A stretch of 56,532 nucleotides of DNA from Lachnospiraceae bacterium (GTDB lineage Bacteria; Bacillota; Clostridia; Lachnospirales; Lachnospiraceae). The translations under genes and the position numbers were made by a program. Shown one piece after another: positions 1 to 56,532 of this stretch. Position 1 is the first letter of the stretch; every line of letters begins with the position of its first letter. The stretch covers positions 1 through 56,532 of the forward strand of contig SVEA01000177.1 in assembly GCA_015057615.1 (NCBI GenBank), written 5' to 3'. The notes beneath the pieces are model-generated. The model was not told where the DNA came from, did no database searches, and was given only the letters and a program-made list of their open reading frames with translations.

Positions 1-167
1 ATTTCGACAAATGATATCCGATCAGGAGTATTTGCATTCGTTGGTACTTTGGCTCCGTATTTTGGAGCCTTATGTACCACTACGTAATGCAACTAAGCGA
101 AAGCGTCTCCGATTCGGATACATTTGACGAAATCATAACTTAGTATACATGGTGGGTGTGAACAGTA
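1..167 (+). repeat. Foldback repeat family A, copy A1 (left end outside the window)
   Basis: This is one of three copies of a non-coding palindromic element (others at 34083-34287 and 51203-51407). The first base of the window is the start of the inner arm ATTTCGACAAAT, whose partner ends near 133; the right end is GTGTGAACAGTAG. Inside are a nested GGTAC/GTACC and GGCTCC/GGAGCC hairpin and a small GCGAAAGC hairpin. The left terminal repeat and any target duplication lie outside the window. No protein is encoded. Bases 168-365 to its right hold no gene I can support. Confidence 0.85.
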
Positions 168-365
168 GCCCTTTTCTTGAATGGTTTAAAAAACATCCCG
201 AATTATTGTTCACGTTTTTTAGATTATATTCTAAAATAGATTTGCCAAACAAATTTTACTCCTATAACTTATATGGTGTTTTGCTTTTAGGAGACTTTCT
301 AATTATTGCAACATCATTTTTTGCTAATCAAAGGGGTTATCAAAAAAACAGGAGGTGGATATAAC

Positions 366-724
366 ATGTTAGACGAAAAAGATTTGCAGTTAATAGCTGG
401 ACTAATTAATACCAGTGCTAAGGAAACCATAACAGTACTTGCCGACGAAATGGATAAGCGGATCACACAGACGGAAAATTCAGTCATCGCCAGAGCAGAA
501 GAGCTGATTGATTCCAGAATCACGCAGACAGAAAATCTTTCACTTGATGAGACAGAACCAGAAGCATACTGGAAGATGAAATTAAAGCAGTGAAAAGAAA
601 TATGGATGGGCTGTCCCTGTATTACCGAATTACTAAGCTAGAGGGAGACAATACTACGCTCCTGCTCAAGATGATTACTAAACTGGAAAAAGAGGTTGAA
701 GTCCTGAAACAGAAAATTGCCTAA
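366..724 (+). pseudogene. Frameshifted small coiled-coil protein gene
   Basis: The reading frame starts at an ATG preceded by a strong site (ACAGGAGGTGG) and begins MLDEKDLQLIAG. It runs in one frame to a stop at 591-593. The second half of the protein is in another frame from about 575 (LEDEIKAVKRNMDG...) and stops at 722-724 after EVEVLKQKIA. Both halves are charged and helical, with heptad-like spacing and a repeated RITQTEN motif, so together they read as one short coiled-coil protein of about 118 residues broken by a single frameshift. I do not recognise a family. Similar small proteins occur beside mobile or phage-derived genes, but nothing else here confirms that. A sequencing error would also explain the break. 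Confidence 0.6.
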
Positions 725-755
725 AGCACCTTTCACATGAATTTACAGTATTATG

Positions 756-778
756 TTGGGTGTATTTTTTATACCCAA
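756..778. terminator. Weak hairpin after the broken coiled-coil gene
   Basis: TTGGGTGTA and TATACCCAA form a short stem about 30 bases after the stop of the frameshifted gene. The T-tract is poor on both strands, so termination here is only possible. Confidence 0.35.
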
Positions 779-866
779 AAATAAAAAAGTAGCAATTTCA
801 TTGCTTTAATTCACTACATATGTTACTAACCGCTGAGATTTCTGGTGTTTTCATAGAAACTGAAAA

Positions 867-902
867 TATAAAAGAAAACCCACAAGCATCGATACTTGAG
901 GG
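867..902 (-). terminator. Terminator of the rplM-rpsI operon
   Basis: Read on the minus strand, CCCTCAAGTA and TGCTTGTGGG form a stem 20 bases beyond the rpsI stop and are followed by a T-rich run (TTTTCTTT). This fits an intrinsic terminator closing the two-gene operon. Confidence 0.8.
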
Positions 903-921
903 TTTTTAAGTTTTTATAATA

Positions 922-1314
922 TTATCTCTTTGAGAACTGCGGAGCACGACGAGCTGCCTTTAAGCCGTACTTCTTTCTTTCCTTCATTCTTGGATCTCTT
1001 GTTAAGAAACCTGCTTTCTTCAGAGCCGGACGATTGTCTGCGTCTGCCTGGAGTAATGCTCTGGAAATACCGTGTCGGATGGCACCTGCCTGACCGGTAA
1101 ATCCACCGCCTTTAACGTTTACTAAAACATCGAATTTATCCTGATTGTCCGTAATCGCAAGCGGTTGACGAACAATTAACTTTAAGGTATCTAAACCAAA
1201 GTAATTATCCATATCTCTCTTGTTTATTGTTATCTTACCGGTACCTGGTACTAAGTAAACTCTGGCAATACTATTTTTTCTTCTACCAGTTCCGTAATAT
1301 CTTGCCTTAGCCAA
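922..1314 (-). CDS. rpsI: 30S ribosomal protein S9
   Basis: S9 is a small-subunit head protein whose C-terminal tail reaches the P-site tRNA. The 130-residue product has the usual length, opens [19 protein letters not shown] and ends in the conserved basic QFSKR tail, where the terminal Lys-Arg contacts tRNA. It follows rplM by 28 bp, with an AGGAGG-type site just before the ATG, and forms the standard rplM-rpsI pair. A terminator follows directly. Nothing is unusual in the sequence. Confidence 0.98.
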
Positions 1315-1342
1315 TGTTATTTCCTCCTTTCAACCTCTCCAA

Positions 1343-1777
1343 TTAATATTTAATCTCTAGTACTTCTGGTTTCTGAGCTGCGTGTGTATGCTCCGGTCCA
1401 GCAAATACATGTAATTTGGTTATCATCGTTCTTCCTAAAGGTCCCTTTGGAAGCATGCCTTTTACAGCAAGGGTGATAACATCGGTAGGCTTCTTAGCCA
1501 TCATCTCACCTAATGTTGTCTCTTTCATTCCGCCTACGAAATCGGAGTGATTGTAATATATCTTCTGATCCAGTTTCTTTCCTGTAACCTTAATCTTATC
1601 TGCATTTACAACAACTACATGATCACCTGTATCAATGAAAGGTGTGTAGGTAGGTTTATTCTTACCTCTTAATATTTTTGCAATCTCTGAAGAGAGACGA
1701 CCTAATGTATGTCCTGTAGCATCAACTACGTACCATTTTCTTTCAATTGTTGCTGGACTAGCCATGAAACTTTTCAT
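1343..1777 (-). CDS. rplM: 50S ribosomal protein L13
   Basis: L13 is an early-assembly protein of the large subunit that binds 23S rRNA. The product is 144 residues, the normal length, with the family features [17 protein letters not shown] near the N-terminus and [10 protein letters not shown] near residue 105. The chosen ATG has GGAGG seven bases upstream. The gene is first in its operon and follows a long untranslated leader driven by a consensus promoter at 1939-1967, so control at the leader is likely. Confidence 0.98.
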
Positions 1778-1930
1778 CGGTTTACCTCCTTATGAAAATG
1801 TATTCCTTCATATTTTTTTCTTTTAATAACAAAACGCAAAAACCATGTCCAGAAGTTTTTGCCATATCTATTTAACAAATCACGATCTCAAATACTATTA
1901 CCGGGGCTTGGTTTAAGTATTCTCACGTAC
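1778..1930 (-). promoter_or_regulatory. rplM 5' leader, possible L13 autoregulatory element
   Basis: About 150 nt separate the promoter from the rplM start codon. Read on the minus strand it contains GCAAAAAC...GTTTTTGC, a stem closing a loop with TTCTGGACATG. Structured leaders before rplM are known in Firmicutes. I cannot match the consensus here, so the assignment rests on position and the one clear hairpin. Confidence 0.45.
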
Positions 1931-1938
1931 GATTCATA

Positions 1939-1967
1939 ATTATATAATATGTTGCCTGGTGTGTCAA
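1939..1967 (-). promoter_or_regulatory. Consensus sigma-A promoter of rplM-rpsI
   Basis: On the minus strand TTGACA (1962-1967) and TATAAT (1939-1944) are separated by exactly 17 bp. Both hexamers match the consensus. The rest of the 337-bp gap between rplM and the mgtC-like gene is AT-rich and holds nothing else I can name. Confidence 0.85.
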
Positions 1968-2114
1968 GCAATTTGCAAAATTTTGTTACCCAACATTAAT
2001 AAATTTTTAATACTGATATGATTTTATAAGCAATTTAAAGATTTTGATATGAATAGGACCTTATATATACTCATGTCCCTTGTATTTATATGGTTTATGA
2101 CACTCCTATCAATA

Positions 2115-2828
2115 CTATATTTCCTCAGCAAATTCCACGCCCTCTATCTCACAAATATTCGAAATAACATCAAGCCTAACACTCTTTTGTTTCATCCGAA
2201 TTGTCATGATTGCGGCGACAGTAACCTCATTGCCATAAGCAGGCTTCACCACTTCAATCGATTCAATATAAATCATGTGCGATTTGATTGCATCTGCTAC
2301 CGATGAAATGGATACTGCGTCACTGATTTCAATATATAGATCCATTACCTTCGATTTGGAAAGCATCGAGTTATCCAACCTATGCAGCACGACAGTTACG
2401 AAGAATATCAGCAGGCAGGCTAGTATTGCTGCTTTATAAAATCCGATGCTGATCGCAAGTCCCATACATGCCGTTGCCCATAAGCCTGCCGCGGTTGTCA
2501 GACCTTTTACCTGATGCTTGCCGGTTACAATAATTGTTCCCGCTCCCAGAAAACCTATTCCGGATATTACCTGGGCAGCCATCCTCGTCGGATCATTGAT
2601 TGCATATTCCTGAAAGATATATTGATTCGTCATCATTGCCAATGTAGAACCTAGGCAGACTAATATATGCGTTCGAAGACCGGCAGGCCTGCCGGACCTC
2701 CCCCGTTCAAAACCGATGATCCCACCCAGTATCACAGATAGGAGCAAACGGACCACAATTGTAGTATCATTGATGGAATAGTAATCACTTGTGAAACGAA
2801 ACAAAAAATCACCCCAGTATATTTTCAT
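2115..2828 (-). CDS. MgtC/SapB family inner-membrane protein
   Basis: The protein has the MgtC signature: a first membrane helix followed by GFERGRSGRPAGLRTH, a helix containing LGSTLAM, and GIGFLGAGTIIV before GLTTAAGLWATACMGLAIS. A soluble ACT-like C-terminal domain of about 80 residues follows. Family members are linked to growth at low magnesium and to control of P-type and F-type ATPases; the transported or sensed ligand is not settled. I chose the ATG at 2828 (237 residues) because the first helix then sits at the usual distance from the N-terminus; an upstream TTG at 2915 would add 29 residues. It lies between truA and rplM, which are normally adjacent, so it looks inserted. Confidence 0.85.
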   Translation of the reverse strand: MKIYWGDFLFRFTSDYYSINDTTIVVRLLLSVILGGIIGFERGRSGRPAGLRTHILVCLGSTLAMMTNQYIFQEYAINDPTRMAAQVISGIGFLGAGTIIVTGKHQVKGLTTAAGLWATACMGLAISIGFYKAAILACLLIFFVTVVLHRLDNSMLSKSKVMDLYIEISDAVSISSVADAIKSHMIYIESIEVVKPAYGNEVTVAAIMTIRMKQKSVRLDVISNICEIEGVEFAEEI

Positions 2829-2962
2829 ATTATATGCTATTCTTATTTTGTTATGTTGATGCGGAAATGCTTTACCAAATAGAACTTTGCAGTTATTGAA
2901 AACTGATTTCATCAAGCAAGTTTATGTTCTTTTAACTGTGAAATTTCATTAATCAACTTAAT

Positions 2963-3715
2963 CTACTCTATATTATCGGTAATATAGTCGATATTCATTA
3001 ATGTCAATCCCTGCGGAGGCGCTGTCGGCCCTGCAAGGCTGCGGTCACATCCCTGCAAAATAGCAGTCATATGTTCCGGAGGGATGGCGCCTCTTCCCAC
3101 TTCAATCAATGTCCCCGCAATAATTCGTACCATATTATACAGGAAGCCGCTTCCGGTTACCGAGATTATAATGATATCTTCTTCCTTCCGGACGGACAGC
3201 TGGTAAATGGTCCGGATAGTATCCTTAACCTGCGTTTTGACCGAGCAGAAGCTTTTATAGTCGTGTTCCCCTACCAGATAACCCGCCGCCCTCTGCATGG
3301 CACCCATATCAAGAGAATAATATACAAAATTGGAATACAGACGTTCCATTGGCAGTGCTATATTCCGATTTAGGATCCGATATTCATAGGTCTTGCGGCA
3401 CTTTACCTTTCTTGGATGAAAATCTGTGGCTACCTCGATCGAACTTTGAACCCGTATGTCCTCCGGAAGTCTTTGATTAACCGCCAGGCAAATTTTCTGC
3501 GGAGGAATTCTTGTTTCGGTGTCAAATACCGCCACATTCCCTCTTGCATGAACTCCGGAATCGGTTCGGCTGGCTCCGATTACAGTAATCTCTTCTCCCA
3601 GTAACGCTGAAAGCGCTTTGTTGATCTGCGCCTCCACCGTCGGAAGGCCGGGCTGCAGCTGCCATCCGCAGTAATCTGTACCGTCATATGCAATTTCTAG
3701 TTTAATACGTTTCAT
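2963..3715 (-). CDS. truA: tRNA pseudouridine(38-40) synthase TruA
   Basis: TruA converts uridines 38, 39 and 40 in the anticodon arm of tRNAs to pseudouridine. The 250-residue protein has the family start IAYDGTDYCGWQ, the catalytic aspartate D52 in GASRTDSGVHARG, and the C-terminal FLYNMVRIIAGTLIEVGRG motif. It lies downstream of ecfT in the conserved order rplQ-ecfA1-ecfA2-ecfT-truA, but a 301-bp gap separates it from ecfT, so it may have its own promoter. Confidence 0.97.
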   Translation of the reverse strand: MKRIKLEIAYDGTDYCGWQLQPGLPTVEAQINKALSALLGEEITVIGASRTDSGVHARGNVAVFDTETRIPPQKICLAVNQRLPEDIRVQSSIEVATDFHPRKVKCRKTYEYRILNRNIALPMERLYSNFVYYSLDMGAMQRAAGYLVGEHDYKSFCSVKTQVKDTIRTIYQLSVRKEEDIIIISVTGSGFLYNMVRIIAGTLIEVGRGAIPPEHMTAILQGCDRSLAGPTAPPQGLTLMNIDYITDNIE

Positions 3716-4016
3716 ACATCCTGCTCCACAATCTCATTCTATACACAATTTCATCCCGTCACGTAATAATTACTTGTATAAGTGTCATAAATCATATAAA
3801 AGTCATAAGCATTAGTAGAATCATATCGTGTCTATATTCAGGTTACCAAAGACCGGCTGACGATGGTTGTTTATGTTCGATCTTAGACTCCGATGAATAT
3901 AAAGCTTACTTGCTGCGATATTTTCACTAAGCTTTGAGACTCAAAGTGGAATATGCCAAGGCATTCTATTGCTATCTGCTTGCGATTACTCCTTTTAGTA
4001 TTTCCTTTCTAAATAG
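3716..4016. other. 301-bp gap between ecfT and truA with no recognised gene
   Basis: I find no supported reading frame. The only structure seen is a small inverted repeat, GAATGCC/GGCATATTC, near 3950-3975 and an AT-rich stretch next to truA that could hold a promoter. I cannot name one with confidence. Confidence 0.5.
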
Positions 4017-4835
4017 CTAGAATACATTTTCCAGCATCCTGCTGGCAATAACCGTAGCAAGGTAAAGAAGTAAAACAAGATATCCGATATAATCTCTGCC
4101 GCTATATTTTAATGGCTTCATCTTCGTACGGCCTTCCCCTCCGCGGTAGCAGCGTGCCTCCATTGCCATCGCAAGATCATTTGCCCGCCGGAAAGCGGAT
4201 ACAAATAAGGGAACGAGTAAAGGAATCAGGCTCTTCGCCCGTTTGATAATGCCGCCGGTTTCAAAGTCGGCTCCTCGTGCCATCTGTGCCTTCATGATTT
4301 TGTCCGTTTCTTCTAATAGTATAGGGATAAACCGCAGTGCAATTGACATCATCATGGCGATCTCATGAACCGGAACCTTGATATGGTGCAATGGACGCAT
4401 TATTTTTTCCAAGCCATCGGTTAACTGATTCGGTGTCGTTGTAAATGTCATCAAGGAAGAACCAATAATCAGATAGGTCAAACGAATTGCCATAAATCCG
4501 GCTGATTTTAATCCTTCCTTCGTGATATTAATAAAACCAAGTTTAAAAATCGGTTCTCCTGGTGTTAAAAACAGGTTGAAAAGCACCGTAAATAGCAGCA
4601 ATATGATGATTGCCTTTAATCCCTTCACGATAAAGCCAAAGGGCACCTTTGACAGTTTTATAATCGAGAAAAGAAAGATCGTAACTGCGATATACCCAAA
4701 GAAGGAATGAAATAAAAATAAGGATACAATAAACAATAACGTTCCTGTTAGCTTTACTCTTGGATCCAGGCGATGTAATATAGAATCCGCAGGATAATAT
4801 TGTCCGATTGTTATATCTCTAATCATTAGAACCAA
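4017..4835 (-). CDS. ecfT: ECF transporter transmembrane subunit EcfT
   Basis: EcfT is the scaffold membrane protein of energy-coupling-factor importers. It joins the two EcfA ATPases to interchangeable substrate-binding S components for vitamins or metal ions. The 272-residue protein has several hydrophobic helices and the two cytoplasmic coupling motifs in their usual form, MARGADFE and MEARCYRGGEGRT. The start is either the first codon or the ATG at 4826 (MIRDITIGQYY); the latter resembles homologues more. No S component is encoded nearby, which fits a group II system whose S proteins are scattered in the genome. Confidence 0.96.
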   Translation of the reverse strand: MVLMIRDITIGQYYPADSILHRLDPRVKLTGTLLFIVSLFLFHSFFGYIAVTIFLFSIIKLSKVPFGFIVKGLKAIIILLLFTVLFNLFLTPGEPIFKLGFINITKEGLKSAGFMAIRLTYLIIGSSLMTFTTTPNQLTDGLEKIMRPLHHIKVPVHEIAMMMSIALRFIPILLEETDKIMKAQMARGADFETGGIIKRAKSLIPLLVPLFVSAFRRANDLAMAMEARCYRGGEGRTKMKPLKYSGRDYIGYLVLLLYLATVIASRMLENVF

Positions 4836-4850
4836 GCCTTTCCAAATACT

Positions 4851-5708
4851 TTATTTGATATGAGTGTCAAATAACTTTAATATTTCCTCTTTTGCCTCCA
4901 GAACGGTTGTTACATCCGTCGGAACAGGGAATCCGCTATCGTTTAACGCATTCATCACATAGGTAACCTGTGGTGCCGCCAGCTGCATTTCCTCCAGTTC
5001 CTTATACTGGGAGAATACTTCCTTTGTTGACTGGTTCATTACCAGCTCCCCATGATTCATAACCAGCAGACGGTCTGCGTAATTCGCGATATCCTCCATG
5101 CTGTGTGTGACAAGGATGATCGTTATTCCGCTCTCTTCATGAAGCTTTGCAATCTGCTCCAGAATATCATCCCGTCCTCTGGGATCCAGCCCTGCGGTGG
5201 GCTCGTCCAGGATAAGTACCTCCGGCTTCATTGCCAGAACGCCGGCAATTGCCACTCTGCGCTTTTGTCCGCCGGATAGCTCAAAGGGGGATGCATCTAA
5301 GAGATCATCACCGATTCCCACTATTTTCAGAGCCTCATATGCCCGCAGCTCTGCCTCTAGTTTATCGACTCCCAGATTATGCGGTCCAAAGATAACATCC
5401 TTGAACACCGTAGTCTCAAAGAGCTGGTGCTCCGGATATTGAAATACAAGTCCGACCTTACTTCTTAAATCACGCAGCTTATAATTCGGAGCATAGATAT
5501 CCTCTCCATTGAAGTAGATATGTCCGCTTGTTGCCTTAACAAGGCCGTTCATATGCTGGACTAAGGTTGATTTTCCAGAGCCGGTATGTCCGATCAGACC
5601 GATAAACTCGCCTTTTTGTACTGAAAAGCTGACATCCTTAAGCGCATGACGCTCATATGCCGTTCCACCGCTATATACGTAATTAATATGATCAAATATA
5701 ATTTGCAC
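4851..5708 (-). CDS. ecfA2: ECF transporter ATPase EcfA2
   Basis: This is one of two ATPases that power the ECF importer from the cytoplasmic face. Walker A (GHTGSGKST), Q-loop (VFQYPEHQLFE), signature (LSGGQKRRVA), Walker B (ILDEPTAGLD) and switch His (VTHSME) are intact. I chose the GTG at 5708 because AGGTG sits five bases before it; the GTG two codons earlier would overlap that site. The gene lies 22 bp after ecfA1 and 15 bp before ecfT, so the three are co-transcribed. The QYPEHQLFE form separates it from EcfA1. Confidence 0.95.
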   Translation of the reverse strand: MQIIFDHINYVYSGGTAYERHALKDVSFSVQKGEFIGLIGHTGSGKSTLVQHMNGLVKATSGHIYFNGEDIYAPNYKLRDLRSKVGLVFQYPEHQLFETTVFKDVIFGPHNLGVDKLEAELRAYEALKIVGIGDDLLDASPFELSGGQKRRVAIAGVLAMKPEVLILDEPTAGLDPRGRDDILEQIAKLHEESGITIILVTHSMEDIANYADRLLVMNHGELVMNQSTKEVFSQYKELEEMQLAAPQVTYVMNALNDSGFPVPTDVTTVLEAKEEILKLFDTHIK

Positions 5709-5730
5709 TATCACACCTGCTTTGCTTTGT

Positions 5731-6600
5731 TTATTTCTTTTTTGGTAACTGTTTCTTTAATGCATCTACAAATTCTTCTATAGTAAGGATGCCTTCGGGT
5801 AAATTCAGCCCGGATTTTTTTAATTCAAATGCCAGCTCCGTCACCTGTGGAACATCCAGACGATACTTCTTTATCTCGTCTACTCTGGAGAAAATCTCTC
5901 TTGGCGTACCCTGCATCACAATCTTACCGCTTTCCATTACGATTACTTTATCAGCGAAAATCACTTCATCCATATGATGCGTAATTAATAAAACCGTCAC
6001 ATTTTCTTTCTGATTCAATTCCCGGACCGTAGAGATAACTTCCTTCCGGCCATTAGGATCTAACATAGCAGTAGGCTCATCCAGGACGATACATTGCGGC
6101 TTCATCGCCATAATACCGGCGATTGCAACTCTCTGCTTCTGTCCGCCGGATAATTTGTTTGGTGACTGCGTACGAAATTCTAACATTCCTACTGCTTTTA
6201 AGCTTTGTTCCACCCGCTCCCAGATTTCTTTCGTTGGTACTCCGAGGTTTTCCGGGCCAAAACCGACATCCTCTTCCACCACTGTTGCAATAATCTGGTT
6301 ATCCGGATTTTGAAATACCATTCCGGCGGTCTGCCTGATTTCCCATACATTCTTTTCCTCAGCGGTATTTCGTCCATCCACCCAGACACTTCCCTCGGTC
6401 GGATTGAGAATGGCATTGATATGCTTTGCCATCGTTGATTTACCGGATCCATTTGCGCCCAGAATCGCAACAAAATCCCCCTTCTTTATATGAAAGCTTA
6501 CCTTGTCAATTGCCCGGTTTATGGATTCTACATTTCCATCTTCATCCCGCCTGATATATTCATAAGCCAGATCTTTTACTTCAATCATATCATTATCCAT
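5731..6600 (-). CDS. ecfA1: ECF transporter ATPase EcfA1
   Basis: This is the second ATPase of the ECF energising module and the partner of EcfA2 in a heterodimer. Motifs are complete: Walker [11 protein letters not shown]-loop VFQNPDNQI, signature [10 protein letters not shown], Walker [11 protein letters not shown], switch His ITHHMDE. The ATG at 6600 is preferred because GAGGAT lies eight bases before it; the ATG two codons upstream is too close to that site. It follows rplQ by about 325 bp, the standard position for this gene in Clostridia and Bacilli. Confidence 0.96.
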
Positions 6601-6926
6601 TACCATATCCTCATTTCTATTGCTTCTGTCCGATCACTGGGAACCTTACTATTGACAGCCGACTACTTCTATCCGCTAATCCTTTTCATGATTCGCCGAC
6701 AAAACCTTCTTAACAAATTAACATTCTTAATCTCTGATTATAACGCAAATTATAGTAAAACAAAACATTTTTTCTTATTATCATGGTTTTCACCAAATAA
6801 TTGTTCCTTTTTCTCTATTAAATAATTACAGCAGTTTAAATTATAGCATTTTTATTCACCGTTGGGAATGGTAATAAAAAAAAGTTTGCTATCGCAAACT
6901 TTTCTTTATCTAAATTTTATATCTTA
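6601..6926. other. 326-bp AT-rich gap between rplQ and ecfA1
   Basis: There is no supported gene. Next to rplQ, a hairpin AAAGTTTGC/GCAAACTTTT at about 6880-6902 lies just beyond the rplQ stop and could end the alpha-operon transcript. The rest is AT-rich and may hold an ecfA1 promoter that I cannot pick out. Confidence 0.5.
6880..6904 (-). terminator. Hairpin after rplQ, possible end of the alpha operon
   Basis: On the minus strand AAAGTTTGCG and GCAAACTTTTTTT form a stem with a T-rich 3' side about 25 bases after the rplQ stop codon. This is the form of an intrinsic terminator. Confidence 0.7.
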
Positions 6927-7463
6927 TTATATTAATTCAATTAATACTTCCATAGCTGCGTCGCCCTTACGAGGTCCGATCTTTACGATTCTGGTATAAC
7001 CACCGTTACGGTTTGCATACTTCGGTGCAATTTCGTCAAACAGCTTGTCAGATAAGTTAACTGTTTTGGTATTTCTTTTCTTTCCTGCATTTTCTGCCGG
7101 AACTTCGGTAATCGTATAAAGGTATTTCATCATCTGCTTTCTTGCATGAAGACGGGATGGGCTATCCTTCTTAATTGTCTTCTCTGCATCATCAAAAACC
7201 GTAACCTTCTTACCATCTACTACTTCTTTTACTCTTTTTCCATCTTTATCTTTGCGGGCAACTTTCGTTGTTACCGTAACCGTCTGGAAATTGTCTTTTT
7301 CCTTTACAGCAAGCGCAATCATGCCTTCAGCAATTTTACGAATTTCTTTTGCCTTGGACTCTGTAGTAACGATTTTGCCATGGTATAGTAAATTCGTAAC
7401 CTGGTTTCTCAGTAAAGCCTTTCTTTGGCTAGACGTTCTTCCAAGCTTTCTATAACCTGCCAT
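6927..7463 (-). CDS. rplQ: 50S ribosomal protein L17, enlarged form
   Basis: L17 sits near the exit tunnel of the large subunit. The protein starts normally ([31 protein letters not shown]) and ends normally ([25 protein letters not shown]). At 178 residues it is well above the usual 115-130. The extra length is an internal lysine-rich insert at about residues 57-101, between the region of MIALAVKEK and [12 protein letters not shown], with further length near residue 122. The frame is continuous, so this is a real extension and not a frameshift. It is last in the alpha operon, 43 bp after rpoA. Confidence 0.97.
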
Positions 7464-7506
7464 TTCATTCCCTCCTTTGAATCATTATAACTTTACGAAA
7501 TCTATT

Positions 7507-8466
7507 TTAGTCTTCGCTCTGGCTTAAGGACAAACCAAGCTCTTTTAATTTTGCAAGTACTTCTTCTAAAGACTTACGTCCCAGATTTCTTACCTTCATC
7601 ATATCTTCCGCTGTCTTATTCGTAAGCTCTTCAACGGTATTAATTCCGGCTCTCTTTAAGCAATTATAGGAACGAACGGATAACTCCAGTTCGTCAATAC
7701 TCATCTCAAGTACCTTTTCTTTTTCATTATCTTCTTTTTCAACCATGATCTCAGCTGTTTTCGCATTTTCTGATAAATCAATAAAGGAATTCAGATGCTC
7801 GCTTAAAACTTTGGCAGCTAAACTAACTGCTTCATCCGGTGCAAGCGTTCCGTTTGTATATACATCCAAGGTAAGTTTATCAAAATCTGTGATCTGACCT
7901 ACACGAGTATTCTCTATGGACAGATTAACACGTTCTACCGGTGTGTAAATGGAATCAATCGGAATTACTCCGATGGGCAGATCATCATTTTTGTTCTTAT
8001 CTGCGCTGACATACCCTCTTCCACTCGTAATAGTTAACTCCATATAGAGTCTGCTATCCGGGCCACCACTTAAGGTTGCGATCACTTGATCAGGATTGAG
8101 TATCTCGATATCCGGGTCAGCCTGTATATCCCCTGCTGTCACTACAACTTCGCCTTCCGCCTCAATATATGCGGTTTTAGGCTCATTCGTATCGCTTGTG
8201 TTCTTGATTGCTAAGTTTTTAATATTCATGATGATTTCAGTAACATCTTCCTTGCAGCAAGGAATCACACCAAATTCATGAACCACTCCGTCAATCTTAA
8301 TTTGGCTTACAGCAGAACCGGGTAAGGATGATAGCATAATTCTTCTTAGAGAATTACCTAAGGTCGTACCATAGCCTCTCTCCAGAGGTTCTACTACAAA
8401 ACGCCCAAACATATTGTCTTCGGAAATTTCTGCAATCTCTATTTTGGGTTTTTCAAAATCAAACAC
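7507..8466 (-). CDS. rpoA: RNA polymerase subunit alpha
   Basis: The alpha dimer is the assembly platform of RNA polymerase, and its C-terminal domain contacts promoter UP elements and activators. The 319-residue protein has an N-terminal domain with [21 protein letters not shown], an acidic linker ([10 protein letters not shown]), and a C-terminal domain with [16 protein letters not shown] and [15 protein letters not shown]. The start is a GTG with GAAGGAGGG upstream. It is co-transcribed with rpsD upstream and rplQ downstream. Confidence 0.98.
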
Positions 8467-8635
8467 AACAGGACCCTCCTTCTGGGTTATTTGAGTCGAT
8501 CATAACTCATAATAATTTGATTGGACAAGATAATTTACTTAAAAATGATCTTGTCTGCGCATTGCAAAAATTCTTAATCGCATAAAGCGTAAGCTCTGCC
8601 ATATCGAATATTTGAAATATGCCATATGCAATGAA

Positions 8636-9232
8636 TTATTTTGAGTATAACTCGACGATTAATACTTCATCTACCGGAACATCGATCTGGTCTCTTGTCG
8701 GAACTTCTTTCACCGTACCTGTTAATGCTTCATGGTTTACTTCCAGCCATGCAGGTACCATTCTTCCGTCCGTTACCTCTAAGATATCCTTATATCTTTG
8801 TGTATTTTTAAATTTCTCTTTTATTTCAATGGTATCTCCAGCCTTTACTGAATAGGATGGGATATTAACACATTTCCCATTTACCAGTACATGCTTGTGA
8901 TCAACGATCTGTCTTGCTTCTTTTCTTGTACGTGCATAGCCCATACGGAAAATCACGTTATCTAAACGAAGCTCTAACATAGTCATTAAGTTCTCACCAG
9001 TGGTACCGTTCTTCATTTTCTGAGCTTTTGCAAATAAGTTACGGAAAGGCTTCTCTAATACACCATAGATAAATTTTGCCTTCTGTTTTTCTCTTAACTG
9101 CATACCATATTCGCTCATCTTCTTGCTTTTTCTTGCAACGGAGCGATTGGATTTCTTATCAATTCCTAAATAAGCAGGCTCTAAGCCAAGGGCTCTACAT
9201 TTTTTTAAAACAGGATCCATATCTCTTGCCAT
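8636..9232 (-). CDS. rpsD: 30S ribosomal protein S4
   Basis: S4 nucleates assembly of the 30S body and often represses its own operon. The 198-residue protein has the S4 RNA-binding domain (RLDNVIFRMGYARTRKEARQIV, then HVLVNGK) and ends DEVLIVELYSK. The usual N-terminal zinc cysteines are absent, as in many Firmicutes. TAGGAGG precedes the ATG. It lies between rpsK and rpoA, whereas in Bacillus rpsD is outside this operon. A 170-bp gap separates it from rpoA. Confidence 0.98.
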   Translation of the reverse strand: MARDMDPVLKKCRALGLEPAYLGIDKKSNRSVARKSKKMSEYGMQLREKQKAKFIYGVLEKPFRNLFAKAQKMKNGTTGENLMTMLELRLDNVIFRMGYARTRKEARQIVDHKHVLVNGKCVNIPSYSVKAGDTIEIKEKFKNTQRYKDILEVTDGRMVPAWLEVNHEALTGTVKEVPTRDQIDVPVDEVLIVELYSK

Positions 9233-9247
9233 TGTTTATACCTCCTA

Positions 9248-9649
9248 TCATACTCTTCTGCGTTTAGGCGGGCGACATCCATTGTGCGGAACCGGAGTCA
9301 CATCCCTGATACTGGTTACTTCAATACCACAAGCTTGAAGCGCACGGATCGCTGCTTCTCTTCCTTGACCGGGACCTTTTACCATAACTTCAACGGATTT
9401 CAAACCATGAACAAGTGCTGCCTTCGCTGCTGTTTCTGCTGCTACCTGTGCTGCATATGCAGTTGATTTTCTTGAACCTCTAAAGCCTAATCCACCGGCA
9501 CTAGCCCAAGAAAGTGCATTTCCTTCAGCATCGGTCAGCGTAACAATTGTATTGTTAAAAGATGACTGAATGTGTGCCTGTCCACGATCGACATTCTTTT
9601 TCACACGCTTCTTTGTCATTTTTTTTGCTGCTGCTATTTTCTTAGCCAT
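9248..9649 (-). CDS. rpsK: 30S ribosomal protein S11
   Basis: S11 lines the 30S platform near the E site and mRNA exit. The 133-residue product contains the signature [20 protein letters not shown], the [10 protein letters not shown] motif and the C-terminal [13 protein letters not shown]. It follows rpsM after a 212-bp spacer and precedes rpsD by 15 bp. Length and sequence are ordinary. Confidence 0.98.
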
Positions 9650-9861
9650 CTAACAAACCCTCCTATTGGATTATTCAATGATCTGCCCGTCAATGATCCT
9701 TCACGGACAAAACCAAAGTTTTGATTAGTAAAAACTCGCCGGGCGTGTCTTTACTTAATCCTGACAAGCTGGCATCTGCATGCGCATTGCCAACCTGCTA
9801 CCATATTGTCCAAATATGAGTCTTCCTCACGGACATTATCGTATTCTATCTACCTATAATC

Positions 9862-10230
9862 TTATTTCTTCTTATTCGCTACCGTTCTTCTCGGGCCTTT
9901 TCTTGTTCTTGCATTCGTCTTTGTCTTCTGACCACGAACAGGAAGTCCCTTTCTATGACGGATTCCTCTATAGCATCCGATCTCTTGTAATCTCTTAATG
10001 TTAAGAGCGGTTTCTCTTCTTAAATCACCCTCAACGGTTTGTGTTTCATCGATAACATCACGAATTCTGGCAACTTCCTCATCTGTTAAATCACGGACAC
10101 GAGTCTCCGGATTAACATTAGCAGCAGCAAGAATACGATGTGAACTTGCTCTACCGATACCATAGATATAGGTAAGTCCGATCTCAACACGTTTCTCTCT
10201 TGGTAAATCTACACCACTAATACGAGCCAT
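9862..10230 (-). CDS. rpsM: 30S ribosomal protein S13
   Basis: S13 sits in the 30S head and bridges to the large subunit and P-site tRNA. The 122-residue protein starts [26 protein letters not shown] (given here only as the known family start) and ends with the [17 protein letters not shown] basic tail. GGAGGTG lies upstream of the ATG. It follows a 280-nt spacer after rpmJ that appears structured and may hold a regulatory leader. Confidence 0.98.
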
Positions 10231-10510
10231 GTGTTTAATACACCTCCAAATAATATTTGTTTTTCATAAACACGTAATGCCCTGCATTACGCCAGCCGCT
10301 TTAAATTGTAACGAACAAAGGTGCATAGCCTTTGCTGCTAAGACTCCGTGATGACGGCACGGTTCTTAAGACAAACAAACAGTGAGTCTGCATGTCTGCC
10401 CACAATATCACAAAGATCCTGTCGCTAGCAACAGTAATTTGTAACACAAAAAGCAAGAACTAGATTATATAAAACAACAGTTAGTTTTTGAGGTACCAAC
10501 TTATTGTAAA
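10231..10510 (-). promoter_or_regulatory. Structured 280-nt region before rpsM, possible alpha-operon leader
   Basis: Between rpmJ and rpsM the minus strand carries hairpins including CAAAGGctatgcaCCTTTG and GTAATGCagGGCATTAC, the latter close to the rpsM ribosome binding site. A TATAAT hexamer lies at 10464-10469, but the matching -35 (CTCAAA) is poor. The length, the stems and the position before the S13-S11-S4-alpha-L17 genes fit a translational control region, perhaps responding to S4. That is inference. Confidence 0.4.
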
Positions 10511-10624
10511 TTAGCCTTGTCTTTGTTTGTGTTTCGGGTTTTCACAGATTACTCTGACACTACCCTTTCTCTTAATAACTTTGCATTTCTCGCAAATTGG
10601 TTTTACTGATGATCTTACTTTCAC
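10511..10624 (-). CDS. rpmJ: 50S ribosomal protein L36
   Basis: L36 is the smallest large-subunit protein and binds zinc. The 37-codon frame uses a GTG start with AAAGGGGTGA just upstream and reads [14 protein letters not shown], then [22 protein letters not shown]. The cysteine and histidine set (C11, C14, C27, H32) of the zinc-binding form is intact. It lies between infA and rpsM, its standard position. Confidence 0.96.
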
Positions 10625-10792
10625 AGTAATTCACCCCTTTCAAAAAAGTCCATTTTTTATTATATCACCGCAGAAATATAATAGCAAGCAATATTTTAAT
10701 TTCACCTTATAAAAAATCTGGAATCACATAATACCATGAGTAAATTTATTCTATTATGGATTCCTTTATCAAAATTCAGGTAGTTCAATCGA

Positions 10793-11011
10793 CTATTTGT
10801 CACGCCATATAATTCTTCCCTTGGTTAAATCATATGGAGATAACTCTAAAGTTACTTTATCGCCGGGTACGATCTTAATAAAGTTCATGCGAAGCTTACC
10901 ACTAATATGTGCTAATACCTTATGTCCATTTACTAATTCAACCTGGAACATCGCATTGGGCAGTTTTTCAACTACCGTTCCTTCAATCTCAACAACATCG
11001 GTTTTTGACAT
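10793..11011 (-). CDS. infA: Translation initiation factor IF-1
   Basis: IF-1 occupies the 30S A site during initiation. The 72-residue product is a single OB fold with the family pattern [33 protein letters not shown] and a final GRIIWRDK. It starts immediately after the stop of the upstream KOW-domain gene, and AAGGAGG is contained in the end of that gene. rpmJ follows 168 bp later. Confidence 0.98.
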
Positions 11012-11344
11012 TTACTCAACCTCCTTACTTGAATTTCTATCCTGCATCTGCTTAATTGCTCTTTTGATTTCCTCATTACCCGCCTTCTTATTCTTGATTT
11101 TCATGGCAAGCTCGGAGTCAAAAGCATTTAACAAATTAACATGTTTCCACTTTTTCTTTTTCGGACGGTCCAACGTTCTGATTTTCCCATCCACTAAATA
11201 TACATATTCACTTTCGATATCTATTATAACATACCATCTTCCGGTGTCATGACCGGCAGCTGATATGACATAACCTCCGACTTTACTTTTGTCCAACATA
11301 TACTGCAACAAGCCTTTCTTCTGGGATAAATGGGTTACCCTCAT
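11012..11344 (-). CDS. KOW-domain RNA-binding protein (L14e-like)
   Basis: The N-terminal part carries a KOW-like motif, VGGYVISAAGHDTGRWYVII, followed by EYVYLVDGKIRTLDRPKKKKWKHVNLL, which resembles the fold of eukaryotic and archaeal ribosomal protein L14e. The C-terminal 35 residues are a charged helix. Its role is unknown; position between map and infA suggests a ribosome- or RNA-associated function. The first ATG overlaps the map stop codon; an internal ATG at 11299 (MLDKSKVGGYV) matches the domain boundary better, and I cannot decide between them. Confidence 0.8.
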   Translation of the reverse strand: MRVTHLSQKKGLLQYMLDKSKVGGYVISAAGHDTGRWYVIIDIESEYVYLVDGKIRTLDRPKKKKWKHVNLLNAFDSELAMKIKNKKAGNEEIKRAIKQMQDRNSSKEVE

Positions 11345-12102
11345 TATGCCTTATATAAGGTAAGGATCTCCGGTTCTTCGTCCGTGATCAATACGGTATT
11401 TTCATAATGCGCTGAGAGTGAGCCATCGGCGGTGACTACGGTCCAATCGTTGTCATCCCACAGGACATCATATCGTCCCACATTTACCATTGGTTCAATT
11501 GCCAGGGTCATCCCGGCTTCCAGCTTCGGTCCTCTGCGTTTTTGTCTGAAATTTGGTATCTGCGGCTCCTCATGAAGATTTCTTCCAATTCCATGTCCCA
11601 CCAAATCTCTGACCACCGAATAACCAAAGGATTCTACGTACTTCTGAATAGCTTCTGAAATCTCATGTAAATGATAGCCCTGTTTTGCATACTTTATTCC
11701 TTCGTAAAAGCTTTGTTTCGTAACTTCGATCAGTTTTGCTGCTTCCTTTGAGATTTCACCTACTGCCACCGTTCTTGCCGCATCGGAATGATATCCTTTA
11801 TAGATCACTCCGCCGTCCAGACTGACAATATCCCCGTCCTTTAAGACATGCTTATGATCCGGAATTCCATGAACCACTTCATCGTTAATCGATACACAAA
11901 GCGATGCCGGAAATCCTTCGTAGTTTAAAAAGGAAGGAACGCAGTGAAAGTCTTTGATCAATTCCCTGCATTTTCTATCAATATCCAGAGTTGTTATGCC
12001 TGGGCGGATAAATTGCTGTAATTCTTCCAGAACAATGGAAAGAATACGTCCGGACTCCCTCATATATTCAATTTCTTTCTCTGACTTAATCGTTATTGAC
12101 AA
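11344..12102 (-). CDS. map: Type I methionine aminopeptidase
   Basis: This enzyme removes the initiator methionine from nascent proteins. The 252-residue protein has the pita-bread fold with all metal ligands visible: the two aspartates in SLDGGVIYKGYHSDAART, His in GHGIGRNLHEEP, Glu in LAIEPM, and Glu in HYENTVLIT. The start is a TTG with AAAGGAAG eight bases upstream. It follows adk after a 173-bp gap with several small hairpins and overlaps the KOW gene by one base. Confidence 0.97.
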   Translation of the reverse strand: MSITIKSEKEIEYMRESGRILSIVLEELQQFIRPGITTLDIDRKCRELIKDFHCVPSFLNYEGFPASLCVSINDEVVHGIPDHKHVLKDGDIVSLDGGVIYKGYHSDAARTVAVGEISKEAAKLIEVTKQSFYEGIKYAKQGYHLHEISEAIQKYVESFGYSVVRDLVGHGIGRNLHEEPQIPNFRQKRRGPKLEAGMTLAIEPMVNVGRYDVLWDDNDWTVVTADGSLSAHYENTVLITDEEPEILTLYKA

Positions 12103-12275
12103 TATAATCTCTTCCTTTCAATACTGGTGATATCGGATTCTGATCCAATATCAACTCCTTCTGCTTGCAATCGTCGGATTAATTACAACTAACGCCCATG
12201 TTTTCTGGGCATAAGTCTTGAAGAATAGCTGCTTTTGCTATTCTTGTAATGGCTCGTGTTTTTTACGAGACTATT

Positions 12276-12920
12276 TTAACCTTCAATAATTTGAACGATC
12301 TCATGGAATGTCTCATCCATATCCTTTGCTCCATCCACGGATTTTAGAATACCTTTCTTCGAATAGTATTCAATCAGCGGCTGCGTCTGCTCATGGTATA
12401 CTACAAGGCGTTTCTTGACGGTCTCCGGCTTATCATCTTCACGAAGTACCAGCGGCTTGCCGCATACATCACAGATGCCCTCTTTTATCGGGGGAATGTT
12501 AACGATATGATAGGTTGCTCCGCAATTAAGGCATGCTCTTCTTCCTGCCATACGTTTGATGATATCCTCGTCCGAGACATCGACATCAATGGCATATTCC
12601 ACTGCATCGCCATTCTTACCAAGCCCCTCATCAAGCGCCTCTGCCTGGGGAATCGTTCTTGGAAATCCGTCTAAGACATAGCCGTTTTCACAATCCGGTT
12701 TCTTAAAACGATCCACTACCAAATCTACCACCAATTCATCCGGCACCAAAAGTCCCTGGTCCATATAGACCTTCGCTTTTTTGCCAAGCTCCGTTCCATT
12801 TTTGATATTGGCACGGAAAATATCTCCGGTAGAGATATGCGGAATATTGTATTTTGATGCTAATTTTTTTGCCTGAGTACCTTTTCCCGCTCCGGGGGCT
12901 CCTAGCATAATAATCTTCAT
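12276..12920 (-). CDS. adk: Adenylate kinase, zinc-lid form
   Basis: Adk interconverts ATP + AMP and 2 ADP. The 214-residue protein has Walker A GAPGAGKGT at residues 7-15, the AMP-site STGDIFR, DGFPRT, and the LID segment with four cysteines at 130, 133, 150 and 153 that bind structural zinc, as in most Gram-positive enzymes. It sits between secY and map in the usual spc-operon order. Confidence 0.98.
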   Translation of the reverse strand: MKIIMLGAPGAGKGTQAKKLASKYNIPHISTGDIFRANIKNGTELGKKAKVYMDQGLLVPDELVVDLVVDRFKKPDCENGYVLDGFPRTIPQAEALDEGLGKNGDAVEYAIDVDVSDEDIIKRMAGRRACLNCGATYHIVNIPPIKEGICDVCGKPLVLREDDKPETVKKRLVVYHEQTQPLIEYYSKKGILKSVDGAKDMDETFHEIVQIIEG

Positions 12921-13072
12921 GATTTAAAACCTCCTGTAATGCTTGGCTGTTCGTTATTCTAATGTCTTCTGTTAAATATATGCTTCCGGTCAGATGAATG
13001 ATATTGCAACTGTAAATTTTGAATCACAATACCCCTTATGAGGCTTATGAAAGCCTCATAACGGGATCATCA

Positions 13073-14395
13073 TTAATCATTCAGGAAACCTTTGTAGTGT
13101 CGTACCAGTAAGAGAGATTCAATCTGCTTGATTGTCTCAATGATAACACCAACAACAATAATAATTGATGTACCACCAAAGCTTACTGTGGCACCAAATG
13201 CGCCTGAGAAAATTATAGGTATCACGGAAACAATTGTTAAGCCAATTGCTCCGATCAAAATTACATGATTAAGTACTTTCGTCAAATAATCTGTTGTCGG
13301 TTTACCGGGACGAATACCGGGAATGAATCCGCCCTGCTTCTTCATATTGTTTGCTATTTCAATCGGATTAAAGGTAATGGATGTATAGAAATAAGCAAAG
13401 AATATAATCAAAGCAATATAGATCAGTAATCCAAGGGAATACTTAAATTCTCCCCAACCTTTAAATATAAGCCAGCTTCTTTGATCCAGTACCTTTAATA
13501 CCTTCGGCCAAAAGTAAGCTCTTGCCGGAGCTACCCCGAAGAAGGATCCGATTAAAATCGGAAAGTTCATTAAGGAACTGGCAAAAATAACAGGCATAAC
13601 ACCTGCTGTATTTACTTTTAACGGAATATTAGAGGTTTGTCCACCTACCATTTTTCTTCCCTGTACTTTTTTCGTATACTGCACCGAAATCTTTCTTTCT
13701 CCATCCTGCAGAATAAGAACCAGTACAATCGTAAGGATAACAACCGCCAGAATAATAACCGCTGCTAATATGCCCTTACCAACTGCTTTTTTATAGATAA
13801 ACTGATAATACAGATTGGTAAAGTCAGTTGGCATTGTTGATACAATATTGATTAATAAGATAATAGAAATACCGTTGCCGACACCTTTTTGCGTAATCTG
13901 TTCACCCAGCCACATGAGAAATGCTGAACCTGCAGTAAAGGACGCGATAATAACTACCACATTAGTAAAACTCAAGCCACCCTCTAAGGCACCTGTGCTG
14001 CCGAAACCAATTGCCATTGCACCCGATTCTATAACAGCTAAAGCAACTGTCATGTAGCGGGTTAATTCATTGATTTTCTTTCTTCCGTCTTCTCCCTCTT
14101 TCTGAATCTCTTCCAACTTCGGAATCGCTATCGTTAAGAGCTGTACGATAATAGATGCAGAAATATAAGGGGAGATACTCAGCGCAAAAATAGACATTTT
14201 AGAAAAGGATCCACCAGTTAAGATATTGAAGAATCCTAATGAACTGGCATTAAACCACTGCTCCGTAACGTCCCTGCTTATGGCAGGTGCTGGGAGCAGG
14301 GTTCCCAGCCTTACTATGATAAGTGCGAAAAAAGTATAAATGAGTTTGCTTCGTATATCCTTAACTTTAAAAGCATTTCGGAGTGTTTTAAACAT
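13073..14395 (-). CDS. secY: Protein translocase subunit SecY
   Basis: SecY is the protein-conducting channel in the cytoplasmic membrane and partners SecE (encoded at 53340-53552). The 440-residue protein has ten predicted membrane helices, including the plug region GGSFSKMSIFALSISPYISASII and the cytoplasmic loop with GVGNGIS and the C-terminal QIESLLLVRHYKGFL. Its start overlaps the rplO stop by one base, showing translational coupling. Confidence 0.98.
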   Translation of the reverse strand: MFKTLRNAFKVKDIRSKLIYTFFALIIVRLGTLLPAPAISRDVTEQWFNASSLGFFNILTGGSFSKMSIFALSISPYISASIIVQLLTIAIPKLEEIQKEGEDGRKKINELTRYMTVALAVIESGAMAIGFGSTGALEGGLSFTNVVVIIASFTAGSAFLMWLGEQITQKGVGNGISIILLINIVSTMPTDFTNLYYQFIYKKAVGKGILAAVIILAVVILTIVLVLILQDGERKISVQYTKKVQGRKMVGGQTSNIPLKVNTAGVMPVIFASSLMNFPILIGSFFGVAPARAYFWPKVLKVLDQRSWLIFKGWGEFKYSLGLLIYIALIIFFAYFYTSITFNPIEIANNMKKQGGFIPGIRPGKPTTDYLTKVLNHVILIGAIGLTIVSVIPIIFSGAFGATVSFGGTSIIIVVGVIIETIKQIESLLLVRHYKGFLND

Positions 14396-14844
14396 TAGAT
14401 CACCTCAGCATTTCCACCAAGAGCCTGTATTTTCTCAATTGCACTTGCACTAAATGCATTAACCTTGACATCAAGCTTCTTAGTTAATTCCCCATTTCCA
14501 AGAATCTTTACACCGTCTTTCGGGTTTTTAATAATTCCTGCTTCTATTAATGAATCAACTGTTACTGTAGCACCTTCATCAAATCTATTTAACACATCTA
14601 CATTAATTGCAACGATTTCTTTTGTATTTCTATTGGTAAAACCACGCTTCGGGATTCTTCTGTATAATGGCATCTGGCCACCCTCGAATCCTATTCTAGG
14701 AGCTCCGGAACGAGCCTTCTGGCCTTTATGACCTTTACCGGCTGTCTTACCGTTTCCTGAACCATGACCACGGCCTCTTCTAAAATTATTGCTTTGTTTG
14801 GAACCGTCTGCGGGTCTCAATTCTGATAGATTCATCTTGCGCAC
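14395..14844 (-). CDS. rplO: 50S ribosomal protein L15
   Basis: L15 is a late-assembly protein of the large subunit. The 149-residue product has the glycine-rich [21 protein letters not shown] extension (cited as family feature), [18 protein letters not shown], and a C-terminal globular domain. It is preceded by rpmD with a 15-bp gap and overlaps secY. Confidence 0.98.
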
Positions 14845-14859
14845 CTCCTTTTTTGCTTA

Positions 14860-15042
14860 TTATATTTCTTCTACCTTTACTAAATGCTTAACCTGTTCGA
14901 TCATTCCTCTAACTGCAGCGTTATCCGGCATCTCAACCGTCTTATTAAGTTTTCTAAGACCAAGAGCCTCTACCGTTTTGCAGTGTTTTGGAATGGCACC
15001 GATTGTAGATTTTACTAAAGTAATTTTTAATTTACCTGCCAT
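14860..15042 (-). CDS. rpmD: 50S ribosomal protein L30
   Basis: L30 is a small two-layer alpha/beta protein on the large subunit. The 60-residue product starts MAGKLKITLVKSTIGAIPKH and has the family LRKLNKTVEMPDNAAVRGM. It lies between rpsE and rplO as usual. Confidence 0.97.
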   Translation of the reverse strand: MAGKLKITLVKSTIGAIPKHCKTVEALGLRKLNKTVEMPDNAAVRGMIEQVKHLVKVEEI

Positions 15043-15088
15043 TTTGACACCTCCATATTTAATAATTACGTGGTAGAGCCGCCGCCGT

Positions 15089-15598
15089 TTACCGGATCAG
15101 CTGTTCTACTGCTATGCCACGAAGTTTAGCTACTTCCTCAGGGGTCTTTAATTGGCTCAATCCTTCAATTGTAGCAAGAACAACATTCTGTTTATTGTTA
15201 GAACCAAGTGACTTGGTACGGATGTTCTTAAAGCCTGCGAGTTCAAGCACATTACGTACAGGACCGCCTGCGATAACTCCGGTACCTTCCGGTGCACGTT
15301 TCAGTAAAACGGTTGCACTACCGAATTTACCGATGAAGTCGTGGGGCACACTGCCATTTTCGTCAATTGGTAAGCTTATTAATTTCTTTATGGCATCTTC
15401 TTTTCCTTTACGGATAGCCTCTGGAATTTCAGCAGCTTTTCCCAAGCCTGCACCAACGTGGCCGTTCTTATCACCTACAACAACGAGTGCTGTAAATCTC
15501 ATATTACGTCCACCTTTAACAACCTTAGTAACACGCTTGATGGATACTACTTTATCTTCTAATTCCATTTGACTGGCATCAACGATTGTTCGTTTCAT
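15089..15598 (-). CDS. rpsE: 30S ribosomal protein S5
   Basis: S5 takes part in decoding accuracy and mRNA unwinding at the entry channel. The 169-residue protein has the double-stranded RNA-binding-like N-terminal domain ([30 protein letters not shown]) and the C-terminal domain with [21 protein letters not shown]. It follows rplR by 15 bp. Confidence 0.98.
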
Positions 15599-15613
15599 GT
15601 TTTTCCTCCTTGC

Positions 15614-15982
15614 TTAGAATTTCAGACCAGCCTCGCGGGCTGCATCTGCCAATGCTTTAATCTTTCCTTGATATATGAAGCCGCCTCTATCAAAGACAAC
15701 CGTCTCAATTCCTTTTTCCAATGCTTTCTTTGCAATACCAGTTCCTAAATATGCTGCTGCCGCTCCATCGTTGGTTCTTTGTAATTCAGCCTTAACATCC
15801 TTATCCAGTGTAGAGGCTGCAACTAAAGTATTGCCAACAGTATCGTCAATAATCTGGGCGTACATATGATTGTTGCTTCTAAACACAGCTAAACGCGGTC
15901 TCTCAGGAGTACCCGTGAAACGATTACGGATTTTCAGATGTTTTTTTCTTCGTACTTCTACTCTAGATTCCTTATTTACCAT
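15614..15982 (-). CDS. rplR: 50S ribosomal protein L18
   Basis: L18 binds 5S rRNA and helps place it in the central protuberance. The 122-residue product has the basic N-terminus ([13 protein letters not shown]), [20 protein letters not shown] and the C-terminal [24 protein letters not shown]. It sits between rplF and rpsE. Confidence 0.98.
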
Positions 15983-16000
15983 TATATTTCACTCCTCCCT

Positions 16001-16543
16001 TTATTTCTTACCGGTCTTACCAACTTTGCGTCGAATCACTTCATCAGCATATTTAATACCTTTGCCCTTATACGGCTCCGGTCTTCTCTTATCTCTGATC
16101 TCAGCGGCGTATTGGCCAACCTTTTCTTTATCGATACCTTTAATAGTAATCTTGTTTTGTCCGTCCAGTACGGTTTCCACACCTTCCGGATCTGTCATAA
16201 CTACCGGATGAGAAAATCCGAGTGTTAAAGTTAAATCTTTACCGGATTTTGCAGCTCTGTAACCAACACCGTTGATCTCCAGATGCTTCTCATAACCTTC
16301 GGTTACACCGGTAACCATATTTGCGATCAAAGTTCTTGTAAGACCATGCAATGCCTTAAATTTCTTAAGGTCATTTGGTCTTGTAACAACAACCGCGGAG
16401 TCTTCTATTTTAATTCCTAATTCTGCGGGTAACACTCTTACTAATGTTCCCTTCGGACCCTTAACGGTCACTTTATTATTTTCTGCTACATCTACAGTTA
16501 CACCTGCAGGTATAGCGATAGGCATTCTTCCTATACGTGACAT
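16001..16543 (-). CDS. rplF: 50S ribosomal protein L6
   Basis: L6 lies at the base of the L7/L12 stalk near the sarcin-ricin loop. I chose the ATG at 16543 ([14 protein letters not shown], 180 residues) because AGGAGGTGC precedes it and it matches the family; an in-frame ATG 51 bases upstream would add residues with no homology. The C-terminal signature [11 protein letters not shown] is present. A 155-nt hairpin-rich spacer separates it from rpsH. Confidence 0.98.
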
Positions 16544-16599
16544 GCCCGCACCTCCTATTTTATTGTCGTAGGTTATTTGACAAAACGGACTCACAAAAA

Positions 16600-16690
16600 T
16601 TTCGTTTTTGCTCGTTGTCCGTAATCACTGATTATATCAGTACACCTCGATGCTCGAGGCTAAAATCAGATCTAAGATCTGATTTGATTA
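16600..16690 (-). other. Cluster of palindromes between rpsH and rplF
   Basis: The spacer contains several adjacent stems: AATCAGATCTtAGATCTGATT at 16662-16685, CCTCGAG/CTCGAGG near 16645, ACTGATATAATCAGT near 16628-16642, and GGAC/GTCC with an A-rich loop near 16585-16618. It is unusually structured for a within-operon spacer. There is no T-tract after the strongest stem, so it is not a typical terminator; processing or regulation of rplF is possible. Confidence 0.5.
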
Positions 16691-16698
16691 CTCCCATT

Positions 16699-17100
16699 TT
16701 ACCAAACGAATGCTAATACCTCGCCGCCTACATTCTGCTCTCTAGCTTCTTTGTCCGTCAGGACTCCTTTATTGGTCGAGATAATAGCAATGCCCAAGCC
16801 TCCGAGTACCTTTGGAAGCTGGTCTTTATTCGCATACACACGAAGACCTGGTTTTGAAATTCTCTTAAGGCCTGTGATAATCTTAACATTTTTATCTTTA
16901 CCATATTTTAAAGTGATATGGATTGTTTTATAGCTGCCAACTTCCTCAATTTCATATTTTCTGATGTAACCTTCCCTTTGAAGGATATCAGCAATCGCTA
17001 TTTTCATCTTAGAAGCAGGAACATCTACTGTATCATGTTTCGCAGTATTGGCATTACGAATTCTTGTAAGCATATCTGCAATTGGATCGCTCATTGTCAT
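16699..17100 (-). CDS. rpsH: 30S ribosomal protein S8
   Basis: S8 binds helix 21 of 16S rRNA and in many bacteria represses the spc operon. The 133-residue product has [15 protein letters not shown] near the N-terminus and [27 protein letters not shown] at the end (family features). AGGAGG lies before the ATG. It follows rpsN by 24 bp. Confidence 0.98.
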
Positions 17101-17124
17101 AATATTTGCCTCCTTTCTTAACTT

Positions 17125-17310
17125 TTACCAGCTTGCTTTCTTTACTCCTGGTATCTGTCCTTTGTATGCTAATTCACGAAAACATATTCTGCAAATACCA
17201 TATTTTCTCAAATACGCATGTGGACGGCCACAGATTCTGCAACGATTATATTCTCTTGTGGAGAATTTCTGTGGGCGTTGCTGCTTTATTTTCATTGACT
17301 TTTTAGCCAT
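17125..17310 (-). CDS. rpsN: 30S ribosomal protein S14, zinc-binding type
   Basis: S14 binds the 30S head late in assembly. This is the short, 61-residue form with four cysteines (CRICGRPH and CRICF) that bind zinc, typical of Firmicutes. The N-terminus is [20 protein letters not shown]. It lies between rplE and rpsH. Confidence 0.98.
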
Positions 17311-17323
17311 GGAAATTCCTCCT

Positions 17324-17863
17324 CTATTTTCTAAACGGCATACCGAATTGTGTCAATAATTCTCGAGCTTCTTCGTCTGTCTTAGCAGTTGTAACGAAGA
17401 TAACATCCATTCCTCTTACCTTATCCACCTTATCGTATTCAATTTCAGGGAAAATAAGCTGTTCCTTAATACCGATTGCATAGTTTCCTCTGCCATCGAA
17501 TGAGTTCGGGTTAACACCTCTAAAGTCACGTACTCGAGGTAAAGCTAAGTTAATTAAACGATCGGCAAATTCATACATCCTTTCGCCTCTTAAGGTAACC
17601 TTACATCCGATCGGCATACCTTCTCTTAACTTAAAGTTAGCAATGGAGTTTTTTGCTTTTGTAATAATCGGTTTCTGGCCTGCAATAATCTCAAGATCTT
17701 TCACTGCAGTATCTAAAACCTTAGCATTTTCCTTAGCCTCGCCAACACCCATGTTAATAACGATTTTATCTAATCTCGGCACTTCCATAACATTTTTATA
17801 TCCGAATTTCTTAGTCATGCCGGCTACTATTTCGTTTTTATACATCTCTTTTAATCTAGCCAA
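17324..17863 (-). CDS. rplE: 50S ribosomal protein L5
   Basis: L5 carries 5S rRNA into the central protuberance and touches the P-site tRNA. The 179-residue protein has [36 protein letters not shown] and [10 protein letters not shown] in order, all at normal positions. It follows rplX by 23 bp. Confidence 0.98.
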
Positions 17864-17886
17864 CGTTAGTGTTCCTCCTCTCTGTA

Positions 17887-18204
17887 TTAATCAATTACAT
17901 CGCCTGTTGATTTAACGAAACGTACTTTCTGGGGACCTTTTTTACCTTCCACGGTCTTTAAACCAATTCTGGTAACCTTGCCCTTATGCACGTACATAAC
18001 GTTAGATACATCGATCGGCGCTTCCTGATGGATAATTCCACCCTTTGGATTAGCTTGGTTCGCTTTGCTGTGTTTGGTGATCATATTGATACCTTCTACC
18101 AATACTTTTTGGTCCTTCACAGAGATAACCTTGCCTTCTTTACCTTTATCTTTACCGGTGATTACCTTTACTGTATCACCTTTTTTGATTTTCATCGTTG
18201 CCAT
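17887..18204 (-). CDS. rplX: 50S ribosomal protein L24
   Basis: L24 is an assembly initiator of the large subunit. The 105-residue product carries the KOW motif ([20 protein letters not shown]) and [25 protein letters not shown] lies before the ATG. It sits between rplN and rplE. Confidence 0.98.
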
Positions 18205-18218
18205 ACGTCGACACCCCC

Positions 18219-18587
18219 TTATAATACTTCTGGTGCTAAAGAAACGATTTTCATGAATTGTTTCTCTCTTAATTCTCTTGCTACCGGTCCAAAGATACGG
18301 GTTCCTCTTGGATTCTTGTCATCTTTTATTATAACAGCAGCATTCTCATCAAATCTAATATAAGAACCATCATTGCGGCGTGCGCCTTTCACGGAACGTA
18401 CGACAACCGCTTTCACCACGTCGCCTTTTTTAACAACTCCACCTGGTGTTGCATCTTTAACAGAAGCAACAATGATATCACCTATATTAGCATATCTTCT
18501 TGTTGAGCCGCCTAACACTCTGATACAAAGGATTTCTTTCGCACCGGTATTATCGGCAACTTTAAGTCTTGATTCTACTTGTATCAT
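18219..18587 (-). CDS. rplN: 50S ribosomal protein L14
   Basis: L14 forms intersubunit bridges and binds ribosome silencing factor. I chose the ATG at 18587 ([18 protein letters not shown], 122 residues), which matches the conserved start; the frame stays open for 21 codons upstream but those have no homology. [14 protein letters not shown] and the C-terminal [12 protein letters not shown] are present. A 130-nt spacer separates it from rpsQ. Confidence 0.98.
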
Positions 18588-18717
18588 GATAATACTCCTT
18601 TCAGTTGTTGTACAACTGACCGCAGGTGATACCCCACGATCCTTTGTCATAACTTTATGAATTCGATACTTGCGAACTCTATTAAAACGGTATACCTAAG
18701 TGAAGGTATCCTATCGA

Positions 18718-18972
18718 TTATTTTGCTCTCTCAACGATCTCCACAAGTCTCCATCTCTTATCCTTGGATAAAGGTCTGGTTTCCATTACTTTTACTCTAT
18801 CGCCGATGTTGCAATCATTGTTTTCATCATGTGCCTTAAGCTTACGGGTTCTTTTTACAATCTTACCATACAAAGGATGCTTTACGTTGTCCGTAATTGC
18901 TACAACGATCGTCTTATCCATCTTGTTACTAACCACTTTGCCGACACGAGCTTTTCTTAGATTTCTTTCCAC
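18718..18972 (-). CDS. rpsQ: 30S ribosomal protein S17
   Basis: S17 is a primary 16S-binding protein with an OB fold. I chose the GTG at 18972 ([19 protein letters not shown], 84 residues) because GAAAGGAG lies seven bases before it; an upstream in-frame ATG would add eight unconserved residues. The [19 protein letters not shown] signature is present. It follows rpmC. Confidence 0.96.
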
Positions 18973-19032
18973 AATGAAACTCCTTTCTATGACCACGGGT
19001 CGAACCGAAGGATTTGACCGAACGGTCTATTT

Positions 19033-19242
19033 TTATTTCGAAGCTTTTGAAAGTTCAGAAATGACTGTCTGAATTCTAGCAATATTTCTTCTTACTTCTT
19101 TAATTCTGCTGGTATTGTCCAGCTGATTGGTTGCGTTTTGGAACCTCAGATTAAAGAGTTCCTTCTTAGCAGCTACTAATTCTTCGTTCAATTCTGTAGC
19201 TGATTTCTTTTTTAAATCTTCTACATATTTATTAATTTTCAC
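19033..19242 (-). CDS. rpmC: 50S ribosomal protein L29
   Basis: L29 is a helical hairpin at the tunnel exit, where it helps bind signal recognition particle and trigger factor. The start is most likely the GTG at 19242 ([14 protein letters not shown], 69 residues) with GGCGGTG six bases upstream; another GTG lies three codons earlier. It overlaps the end of rplP by about 11 bases, so the two are translationally coupled. [14 protein letters not shown] is the family core. Confidence 0.96.
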
Positions 19243-19669
19243 TGTTTTCACCGCCTTCTAAGTCTGCACGGGAAACGATTTTACATTTCACCGGTAATTT
19301 ATGCATAGCCAGACGTAATGCTTCTTTTGCTGTTTCCTCAGGAATACCTGCAATTTCAAACAATACACGTCCCGGCTTAACAACCGCTACCCAATACTCC
19401 AAGGCACCTTTACCTTTACCCATACGGGTTTCTGCAGGCTTTGCTGTGACAGGTTTATCAGGGAATATTTTAATCCATACCTTACCACCACGTTTTGTAA
19501 AACGGGTCATAGCAATACGGGCAGCCTCGATCTGATTGGACTTAATCCAAACGGGCTCTAATGCGACAAGACCAAATTCACCATATGCAAGCGTATTGCC
19601 TCTCATTGCTTTTCCGCTCATCGTGCCACGGAATTGCTTACGATGCTTAACTCTCTTTGGCATTAACAT
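19232..19669 (-). CDS. rplP: 50S ribosomal protein L16
   Basis: L16 helps shape the A-site tRNA pocket of the large subunit. The 145-residue product has [15 protein letters not shown] at the start, then [20 protein letters not shown] and [18 protein letters not shown]. The start overlaps the rpsC stop by one base and the 3' end overlaps rpmC. Confidence 0.98.
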
Positions 19670-20328
19670 TATTTATCGCTCCCTTCCTTTTTAGCTCCTT
19701 TTGTAGGAAGCACTTCACCATGATAGATCCAAGCCTTTACGCCTATTTTACCGAACGTGGTATTTGCTTCAGCAAAACCATAGTCGATATCGGCACGTAA
19801 AGTCTGTAACGGTATTGTTCCTTCATTGTAAAATTCGGTACGAGCCATATCCGATCCGCCAAGACGGCCGGAAGCGCATGTCTTAATACCTTTTGCCCCT
19901 GCTCTCATTGTTCTGTTCATAGTAGACTTCATAGCTCTTCTAAAAGAGATACGATTCTCCAATTGATTCGCAATGTTTTCAGCAACTAATTGAGCATCCA
20001 GATCCGGTCTTTTTACTTCCTTGATTTCGATGTTTAATTTCTTGGAGGTAAACTTTTGAAGCTCAACCTTTAATTTTTCTATTTCTGAACCTGCTCTGCC
20101 GATAACAACGCCCGGCTTAGCGGTGTAAATGATTATTTTCAAACGGTCTGATGCTCTCTCGATTTCGATTTTAGAAACCCCTGCACTGTATAATCTATTC
20201 TTCAGAAATTTTCTAATCTTATAATCTTCAACGAGATTATCAGAAAAATCCGCTTCAGCATACCATCTGGAGTCCCAATCATTAATAACTCCGACTCTTA
20301 AGCCATGAGGATTAACCTTTTGTCCCAT
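19669..20328 (-). CDS. rpsC: 30S ribosomal protein S3
   Basis: S3 lines the mRNA entry channel and has helicase-like function. The 219-residue protein has the N-terminal [15 protein letters not shown], a KH domain around [14 protein letters not shown], and the C-terminal domain with [17 protein letters not shown]. It is 11 bp after rplV. Confidence 0.98.
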
Positions 20329-20339
20329 TATTGCCCTCC

Positions 20340-20723
20340 TTATCTTTCATTAAGCACAACTGTGATATGGCACATTCTCTTCTCGATACGATAAGCCGTG
20401 CCTCGTGCTCTTGGTCTTATTCTTTTCATAATCGGTCCCTGGTTTGCGTAGCATTCCTCAACATAAAGCTTAGCGGGATCCATATTTTTAACCTCAGCGT
20501 TTGCAATCGCTGATTTTAATAGTTTTAAAATTAAACTTGAAGCATATCTTGGGTTATATGCTAAAATACCAAGTGCTGTTTCTACATCCTTACCTCGAAT
20601 GGCGTCTAATACGAAACAAGCCTTCTGTACAGAAACTCTTGCATAGGATAGCTTTGCCGAAGCTCTGTTGTCCTTGTTCTCGTTTCTCTCTCTCTTAATT
20701 TGGGATCTATGTCCTTTCGCCAT
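20340..20723 (-). CDS. rplV: 50S ribosomal protein L22
   Basis: L22 lines the peptide exit tunnel and its beta-hairpin forms part of the constriction. The 127-residue product has [28 protein letters not shown] and the hairpin [16 protein letters not shown]. The basic N-terminal 25 residues are slightly longer than in many species. It lies between rpsS and rpsC. Confidence 0.98.
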
Positions 20724-20756
20724 GGATGAAACCTCCTTCCATTCAATGCTTATGCA

Positions 20757-21035
20757 TTAATTTCTTATCTTCTTTTCGTCTTTTCCGTGACCTCTATAAG
20801 TTCTGGTAGTAACAAACTCACCAAGTTTATGACCAACCATATCCTCTGTAATATATACCGGAACATGTCTTCTACCGTCATGAACAGCGATTGTATGACC
20901 AACCATCTGCGGGAAAATGGTAGAACGGCGTGACCAGGTTTTGATTACTGATTTATCACCGGACTTATTTAGCACGTCTATTTTCTTTAACAAAGATTCA
21001 TCAGCAAAGGGTCCCTTTTTTAATGAACGAGCCAT
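20757..21035 (-). CDS. rpsS: 30S ribosomal protein S19
   Basis: S19 is a 30S head protein that bridges to the large subunit. The 92-residue product has [41 protein letters not shown] and [19 protein letters not shown], all typical. It lies between rplB and rplV. Confidence 0.98.
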
Positions 21036-21080
21036 GGATTCTAACCTCCTTAGAATTATTACTTACTTCTATATTATCTC

Positions 21081-21920
21081 TTACTTAAGAGTTTTACCGT
21101 CTCTTCTTCTTATGATCATCTTATTGGATTTCTTATTCTTCTTTCTTGTCTTAAGACCAAGAGTAGGTTTGCCCCAAGGTGACAAAGGACTTGGAAGGCC
21201 AATACCGGTCTTACCTTCACCACCACCATGTGGATGGTCGTTCGGGTTCATAACAGAACCACGTACGGTAGGACGAAAGCCCATATGACGTTTACGGCCT
21301 GCTTTACCAATTGTGATAAGTTCATGATCAATGTTACCTACCTGGCCGATGGTTGCTCTGCAAACGATCGGAACCAGTCTCATCTCACCGCTGGGAAGAC
21401 GAAGCGTTGCATACTTACCTTCCTTCGCCATAAGCTGTGCTGAGTTACCTGCGGAACGAACCAGCTGTCCGCCTTTTCCGGGATACAATTCAATGTTATG
21501 AATTTCAGTACCGATCGGAATATTCTTAAGCGGTAAGCAGTTACCTACCCGGATTTCTGCCGTCTCACCATTCATTATGGTAGTACCTACAGTAAGGCCA
21601 TAAGGTGCAAGAATGTAGGATTTCTCACCGTCTGCATATGCAATTAATGCGATATTTGCTGTTCTGTTCGGATCGTATTCAATGCTAACAACCTTTGCCG
21701 GAATACCATCCTTTCTTCTCTTAAAATCAATTATTCTATATTTTCTTCTAGCTCCACCTGCCCGGTGTCTAACCGTGATTTTACCTTGATTATTACGTCC
21801 TGCATTTTTATTTAAAGAAACCACTAAGGATTTCTCCGGCTTTGAAGCTGTAATCTCAGCAAAATCAGAACCAGTCATGTTTCGTCTGGAAGGTGTATAT
21901 GGGCGATATGTTTTAATTCC
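21081..21920 (-). CDS. rplB: 50S ribosomal protein L2
   Basis: L2 is needed for subunit association and peptidyl-transfer centre structure. The ATG at 21920 ([15 protein letters not shown], 279 residues) has AAGGAGTG upstream and matches the family start; an in-frame ATG ten codons earlier is not supported. [16 protein letters not shown] and the C-terminal [19 protein letters not shown] with the functionally key histidine are present. Confidence 0.98.
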
Positions 21921-22060
21921 CATGTTTTGCACTCCTTTCAATCGATGCAATAATTTGTTTTCTTGTCTGCATCCTTATTCTCATTTCGTGAACTTCCGGC
22001 AAGAAATTGTTTTTTCCTCTTTCTTGTCCCTTAGTTCCTTTTCGTACGATCGGACAATTT

Positions 22061-22360
22061 TTATAGTCCGGAGAATATTTCAATATCAGCGCTGTCAGCG
22101 GTAAGCTGTACAACGGCTCTTTTTGTTTTTGCTGTCTTACCTACGGTATTGCCGCGTCTGCGGTTCTTTCCGTCTAAGTTCATGGTATTTACCTTAGCAA
22201 CCTTTGTGCCGGCAAACATTTTTTCAACAGCATCTCTAATCTGATTTTTTGTAGCATCCGGATGAACTGAAAATGTGTACTTCTTTTCGCTCATGGAGTT
22301 CATACTCTTCTCAGTTACGATTGGCTTTAGGATTACATCATAATATTTTAAATCTGCCAT
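22061..22360 (-). CDS. rplW: 50S ribosomal protein L23
   Basis: L23 at the tunnel exit is the docking point for trigger factor and signal recognition particle. The 99-residue protein has the PIVTEKS motif, YTFSVHPDATKNQIRDAVE and VNTMNLDGKNRR. Its start overlaps the rplD stop, so translation is coupled. A spacer of about 140 nt leads to rplB. Confidence 0.98.
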   Translation of the reverse strand: MADLKYYDVILKPIVTEKSMNSMSEKKYTFSVHPDATKNQIRDAVEKMFAGTKVAKVNTMNLDGKNRRRGNTVGKTAKTKRAVVQLTADSADIEIFSGL

Positions 22361-22980
22361 TATGCGTACACCTCCTCAATTTTCGCTACAGCATCCTTTG
22401 TTAATACCAGCGTATCATACTTTAAGATGTCGTATACATTTATGGAGTTTGTTAATACCGTTCTTACTTTCGGAAGGTTTCTTGCGGATAGGATTACATT
22501 TTCCTCTCTCTTATCAAGAACAACCAGTGCTCTGTCAAGCTTAAAGCCATCAAGCATTGCCTTCATTTTCTTTGTCTTAATCTCGTCAAAGTTTAATTCG
22601 TCTAAAACAACGATTTTCTCTTCCTTAACCTTTGAGGTTAAAACGGATTTAATTGCAAGAGCCTTCTCCTTCCGGTTCATCTTGAAGGAATAATCTCTTG
22701 GCTTTGGAGCAAATACAACGCCGCCGCCCTTCCATTGAGGGGATCTGATCGAACCCTGTCTTGCATGACCGGTACCTTTTTGTCTCCAAGGCTTTCTTCC
22801 ACCGCCGCTTACTTCCGCACGGGTTTTTGCGCTCTGTGTTCCCTGGCGTTTGTTCGCTAATTGTGAAACAACTGCCATATGAACTAAATGATCATTTATC
22901 TCTACTCCGAAGACAGCATCGTTTAATTCTAATGAACCAACTTTCTTGCCTTCGATATTATAAACAGCTACATTTGCCAT
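22360..22980 (-). CDS. rplD: 50S ribosomal protein L4
   Basis: L4 contacts the exit tunnel with an extended loop and in some bacteria represses the S10 operon. The 206-residue protein has [35 protein letters not shown] (the tunnel loop, summarised) and a Rossmann-like globular domain. It follows rplC by 27 bp. Confidence 0.98.
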
Positions 22981-23007
22981 AACTTAAGTTCCTCCTTTCT
23001 TAAAGCT

Positions 23008-23640
23008 CTAGTTTGCCTTTACTGATTCCCTTAGGATTACTAAGGATTTCTTTGCTCCCGGTACGGCACCTTTCACTAAGATAAGATTCTTTTCAGCATC
23101 TACTCTTACTACTTCAAGGTTCTGAACCGTAACCTTTACATTACCCATCTGTCCGGGCATCTTCTTGCCTCTAAATACACGACCCGGGCTGGTAGCAGAA
23201 CCACTGGAGCCTGCATGTCTGTGATACTTGGAACCATGCTTCATAGGTCCTCTGGATAATCCGTGTCTCTTAATCGCACCTTGGAAACCTTTACCCTTTG
23301 ACTTAGCGGTAGCATCAATTCTATCTCCTGCTGAAAAGATATCAGCCTTGATTTCCTGTCCTACCTTATAGTCAGCAGCATTTTCAAACTTGAATTCTTT
23401 AAGAAATCTTTTATTTGCAACACCTGCTTTTGCAAAGTGTCCTTTTCTTGGTTTATTTACCAGACGTTCTCTGATATCGCCAAAACCAACCTGTACTGCT
23501 GCGTATCCATCATTTTCTACTGTCTTAACTTGCGTTACGCAGATCGGACCAGCTTGAAGTACGGTTACCGGAACAAGTTCTCCATTATCACCGAAGACCT
23601 GGGTCATTCCGACTTTCGTAGTCAAAATCGCTTTCTTCAT
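23008..23640 (-). CDS. rplC: 50S ribosomal protein L3
   Basis: L3 initiates large-subunit assembly and reaches toward the peptidyl-transferase centre. The 210-residue product has [32 protein letters not shown] and the extended loop with [23 protein letters not shown] (family features). A 178-bp spacer separates it from rpsJ, with a GATTGCGCA/GTGCAATC stem close to its ribosome binding site. Confidence 0.98.
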
Positions 23641-23818
23641 TCTTTTACCTCCTGTTTAATCTACAGCGGATTGCACGTGATGCGCAATCATCCTAGACGG
23701 TCTACCTGTGCAAATATTTGTTTCTATTTTTCTATGATAAACCACAAGGATTTCTTCTTAATTGATAATAATTTTTAATTTGCTTTTGCTTTACGCTTGC
23801 TTTCTGATATCACATCAA

Positions 23819-24136
23819 TTATTTTGTTTTCATCTTGATGTCGATGTATACACCTGCGGGCATCTCCAGTCTGGATAATGCATCTACCGTCTTCTGTGTA
23901 GGTGTAATGATATCAATCAGTCTCTTATGTGTTCTCTGTTCAAACTGCTCTCTGGAATCTTTGTACTTATGAACAGCTCTTAAAACAGTAACAACTTCCT
24001 TCTTTGTAGGTAACGGAACTGGTCCGCTCACCTTTGATCCTGTCTTCTTCACAGTATCGATAATCTTACCTGCTGATTGATCGATCAGATGATGATCATA
24101 CGCCTTTAATGTGATTCTCATTACTTGACTTGCCAT
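23819..24136 (-). CDS. rpsJ: 30S ribosomal protein S10
   Basis: S10 is a 30S head protein that also pairs with NusB in antitermination. The ATG at 24136 ([15 protein letters not shown], 105 residues) has AAAGGAGGCGG upstream; the frame stays open 21 codons further up but those codons overlap the leader. [17 protein letters not shown] and HKRLIDI are typical. It opens the S10-spc-alpha supercluster and follows a long structured leader. Confidence 0.98.
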
Positions 24137-24414
24137 AAAAAAAAGCCGCCTCCTTTTCGCACTTAATTTCAGTACGACAAGTGGTGACTGTACACTCACC
24201 CGTGCGTATCTTCATTTTCCGAACAAACTGACAAACCGATTCGGTTTGCCCCCGGAACCTCCAATGAGATTTTCACACGTCTTCTCTGCCAAAGGCAGAA
24301 CATTAATTTGTACAGTGACTTGTCGCCAGTTTCATAACTTGACCTTCGCTCCACGGAAAAACCTGCTGAAAATCAGCAGCAACCTCACGCTTCTACGCTA
24401 TCAACGTCACAACA
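24137..24414 (-). promoter_or_regulatory. Structured leader of the S10 operon
   Basis: About 280 nt of untranslated leader lie between the promoter and rpsJ. Read on the minus strand, CGACAAGT-CACTGTACA (24309-24326) can pair with TGTACAGT-CACTTGTCG elements at 24174-24194, closing a large domain. Inside and before it are local hairpins CTGCTGatttTCAGCAG, TCTGCCtttGGCAGA and ACAAACCGAATCGGTTTGT. I see no clear intrinsic terminator, so control would more likely act on translation. It differs from the enterobacterial L4-type leader as far as I can tell. Confidence 0.65.
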
Positions 24415-24420
24415 TCAGTT

Positions 24421-24449
24421 ATTATACACCATGCTTTTTTCTTTTGCAA
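24421..24449 (-). promoter_or_regulatory. Promoter of the S10 operon
   Basis: On the minus strand TTGCAA (24444-24449) and TATAAT (24421-24426) are spaced by 17 bp. The -10 is perfect and the -35 matches four of six positions. Beyond it, 24450-24530 contains an AAGAACTT/AAGTTCTT inverted repeat and no gene. Confidence 0.8.
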
Positions 24450-24530
24450 GAACTTTTTTTCAAGAAGTTCAATTTTTTTGGATAAGCTTCCTTTTTCTTA
24501 ACGCGAACCTTGGCAAAGCAACTATATAAT

Positions 24531-24579
24531 AAGAAAGAACGTGCCGCATACCAACCGGAGATGGTTGTTATGCAGCACG
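24531..24579 (-). terminator. Terminator of the sugar ABC transporter operon
   Basis: On the minus strand CGTGCtGCATAaCaACC pairs with GGTTgGTATGCgGCACG (six-base loop) just after the substrate-binding protein gene, followed by TTCTTTCTT. This closes the operon before the S10 promoter. Confidence 0.85.
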
Positions 24580-24592
24580 CCTGGCTTGTTAA

Positions 24593-25603
24593 TTACGGTA
24601 AAGTATCTTTCGTGATAACCGATACTCCGGTATCCACATCCTTCTCTGGGATTTCTTCCCCGTTAATTGCCTGAACCGCCGCCTTTACGCCTTCATACCC
24701 CATGACATCCGGATTCTGAGCCATGATCGCAAGGAGGGATCCATCCTTTACTAAAGAAATATTTGCATCCGATTTATCAAATCCGACTCCGACAACACTG
24801 CCGCCGGCGCCCTTGATCGCATTTCCAACACCAACGGAGCTGCCTTCATTGGTTCCAAATATACCTACGACGCCCTGTGTGATGTAGTTCTCTGCAATTT
24901 CCTGCGATTTTGCAACATCGCCTTCCCCGTATTGTGTTTCAAGGATTTCAAAGCTCGTTCCTTCAAAAGCCTCGCGGAATCCCATCTCTCTCTGTACCAC
25001 GGAATCGGTGGAAGGATTCACATTCACAATTCCTATTTTACCTTCCGAAATATTTTGTGCCTTTAACTCCTCCAGCAGTACCCCTCCTGCTGTTTTTCCG
25101 GCTGCTTTATTATTGGTTGAAAACGTAGCGCATGCCTCGGTATTGGCAGGGGAGTCTACATAAACAATCTTGATGCCGGCATTTTTTGCTTCCTCCAGTG
25201 CTGCCGTAATCGCATCCGGTCCGTTCGCTGCGATCACAATGGCATCTGCGCCGTCTGCCACCGCATTATTCACCCGTTCGATCTGCTGGGCATCGTCCTT
25301 TTTATCCGGAGCCATCCATTTATATTCCGCTCCCAGCTCATCCGCCGCTTTCTGCGCTCCCTTATCAACGTTTACCCAGTGCTGGTCAATACTATCCATA
25401 GTAATTAATATTATTTTATTTTTCTTCCCGGTATCTTCCTTCTTCTCCGTGTCCTCTTTTTTCGCGGTATCCTTCTTCTCCGTACCCTCTTTGGTTGTAC
25501 CCTCCTTCGTACTGGCTGCTTCTTCCGGTTTATCGCTGCTGCATCCGGCAAGCAGTGCCATTACCATAACCATAGATAAAATGTAAGCAAGTAACTTTTT
25601 CAT
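24593..25603 (-). CDS. Sugar ABC transporter substrate-binding lipoprotein
   Basis: This is a type 1 periplasmic-binding-protein fold of the ribose/galactose/autoinducer group. A signal peptide ends in the lipobox LLAGC, with C21 the lipidated residue, so the mature protein is anchored outside the membrane. Residues 31-60 form a low-complexity linker of repeated KEGT/KKDT/KKEDT units. The binding domain then runs IILITMDSIDQHWVNVDKGAQ ... IVYVDSP ... IFGTNEGSSVG. The ligand cannot be told from the sequence. It is the last gene after the permease and ATPase, which is common in this family. Confidence 0.93.
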   Translation of the reverse strand: MKKLLAYILSMVMVMALLAGCSSDKPEEAASTKEGTTKEGTEKKDTAKKEDTEKKEDTGKKNKIILITMDSIDQHWVNVDKGAQKAADELGAEYKWMAPDKKDDAQQIERVNNAVADGADAIVIAANGPDAITAALEEAKNAGIKIVYVDSPANTEACATFSTNNKAAGKTAGGVLLEELKAQNISEGKIGIVNVNPSTDSVVQREMGFREAFEGTSFEILETQYGEGDVAKSQEIAENYITQGVVGIFGTNEGSSVGVGNAIKGAGGSVVGVGFDKSDANISLVKDGSLLAIMAQNPDVMGYEGVKAAVQAINGEEIPEKDVDTGVSVITKDTLP

Positions 25604-25730
25604 TTTGTACCCCCTTTTCCTTCACTTTTATTATATTAAAGCACTATGCTCTAATTTCACAGGAAGCTCCTGCTTCTCCCATCCGCTTTGACGCAGCTTC
25701 CTCTGCTGCCTGCATCTCTTTCATCTTCTA

Positions 25731-26771
25731 TTAGAAGCTTTCCTTAACATTTGGCACTTTCGTCTTTTTCTTAATCAAATTGCCTCTTCGAATTACCACA
25801 TCCAATAGAACCGATATCACAACGATGGCACCAATGACGATATTACGGATCGCTACTGGTGCGCCTGCAAATTGAAGACCGTTTTGCAAAACTCCCCAGA
25901 TAGAGGCACCGACCACCGTTCCGATCAGAATTCCCTGGCCTCCTAGTGTCGAGACCCCGCCGATTACGGATGCTACTACCGCATAGGTTTCATACATATT
26001 ACCGGCATCCATACTCCCCATCCCAGCCGTTGCAGTCACACTAAAGCCGACGACGGCTGCACAGAAGGAGCTTACGATATAGGCAGTCATTACCGTACGC
26101 ATCGTATTGACACCCGATAATTTAGCCGCTTCTTTATTGCTTCCCACGGCATATAAATACCTGCCGGTCCGCGTCTTGCTGAGCAGGAAGTTAAAGACAA
26201 GGAATAAACCCAATGCGATCCAGACTGTATTGTAAATCCCAAGAACTTTGCCGTAGTAAAAGAAATTCCGGAACCCATTCGCTCCCTCCCCTATGGCATT
26301 TGTATTGTAATTATTATTTGCAATCTGCGCGATACCTCTTGCTACTGTCTGCGTACCTAACGTAGCGATAAACGGTGGTAACTGGCATTTTGCCACTAAC
26401 AGCCCGTTCAGAAATCCGACCATAAGACAGGCGATCAAGGCGATGATAACACAGATCCAAGGGTTCATTCCTTTTGTCATTAAGGTTGCCGAGATCATCG
26501 CGCTCATACCAACGACGGAGCCAATGGATAGGTCGATATTCCCAGTAATCAGCACGTAGGATTGACCGATGCCGATCATAAGGATGGGAGCGATCTGGCG
26601 GAGCAGGTTCCCGATATTTCTTCCCGAAAAGAACGTTGGATTTAAGAATCCAAAGATAATACATAAGCATACCAAACCGATGGTAACCGTTACAACCTGT
26701 CCCATCCCCCGAATAGATAAAATCCTTCTCATAACATTCTTCGTTCCCTTAGCTTCCATTCTTTTCCCCAT
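25731..26771 (-). CDS. Sugar ABC transporter permease (RbsC-like)
   Basis: The 346-residue membrane protein belongs to the BPD_transp_2 family of ribose, xylose and galactose permeases. The pattern GLVCLCIIFGFLNPTFFSGRNIGNLLRQ, then ITGNIDLSIGSVVGMSAM and ATLGTQTVARG, is diagnostic. It has 8-10 hydrophobic segments and a cytoplasmic AVGSNKEAAKLSGV coupling loop for the ATPase. An ATG four codons in (26759) has a better-placed GGGGAAAAGA and may be the true start. A 122-bp gap separates it from the ATPase gene. Confidence 0.93.
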   Translation of the reverse strand: MGKRMEAKGTKNVMRRILSIRGMGQVVTVTIGLVCLCIIFGFLNPTFFSGRNIGNLLRQIAPILMIGIGQSYVLITGNIDLSIGSVVGMSAMISATLMTKGMNPWICVIIALIACLMVGFLNGLLVAKCQLPPFIATLGTQTVARGIAQIANNNYNTNAIGEGANGFRNFFYYGKVLGIYNTVWIALGLFLVFNFLLSKTRTGRYLYAVGSNKEAAKLSGVNTMRTVMTAYIVSSFCAAVVGFSVTATAGMGSMDAGNMYETYAVVASVIGGVSTLGGQGILIGTVVGASIWGVLQNGLQFAGAPVAIRNIVIGAIVVISVLLDVVIRRGNLIKKKTKVPNVKESF

Positions 26772-26893
26772 TTCTGCACGGCTTTATACATATTCCAGAG
26801 TTTGCGGATTCCGCGCAGCCACAAGCTCTATGAAGGGATTGCTGTACCCCTCTTCCCCATGCTTTGATCTGTCTTTCGATCTGTGCCTTCGTT

Positions 26894-28411
26894 CTATGCA
26901 ATCTCCTTTTGCTCCACCTTACTGTCAAATCTTGTCGCATATGTTAGAATCGCATCCTGTGTGGCTTCTTCTATACTTAACTCTCCGGTTATTTTCCCGT
27001 CACACATCACTAATATGCGGTCGCTGATCCCCATGATCTCCGACATTTCCGATGATATAAAAAGCACCCCTATGCCCTGCTGCTTTAATTCATTCATCAG
27101 ATTGTATATCTCGACCTTCGCTGCCACATCGATTCCTCTCGTCGGCTCATCAAAAATAACGACCCGCGAGTTCCTTGCCAACCATTTTGCCACGACTACT
27201 TTCTGTTGATTCCCACCGGAAAGATTATTGGCATCCACCTGCGCATTCGGCAGCTTAATGGATAAATTCTGAATCGCCTGCCGGGTAATCGCCCTCTCTT
27301 TTTTCTTATCCGTAATGCCGATCCGATTGCAGAGCATATCCAAATTGGGTAGTGCGATATTTTCCCTGACACTTAAATTAACACATAAACCGTCTTTTTT
27401 TCTATCCTCCGGAACCAATACAATTCCTGCTTTAATTGCATCCCTCGGGCAACGAATCCTGATACTCATTCCATTTAAGATAATCTCCCCGGTTTCCTTT
27501 GGGTCGATGCCAAAGACCGCCCGTGTCGTTTCGGTACGTCCGGCTCCCATCAACCCGGCGATCCCGACAATTTCTCCGGCATGCAGGCAGAAATTAACCT
27601 CTCTTACCATTCGCCCTGCATTCAAATTCTTTACTTCAAAGATTTTCTCCCCCCTCGGACAGACAACTCTGGGATACTTCTCTTTAATCTCCCTGCCAAC
27701 CATAGATGCGATAATTTCATCCATCGTCGTATCACAGAAATTCATTGAATTGATATACCTTCCGTCACGCATGATCGTTACGCGGTCCACAATATATTTC
27801 AGTTCCTCTAAGCGGTGCGAGATGTAGACAATACCACATCCTTCGGATTTTAACCTCCGAATAATTTCAAACAGGTGCTCAATTTCCTTAGAGGTTAGTG
27901 CGGATGTCGGTTCATCCATGATCAGTATCTTAGCATCGGTCGAGATGGCTTTGGCAATCTCTACCATCTGCTGCTTTGAAACAGCCAAATCCCCTACAAC
28001 CGTCGTTGGATCAATATCCATATTAAGACGTTCCAATATTTTTTTAGCTTCCCGGTTCATCTTTTTTTGCTGCAGAAGCCCTTCCTTCACCGTTTCCCTG
28101 CCGAGAAAAATATTCTCAGCGACCGTAAGATGAGAACACATATTAAGCTCCTGATGAATAATCGCAATCCCAAGCTCCCTGGCAGATTTTGGTGTCAGAT
28201 CCCCCAGTTCTTTGCCAAACACCCGAATTACACCACTATCCCTTTCATATACACCGCTTAAAACCTTCATAAGTGTTGACTTTCCGGCACCATTTTCTCC
28301 TAGCAGCGCCATAATCTCACCGGATTTAAGACGAAAGCATACATCATCCAATGCCTTGACACCCGGAAAGGTCTTATTGATATGTTCCATTTCAACTATG
28401 TAATCCCCCAT
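26894..28411 (-). CDS. Sugar ABC transporter ATPase, double domain (RbsA-like)
   Basis: This is a 505-residue protein with two nucleotide-binding domains. The N-terminal domain is complete: Walker A GENGAGKST, Q-loop IIHQELNM, signature region (LAVSKQQMVEIAKA), Walker B LIMDEPTSAL and switch His YISHRLEEL. The C-terminal domain has the usual variant Walker A GLMGAGRTET, then LSGGNQQKVVVAKWL and VIFDEPTRGID. I chose the ATG at 28411 because AGGTGA precedes it; the frame runs 28 codons further but with no homology. It pairs with the permease and binding protein downstream. The closest relative in the window is the degenerate protein at 28801-30249. Confidence 0.94.
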   Translation of the reverse strand: MGDYIVEMEHINKTFPGVKALDDVCFRLKSGEIMALLGENGAGKSTLMKVLSGVYERDSGVIRVFGKELGDLTPKSARELGIAIIHQELNMCSHLTVAENIFLGRETVKEGLLQQKKMNREAKKILERLNMDIDPTTVVGDLAVSKQQMVEIAKAISTDAKILIMDEPTSALTSKEIEHLFEIIRRLKSEGCGIVYISHRLEELKYIVDRVTIMRDGRYINSMNFCDTTMDEIIASMVGREIKEKYPRVVCPRGEKIFEVKNLNAGRMVREVNFCLHAGEIVGIAGLMGAGRTETTRAVFGIDPKETGEIILNGMSIRIRCPRDAIKAGIVLVPEDRKKDGLCVNLSVRENIALPNLDMLCNRIGITDKKKERAITRQAIQNLSIKLPNAQVDANNLSGGNQQKVVVAKWLARNSRVVIFDEPTRGIDVAAKVEIYNLMNELKQQGIGVLFISSEMSEIMGISDRILVMCDGKITGELSIEEATQDAILTYATRFDSKVEQKEIA

Positions 28412-28455
28412 ATATTCACCTATCCTTACGCTTCTCATTAATAATGATATGAGTG

Positions 28456-28711
28456 GCAAAAGCCCTCTTAACAAATCGACTTCATTAATTTGCACAAAGC
28501 AAGGTAAAACTTAAGTAATAGCAAACAATATTTTACTGCGCAACTGTTTGAAGTCGTTGGTACATAAGATTATGTGTTTTATGATCTTATGTACCATTAC
28601 GTACTTCAACCCAAGGACTGCGTTTTATGCAGTGCTTTGTAAGACAACGGGTTGCGAATGAAATTTGCTTCATATTATTTGCAAACACATAGATTGTGCA
28701 AATTGGCTTTT
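28456..28711 (+). repeat. Foldback repeat family B, copy B1
   Basis: About 256 bp between the degenerate ABC gene and the transporter ATPase gene. Ends are CAAAAGCC and GGCTTTTA, followed inward by AATTTGCACAA and TTGTGCAAATT. The centre carries GCAAC/GTTGC and two hairpins; in this copy the first hairpin is lengthened by a perfect GGTACATAAGATC-type palindrome. All four B copies lie in the same orientation. The promoter of the transporter operon must lie in or near this element; I cannot identify it. Bases 28712-28800 hold a CCCCTG/CAGGGG hairpin that may terminate the upstream operon. Confidence 0.85.
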
Positions 28712-28739
28712 ACAAATTATGTATACGGCTATACTATAA

Positions 28740-28775
28740 CATATCCCCTGGCACGGTAACAGGGGACTGCTTTTG
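28740..28775 (-). terminator. Hairpin after the degenerate ABC gene
   Basis: On the minus strand CCCCTGttaccgtgCCAGGGG forms a GC-rich stem about 35 bases beyond the stop of the gene at 28801-30249. The following T-tract is weak, so efficiency is uncertain. Confidence 0.5.
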
Positions 28776-28800
28776 GATTTATAGGGGGACTATTATGAAC

Positions 28801-30249
28801 TTAGGAGCGCAGCCAGATAAATTTTGTACTGTCATAATCCTTGCTTAACTGTCCGTTCTCGATCACCATCAGCCGGTCTGCCACCACCAGGGAATCCGAC
28901 AGGCTTACCGCGAGGATAATAACCGTAATTCCTTTCTTTTTAAGCTCCTGAAGCAAATGAATGATATGCATTCTCAAGTACATGTCCGCACCGGAGAAAG
29001 GCTGCATGCAGAATACTACCTTGGGATTATATAGATGCACTCGGTTATAAATCATACTGTAGAGTGCCGCGGGAGACAGTGCAGAAACCTCTTTTGCATG
29101 AATGCTTTCTCCGACCACAGGCATATATTCCTGTGCGATACTCCATAGAAGCTTCTTTCGTAAATGTAGATTCCACTGCTTCCGCTTAAGAAGAAAGCTT
29201 AAGTTTTCAAGATAGCTAAAATCCTTAAAAACCATTGTTTGCAGAGGGTATTCATGGATAAAGCACACCCCCTTCTTAAGAGCATAGGACGGATTCTTCC
29301 TAAGATACGGCTGCCCGTCCAGAAGAATCGAACCACTCTTCGGAGCCAGGCACCCATTCATGAGATCAATGATATCCGTTAAAATGGTATTGTTCATATC
29401 CAGCAGAACGGTACATTCTCCTTTTTCAACCGAAAAGCTTAAATCTTTGATATGTTCGGTTGTAATATTGTTCAACTGCAATATTTTTTTCTTATGAACC
29501 TTTTTCATCTCCGGATTCTTAATATCATAAAAATCCTTACAATAAGGCTTTATTTTATCGTCTGTAAACTCCTTCTGATCCAGAACCTTTATAATTTTAC
29601 CGTTTTCCATTAAGGCGATCCGGTTGCAGATCTGAAATGCCTCTTCGTGATGGTTGCAGATATAAAGAAAGGACAGCCCCTCCCCGCAGTAATACCGGAT
29701 CAACTTATGAAAAACAGCAAGCTCCGCGGCGCTGAGATAGTTGCTGATATCCTTTATCACTACAAGCTTGGTACCGGCAACCACTGCCTTCAACAGCAGC
29801 ACAAGGCATTTTTCCAGGGAAGACAGCTGGGATACCGGCTCGTTTCCTTCTATTTTTAAGTCGAGCTTTTGTAGCACATCCTTTAACCCGGCATTCAGAA
29901 CCCTTTTGTTGATCAGATAGCTTTTAAAGCCGTTTCTCAGAACAAAGATATTATCCACCACCGTTAAATCCTCGACTAAACCGTTCTCCTTCTCGATTAC
30001 GACCACCTTATTCGACTCAAACGTGCTTTCCTCATAGCTGTTTACCAAGATTTCATCCATATAAATTCTGCCGTAGTGGAGCGGCAAATTCCTACATAGC
30101 AGATCCACCAGTTCTTTCTCTCCATGGGCATTGATGCATACAAGCCCCAGAATCTCCCCTCGAAATATATGTAGATTAAAATTATCCAGCAGGGTGACTC
30201 CATCCACAATTCTTGTCACCTTTTCCAGGCGTAAAACTTCTTCCTTCAT
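28801..30249 (-). CDS. Degenerate double-ABC protein, probable pseudo-ATPase beside a two-component system
   Basis: The 482-residue protein has the layout of RbsA-type sugar ATPases: two ABC domains, each beginning with a beta-strand core (LRLEKVTRIVDGVTLLDNFNL; LQLNNITTEHIKDLSFSVEKGE). Every catalytic motif is lost. Walker A reads CINAHGEKE in domain 1 and LLDMNNTILTD in domain 2; signatures are VSQLSSLEK and VSALSPAAL; Walker B reads LVVIKDIS and VVFCMQPFS. The switch histidines survive only partly (CNHHEEA). The frame is intact over 482 codons with a good AAAGGAGTAAG start, so the loss seems selected, not decay. It follows the kinase gene by 5 bp. A signalling or adaptor role is inference. 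Confidence 0.85.
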   Translation of the reverse strand: MKEEVLRLEKVTRIVDGVTLLDNFNLHIFRGEILGLVCINAHGEKELVDLLCRNLPLHYGRIYMDEILVNSYEESTFESNKVVVIEKENGLVEDLTVVDNIFVLRNGFKSYLINKRVLNAGLKDVLQKLDLKIEGNEPVSQLSSLEKCLVLLLKAVVAGTKLVVIKDISNYLSAAELAVFHKLIRYYCGEGLSFLYICNHHEEAFQICNRIALMENGKIIKVLDQKEFTDDKIKPYCKDFYDIKNPEMKKVHKKKILQLNNITTEHIKDLSFSVEKGECTVLLDMNNTILTDIIDLMNGCLAPKSGSILLDGQPYLRKNPSYALKKGVCFIHEYPLQTMVFKDFSYLENLSFLLKRKQWNLHLRKKLLWSIAQEYMPVVGESIHAKEVSALSPAALYSMIYNRVHLYNPKVVFCMQPFSGADMYLRMHIIHLLQELKKKGITVIILAVSLSDSLVVADRLMVIENGQLSKDYDSTKFIWLRS

Positions 30250-30254
30250 CGGGC

Positions 30255-31265
30255 TTACTCCTTTTGAATTAGGGGAAGCGTAATCTCTACATCGGTTCCC
30301 ACATTGCGGCGGCTGTAAACATTAAGTCCGTACTCTTCTCCAAAGAGAAGCTGTATCCGCCGATTTACATTAACGAGGGCAATTCCTCCCTTTTCCTCGC
30401 TTTCCGGTTTTACATAATCAAAGGAGGAATGATTCAGCTTCTGATTCAGCTCTTCCAGAGTATCTTCCTCCATCCCCAGACCATCATCTGAAATAATCAG
30501 GATCAAGCGTTTCGGCGTTGTCTCAACCTTAATCCGGACCGTTCCTTTCCCAACCTTCATCTCAATGCCATGATATACCGCATTTTCCACAATCGGCTGC
30601 AAAGTCAGCTTCGGAAGCCGGTACTGCAATACGATGGCTTCCTCCTCCGGATCGATTTCAATACTAAGATTCAACCGTTCCCCGAAACGGTACTGCTGGA
30701 TAATATAATAATTATCAATGTTGGTTAGCTCATCCTCCAGCGTTACCAGATGCTCCACATTCGATATGGTATAGCGAAAGAAGGTGGACAAAGCTTCCGT
30801 CATCTCGGCTGCGCTATCCAGACCTGCTACCAGAGCCTCCCCTCGAATCCCTTCCAGCGTATTATATAGGAAATGCGGATTAATCTGATTCTGCAGTGCC
30901 AGAAACTGTGCCTGCTTTTTTGAGACACTGATCAGCTCATTCGTATTCACCATTTCCTTAAATTTAGCCATGATTCCTTCCACTTCCGGAGAAATATATA
31001 CCGCAGAGTCCCCGTTTAAGGTATAACCATTGATAAAAAGCTGCAGTATCCGCTTATTTCTCCGATACGGTTGATAAATCCACCGATAGCTGCCGTACAG
31101 AACCGCACTATAGATAATGACACCAGATAATGCAACCGGAAGATAGGCAACATGGTAAGTTGCTGCCCCTGCAAACAGAATTAATAAGAGCACCGTAACA
31201 ATGACATAGAGAAAAAACAGAATCCTAATTCGATACGTGATAAACCTGCTCTTTCCACGCTCCAC
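30255..31265 (-). CDS. Sensor histidine kinase, LytS/YesM-type, with almost no extracellular part
   Basis: The 336-residue protein has two adjacent membrane helices (about residues 12-34 and 40-60) with a loop of only a few residues, then a short linker, the His_kinase domain with the phospho-acceptor in QINPHFLYN, and an HATPase_c domain with PIVENAVYHGIE and ISDDGLGME. YesM relatives normally have a large extracellular Cache-type domain; it is missing here. I chose the GTG at 31265 since GGGGGTG lies six bases upstream; the longer frame would overlap the regulator gene. It lies between the regulator and the degenerate ABC gene. Confidence 0.93.
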   Translation of the reverse strand: MERGKSRFITYRIRILFFLYVIVTVLLLILFAGAATYHVAYLPVALSGVIIYSAVLYGSYRWIYQPYRRNKRILQLFINGYTLNGDSAVYISPEVEGIMAKFKEMVNTNELISVSKKQAQFLALQNQINPHFLYNTLEGIRGEALVAGLDSAAEMTEALSTFFRYTISNVEHLVTLEDELTNIDNYYIIQQYRFGERLNLSIEIDPEEEAIVLQYRLPKLTLQPIVENAVYHGIEMKVGKGTVRIKVETTPKRLILIISDDGLGMEEDTLEELNQKLNHSSFDYVKPESEEKGGIALVNVNRRIQLLFGEEYGLNVYSRRNVGTDVEITLPLIQKE

Positions 31266-31278
31266 AACACTCACCCCC

Positions 31279-32895
31279 TCAGGAATACAGCTTCCTGTAC
31301 TCATTTGGCTTAATCCCGGCAACCCTCTTAAAATTCTTAGTAAAATGCTTCAAATCGCTGTATCCGACCTGTTCACAAATCCCGGCAACCGTAAGATTGG
31401 TTTCCTTTAACAGATCCTTCGCCTTATTCATTCTTACCTCCGAGAGGTACTCCTGAAAATTTGTACCGCTCTCCTTTTTAAAAAGGGTACTGAAATAGGA
31501 AGGACTGAACCCCGCAAAACCGCTGACCTCCTCTAAAGTAATCGGGCAGTTATAATGCTCCTGAATGTACTGCTTTGCCATACGAATCGGTTTGGTATCC
31601 TTCTGCTTTTTATCCTCCTTAATTTTATCCAGGGATTTTTCGACCAAGAGAGCGAAGTATTCCATTATCTCCGCTATGGAAGAGCACCGTCCGGCATGAA
31701 AGCTGAAATTATCCGCAAGCTCTTCCGGATTGCCGATATCATACTGATTCACCCGAAGGAGGGTAAGATATATATTGCAGGCTTCCAGGCAGAGCCGGTA
31801 TGCTTCATAGCCTCTTATTTTTACTTCTTTCTTTAGATCCGCCTCGAAGGATTGTACGGATGCCAATATGCCTTCGTTATCAAGGATTTCCAGCGCCGCT
31901 CCCATCGATTTGTTCAGATCGGATAGTATTCTGTCCGATACCTCACGGGCATCCACCGCCATTACTCCCTCGATTAGCCTGCCGGTTCCAGTCACCAGCC
32001 GCTCCGCCATCGCATACTGCGCCCTAAGAAATGACGCTTTCAGCCGGCTTATCTCCTCTTCCACGCTTCCTGCACCAACCGTAAGCTCTATTTTTCCAAA
32101 GACACTTTTCTGAATCATCAGATCATCCATGATCCATTTGAAATGCTTCCGTATTATTTTCCGGTTATCCTCCCGATAATTCAGTACATAGTACGTGATC
32201 GTATCGTCCACATAGCACTCGTAATCAAAGCATTGCTGTTCCAGAGAATTTCGAAACGCCTGGATAATTTTATCTTCCATAAGCCTTAGGCTGCTGTGAT
32301 TCCCTTCCCCATAACCGCAATCCATTTTAAGGATCACAATCTGAAAACAGCCTTCCTGAAAATGATAATGAAAATTCTCATTTACTTTCTCAAGGGTAAG
32401 CTCCTCACCGCTTAGATTCCTCTGCATTAAGACCTCCGTAAAAAATCCTGACCGCAGCTTTCCAAGATCCGATTGGATCCGATTTCTTAAATGCTCCTGA
32501 TCCGAAAGCAGCTCCATCCTCTTTCTGTATTTCAGGCTCATTTTCGTAAGCGTTCCCAACAGCTCATTCTTCTTAATCGGTTTTAACAGATAATCACTGA
32601 CGCCAAATTTAATCGCATTTTGTGCATATTCAAAATTACTGTAGCCGCTGATGATAATAAAGTCGATATCGTTATTGATCTGCTTGATACGGCTGATCAG
32701 CTGCAATCCATCATAACCGGGCATACGGATATCGGTAATAATCAGATCCACATTCAAACGCTTTACGAGTGCAAGCGCTTCTATGCCGTTATGCGCCATC
32801 CCAGCTACTTCCATATCAAGCGCCTGCCAGTCAATTAATTTGTAAATCAGGTTACAGACCTTCTCTTCATCATCCGCTATGATAACCTTCAACAT
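31279..32895 (-). CDS. Response regulator with AraC-type DNA-binding domain (YesN-like)
   Basis: The 538-residue protein starts with a receiver domain (acid pair D8-D9, phospho-acceptor D55 in TDIRMPGYDG, conserved lysine in LLKPIKK). A central region of roughly 300 residues follows, as in YesN-type regulators, and two helix-turn-helix motifs of the AraC class end the protein (ITLEEVSGFAGFSPSYFSTLFKKE; GYSDLKHFTKNFKRVAGIKPNEYR). Such regulators usually activate a nearby carbohydrate transporter, here most likely the ABC importer at 24.6-28.4 kb. It is the first gene of the three-gene signalling operon. Confidence 0.95.
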   Translation of the reverse strand: MLKVIIADDEEKVCNLIYKLIDWQALDMEVAGMAHNGIEALALVKRLNVDLIITDIRMPGYDGLQLISRIKQINNDIDFIIISGYSNFEYAQNAIKFGVSDYLLKPIKKNELLGTLTKMSLKYRKRMELLSDQEHLRNRIQSDLGKLRSGFFTEVLMQRNLSGEELTLEKVNENFHYHFQEGCFQIVILKMDCGYGEGNHSSLRLMEDKIIQAFRNSLEQQCFDYECYVDDTITYYVLNYREDNRKIIRKHFKWIMDDLMIQKSVFGKIELTVGAGSVEEEISRLKASFLRAQYAMAERLVTGTGRLIEGVMAVDAREVSDRILSDLNKSMGAALEILDNEGILASVQSFEADLKKEVKIRGYEAYRLCLEACNIYLTLLRVNQYDIGNPEELADNFSFHAGRCSSIAEIMEYFALLVEKSLDKIKEDKKQKDTKPIRMAKQYIQEHYNCPITLEEVSGFAGFSPSYFSTLFKKESGTNFQEYLSEVRMNKAKDLLKETNLTVAGICEQVGYSDLKHFTKNFKRVAGIKPNEYRKLYS

Positions 32896-33011
32896 CCTCC
32901 ATCCCCCATTGCTTCCTGTGGTAAATAGTACCAGTCTCTCTTTTCCATAATTATAGCATTATATGGGCTAATATGGAATGGTCCGTTTTCTCATAACGAA
33001 TATACTCAAAC

Positions 33012-33054
33012 TAAAAAAAGCCGTAACTGCAAAAAAGTTTGCATAAACGGCTTT
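33012..33054 (-). terminator. Terminator of the methyltransferase gene
   Basis: On the minus strand AGCCGTttatGCAAA pairs with TTTGCagttACGGCT, followed by TTTTTTT. It lies 5 bases beyond the stop of the gene at 33059-33925 and separates it from the regulator operon. Confidence 0.9.
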
Positions 33055-33058
33055 CCTT

Positions 33059-33925
33059 CTATTCTCTTTCCCATCTTCCGGATGCCCCGCAGGGAAGTAC
33101 CAGGCCTTTTTCCGTTACCGGCAGACCGATTTCATCTGCAGTCACTCTTCCACCGAATTTCTTACCAACCTCCGTTTCGATCATGTAGGCTAAGACACCC
33201 GGCTGCAATCCTGTCGTATACGAATTAATAAGAAAAAATAACGGGTCTTCATTTAAAACCTGGGCACATAACTGTACAAACGGATAGATGCTGTCCTCGA
33301 TCTTCCAGATCTCCCCCTTGGGACCTCTTCCGTAGGAGGGCGGATCCATGATCACCGCGTCGTATTTGTTACCGCGGCGGATTTCCCGCTCCACAAATTT
33401 AACGCAGTCATCAACAATATAGCGTATCGGCGCATCCCCCAGACCGGAGGCAATCGCATTTTCCTTCGCCCAGGTTACCATTCCCTTGGAGGCATCTACA
33501 TGGGTCACCGCTGCCCCTGCCTTCGCTGCAGCTATGGTGGCTCCGCCGGTATAAGCGAACAGATTCAACACCTTAATCTGTCTACCCTTAGCACCTCTGA
33601 TTTTCTCAGAAAACCAATCCCAGTTTACCGCCTGCTCCGGGAAAAGTCCGGTATGCTTAAAACTAAAGGGCTGCAAATGGAATGTCAGATCCTTATAGGT
33701 AATATCCCATCGCTTGGGCAAATCAAAGAATTCCCACTCCCCTCCCCCTTTTGTACTTCTATGATAATGTGCATTCCTCTTTTTCCAGCCCTTATGAACC
33801 TTCGGCGTACTCCATATGACCTGTGGATCCGGCCGTATTAAGATATAATTTCCCCAACGCTCCAGCTTTTCTCCCGTAGAGGTATCGATCACTTCATAAT
33901 CTTTCCATTCACTTGCTATCCACAT
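33059..33925 (-). CDS. Class I SAM-dependent methyltransferase, RlmI/RlmK-like
   Basis: The 288-residue protein has the AdoMet-binding motif VLNLFAYTGGATIAAAKAG with the acidic HVDAS strand end, and the catalytic motif MDPPSYGRG. This places it with the COG1092-type rRNA methyltransferases that modify C5 of cytosine or N2 of guanine in 23S rRNA. The N-terminal PUA domain of RlmI is missing; a short beta-rich segment (WGNYILIRPDPQVIW) stands in its place. The target base is not predictable. It has its own promoter and terminator, so it is monocistronic. Confidence 0.9.
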   Translation of the reverse strand: MWIASEWKDYEVIDTSTGEKLERWGNYILIRPDPQVIWSTPKVHKGWKKRNAHYHRSTKGGGEWEFFDLPKRWDITYKDLTFHLQPFSFKHTGLFPEQAVNWDWFSEKIRGAKGRQIKVLNLFAYTGGATIAAAKAGAAVTHVDASKGMVTWAKENAIASGLGDAPIRYIVDDCVKFVEREIRRGNKYDAVIMDPPSYGRGPKGEIWKIEDSIYPFVQLCAQVLNEDPLFFLINSYTTGLQPGVLAYMIETEVGKKFGGRVTADEIGLPVTEKGLVLPCGASGRWERE

Positions 33926-34015
33926 ATCATTCTCTTCCTTCTATCGTTTCTTTTTACTTCTTTTATGTGTTATATTTGACACTTAAATCAAGCTTTTCTC
34001 AAATTTTTCTTACCT

Positions 34016-34044
34016 ATTATATAACAGCTTCTACACAAATACAA
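34016..34044 (-). promoter_or_regulatory. Promoter of the methyltransferase gene
   Basis: On the minus strand TTGTAT (34039-34044) and TATAAT (34016-34021) are separated by 17 bp, about 90 bp before the start codon at 33925. Confidence 0.7.
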
Positions 34045-34082
34045 TATAGAAGCTGCACAGCCGCCCCTCCTAATCTTATCTT

Positions 34083-34287
34083 GTTACTGTTCATACATGG
34101 GCAAAGTCTATCCTATGATTTCGACAAATGATATCCGATCAGGAGTATTTGCATTCGTTGGTACTTTGGCTCCGTATTCTGGAGCCTTATGTACCGCTAC
34201 GTAATGAATCTTAAGCGAAAGCGTCTCCGATTCGGATACATTTGACGAAATCATAACATGGTATACATGCTGGGTGTGAACAGTAAT
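34083..34287 (+). repeat. Foldback repeat family A, copy A2, with target duplication
   Basis: A 205-bp element with terminal repeats GTTACTGTTCA (left) and TGAACAGTAAT (right). Inner arms are ATTTCGACAAATG (34118) and CATTTGACGAAAT (ending 34251). It is flanked by CTTATCTT on both sides, an 8-bp direct repeat consistent with target-site duplication. It sits between the divergently transcribed methyltransferase gene and the pspA operon. No protein is encoded. The remaining 34288-34458 should hold the pspA promoter; a TTGACG at about 34333 is the best -35 but has only a weak -10 (TAAACT) 17 bp on. Confidence 0.85.
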
Positions 34288-34458
34288 CTTATCTTAACCA
34301 TCTCTAAGCCTTCTAATTATATTTTAACTTGACGTTACGTATAATTCATAATAAACTTAAAGCAGTAATAAATTAACAGGAAAGGCAGCTGCCTGGTGCC
34401 GATTTACCGGGTGAAAAGGGAGGCTGGCTGCACATAATCAGATATGGAGGATGAGAAT

Positions 34459-35133
34459 ATGGGAATTTTAACAAGATTCAAAGATATCATGTCCAGCAAC
34501 ATCAATGCACTACTCGATAAAGCAGAAGATCCTGAGAAAATGATTGACCAATGCCTAAGAAACTTAAATTCCGACCTTGGAAAAGTAAAATCCGAGACCG
34601 CAACTATTATGGCAGAGGAACAAAGAGCCAAGAGAGCCCTTGAGGAATGCAACGAGGAAATCGCTAAAATGCAGTCCTATGCGGTAAAGGCGCTTGAGGC
34701 GAATAACGAAGCTGACGCCAGAAAGTTCCTGGAGCAGAAGGCATCCTATTCCTCCAGACAGCCAGGTCTAGAAGAGGCTTACAACTTAGCGCAAACCAAT
34801 GCCACACACATGCGTCAGATGCATGATAAACTAGTAAAGGATATTAATGAGCTGGAATCCCGCAAGGATATGATCAAGGGTAAGATCGCGGTTGCCAAAA
34901 CGCAGGAACGCATTAATAAAATGAGTTCTTCCGTAGCAAGTGCAAACAATTCCATGGCAAGCTTTGAAAAATACGAAGACATGGCAGACAAAGCCCTTGA
35001 CCGTGCGAATGCAATGGCGGAGCTTAACCGTTCCTCCTCTAATCAGAACCTTGATGATCTGATGAAAAAATATGCTTCTGATACCTCCGTTGATGATGAA
35101 CTGGCGGCACTGAAAGCTAACCTGAATAAATAG
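34459..35133 (+). CDS. pspA: PspA/IM30 family membrane-stress protein
   Basis: PspA proteins form large ESCRT-III-like assemblies that protect damaged membranes. The 224-residue product is almost entirely coiled coil and begins MGILTRFKDIMSSNINALLDKAEDPEKMI (described, not novel), the conserved helix 1. The ATG at 34459 has GGAGGATGAG upstream. It is the first gene of a four-gene operon matching Bacillus subtilis ydjF-ydjG-ydjH-ydjI in order and content. A hairpin follows it and may lower expression of the three later genes. Confidence 0.94.
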   Translation: MGILTRFKDIMSSNINALLDKAEDPEKMIDQCLRNLNSDLGKVKSETATIMAEEQRAKRALEECNEEIAKMQSYAVKALEANNEADARKFLEQKASYSSRQPGLEEAYNLAQTNATHMRQMHDKLVKDINELESRKDMIKGKIAVAKTQERINKMSSSVASANNSMASFEKYEDMADKALDRANAMAELNRSSSNQNLDDLMKKYASDTSVDDELAALKANLNK

Positions 35134-35145
35134 TTGCTAGGGGGT

Positions 35146-35187
35146 AATGTCCGCAAGAAAATTAGTCTTTATTTTCCTGCGGACATT
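35146..35187 (+). terminator. Hairpin between pspA and the ydjG-like gene
   Basis: AATGTCCGCAaGAAAAT pairs with ATTTTCcTGCGGACATT around an 8-base loop, followed by TTTC. It is strong enough to act as a partial terminator, giving more PspA than its operon partners. Confidence 0.7.
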
Positions 35188-35220
35188 TTCATGAGCAAGT
35201 CATAAGGAGGTCTAAAACAT

Positions 35221-36366
35221 ATGCCCACAGTAATACAATTTAAGTGTCCGAACTGCGGGGCAGACATGGCGTTCGACAGCAGCTCCGGGATGCTTCGTTG
35301 TGCCAGTTGCGGAAGGACAGATAATATTGAGAAAATGGCTGGTGGAAAAACTTCTCCGGGTGGAGAAGTGACCTATGATATGGATGAGGAGGATGAAAGT
35401 GCGGCCAGAGAAGCCTTTGATCATGATTATGAGGATGCTTCCCATGAGGATGAACCGGCCTCTCATAATACTTATCATGAGGATGAGGCAGTACAGTATC
35501 ATTGTAATAACTGTGGCGCTGTCATCATCACCGATACACAAACCACAGCAACTACCTGCAGCTTCTGCGGCGCCGGCGTTGTCCTCGGCGACCGTTTAGC
35601 CGGAAGCTTAGCTCCCACTAAGGTAATTCCCTTTACCATAGGTAAAAACCAGGCGCAGGAAGCATTTGTAAAATGGTGCCGTAAAGGCTTACTTACTCCG
35701 AAAGATTTTATGACAGCGGACCGCATTAAAAGCATCACTGGTCTATATGTTCCTTTCTGGCTCTATGATATCAATGGGCGGGGAGAAGCCGAAGCGATCT
35801 GTACTCGTGTAAGGACCTATACCCGAGGGGATTGGATCTATACCGAAACAAAATACTATGCGGTCTATCGTAAGGTGGACTTAAATTATGAGCGGGTTCC
35901 CTGTGATGCGTCTAAGAAAATGGAAGATGGTTTGATGGATAAATTGGAACCCTATGAATATAGTAATCTAAAAGATTTTAATATACCGTATCTGGCGGGG
36001 TATCTTGCAGAGAAATACGATTATGATAATACCCAGCTGCTGCCGAGGGTGAAGAACCGGGTTGCAACCTATGTGGATTCCTATCTTCGCTCCACCATCA
36101 GCGGTTATGCCAGTGTCTCCTATCAGCGCAAGGATATCCATCTGCGGCAGAAACGTGCGGATTATACGCTTCTCCCCGTTTGGATGGTATGCTATGATTA
36201 TAAGAAAGCGGAGCACAATTTTGTAATGAACGGACAGACTGGTAAGATTGTTGGAAAACCACCGTTAAGCTTCGCAAAAATAGCAGCATGGTTTAGTGGT
36301 ATCTCAGCAGGAGTTTTTCTTCTGCTTCGGATATTTACGTTTTTTTATGGGGGTGGATTAGGATGA
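35221..36366 (+). CDS. ydjG: Zinc-ribbon membrane-associated protein, YdjG-like
   Basis: The 381-residue protein has two four-cysteine zinc ribbons (FKCPNCGADMAF...LRCASCGRT; YHCNNCGAVI...TCSFCGAG) separated by an acidic stretch of about 55 residues. A large conserved region follows (FWLYDINGRGEAEAICTRVRTY), and a hydrophobic helix ends the protein (AAWFSGISAGVFLLLRIF). It probably binds the membrane and partner proteins; biochemical activity is unknown. It overlaps the next gene by 4 bases. Confidence 0.85.
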   Translation: MPTVIQFKCPNCGADMAFDSSSGMLRCASCGRTDNIEKMAGGKTSPGGEVTYDMDEEDESAAREAFDHDYEDASHEDEPASHNTYHEDEAVQYHCNNCGAVIITDTQTTATTCSFCGAGVVLGDRLAGSLAPTKVIPFTIGKNQAQEAFVKWCRKGLLTPKDFMTADRIKSITGLYVPFWLYDINGRGEAEAICTRVRTYTRGDWIYTETKYYAVYRKVDLNYERVPCDASKKMEDGLMDKLEPYEYSNLKDFNIPYLAGYLAEKYDYDNTQLLPRVKNRVATYVDSYLRSTISGYASVSYQRKDIHLRQKRADYTLLPVWMVCYDYKKAEHNFVMNGQTGKIVGKPPLSFAKIAAWFSGISAGVFLLLRIFTFFYGGGLG

Positions 36367-37277
36367 GACGTTTCTTAAAAGCATTTGTTACACAGGGATT
36401 GTCAGGTCATCATCTGCTTCCTCTTATCCTGCTGATTACCTTCCTCCTTCCGGCTCTGTATGGCAATTGTGCAATTGCAAATGCCACCGAAAATACGGAG
36501 GAAATTCCACGTATTTACGATAATGCCGGACTTTTATCCACATCGGAGAGGGAAAAGCTTGAGGATATGTGCATTACCTATGGTGAAAAAGCAGGGATTG
36601 AGATATTCATCCTTACCCATAACGATCCCGGTGCCAAGGAGCCTGAGAAATACCTTGAGGATTTTAATGCTACCTTGCCGGAGGGAGACCGGGTACTTCT
36701 TCTTATTGATATGAACGATCGTTTCATCTGGATTCAGGGATACGGACTTGCAGAAACCTATATCCATTCAAAACGAATTGATAAAATTTATGAAGCAATG
36801 AAAGGTTCCATGGGCGGCGGTGATTATGTGGAAGCCTTTGCGACCTATATCAAGAAATCCGCTGCCTATATGGAAGATGATACTGACCTAAACTGGGATC
36901 ATGATTATAGTGCCAGTTCCCCGCAATCCGGGGATGCCTACTATGATTATTACGGGGATGGGAGAAATGACCTATGGACCAGCTGGTGGTTTCAGCTTAT
37001 TGTATCCCTTATCCTCGGAGGTGTTATCGTTGGTACTATGGCTTATCATTCCAGCGGAAAAATGACCACCGGTGGATACACCTATATGGACCGAAACCAT
37101 TCCGGATTAATCGGAAGACGAGATCAATATCTTCGAACCCGTGTAACCAGGGTCAGACGCCCTAAGGAGAACACTACCACATCACATGGAAAAGGAGGCG
37201 GGTTTAACGCAGGTGGATTTCGAGGCGGCGTCTCCTCCGGCGGCAGATCTCACAGCTCCGGTGGCGGCAGATTTTAA
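36363..37277 (+). CDS. ydjH: TPM-domain membrane protein, YdjH/YgcG-like
   Basis: The 304-residue protein has an N-terminal signal or anchor helix, a TPM domain (YDNAGLLSTSEREKLEDM ... RVLLLIDMNDRFIWIQGYG), a second membrane helix near residue 220, and a glycine- and serine-rich tail ending in GGGRF. TPM domains are thought to act as extracytoplasmic chaperone or repair factors, with phosphatase activity in the plant homologue. The start codon overlaps the previous gene by four bases. Confidence 0.88.
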   Translation: MRRFLKAFVTQGLSGHHLLPLILLITFLLPALYGNCAIANATENTEEIPRIYDNAGLLSTSEREKLEDMCITYGEKAGIEIFILTHNDPGAKEPEKYLEDFNATLPEGDRVLLLIDMNDRFIWIQGYGLAETYIHSKRIDKIYEAMKGSMGGGDYVEAFATYIKKSAAYMEDDTDLNWDHDYSASSPQSGDAYYDYYGDGRNDLWTSWWFQLIVSLILGGVIVGTMAYHSSGKMTTGGYTYMDRNHSGLIGRRDQYLRTRVTRVRRPKENTTTSHGKGGGFNAGGFRGGVSSGGRSHSSGGGRF

Positions 37278-37362
37278 TCGATTGGGTTTCACTTTATTAA
37301 CCAGTCTTTTTGAAAACACGAACTTATAAGTATTATCTTATCTATAGCAAGCGATCTCAGCC

Positions 37363-37392
37363 GGATAAATCAGGATTTATCCTTAGATTTTT
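37363..37392 (+). terminator. Hairpin between the ydjH- and ydjI-like genes
   Basis: GGATAAATC and GATTTATCC form a 9-bp stem followed by TTAGATTTTT. The 329-bp gap around it, 37278-37606, is AT-rich and otherwise empty, so the next gene may have its own promoter here. Confidence 0.55.
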
Positions 37393-37606
37393 AATAAAAA
37401 GCAACCACATTATTTAATAAAAGCGAATCAGCAGGTCTGAAGATATAACAATCTACAAGGAAGCATTCATTCACTTCCCATAAGCGCAATTGCTATATTA
37501 TATATCGTTATGAATTTATATTCTAATAGATACAAATTTTACGTTTTCAATCAATATGTATTTAAATGTCATAGACCTGCTTGATAGAAAGAATGGAGGA
37601 ACCGAT

Positions 37607-38614
37607 ATGGGATTATTCTCAAGACAATTTGCCAACGTAGTAGAATGGCAGGAATTTCGAGATGATATGATTTTCTACAAATGGAATAATGATGAGATTA
37701 AAAAGGGAAGCCGGCTGATTATTCGTCCGGGACAGGACGCCGTCTTCCTTTACAACGGTAAAATCGAAGGTATTTTTAAGGAGGAAGGAGACTATGATAT
37801 TGAATCACAGATCATACCGTTTCTCTCCACCTTAGCAGGATTTAAATTCGGCTTTAACAGCGGTATACGGGCGGAGGTACTCTTTGTTAATACCAAGGAA
37901 TTTATTACAAAATGGGGTACCCAGAATGCAATTAATATCCCCACACCCCAGCTTCCGGGCGGTATGCCGATCCGGGCAAACGGAACCGTCACCTTCAAGG
38001 TACGAGATTATGTTAAGCTCATTGATAAAATTGCAGGGGTAAGACAAAGCTATACCACAGAGGATGTCCGGCTTCGAATCATTACGGTATTAGACCAACT
38101 GTTAATGAAATGGATCAGCAAGGAAGGCAAGGATATGTTCAACCTGCAGGCAAACTCCTTTGAGATTGCAAAAGGGATTCAAGAGGATCTTGACATGCAG
38201 ATCTTTGATACCGGACTGTCCATTATCGGCTTTAATATTATGAGTTTTACCTATCCGCCGGAAATTCAGAATATGATCAACAAAAACGCATCCCACAGCA
38301 TGGTAGGCGACTTAAATAAGTACCAGCAGGTTGCCATGACTGAGGGCATCACCTCCGGTAAAGTAAAGGGCGGCGGTACGGCATCCGACATGGCAGGTAT
38401 GATGATGGGTATGCACATGGCAAATCAAATGATGCAGAATATGAACAATAGCAGCAATGGGCAGCCAGCCAAACCAGGCGAAGCGGCAGGTCAAAATAGC
38501 TCTCAGGAACAGAATTCCGGTAATACCGGCACAAAGCCTAATTTCTGTCCGAATTGCGGAACCAAAACCGGGAATGCCAATTTCTGTCCGAACTGCGGTC
38601 AAAAGCTGGTATAG
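37607..38614 (+). CDS. ydjI: SPFH-domain protein with C-terminal zinc ribbons, YdjI-like
   Basis: The 335-residue protein has an SPFH/band-7-like domain typical of the YdjI (virion-core-like) family: SRLIIRPGQDAVFLYNGKIEG, then NGTVTFKVRDYVKLID. A Met- and Gln-rich stretch (MMMGMHMANQMMQNMNN) and two short zinc ribbons (FCPNCGTK, FCPNCGQK) end it. It probably organises membrane microdomains together with PspA. I chose the ATG at 37607, with GGAGG eight bases upstream. An in-frame ATG 51 bases earlier lacks a site. Confidence 0.88.
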   Translation: MGLFSRQFANVVEWQEFRDDMIFYKWNNDEIKKGSRLIIRPGQDAVFLYNGKIEGIFKEEGDYDIESQIIPFLSTLAGFKFGFNSGIRAEVLFVNTKEFITKWGTQNAINIPTPQLPGGMPIRANGTVTFKVRDYVKLIDKIAGVRQSYTTEDVRLRIITVLDQLLMKWISKEGKDMFNLQANSFEIAKGIQEDLDMQIFDTGLSIIGFNIMSFTYPPEIQNMINKNASHSMVGDLNKYQQVAMTEGITSGKVKGGGTASDMAGMMMGMHMANQMMQNMNNSSNGQPAKPGEAAGQNSSQEQNSGNTGTKPNFCPNCGTKTGNANFCPNCGQKLV

Positions 38615-38824
38615 AGTTCCCTTGATCGTTCTATTAAATCGGATATTTGCAATCCGCTTACGCTACTTGAAACCTTCACTATTCCAAGTGGTGTAACTAC
38701 AATCCAAAGCATAGTATTTGTAAAAGGTTTCGGTAATGTTGATTCAATATCTGTTCCTGCCTCTGTAACAAAGATCGGCTCCAATGCCTTTCTAAGCATA
38801 GCCAACGTTATATACGAAGATTAA
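38615..38824 (+). pseudogene. Remnant of a BspA-type leucine-rich-repeat protein
   Basis: Directly after the TAG of the ydjI-like gene the same frame stays open for 69 codons to a TAA at 38822. Its second half reads as two LRR_5/BspA-like repeats, FTIPSGVTTIQSIVF and ISVPASVTKIGSNAF, ending YED. There is no start codon or ribosome binding site, so it looks like the 3' end of a lost surface-protein gene joined here by rearrangement. Readthrough of the TAG is possible in principle but not supported. Confidence 0.55.
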
Positions 38825-38873
38825 AATTAAGGTTTACCTGAGAGGCTGTTACATTCTTATCTGAAATCAATAC

Positions 38874-38912
38874 AAGAGGGTCTGTAATCTTCCTTCACAC
38901 ACAGACCCTCTT
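38874..38912 (+). terminator. Terminator-like hairpin after the ydjI-like gene
   Basis: AAGAGGGTCTGT and ACAGACCCTCTT form a perfect 12-bp stem with a 15-base loop, followed by ATATTATT. Probably ends the plus-strand operon. Beyond it, 38913-39045 has nothing I recognise. Confidence 0.75.
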
Positions 38913-39045
38913 ATATTATTAATAATTTGCTTTGCAGCAGCCCTCTTTCTTCATATACAGAATAATCAGATACCTTTGAATGATGCATTTATATCATAAT
39001 AATTCCATTCCTGGGGGCATCCTCAAAGGATTTAATTCTAATGAT

Positions 39046-39297
39046 CTATTGGTTCTCCTCTGCAAATAAAGAAATTTCCTCTTTCCCAGCTATATATCTT
39101 AAATCCTTTAGTTTATATTGAGGTTTTATTAATAAATATCCATATTTTATTTCGTTTGTATTAGTATCCTTCAATTGGGCAATCCTTCCGCATATGGCTC
39201 CATCACTTTTTACATCAAGATGTGCAGTATCAGTAAAATCATGAAACATTTCTATATCAGCCATTTCTTCTAAATAAAATGGCTGATAATATAACAT
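39046..39297 (-). CDS. Small hypothetical protein
   Basis: An 83-codon frame with no family that I recognise. The product is soluble and acidic (HDFTDTAHLDVKSDGAICGRIAQLKDTNTNEIKYGYLLI). The ATG at 39297 has no visible binding site; the internal ATG at codon 12 (MADIEMFHD) has a weak AGAAG before it. It lies alone between the pspA operon and the phosphohexomutase gene, so it could be a remnant or a false frame. Confidence 0.45.
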   Translation of the reverse strand: MLYYQPFYLEEMADIEMFHDFTDTAHLDVKSDGAICGRIAQLKDTNTNEIKYGYLLIKPQYKLKDLRYIAGKEEISLFAEENQ

Positions 39298-39381
39298 ATT
39301 ATCACAATTTTGCTTGTGAGATTTGATATACTATTAATTAATATAAGATCATTATTAATTTTCTTGTGAATCTATTCTTCT

Positions 39382-41097
39382 TTAATTCACCTGGAAGATT
39401 TCATCTTTTATCAGGGTGTCAAGTTTTTGCTCGGCATCCTCCATGCTTTCTCCCTTTACTCCAAAGTAGAACTTCATCTTTGGCTCCGTACCGGAAGGCC
39501 GGATTGCACACCAAGCATCTTTGTCTAATTCAAAATATAGCACATCGGATTTTGGAAGACCGGTCAGTGTAACCTTACCCGTTTCCAGATCGGTAATCGT
39601 ATCGTTTTTATAATCCCGGATTTTTACAACCTGATATTCTCCGGTTTTCTTCGGCGGATTCTTGCGATATCCCTCCATGATAGATTTCATTTTATCCATG
39701 CCTTCGATTCCCTTGAAGGTCACAGATACCAGATTTTCCTTGTAATATCCGTATTTCTTATAAATATTATTCATCTGTTCATACAGTGTGATTCCCTTGG
39801 ATTTGTAATAAGCTGCCGCTTCACATAATGTCATGACAGCGACCACAGCGTCCTTATCTCTGGAATGCGTGCCAACGAGGCATCCATAGCTCTCCTCGTA
39901 GCCGAAGACGAATTCATTGCTGCCCGTCTGCTCAAATAGCTTGATTTGCTCTCCAATATATTTGAATCCGGTAAGTACTTCAATTAATTTTGCATGATAA
40001 TTCGCTGCAATCTGATCCGAAATATTACCGGTTACAATTGTTTTGATAAGCGCCGCATTCTTTGGCAGGGTTCCATTCTCTGCTTTTTGAGAAAATACAT
40101 ACTCGGCGATCAAAGCTCCGGTCATATTTCCGTTAAATAATACGAACTCTCCCTTATTATTACGAACCTGAACGCCCAGCCGGTCCGCATCCGGATCTGT
40201 AGCAAGTATAATATCCGCACCCACTTTGTCTGCTAATTTCTTAGCCAGGGTAAATACCTTCGGATCTTCCGGATTCGGATAGCCAACCGTTGTAAATTCA
40301 GAATCCGGATTCTCCTGCTCCGGTACCACATAGACCTGTTCAAATCCCAACTCTTTCAAAATTCTGCGGACAGGAAGATTACCGGTACCATTTAAAGGAG
40401 TATAGACGATTTTTAATTTCTTTCCTTCCTTACTTACCGGGTTTACCACCAGCTTCTTAAGCTCTGCGATATATTTATCATCCATCTCCTTGCCGATCAT
40501 CGTCAGGAGCCCTGCTTTAAGAGCCGCTTCCTTTTGCATGGTCTTCGCTGCCGAAAAGTCCGTAATCGCATTTACTTCATGGATGATCTCTGCATCCTTC
40601 GGGGCTGTGATCTGTGCTCCATCCTCCCAGTATACCTTATAGCCATTATACTCCGGAGGATTATGGCTTGCTGTAATTACAATTCCGGCAATACACCCAA
40701 GCTCTCTAAGAGCAAAGGAAAGCTCCGGTGTAGGTCTTAGGGCTTCGAACAGGTAAGCCCGAATTCCGTTTGCATTCAGGCACAGCGCCGTATCCAGGGC
40801 AAATTCCGGTGACATTCTTCTGGAGTCATAGGCAATTGCAACTCCTTTTTTATCGCCAACCTGCTTTTTATTATAATTTGCCAGCCCCTGTGTAGCTCTA
40901 CGAACGGTATATAGATTCATACGGTTAACGCCGGCTCCTAGGATACCTCTTAAACCGCCGGTGCCAAATTCCAGGTCTTTATAAAATCTTTCCTTTATTT
41001 CATTTTCATTTCCTTTTAAATCCTGCAGTTCCTCCCTGGTTTCTTTATCAAAATAAGAATTCGTTGTCCATTCCTCATATTTTTTCATGTAATCCAT
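39382..41097 (-). CDS. pgcA: Phosphoglucomutase/phosphomannomutase family enzyme
   Basis: This enzyme of the alpha-D-phosphohexomutase family interconverts glucose 1- and 6-phosphate, or the mannose equivalents, feeding cell-wall and glycolipid precursors. The 571-residue protein has the catalytic serine S144 in TASHNPPEYNGYK, the metal loop DPDADRLG, the sugar-binding GYEES and the phosphate-binding RPSGTEPK. The length matches Gram-positive PgcA-type enzymes. It is monocistronic on the minus strand, with GGAATAGGA before the ATG. Confidence 0.93.
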   Translation of the reverse strand: MDYMKKYEEWTTNSYFDKETREELQDLKGNENEIKERFYKDLEFGTGGLRGILGAGVNRMNLYTVRRATQGLANYNKKQVGDKKGVAIAYDSRRMSPEFALDTALCLNANGIRAYLFEALRPTPELSFALRELGCIAGIVITASHNPPEYNGYKVYWEDGAQITAPKDAEIIHEVNAITDFSAAKTMQKEAALKAGLLTMIGKEMDDKYIAELKKLVVNPVSKEGKKLKIVYTPLNGTGNLPVRRILKELGFEQVYVVPEQENPDSEFTTVGYPNPEDPKVFTLAKKLADKVGADIILATDPDADRLGVQVRNNKGEFVLFNGNMTGALIAEYVFSQKAENGTLPKNAALIKTIVTGNISDQIAANYHAKLIEVLTGFKYIGEQIKLFEQTGSNEFVFGYEESYGCLVGTHSRDKDAVVAVMTLCEAAAYYKSKGITLYEQMNNIYKKYGYYKENLVSVTFKGIEGMDKMKSIMEGYRKNPPKKTGEYQVVKIRDYKNDTITDLETGKVTLTGLPKSDVLYFELDKDAWCAIRPSGTEPKMKFYFGVKGESMEDAEQKLDTLIKDEIFQVN

Positions 41098-41160
41098 AAT
41101 TCATGTCCTATTCCTTTCTCAAATCCACCTCAAAGATCCATAAATTGATGATTTGAGTGT

Positions 41161-41407
41161 CAAAAGCATTCTAACAATCATCTTTTTCAATTTGCACAAA
41201 TCAAGATAAACTTAAGTAATAGGAAACAATATTTTAATTCGCAACTGTTTGAAGTCGTTGGCACGTACTATTACGTACTTCATTCCAAGTACTGCGTTTT
41301 TTGCAGTGCTTTGGGGAACATGTGTTGCGAATGAACTTTGTTTCATATTACTTGTCAACACATAAATTATGCAAATTGATGAAGTTGATTTAATAAATTG
41401 GCTTTTG
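41161..41407 (+). repeat. Foldback repeat family B, copy B2
   Basis: A 247-bp element with ends CAAAAGC and GGCTTTTG and inner AATTTGCACAA/TTATGCAAATT arms. Core: GGAAAC/GTTTC and GCAAC/GTTGC closing stems, a GAAGT...ACTTC hairpin, and CCAAGTACTGC pairing with GCAGTGCTTTGG. It lies between rpoC and the phosphohexomutase gene. Same orientation as the other copies. Confidence 0.85.
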
Positions 41408-41560
41408 ACTCTCACATCATTTTATTAAAATATAAACCAATACTGCCTGTTAATTCAAGTCTTATTTTATAAAGTATCATGATATCCATATTTGCCGCTG
41501 GCAGCCTCAAAATCCGCTTCTTTATTATTATACGCAGCGGTGCAAACCGGCTTCCATAGC

Positions 41561-41662
41561 AAAAGGGACGTTGTAAAATAATTTATTCATAGTTTGGCAA
41601 CTGCCATTCTACCAGCGTTACGCTTTAAGAATCTATAATAATTATTTACAACATCCCTTTAC
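41561..41662. repeat. Foldback element C (single copy here), possibly the rpoC terminator
   Basis: Outer arms AAAGGGACGTTGTAAA and TTTACAACATCCCTTT enclose two hairpins, TGGCAacTGCCA and ATTCT...AGCGTtACGCT...AGAAT, about 102 bp in all. The shape resembles family B. Since it begins 56 bases after the rpoC stop and the 3' arm on the minus strand ends in CCCTTTTG, it could also terminate rpoBC. No target duplication is evident. Confidence 0.6.
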
Positions 41663-41717
41663 TTAAATATATGTTTCACAAAAACATGCAACCGTCGCTT
41701 TTGCAAAATTCTATTTC

Positions 41718-44700
41718 TTATAGGCCATCGCTGTAATCGTCCTCAACGATACCTTTTAAGTTAAATTCTACTTCGGTATACTCTCCGTCGTTATGCGTAT
41801 TTTCTCCCATGGATATATGAGCATCGTCTACACCGGGAATACTGTCCTCTCTTTGTAAATTATCCCCATTTCTTCCATATTTGTCTTCATCATAAACAAC
41901 TTCCGCAATACCATCCTCCGGCTCATGATTTGCTTCTCCAAGAGGTCCTTCCTCAGAATAATTAAAGGTATCAAACTCATCGTTATACTCGCCTTCAATG
42001 CCCTCAGGAACTTCCTCCTGCAGATCAGAGTCAAGCTTCACGGAACGATATCTCTTCATACCGGTTCCGGCAGGGATCAGCTTACCGATAATAACATTTT
42101 CTTTCAAACCGATCAAAGGATCCACCTTACCCTTAATTGCCGCTTCCGTAAGAACCTTGGTAGTTTCCTGGAAGGATGCGGCGGACAGGAAGGAATTTGT
42201 TGCAAGGGATGCTTTCGTAATACCAAGCATTACCTGCTTGCCTTCTGCCAGTTCTAAGCCCTGCTCTTTCAGCCTCTCATTTTCATCATAGAACTCAAGG
42301 ATATCCACTAAGGTTCCGGGTAGGAAACTCGAATCGCCGTTGTTTTCTATGCGGACTTTTTTCAGCATCTGGCGAACGATAACCTCAATATGCTTATCGT
42401 TAATTTCAACACCCTGCAGTCGGTAAACTCTCTGAACCTCCTGGATCATATAATCCTGAACGGAACGTACACCCTTGATCTTAAGAATATCATGAGGGTT
42501 TACGCTACCTTCTGTTAATTCATCACCCGCCTCCAGAGTATCGCCGTCCGATACCTTTATTCTGGAGCCATAAGGAATCAGATAGGACTTAGATTCCGCT
42601 GTTTCATTATTGGTAACAACAACCTCGCGTTTCTTCTTGGTGTCTTTGATCGCTACCGTACCACCGAACTCTGCAATAATTGCAAGTCCCTTCGGCTTTC
42701 TTGCCTCAAAAAGCTCCTCGACACGAGGAAGACCCTGCGTAATATCATCACCGGCAACACCGCCCGTATGGAAGGTACGCATCGTAAGCTGTGTACCAGG
42801 CTCACCGATGGATTGTGCAGCAATAATACCGACTGCTTCTCCTACCTGTACGGCTTCCCCGGTTGCCATATTCGCACCGTAACACTTTGCACAGATACCA
42901 AGGTGGGATTTACAGGTTAAAATCGTACGAATCTTAACCTTTTCAACACCGGTTGCAACAATCTCTGCCGCACGCTTCGGTGTAATCATATGGTTTGCCT
43001 TAACAATCACACTGCCATCCGTATCATAAATGGTCTCGCAGGAATATCTTCCGGTAATTCTCTCTTCCAGTGATTCAATTACTTCTTTACCGTCGGTAAA
43101 CGCCTTGATCCACATACCCGGAATCTCCTCGTTCTGATCATGATCACAGCAATCTGGTTCACGAATGATTAGATCCTGCGCAACATCGACCAAACGACGG
43201 GTCAGATAACCGGAGTCCGCGGTACGAAGCGCCGTATCGGAAAGACCTTTTCTTGCACCATGAGCGGAGATAAAGTACTCCAATACGTCAAGACCTTCAC
43301 GAAGGTTGGACTTGATCGGCAGCTCAATGGTACGTCCGGTGGTATCCGCCATCAAACCACGCATACCTGCCAGCTGTTTAATCTGTTTATCGGAACCACG
43401 GGCACCGGAGTCGGACATCATCTTAATGTTATTAAACTTATCCAGTCCATTCAGCAGGGTATCGGTCAGAAGATTATCGGCTTCCTTCCAGGTATTAATA
43501 ACGGCATTGTATCGCTCTTCCTCCGTCATTCTACCACGTTTGTATTCCTTGGTAATATTCTCAATCGTTGCTTCCGCATCGGCTAAGATCTTCTTCTTTT
43601 CTGCCGGCACCTTCATGTCGGAGATGGAAACGGTCATCGCCGCCCTTGTTGAGAATTTGTAACCCATGCTCTTAATATTATCCAAAATTTCAGCAGTCTG
43701 TGTTGCACCGTGAATATTGATACATTTCTCAAGAATTTGCTTTAATTGTTTCTTGCCGACAAGGAAGTCGACCTCCAGCTTGAGGAAATTCTCTTCCTTG
43801 CTTCGATCAACAAAGCCTAAATCCTGCGGAATGATTTCATTAAATATAAAACGACCCAAGGTAGACTCAATCATTCTGTGTTCTTCAACGCCATCCTTAT
43901 TGACACCGCTTTGTCTTACCCGGATAATTTCCTGTAAATTGATTACTTTATTTTCATAAGCAAGAATTGCTTCATTTACTCCCTTAAATGTAGGAATCTC
44001 ACTGCCTTCGGGATCTCTGACAATCGTCAGGTAATAGATACCGAGAACCATATCCTGTGACGGTACCGCAACCGGAGCGCCATCCGAAGGTTTTAACAGG
44101 TTGTTTGGAGAAAGTAATAGGAAGCGGCATTCCGCTTGCGCTTCTACCGAAAGAGGCAGATGGACCGCCATCTGGTCACCGTCGAAGTCCGCATTATATG
44201 CAGTACATACCAGCGGATGAAGCTTAATCGCTTTACCTTCCACCAGCACTGGTTCAAATGCCTGAATACCAAGTCTATGCAACGTTGGAGCACGGTTTAG
44301 CATAACCGGATGTTCCCGAATAACTTCCTCTAGGACATCCCAAACCTCCGGCTGTAATCTCTCCACCATCTTCTTCGCTGATTTTATATTATGTGCAGTT
44401 CCTCTTGCCACTAATTCTTTCATAACAAAAGGCTTAAATAATTCGATTGCCATTTCCTTTGGCAGACCGCATTGATACAGCTTAAGCTCAGGGCCTACCA
44501 CAATAACGGAACGTCCTGAATAGTCAACACGTTTACCAAGCAGGTTCTGACGGAAACGTCCCTGCTTACCCTTTAACATATCGGAAAGTGATTTGAGCGG
44601 ACGATTTCCAGGGCCGGTAACCGGTCTTCCTCGTCTGCCGTTATCGATAAGAGCATCCACAGCCTCCTGCAGCATTCTCTTTTCATTACGTACAATAATA

Positions 44701-45563
44701 TCCGGTGCGCCAAGCTCAAGAAGTCTCTTAAGACGATTATTACGGTTAATAATTCTACGATACAAATCATTCATATCGGAAGTCGCAAAACGACCGCCGT
44801 CAAGCTGTACCATCGGACGCAGATCCGGCGGAATAACAGGAATCACGGTAAGAATCATCCACTCCGGTTTATTGCCGGACTCACGGAATGCTTCTACGAC
44901 CTCAAGACGCTTAATAATTCTTGCACGCTTTTGTCCGGTAGAATCCTTAAGCCCCTTCTTTAATTCCTTTGATTCCTTATCCAGGTCAATGGCTTCTAAC
45001 AGTTCCATGATTGCTTCTGCACCCATTCCAAGGCGGAAGCTGTTATAACCATACTTTTCAATTGCTTCCAATTTTTCTTTTTCATTCAGCACCTGTTTGT
45101 ACTGAAGCTCCGTATTCCCTTTGTCAAGTACGATATAGGAAGCAAAATACAATACCTTTTCCAGGGTTCTTGGAGAAAGGTCTAAGATAAGCCCCATACG
45201 GCTGGGTATTCCTTTGAAATACCAAATGTGCGATACCGGGGCAGCCAGCTCAATATGTCCCATTCTTTCACGACGTACACTTGCCTTCGTAACTTCAACA
45301 CCACAGCGGTCACAGACTACGCCTTTATAACGAATTTTTTTATACTTACCACAATGACATTCCCAATCCTTGCTGGGTCCGAAGATTCTTTCACAGAATA
45401 AACCGTCTTTTTCCGGCTTTAATGTTCTGTAATTGATTGTCTCCGGCTTTCTAACTTCCCCTTTGGACCATTCTCTGATCTTTTCAGGGGAAGCCAAACC
45501 AATCTTAATTGCATCGTAGCTAATTTGTTGCATTTGTTGCTCAACATTTATATTTTCAGGCAT
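41718..45563 (-). CDS. rpoC: RNA polymerase subunit beta-prime
   Basis: This is the catalytic-clamp subunit of RNA polymerase. The 1281-residue protein has the N-terminal zinc finger ([20 protein letters not shown], summarised), the absolutely conserved magnesium motif [12 protein letters not shown], the second zinc site with [13 protein letters not shown], and the trigger-loop region FHTGGVAG. It ends with a long acidic tail, as in Lachnospiraceae relatives. I chose the ATG at 45563 ([10 protein letters not shown]) with GAAGGGAG upstream; a further ATG nine codons earlier is unsupported. Confidence 0.98.
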
Positions 45564-45629
45564 TCTTTGGCACTCCCTTCGTTCATACATGTTTACAGGA
45601 ACATGTATCCTATTCCCATAATACTTGAT

Positions 45630-45715
45630 AACAGAAACAGGTAGTTTGTTTCTGTTATATTTCTACAACAGAAACAGGTAGTTCGTTTCTGTTATATTTC
45701 TACGACAGAAACAGG
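45630..45715. repeat. Tandem 37-bp hairpin repeat between rpoB and rpoC
   Basis: Two copies of a 37-bp unit lie head to tail at 45630-45666 and 45667-45703, differing at one base (TTT versus TTC in the loop), plus a 12-base partial third. Each unit is itself a hairpin, AACAGAAAC / GTTTCTGTT, with a 9-base loop, and is followed by ATATTTCTAC. The 209-bp rpoB-rpoC spacer is thus unusually structured. Confidence 0.85.
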
Positions 45716-45772
45716 AACCTTGATTACAGTTCCTATTCCATTCCTTAAGGAACAAGTCCCGGATTTTCGGGG

Positions 45773-48700
45773 TTATTCCTCTTCCTCTTCATTTTCAAAA
45801 TCATCGTTTAAGATATCTACCGGTTCATCATCATCAGCAATCTCATCCGTTTCTTCTTCATAAACATCAAATACATCGGTATCCACTTCCTCTGTATTCG
45901 TCTGACGGAAGCCTGCATCCTCATAGCCTTCATCATATCTGAAATTATTATCGCCTTCGATTAAAGGTGTTAAATCCGAATCGCCATAATCGATGCTCTC
46001 TGTCATCTTCACTTCGTTACCATTTTCATCAAGAACTGTAACATCCAGTGCCAGGGATTGAAGTTCTTTTAATAGTACTTTGAAGGATTCTGGAATTCCT
46101 GGTTCTGAAATATTTTCACCTTTAATAATAGCTTCATAAGTCTTAACACGACCAGTAACATCATCGGATTTCACGGTCAGAATTTCTTGCAAGATATAAG
46201 CTGCACCATAAGCCTCCAGAGCCCAAACCTCCATCTCACCAAATCTCTGTCCACCAAACTGTGCTTTACCACCGAGCGGCTGCTGTGTTACTAAGGAGTA
46301 AGGACCTGTAGAACGTGCGTGAATTTTATCGTCAACCAGATGGTGAAGCTTCAGATAATGCATGAAACCAACCGTAACTGAACCGTCAAAATACTCACCG
46401 CTTCTACCGTCACGTAATCTTACCTTACCGTCACGATTAATCGGAACACCCTTCCAGTCTTCTCTGTTTTCCGGATGATTCTTAAGATATTCCAGTAAAT
46501 CAGGATCCAGTTGATCTTTATATTTCGCCTCAAATTCTTCCCATGAAGTATTCGCATAGTCATTTGCAACTTCGAGGGTATCCATAATATCAAACTCATT
46601 CGCGCCGTCAAATACCGGTGTCGAAATATCAATGCCTAAAACTCTTGCTGCCAGAGATAAATGGATTTCAAGTACCTGACCAATATTCATACGAGAAGGT
46701 ACACCCAGAGGGTTAAGGACAATATCAAGCGGCCTTCCGTTTGGTAAAAACGGCATATCTTCTACTGGTAACACACGGGAAACAACACCCTTATTACCAT
46801 GACGGCCTGCCATCTTATCGCCGACCTGAATCTTTCTCTTCTGTGCAATATAAACACGAACCGTTTCATTGACACCCGGAGAGAGCTCATCGCCGTTCTC
46901 TCTTGTAAATACCTTAGCATCAACGATAATACCATATTCTCCATGCGGAACTCGAAGGGAGGTATCTCTTACTTCTCTTGCTTTTTCGCCAAAGATAGCT
47001 CTTAAAAGACGTTCCTCGGCTGTCAGTTCGGTCTCACCCTTTGGAGTCACTTTACCAACCAGGATATCTCCTGCACGAACCTCTGCACCTATGCGGATAA
47101 TACCCCTTTCATCAAGATCCTTTAATGCATCATCTCCGACACCGGGTACATCACGCGTGATTTCTTCCGGTCCCAGCTTCGTATCTCTTGACTCTGCTTC
47201 GTATTCTTCTATATGAACGGAGGTATAGACATCCTCCTGAACCAAACGTTCACTTAATAATACAGCATCCTCGTAGTTATAACCTTCCCATGTCATAAAT
47301 CCAATCAGAGGGTTCTTTCCAAGTGCTAATTCACCCTTTGACGTGGAAGGTCCGTCTGCGATCACCTGACCTGCCTCAATCCGATCCCCTTTATTTACAA
47401 CCGGCCTCTGATTAATGCAGGTGCCCTGGTTACTCTTTGCAAATTTAATCAAACGGTAACTGGATTTTGTATTATCATCATTTTTAATTGTAATTTCTTT
47501 CGCTGTAACACGTTCAACAACACCGGCTTTTTTGGAAACAATGCAGACACCGGAGTCAATCGCCGCTTTTGCTTCAATACCAGTTCCTACGGTAGGAGCT
47601 TCCGTAATCAGTAGCGGAACCGCCTGACGCTGCATGTTCGCACCCATCAGAGCACGGTTCGCATCGTCATTCTCCAGGAAAGGAATCAGCGCTGTCGCCA
47701 CGGAAAATACCATCTTCGGAGACACGTCCATGTAGTCTACCTTTTCCTTGTCGTAGCTGGAGGTTTCCTCCTTATAACGACCGGATACGCTGTTGTTAAT
47801 GAAATGTCCTTCTTCATCCAAAGGCTCATTCGCCTGCACAACAATATATTTATCCTCTTCATCCGCAGTCATATAAACGACTTCGTCGGTAACGATCGGA
47901 TTGACCGGATCGGTTTTATCCACCTTACGATAAGGTGCTTCGATAAAGCCATATTCATTAATTCTTGCATACGTTGCAAGAGAGTTGATCAAACCAATGT
48001 TAGGACCTTCCGGGGTCTCAATCGGACACATTCTTCCATAATGAGAATAGTGAACGTCTCGAACTTCGAATCCGGCTCTATCACGGGATAGACCACCCGG
48101 TCCCAAGGCAGACAAACGTCTCTTATGCGTCAGCTCACCCAGCGGATTATGCTGATCCATAAACTGAGACAGCTGTGAACTTCCGAAGAATTCCTTCACT
48201 GCTGCGGTAACGGGCTTGATATTAATTAATGACTGCGGGCTGATACTCTCAATATCCTGCGTTGTCATTCTTTCTCTTACTACACGTTCCATCCGGGAAA
48301 GGCCGATCCGGTACTGGTTCTGCAAAAGCTCACCAACCGCACGAATTCTTCTGTTTCCTAAATGGTCGATATCATCCGCATAGCCGATCCCATACTCCAG
48401 ATGAATATTATAGTTGATTGAAGCAATGATATCTTCTCTTGTAATGTGCTTCGGAATTAGCTCACTTATATTCTTCTTAATTGCTTCTTTTAGATCTTCT
48501 GCGTTTGCATTCTCTTCCATTATTTTCTTCAGAACCGGATAATAAACCAGTTCTGTGATACCAAGTTCTTTCTTATCGAAATTCACATAGTTGCTAATAT
48601 CAACCATCATATTAGAAAGAACCTTGACATTATGTTCTTCCGCTTGTACCAGAACAGACGGAACTGCGGCATTCTGAATAAGTGTTGCCAATTTATCTGT

Positions 48701-49660
48701 AACCTGTGTGCCTGCTTCGGCAAGAATCTCACCGGTCGATCTATCTACAACATCTTCTGCAAGCACAAAACCAACGATACGATTACGGAACGCCAGCTTT
48801 TTATTAAATTTATATCTTCCTACCTTAGCAAGATCATATCTTCTGGCATCAAAGAACATACTATTAAGTAAAGACTCTGCGTTTTCCACTGCCAGAGGTT
48901 CCCCTGGACGCAGTTTTTTATATAACTCTAATAAACCATCATGATAGCTGCCTTCCGGATCCTTCGCTGTACTTGGATCCTTAGCCAGGCTGGCTAAAAT
49001 TTTAGGTTCCTCTCCAAACAATTGCTTGATTTCTTCATTCGTTCCATATCCCAATGCCCGAATGAACGTAGTGATTGGAACTTTTCTGTTACGATCAACA
49101 CGAACATAAAATACATCGTTGGAATCCGTTTCATACTCCAACCAGGCACCTCGATTAGGAATTACGGTAGCCGAAAATAACCTCTTACCTATTTTATCAT
49201 GATCTATTGCGAAATATATTCCGGGGGAACGTACTAACTGGCTTACTATGACTCTCTCCGCACCATTGATAACAAAGGTACCCGTTTCCGTCATTAAAGG
49301 TAAATCTCCCATGAAAATATCATGTTCATTAATTTCATTATTTTCTTTATTATGAAGTCTTACCTTTACTTTCAACGGAGCTGCATAGGTTGCATCTCTT
49401 TCCTTACATTCTTCAATCGTATATTTGATATCTTCCTCACATAATGCGAAATCAACGAATTCCAGGCTTAAATGTCCACCATAATCGGAAATCGGAGAAA
49501 TATCATCAAATACTTCCTTTAATCCCTCATCCAGAAACCATTGGTAAGAATCCTTTTGTACCTCAATAAGATTGGGCATCTCTAGGACTTCCCTTTGCCT
49601 GGAGTAACTCATTCTAACATTATTACCAACCTTAATTGGATGCATTCTGTTTTTATCCAT
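45773..49660 (-). CDS. rpoB: RNA polymerase subunit beta
   Basis: RpoB forms the pincer opposite beta-prime and carries the rifampicin pocket. The 1295-residue product has the intact cluster [30 protein letters not shown] (described), with the sensitive-type residues Q, D, H and S in place. [12 protein letters not shown] and a C-terminal acidic tail follow. I chose the ATG at 49660 ([12 protein letters not shown]) with AAGGGGTG upstream; a GTG four codons earlier lies inside that site. Confidence 0.98.
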
Positions 49661-49782
49661 TGACGTTTTCACCCCTTGAATTTAATAAGTTTCACTCTTG
49701 AATAAAAAACTCTTTCCATTTCAAAGTTTATATGCTATAATATTAATAAGTAGGCATATAGCACCACAATAGTGCATCTTTC

Positions 49783-49811
49783 ATACTATCATACTTATTT
49801 TCTACTGTCAA
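49783..49811 (-). promoter_or_regulatory. Promoter of rpoB-rpoC
   Basis: On the minus strand TTGACA (49806-49811) and TAGTAT (49783-49788) are spaced by 17 bp, giving a leader of about 115 nt. In many bacteria rpoBC depend on readthrough from rplJL; here they have a good promoter of their own. Confidence 0.8.
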
Positions 49812-49854
49812 CTTAATTTTTTTAATTTTCATATACATATAAGACAATTCATAC

Positions 49855-49880
49855 AACCCGCTTTTACAGGCGGGTTTTTC
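49855..49880 (+). terminator. Hairpin between rplL and rpoB
   Basis: AACCCGC and GCGGGTT form a stem followed by TTTTTC on the plus strand. Read in the gene direction it has no T-tract, so its role may be to block antisense transcription. Confidence 0.55.
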
Positions 49881-49927
49881 TATTATTATGGTTATTATTG
49901 CCATTATTTATCTGATATAATCATATG

Positions 49928-49972
49928 CAAAAATTCCCCAGTGATCATCGTCTCTCGCCACTGGGGAATTTT
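49928..49972 (-). terminator. Terminator of rplJ-rplL
   Basis: On the minus strand ATTCCCCAGTG and CACTGGGGAAT form a strong stem with TTTTT at its 3' side, 19 bases after the rplL stop. It separates the L10-L12 genes from rpoBC. Confidence 0.85.
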
Positions 49973-49990
49973 CAGTCTGCTTATATAAAA

Positions 49991-50356
49991 TTACTTTAAA
50001 GTAACCTTAGCGCCTTGCTCTTCAATCTTTGTCTTAACTTCTTCTGCTTCTGCCTTGGATACGCCTTCCTTAAGTACCTTAGGAGCAGCATCTACAAGAT
50101 CCTTAGCTTCCTTTAAGCCTAAGCCGGTAACTTCACGAACAACCTTGATAACCTTAACCTTGTTCGGACCAATTTCTGTTAACTCGATGTTGAACTCAGT
50201 CTTCTCTTCTTCTGCTGCACCACCTGCTGCACCTGCTGCTACTACAACACCTGCTGCTGCGGATACACCAAATTCTTCTTCACATGCTTTTACTAAATCA
50301 TTTAATTCTAATACAGTAAGGCCCTTAATAGCCTCGATAAATTCTTGAGTTGTCAT
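49991..50356 (-). CDS. rplL: 50S ribosomal protein L7/L12
   Basis: L7/L12 forms the mobile stalk that recruits translational GTPases. The ATG at 50356 gives 121 residues: N-terminal dimer domain ([21 protein letters not shown]), alanine-glycine hinge ([16 protein letters not shown]), and C-terminal domain ([25 protein letters not shown] summarised, [11 protein letters not shown]). TGGAGGG lies upstream. The frame runs 31 codons further up without homology. A 110-bp spacer lies after rplJ. Confidence 0.98.
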
Positions 50357-50466
50357 TTTAATTTCCCTCCATTTAATATTTATTATCTTGGATCGGATCT
50401 CTTCGTTCCGATTCTTTGCAAGCGAAACTACCTTGTAATTCCCTTGCACTTAAAATTCACCTTGAA

Positions 50467-50952
50467 TTAAGCCGTTTTCTCTGCAATCTGCTTAAGCACA
50501 CGAGCAAAGTTTGCAATCGGTGACTGCATACTTCCGAGCAATCTGGAAATAAGAACCTCTCTTGAAGGAATTGTTGCAATAACCTTGATTCCCTTTTCGT
50601 CGTAATAGGTTCCTTCCACAACACCTGCTTTAAACTCTAATTTCGGCATTGTCTTAGCGCATTCATTTATAATTCTTGCAGGAGCAGTTTCATCCTCCAG
50701 ACCAAAAGCTGCTGCGGTCGGTCCTCCCAGATGTGGTGCTAATGCTTCAAAGTCTGTTCCTTTAAAAGCGAAGTTAAGCATTGTATTCTTATATACCTTG
50801 TATACAACACCGGCTTCTCTTAACTTTTTACGAAGCTCTGTATCTTCTTCAACGGTCAAACCACGGTAGTCAACCAAAACAACAGACTTTGCATCTTTTA
50901 CATAGCCTTTGATTTCTTCTACTACAGGTTGCTTTAACTCAATTTTTGCCAT
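50467..50952 (-). CDS. rplJ: 50S ribosomal protein L10
   Basis: L10 is the base of the L12 stalk and, with L12, represses its own mRNA. The ATG at 50952 (MAKIELKQPVVEEI, 161 residues) has TAAGGAGGTG upstream. VVLVDYRGLTVEEDTELRKKLREAG and the C-terminal LLGSMQSPIANFARVLKQI are typical. It follows an L10-type leader with an attenuator. Confidence 0.98.
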   Translation of the reverse strand: MAKIELKQPVVEEIKGYVKDAKSVVLVDYRGLTVEEDTELRKKLREAGVVYKVYKNTMLNFAFKGTDFEALAPHLGGPTAAAFGLEDETAPARIINECAKTMPKLEFKAGVVEGTYYDEKGIKVIATIPSREVLISRLLGSMQSPIANFARVLKQIAEKTA

Positions 50953-51004
50953 TACGTACACCTCCTTAGATCATTACATATAAATATCAGACGAACTGAC
51001 ATCT

Positions 51005-51040
51005 AAAAAACCTCTTCCTGCCAAAGCAGAAAGAGGTTTT
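51005..51040 (-). terminator. Attenuator hairpin in the rplJ leader
   Basis: On the minus strand AACCTCTTTCTGC pairs with GGCAGGAAGAGGTT, followed by TTTTTT, upstream of the rplJ start. An intrinsic terminator inside the leader suggests control by premature termination. Confidence 0.8.
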
Positions 51041-51129
51041 CTTATCATCATACGATTCAAACCAACATTTCCTCGGCAGGCGGTTTCGCCTTATGCCTTA
51101 CGGCACCTGCTGTCTTCGGCAGTCTTTTT
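51041..51129 (-). promoter_or_regulatory. Ribosomal protein L10 leader
   Basis: On the minus strand this leader has the classic L10 features: AGACTGCCGAAGACAGCAGGTGCC, then GCCTTATGC-type and GGCGGTTTC-type stems, ending CCTGCCGAGG. The whole folds as a kink-turn-like three-way structure that binds the L10-L12 complex. It lies directly after the promoter at 51132-51161. Confidence 0.85.
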
Positions 51130-51131
51130 GG

Positions 51132-51161
51132 ATTATAGCATGAACTATTCAATCATGTCAA
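51132..51161 (-). promoter_or_regulatory. Promoter of rplJ-rplL
   Basis: On the minus strand TTGACA (51156-51161) and TATAAT (51132-51137) are spaced by 18 bp. Both hexamers are consensus. The family A repeat A3 ends about 40 bp upstream. Confidence 0.85.
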
Positions 51162-51202
51162 CCCTTTTTTTATATAAAATCAATTAGCAAAACAGGATGT
51201 TT

Positions 51203-51407
51203 GTTACTATTCACACCCAACATGTATACCATGTTATGATTTCGACAAATGTATCCGATTCGGAGACGCTTCAGCTTAGTTGCATTACGTAGCGGTACAT
51301 AAGGCTCCAAAATACGGAGCCAAAGTACCGACGAATGCAAATACTCCTTATCAGATATCATTTGTCGAAATCATATTATAGACTTTGTTAGGGGTGTGAA
51401 CAGTAAC
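51203..51407 (-). repeat. Foldback repeat family A, copy A3, with 8-bp target duplication
   Basis: A 205-bp copy in reverse orientation to A1 and A2. Termini GTTACTATTCACACCC and GGGTGTGAACAGTAAC; inner arms ATTTCGACAAATG and CATTTGTCGAAAT are a perfect match here. It is flanked by GGATGTTT on both sides, an 8-bp direct repeat. The right duplication overlaps the last base of the rplA stop codon. It separates rplA from the rplJ promoter. Confidence 0.9.
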
Positions 51408-51414
51408 GGATGTT

Positions 51415-52107
51415 TTAACTAAACTTTGCGGTATTTACCTTCACGCCAGGGCCCATGGTAGAAGCTAGGGTTACGTTTCTTAAATACTGTCCCTTAGCGG
51501 ATGCAGGTCTTGCCTTAACAATTGCACCCATAAGCGTTGCGAAGTTTTCCTGTAACTGCTCCTCGGTAAAGGAAGCTTTGCCAACCGGTACATGGATAAT
51601 GTTTGACTTATCCAAACGATACTCGATCTTACCGGCTTTAATTTCTTTCACCGCTTTGGTAACGTCCATCGTAACGGTACCAGCCTTCGGGTTTGGCATT
51701 AAGCCCTTCGGTCCGAGTACACGTCCCAAACGACCTACAACACCCATCATGTCCGGTGTCGCTACCACGACATCAAAATCAAACCATCCTTCATTCTGAA
51801 TCTTTGGTATTAATTCATCTCCGCCAACAAAATCAGCACCTGCTGCCTCTGCTTCAGCAACCTTGTCACCCTTTGCAAAAACAAGCACACGCACGGATTT
51901 ACCGGTTCCGTGAGGTAACACTACCGCACCACGAACCTGCTGGTCAGCGTGACGTCCATCAACACCCAGACGAAGATGAGCTTCGATGGTTTCATCAAAT
52001 TTTGCTACTGCAGATTTTTTAACTAATGCAATTGCCTCTGCCGCATCATATTGCGCATCTCTATCGATCAGCTTTGCAGAAGCAATATATTTCTTTCCTC
52101 TTTTCAT
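51415..52107 (-). CDS. rplA: 50S ribosomal protein L1
   Basis: L1 forms the mobile stalk at the E site and represses the L11-L1 mRNA in many bacteria. The 230-residue protein has the [25 protein letters not shown] region (summarised), [15 protein letters not shown], and [15 protein letters not shown]. The stop codon TAA abuts the target duplication of repeat A3. A 173-bp spacer with a GTGGGAGG motif lies between rplK and rplA. Confidence 0.98.
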
Positions 52108-52280
52108 TCTATAAACCTCCTAGTGGTTATATCGGAAGAAAACAGAATACGATACGATCCTGTTGCAAAAACGCTTTGCCGTCTTCGCTGCCAAAGCCGC
52201 TTCATGCATTTGGCATATCCTCCCACGTTAATAGATTGTCAAACACATAATCTCTTTCAATTATGTTGTTATATTCTTAA
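52108..52280 (-). promoter_or_regulatory. rplK-rplA spacer with GTGGGAGG motif, possible L1 site
   Basis: On the minus strand GTGGGAGG (52219-52226) lies within a 173-nt spacer containing further pairing segments such as GAAGCGGCTTTGGC and GACGGCAAAGCG. The same 8-base motif occurs in the nusG-rplK spacer at 52749-52756. L1 binds similar GTGGGA-containing sequences in 23S rRNA and its own mRNA, so a control site is plausible. Confidence 0.4.
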
Positions 52281-52706
52281 CTATTCTTCTACTGTGATAC
52301 CCATACTTCTAGCAGTTCCTGCTACCATTCTCATTGCGCTTTCAACGCTGGCTGCGTTTAAGTCAGGCATCTTAATTTCAGCGATCTTTTTGAGATCTGC
52401 TTGAGAAATCGTTGCAACCTTATCTTTGTTCGGTATTGCAGAACCAGAATTAATCTTGCAATATTTCTTAAGTAATACAGCTGCGGGTGGTGTTTTTGTG
52501 ATAAAGCTGAAGCTTCTGTCAGCATATACAGTAATAACAACCGGAATAATCATTCCATCCTGATCTGCTGTTCTTGCGTTAAATTCTTTTGTAAATTGGA
52601 CAATGTTTACACCGTGCTGTCCTAATGCAGGTCCTACCGGAGGAGCCGGTGTTGCCTTTCCAGCAGGGATTTGTAATTTAATATAACCTGTTACTTTTTT
52701 TGCCAT
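52281..52706 (-). CDS. rplK: 50S ribosomal protein L11
   Basis: L11 binds the GTPase-associated centre of 23S rRNA and is required for RelA-type stringent signalling. The 141-residue protein has [26 protein letters not shown] (summarised), the proline-rich switch region, and the C-terminal [30 protein letters not shown] lies upstream. It follows nusG by a 100-bp spacer. Confidence 0.98.
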
Positions 52707-52806
52707 TATAGCATACCTCCTGATAAATGTGGTGTTTGCGGGGATTTCCCTCCCACTGTAACTGCCTAAATTGCTACATTCTCATTGCACACATGAATGT
52801 TAATAA

Positions 52807-53328
52807 TTATCTACTGACTTTTACGTCACTGAAACTGATCTCAACTGGTGTCTCGCGTCCAAACATATCTACGCTAATTGTGACGATCTGCTTATGGGTA
52901 TTAATTTGCTTAATTACGCCTGCTGTATTCTCCCAAACGCCGGAAATAACTGTAACAGTATCACCAACTTCGAAATCAACCTCAACAGTGTCATCTTTAA
53001 TCCCCATGCCGCGCATTTCTGCATCAGACAGTGGAACCGGCTGCTTTGAATCCGGGCCGACGAAACCTGTAACACCTCGTGTATTACGAACCACATACCA
53101 TACATCATCATTCATGACCATATGGAGCAATACGTAACCGGGGAACATCTTCTTCTGCACTCGCTTCTTAACACCATTCTTAACTTCAATGACTTCCTGC
53201 ATCGGAACAGATACCTCCAGAATTTGATCCTGAAGCTTTCTATTTTCGATCATTTTCTCAATATTCGCTTTAACTTTGTTCTCATACCCTGAGTAGGTGT
53301 GAACAACGTACCAATTAGCTTCTGACAT
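52807..53328 (-). CDS. nusG: Transcription elongation/antitermination factor NusG
   Basis: NusG binds the RNA polymerase clamp and couples transcription to Rho or the ribosome. The ATG at 53328 (MSEANWYVVHTYSGYE, 173 residues) has AAGGGTGA upstream. The NGN domain includes FPGYVLLHMVMNDDVWYVVRNTRGVTGFVG (described) and the KOW domain FEVGDTVTVISGVWENTAGVI. It follows secE by 11 bp. Confidence 0.98.
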   Translation of the reverse strand: MSEANWYVVHTYSGYENKVKANIEKMIENRKLQDQILEVSVPMQEVIEVKNGVKKRVQKKMFPGYVLLHMVMNDDVWYVVRNTRGVTGFVGPDSKQPVPLSDAEMRGMGIKDDTVEVDFEVGDTVTVISGVWENTAGVIKQINTHKQIVTISVDMFGRETPVEISFSDVKVSR

Positions 53329-53339
53329 ATTCTTCACCC

Positions 53340-53552
53340 TTATCCTAAAATTACGCCAATTCCCAGTTCTATCAAAGCATCAAGCGCAGAAATAATTACA
53401 CCTAAGATAACGGTTACGATTACTACAGCTACAGACTGTTTCGTAAGAGATTCCTTGTCCGGCCAAACGATTTTCTTATACTCAGCCTTCAGACCCTTGA
53501 ACCAGCTTTTCTTTGGAGTTTTCTCGGTTGTAGTATTTGCCATATCTCCCAT
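53340..53552 (-). CDS. secE: Protein translocase subunit SecE
   Basis: SecE clamps the SecY channel. The 70-residue protein is the short Gram-positive form, with a basic amphipathic segment (FKGLKAEYKKIVWPDKESLTKQS) and a single membrane helix (VAVVIVTVILGVIISALDALI). It lies between rpmG and nusG, the standard order. Confidence 0.97.
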   Translation of the reverse strand: MGDMANTTTEKTPKKSWFKGLKAEYKKIVWPDKESLTKQSVAVVIVTVILGVIISALDALIELGIGVILG

Positions 53553-53577
53553 TTCGTCACTTCCCTTTCAGTTATAA

Positions 53578-53727
53578 TTATTTTGTTTCCTTATGCAATG
53601 TGTGTTGTCTGCAGAATTTACAGTACTTCTTGGTCTCCATCCTGTCTGGATGTGCCTTCTTATCTTTTGTCATGTCGTAATTACGTTGCTTGCAATCGGT
53701 ACACGCCAATGTAATTTTTACGCGCAC
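53578..53727 (-). CDS. rpmG: 50S ribosomal protein L33, zinc-binding form
   Basis: L33 binds the E-site region of the large subunit. The 49-residue product starts at the GTG at 53727 ([18 protein letters not shown]) with CGGAGGTGG upstream and carries two CxxC pairs (CTDC, CKFC), the zinc-dependent form. The frame stays open 11 codons upstream but without homology. It opens the rpmG-secE-nusG-rplK-rplA operon. Confidence 0.97.
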
Positions 53728-53836
53728 AATTTCCACCTCCGATTTCTCTTTGTAGCGCAATTTACCGTTTACAAAGACCCTCCTTTATAAACCGCATTTT
53801 AGGCATAAAAAAAAAGCCCTCTTTCTTTGCTTACTT

Positions 53837-53865
53837 AATATAACACACCAAGCTAAGTTCGTCAA
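53837..53865 (-). promoter_or_regulatory. Promoter of rpmG-secE-nusG-rplKA
   Basis: On the minus strand TTGACG (53860-53865) and TATATT (53837-53842) are spaced by 17 bp, about 110 bp before the rpmG start. The region 53866-54021 has no gene and is AT-rich. Confidence 0.8.
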
Positions 53866-54021
53866 CATATTTTTTACAATTTTGTTTTTGTTTTTTACTT
53901 TTTGTTCCTTTCCTTCGTATCCGTATTTTGCATCTATCTATTATGAAAAATTGCTTTTATACCTGATATAATCGCAATCCAATTCTGTATTTCTGCAATT
54001 TTTTATCTCGGATCTGTGGGA

Positions 54022-54156
54022 CAAAAGCCTTCCTAACAAATCGGTTTCTTCAATTTGCACAAAGCAAGGAAAGACTTAAGTAATAGGAAAACTGTTTCCT
54101 ATTACTTATCATGTATAAATTGTGCAAATTAAAGAAGTTGATTTTTATTTTCTTTT
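54022..54156 (+). repeat. Foldback repeat family B, copy B3, internally deleted
   Basis: This short, 135-bp copy keeps the ends (CAAAAGCC and CTTTTA) and the outer AATTTGCACAA arms, but the central junction is gone. In its place TAAGTAATAGGAAA and TTTCCTATTACTTA form a perfect 14-bp stem. It abuts the 3' end of the subtilase gene, whose TAA stop overlaps the element's end. Confidence 0.85.
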
Positions 54157-56098
54157 ATGGCATCGTACTTACCGTCTTCTCCTTCGGCGCACGAATGACC
54201 GAAACCTCACACATTCTTTCCAGTCCGCTTGAGGTTCGGACAATAATACTTGCTACGCCCTCCTGATGAGCCTTTAATTTTCCATGCTTTGTTACAGTAA
54301 CGATTTCTTCATCGGTACTGATATAGGTTACCTTATCCGTGAAGTTCACCGGCTTTACATAGGCTTGCAGCATATATTGCTCTCCGGCAAGCATGGTGAC
54401 ATTTCTCCGGATCAGTTTCAGATCGGTTGCTTTCACGGTTTCAATCTTGATTTCTTTCACGGAATGATTTCCTCGGTAATCGGTCACAAATACAGTATAT
54501 ACTCCGTCCTTTTTGACTTTAAAGCTTCCTTTTCCGTCCTTTAACTCGATCAAAGTTCCTGCACCGCCCGGCAGAAATTCCTTAGCCTTCCTCGATCCTG
54601 CCATATATTTCGCCCGTTTTATACCGCTTTGCTCTTCCTTTGCACGAACCGTGATTGTTCTTGTCTTATAGTTATCCGCCACCTGGTAGCTGAGGGTCAG
54701 CTTCGGAGCCTTTACATCCTCTTTCACCTCATAAGTTTGTACCGTTTCATTGCCGGCATAATCGGATGCATAAAAGGTATACATGCCTGCCTTTGTAACA
54801 TACATCTGCTCCTCCTTAACCGACGTTCCTACCGTTCCTCTTTTAAAATCGTCCAGGGTACGCTCTCCATAGAGCCATTTTATGGTTCGTATATTCGATC
54901 CGCCGGTATCCTCTGCCTGTATGGCAATCTTCATTTTTTCCCGCTCATAAAAGGTTTCAAAAGCCATCTTAGGCGGTTCCGTATCCGTAAGCAGATCCTT
55001 CTGCGCTGCCAGTAAGAGATTGTATGCACTAGGAATTCCGGGATACCTCATATACCCCTTCAGACCGGGAATCACCTTGATATTATTAAGAATAAGCTCT
55101 TTGATATTGGACGGGTATACCTTATCGTTATAGGAATACAAAAGTGCGGCAATTGCTGCTACCTGCGGCGCAGCCATCGAGGAGCCGGTCATCGACGCGT
55201 ATCCCCCGACAATGGTACTTAAGATATCCGTTCCCGGCGCTGCAAGATCCACGGTTGACGGTCCATAGTTGGACCGGTCGGTAAGCTTACCGGAGGAATC
55301 GATAAATGTCACCGTTATCAGATTATCAAGTTTTAGGTTGGCGGGGTAGATCGGCGTTTTATCATTATTTAAGCCATCGTTTCCGGCTGCTGCAATAAAC
55401 AGCATATCGGATTCCCGCATTGCCTCTTCCAGCCCTTCGATATATTCGTCGGTGCCCCAGCTCAGATTACAAATATCCGCCCCCATCATGGTAGCATACT
55501 TGATTGCTTCAATTGCACTCGATATTTTACCGTCTCCATCCGGACCACCGTTAATTTTTAACGGCATTATTTTAATCTTGATATTTGATGCTGCCCCGGC
55601 AATTCCGATATTATTATTCTCCACCGCTCCGATAATTCCGGCGACATGAGTACCATGACTGTCATTATCCTTCGAATCCGCCAGTTTTTTCCCGCTATCC
55701 TTCGCGTCCCGGTAGTGGCAGACGGTTGCGTCATTGTTATAGAAATCCCAGCCATAGACATCATCAATATAGCCGTTATTGTCATTATCGATCCCGTCTC
55801 CCGGAATTTCTCCCTGATTGATCCATATATTCTCTGTCAGATCCGGATGATTAATATCCACACCGGTATCGATCACTGCAACAATTACTTCCCTGGACTG
55901 CCGTCCGATCAGCTTGTTCCATGCCTCGGCCACATCCATATCCACATCATTCACCGAAGTCTTAACCGCTTGTCCGGAGATTGGATTGCGGTCCGCTGCT
56001 TTGACTGGTTGCTGGTGATTTATAAAAAGCAGGAATAAGATGATTGCCAGACTGGTGACAATATTCCTTATCATGCTCTGATTTTTTGCGTACTTCAT
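54155..56098 (-). CDS. Secreted subtilisin-like serine protease (S8) with Ig-like C-terminal domains
   Basis: The 647-residue protein has a signal peptide (MIRNIVTSLAIILFLLF), then a peptidase S8 domain with catalytic D77 (VIDTGVD), H148 (DSHGTHVAG), oxyanion N240 (AAAGNDG) and S307 (TGSSMAAP). The remainder has bacterial Ig-like segments, the last a Big_2-type domain (LIRRNVTMLAGEQYMLQAYV ... TVTKHGKLKAHQEGVASIIV). It is probably cell-surface or exported. I chose the ATG at 56098 (MKYAKNQS) with GGAGAAATG upstream; the longer frame adds 22 residues before the signal. It is bracketed by repeats B3 and B4. Confidence 0.93.
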   Translation of the reverse strand: MKYAKNQSMIRNIVTSLAIILFLLFINHQQPVKAADRNPISGQAVKTSVNDVDMDVAEAWNKLIGRQSREVIVAVIDTGVDINHPDLTENIWINQGEIPGDGIDNDNNGYIDDVYGWDFYNNDATVCHYRDAKDSGKKLADSKDNDSHGTHVAGIIGAVENNNIGIAGAASNIKIKIMPLKINGGPDGDGKISSAIEAIKYATMMGADICNLSWGTDEYIEGLEEAMRESDMLFIAAAGNDGLNNDKTPIYPANLKLDNLITVTFIDSSGKLTDRSNYGPSTVDLAAPGTDILSTIVGGYASMTGSSMAAPQVAAIAALLYSYNDKVYPSNIKELILNNIKVIPGLKGYMRYPGIPSAYNLLLAAQKDLLTDTEPPKMAFETFYEREKMKIAIQAEDTGGSNIRTIKWLYGERTLDDFKRGTVGTSVKEEQMYVTKAGMYTFYASDYAGNETVQTYEVKEDVKAPKLTLSYQVADNYKTRTITVRAKEEQSGIKRAKYMAGSRKAKEFLPGGAGTLIELKDGKGSFKVKKDGVYTVFVTDYRGNHSVKEIKIETVKATDLKLIRRNVTMLAGEQYMLQAYVKPVNFTDKVTYISTDEEIVTVTKHGKLKAHQEGVASIIVRTSSGLERMCEVSVIRAPKEKTVSTMP

Positions 56099-56195
56099 AC
56101 ATTTCTCCATTTCCGTTAAGCATTTCCATGTATCCCATTGTATCGTATTCCATAAAATTGACATTTATGTGGCAAAATCAATATTGATTGAGTAA

Positions 56196-56450
56196 CAAAA
56201 GACTTCCCAGCTAATAGTCTTCATCAATTTGCACAAAGCAAGGTAAAACTTAAGTAATTGGAAACAATATTTTTTATACGCAACTGTTTGAAGTCGTTGG
56301 CACGTACCATTACGTACTTCAATCCAAGTATTGCGTTTTTGCAATACTTTGGGGAACACGTGTTGCGAATGAAATATGTTTCATATTACTTGTCAATGTC
56401 AACATATAAATTATGCAAATTGACGAAGTTGGTTTTATATATCGGCTTTT
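56196..56450 (+). repeat. Foldback repeat family B, copy B4
   Basis: A 255-bp full-length copy upstream of the subtilase gene. Its second hairpin reads CCAAGTATTGC/GCAATACTTTGG where B2 has CCAAGTACTGC/GCAGTGCTTTGG, a paired change that keeps the stem. It has the same orientation as B1-B3. Confidence 0.85.
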
Positions 56451-56498
56451 ATTATGAAAACGTCTCTTTGTTAGCAAAAAGACGCAACAATCCCCCCC

Positions 56499-56524
56499 TA
56501 TGAAGCTTTTTCATAGTTTTTATG
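56499..56524 (+). terminator. Hairpin with T-tract at the right edge of the window
   Basis: CTATGAA and TTCATAG form a stem followed by TTTTTATGG on the plus strand. It may end a transcript from the left or be the 3' end of a gene lying beyond the window on the other strand. Confidence 0.45.
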
Positions 56525-56532
56525 GATTTAGA

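Follow-up and report, generated by a model that had tools for sequence, protein, structure and literature searches.

The window operon

The window, by which is meant the whole stretch of 56,532 nucleotides of Lachnospiraceae DNA that was analysed, carries an operon whose genes all lie on the minus strand. The first (31279..32895) encodes a 538-aa response regulator of the YesN type, with a receiver domain and an AraC-type helix-turn-helix. It is followed by a gene for a short YesM-type histidine kinase with two adjacent hydrophobic segments and without a sensor domain (30255..31322) and, after a gap of 5 bp, by one for a 482-aa, catalytically degenerate, RbsA-like double-ABC protein, here called dABC (28801..30249), whose reading frame is uninterrupted over its 482 codons. 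An intergenic stretch to which no strand is assigned (28412..28800), and which may hold a promoter for the importer, separates dABC from the genes for an RbsA-type ATPase with all motifs present (26894..28495), an RbsC-type permease (25731..26771) and a ribose-type sugar-binding lipoprotein (24593..25603), the last giving near-equal matches to many sugar-binding proteins. The original prediction, made from the letters of the window, gave the gene order, strands, coordinates, 5-bp gap and 482-codon frame correctly, and it rightly placed a motif-complete RbsA-type importer downstream of dABC.

Two of the starts need comment. The kinase frame opens with a TTG at 31322, inside the response regulator gene, and a GTG near 31265, preceded by GGGGGTGAG, looks as plausible a start from the sequence. 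The RbsA frame opens with a GTG at 28495, yet homology begins only at about 28411, near which the likely start lies. A promoter consensus scan found 19 promoter-like sites where 16.1 +/- 3.6 were expected, which is not above chance, and 12 terminator-like sites against 7.2 +/- 2.7. The operon is surrounded by ribosomal and RNA polymerase genes (rpoC near 41718-45590), and two ribosomal leaders, S10-Clostridia (24320-24403) and L10 (50996-51137), both on the minus strand, are also found in the window. A second system lies in the same genome (L051, G000:C62, 2484-6399), with a soluble-looking kinase of 259 aa and a dABC that retains its first Walker A.

Loss of the catalytic site

Set against the RbsA of the window, whose motifs are intact, dABC has CINAHGEKE for the first Walker A GENGAGKST, IKDIS for the first Walker B MDEPT, N for the H of the H-loop, LSPAALYS for the second-half signature LSGGNQQK and CMQPF for the second Walker B FDEPT, so that the predicted loss of motifs was borne out. 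Only 2 of 11 catalytic positions are kept in it, and between 0 and 7 among 107 kinase-adjacent dABC proteins, compared with all 11 in each of the 56 RbsA proteins used for comparison. The second Walker A is already non-canonical (GxGRTE type) in those 56, so the decisive loss is that of the single canonical site, formed by the first-half Walker A, Walker B and H-loop with the second-half LSGG. A full first Walker A is still present in 11 of the 107, and ATP binding is therefore possible in those.

The tandem two-ABC architecture is retained: both the model, a predicted monomer, and fold matches extend across residues 1-482 (from a comparison with 1000 chains pre-ranked by Foldseek), and the best NCBIfam match spans the full length, at 168 bits against a cut-off of 699. 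Within dABC the first Walker A and the LSGG region stand at the 45th and 43rd percentiles of conservation, while the segments behind the two Q-loops are conserved more, at the 71st and 62nd. Their sequences show the dABC proteins to be under purifying selection, with dN/dS of 0.06-0.07 in three pairs, similar to the 0.04-0.06 of live RbsA.

The kinase and its long relatives

The kinase of the window consists of a His_kinase (PF06580) and a HATPase_c domain, with conserved H-, N- and G-boxes; its two hydrophobic segments adjoin, and the extracytoplasmic domain is absent, as had been proposed. A comparison with long kinases covered two genomes, that of the window and G071, the latter selected for its several dABC copies. 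Together these have 38 PF06580 matches, 30 of which provided loci; the other eight comprise one short kinase with dABC (L176), six long ones outside the comparison and a fragment. All 6 short YesM kinases (257-355 aa) among the 30 have a dABC, which is found within about 1.1 kb downstream of 0 of the 24 with sensor length (493-676 aa). A kinase tree built from one half of the short kinases together with 22 long ones gave a split of only 92% SH-aLRT. Four of the 24 long kinases (L252, L253, L254, L258) are directly followed by a gene for a sugar-binding protein, a known three-component layout.

Some partner kinases have gone further. By threshold, 9 of 127 have no membrane segment; setting aside L062 (frame-broken), L226 and L232 leaves six (L051, L184, L186, L227, L239, L242) with no hydrophobic segment and at most 75 residues before the H-box, so that any membrane signal would need another carrier to reach them.

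Prevalence of the kinase-dABC pair

Matches to a dABC profile below about 265 bits might all have been ordinary RbsA; this was ruled out, as dABC proteins that keep Walker A also fall there, and because this range is mixed, prevalence was counted through a kinase profile instead. With the profile built from dABC-linked kinases, and at most five candidates scored per genome, 102 kinase places were found in 62 of 397 genomes of the family, and all were examined. Directly downstream of the kinase lies a degenerate ABC gene at 94 places, three of them short (L174, 151 aa; L246, 218 aa; L204, 378 aa, at a contig end), and an intact one at a single place; the other seven have a half-size, fused or displaced ABC gene. 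The response regulator is directly upstream at 100 of the 102. Within the family the kinase is directly upstream in 29/29 dABC loci. In a scan of genome contigs that reached Tepidanaerobacter, Caproiciproducens, Anaerotruncus and Kineothrix, 21 of 22 loci held a true dABC, with the kinase upstream in 20/20 for which there was upstream DNA and RbsA and RbsC downstream in 21/21. A search across the class found the system in 13 of 391 genomes and one across the phylum in 7 of 398, counts that include the window's genome and have one genome in common. The response regulator, short kinase and dABC form a conserved system. An importer usually accompanies it: among 112 dABC loci with a length of 10 kb or more (shorter loci, duplicates, L174, L213 and L225 omitted), 93 also contain RbsA, RbsC and binding protein, an association beyond chance.

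Several loci depart from this pattern. Single broken dABC copies occur at L040 and L174, the latter (7332-9168) apparently decaying, with a dABC fragment and a shortened response regulator. Half a dABC at L246 (7298-8427) stands ahead of a 154-aa remnant of RbsA that keeps LSGG, with RbsC and a binding protein after it. Half-size degenerate ABC genes precede the response regulator at L211 (10276-11031) and L212 (10289-11005), and a HAMP match is found in the kinase of L211. Literature searches in one open-access library brought up no account of a degenerate RbsA with a kinase as its neighbour, which, with subscription papers outside their scope, is weak evidence of absence.

Fusion, co-divergence and ancestry

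In two species of one genus a fusion protein unites the kinase with one degenerate ABC domain (L213 in G211, 616 aa; L217 in G1202, 612 aa; 87% identical). Pfam recognised no ABC domain in the fused part, that of L213 included; the dABC profile does match these parts, with 76 and 62 bits. Their congener G1197 has separate genes (L218), which adjoin the same type of importer as the fusion loci. The response regulators of the fusion systems have only 253-285 aa (L213, 8749-9510; L217, 7649-8506), and that of L218 has 257 aa although its genes are unfused. Of 74 dABC genes, one lacks the kinase as a neighbour, that of G758, where dABC lies outside the operon; this genome retains both the relocated dABC and an operon of response regulator, kinase, RbsA, RbsC and binding protein.

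Across 77 loci, dABC distances follow those of the kinase (0.93) and the response regulator (0.91) more closely than those of RbsC (0.78), the bootstrap difference being 0.10-0.22, and contact with the permease is for this reason the weaker claim. The partnership of dABC with the kinase, by comparison, is well supported, because gene linkage, the long-kinase control, fusion and co-divergence all speak for it.

The dABC and RbsA groups are split by one branch (98% SH-aLRT; 100/97 with 50 rows). Between them, on the stem, lie the proteins of L225 (11/11 catalytic positions) and L198 (7/11), both from genome G166. Homologues with intact motifs and kinases with a sensor domain had been named in the original prediction as findings that would speak against it. 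The first kind was met with at L225 only, branching basally between RbsA and the degenerate proteins, and the second at L198 only, whose kinase, with 218 residues between its membrane segments, is the one in the set with a sensor-sized domain and has an ABC partner of the least degraded type. The 50-row tree places L225 with RbsA (81/71), which leaves its exact position unsure. These placements fit a stepwise history in which the ABC protein would have been recruited first and the sensor domain and catalysis lost afterwards; the deep placement of long branches is unsure.

The permease and loci without a live RbsA

In ABC proteins the segments behind the Q-loops form the grooves that receive the coupling helices of the permease, as those of dABC may. 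At 8 of the 112 loci (L109, L208, L226, L227, L232, L233, L242, L244) the stretch has both RbsC and dABC but no live RbsA. The permeases checked are BPD_transp_2 members, and those of these loci retain much of the coupling-loop pattern of RbsC. Among their neighbours are TctA (L208, L244), a Dpp-type permease with binding protein (L242) and hydrolases (L226, L227, L232, L233). The cases differ in quality: the dABC of L233 is very weak (30 bits, no Pfam match) and that of L227 half-size (254 aa), that of L244 lies about 3 kb away with the binding-protein gene split, and the L242 binding protein is a partial match. An extra RbsC-like permease adjoins dABC at L116, L188, L193 and L209. The ATPase of the RbsA-less loci could be supplied from elsewhere in the genome; with a permease and dABC and no such supply, the complex could report the state of ligand or permease and not transport flux. 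We infer that dABC probably docks on an RbsC-type permease.

A proposed role for dABC

The account to which these results lend most weight, and which we think rather likely, is that dABC is a former importer ATPase turned input subunit of the sensorless YesM-type kinase, by way of docking on the permease; a part of the importer has probably been reused as the sensor of the kinase. In it, dABC would take the position of RbsA on the RbsC-type permease, at the coupling loops on its cytoplasmic face. The loaded binding protein would change the conformation of the permease, and dABC would follow this change and pass it on to the kinase, which would then phosphorylate the AraC-type regulator and so switch on the importer genes. 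The docking, the direction of the signal, the promoter targeted and the ligand are the conjectural elements. Of the original signalling model, the part that makes the ABC protein the dedicated partner of a sensorless kinase has thus gained support from linkage, control, fusion and co-divergence, while permease docking and the reporting of transport stay conjecture.

More tentatively, and with somewhat more doubt than belief, the dead ATPase may join the RbsC-type permease and the binding protein in a receptor complex that does not transport and that feeds a sensorless or even soluble kinase; at some loci its targets would be transporters or enzymes unrelated to it (TctA, Dpp-type, hydrolases). 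The surviving steps toward such a receptor might be an intact ABC protein with a kinase (L225), a partly degraded one with a sensor-domain kinase (L198), proteins with Walker A only, proteins with nothing left, and the fusions.

A cytosolic ligand sensor acting on the kinase alone, its nucleotide pockets remade for a sugar phosphate, nucleotide or other metabolite and the permease untouched, is unlikely, with several observations in its favour: dABC diverges with kinase and regulator more than with RbsC, a dABC-type domain is fused to the kinase, some partner kinases are free of membrane segments, and Walker A survives in 11 of 107. Against it stand the fall of the Walker A and LSGG regions from their better-conserved status while the post-Q-loop segments stand higher, the importer genes at 93 of 112 loci and the eight loci with a permease next to dABC but no live RbsA. 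It is quite improbable that dABC is instead a regulatory subunit of the importer, competing with RbsA for the permease and damping transport, with the kinase merely in the same operon; its RbsA homology and frequent importer linkage would agree with this, but its fusion partner is the kinase and not an importer gene, it is absent beside the 24 sensor-length YesM kinases examined, and it stays with the kinase while importer types vary. Still less credible is a dABC that senses the flux of the live importer by touching RbsA or RbsC as ATP drives their cycle. Most loci do have a live RbsA, and flux sensing is the mode of action of Bce modules according to PMC10314905, but there the kinases touch the permease directly, without a dead ATPase, and some loci here have the permease yet no live RbsA in the stretch. 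A reading of dABC as a passenger gene or a pseudogene in decay, which its missing motifs and the broken copies at L040 and L174 might suggest, was rejected as scarcely conceivable given its low dN/dS, its intact frame, its retention in G758 after leaving the operon and its fusion to the kinase.

Comparison with known systems

Dedicated kinase input from a former importer ATPase would have relatives of several kinds. In Bce modules (BceAB-BceS-BceR) a kinase without a sensing domain, like that of the window, takes its input from an ABC transporter (PMC10314905, PMC7828314). The differences, drawn from these papers and from general knowledge, are that BceA is a live ATPase, that flux is sensed, that the transporter handles peptide antibiotics, and that kinase and permease are of other families; the permeases checked here are BPD_transp_2 and not of the BceB type, and the candidate input has no catalytic site. 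Three-component sugar systems of Clostridia, CuaDSR and XylFII-LytS-YesN, also have a YesM/LytS-type kinase and an AraC-type regulator that govern a sugar importer, and in them the kinase has an extracytoplasmic part on which a binding protein docks (PMC10384115; XylFII-LytS as cited there). The window kinase lacks that part, and its partner is a cytoplasmic pseudo-ATPase. In Pst-PhoU-PhoR the importer is read by the kinase through its ATPase side, PstB and PhoU (PMC6978683), although, from that source and general knowledge, PstB is live and PhoU is no ABC protein. The RbsA/MglA ATPases are the parent family, with tandem ABC domains and full-length homology, from which dABC differs in the loss of the catalytic site and in falling short of the NCBIfam cut-off. 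The SUR subunit of KATP channels, a eukaryotic full-length membrane protein that acts on a channel, is comparable only in how it works.

Annotation usually assigns importer genes next to kinases to sugar transport. If the proposed role is correct, many "sugar ABC transporter ATPases" of gut and environmental Clostridia would be signalling adaptors, the sensorless YesM kinases would have a candidate input, and the conformation of a permease would be separable, as a signal, from ATP-driven transport. What would be new with respect to the clostridial three-component systems is that a dead ATPase replaces the missing outer part of the kinase; a whole dead importer serving as a receptor, if true, would be a further step beyond known systems.
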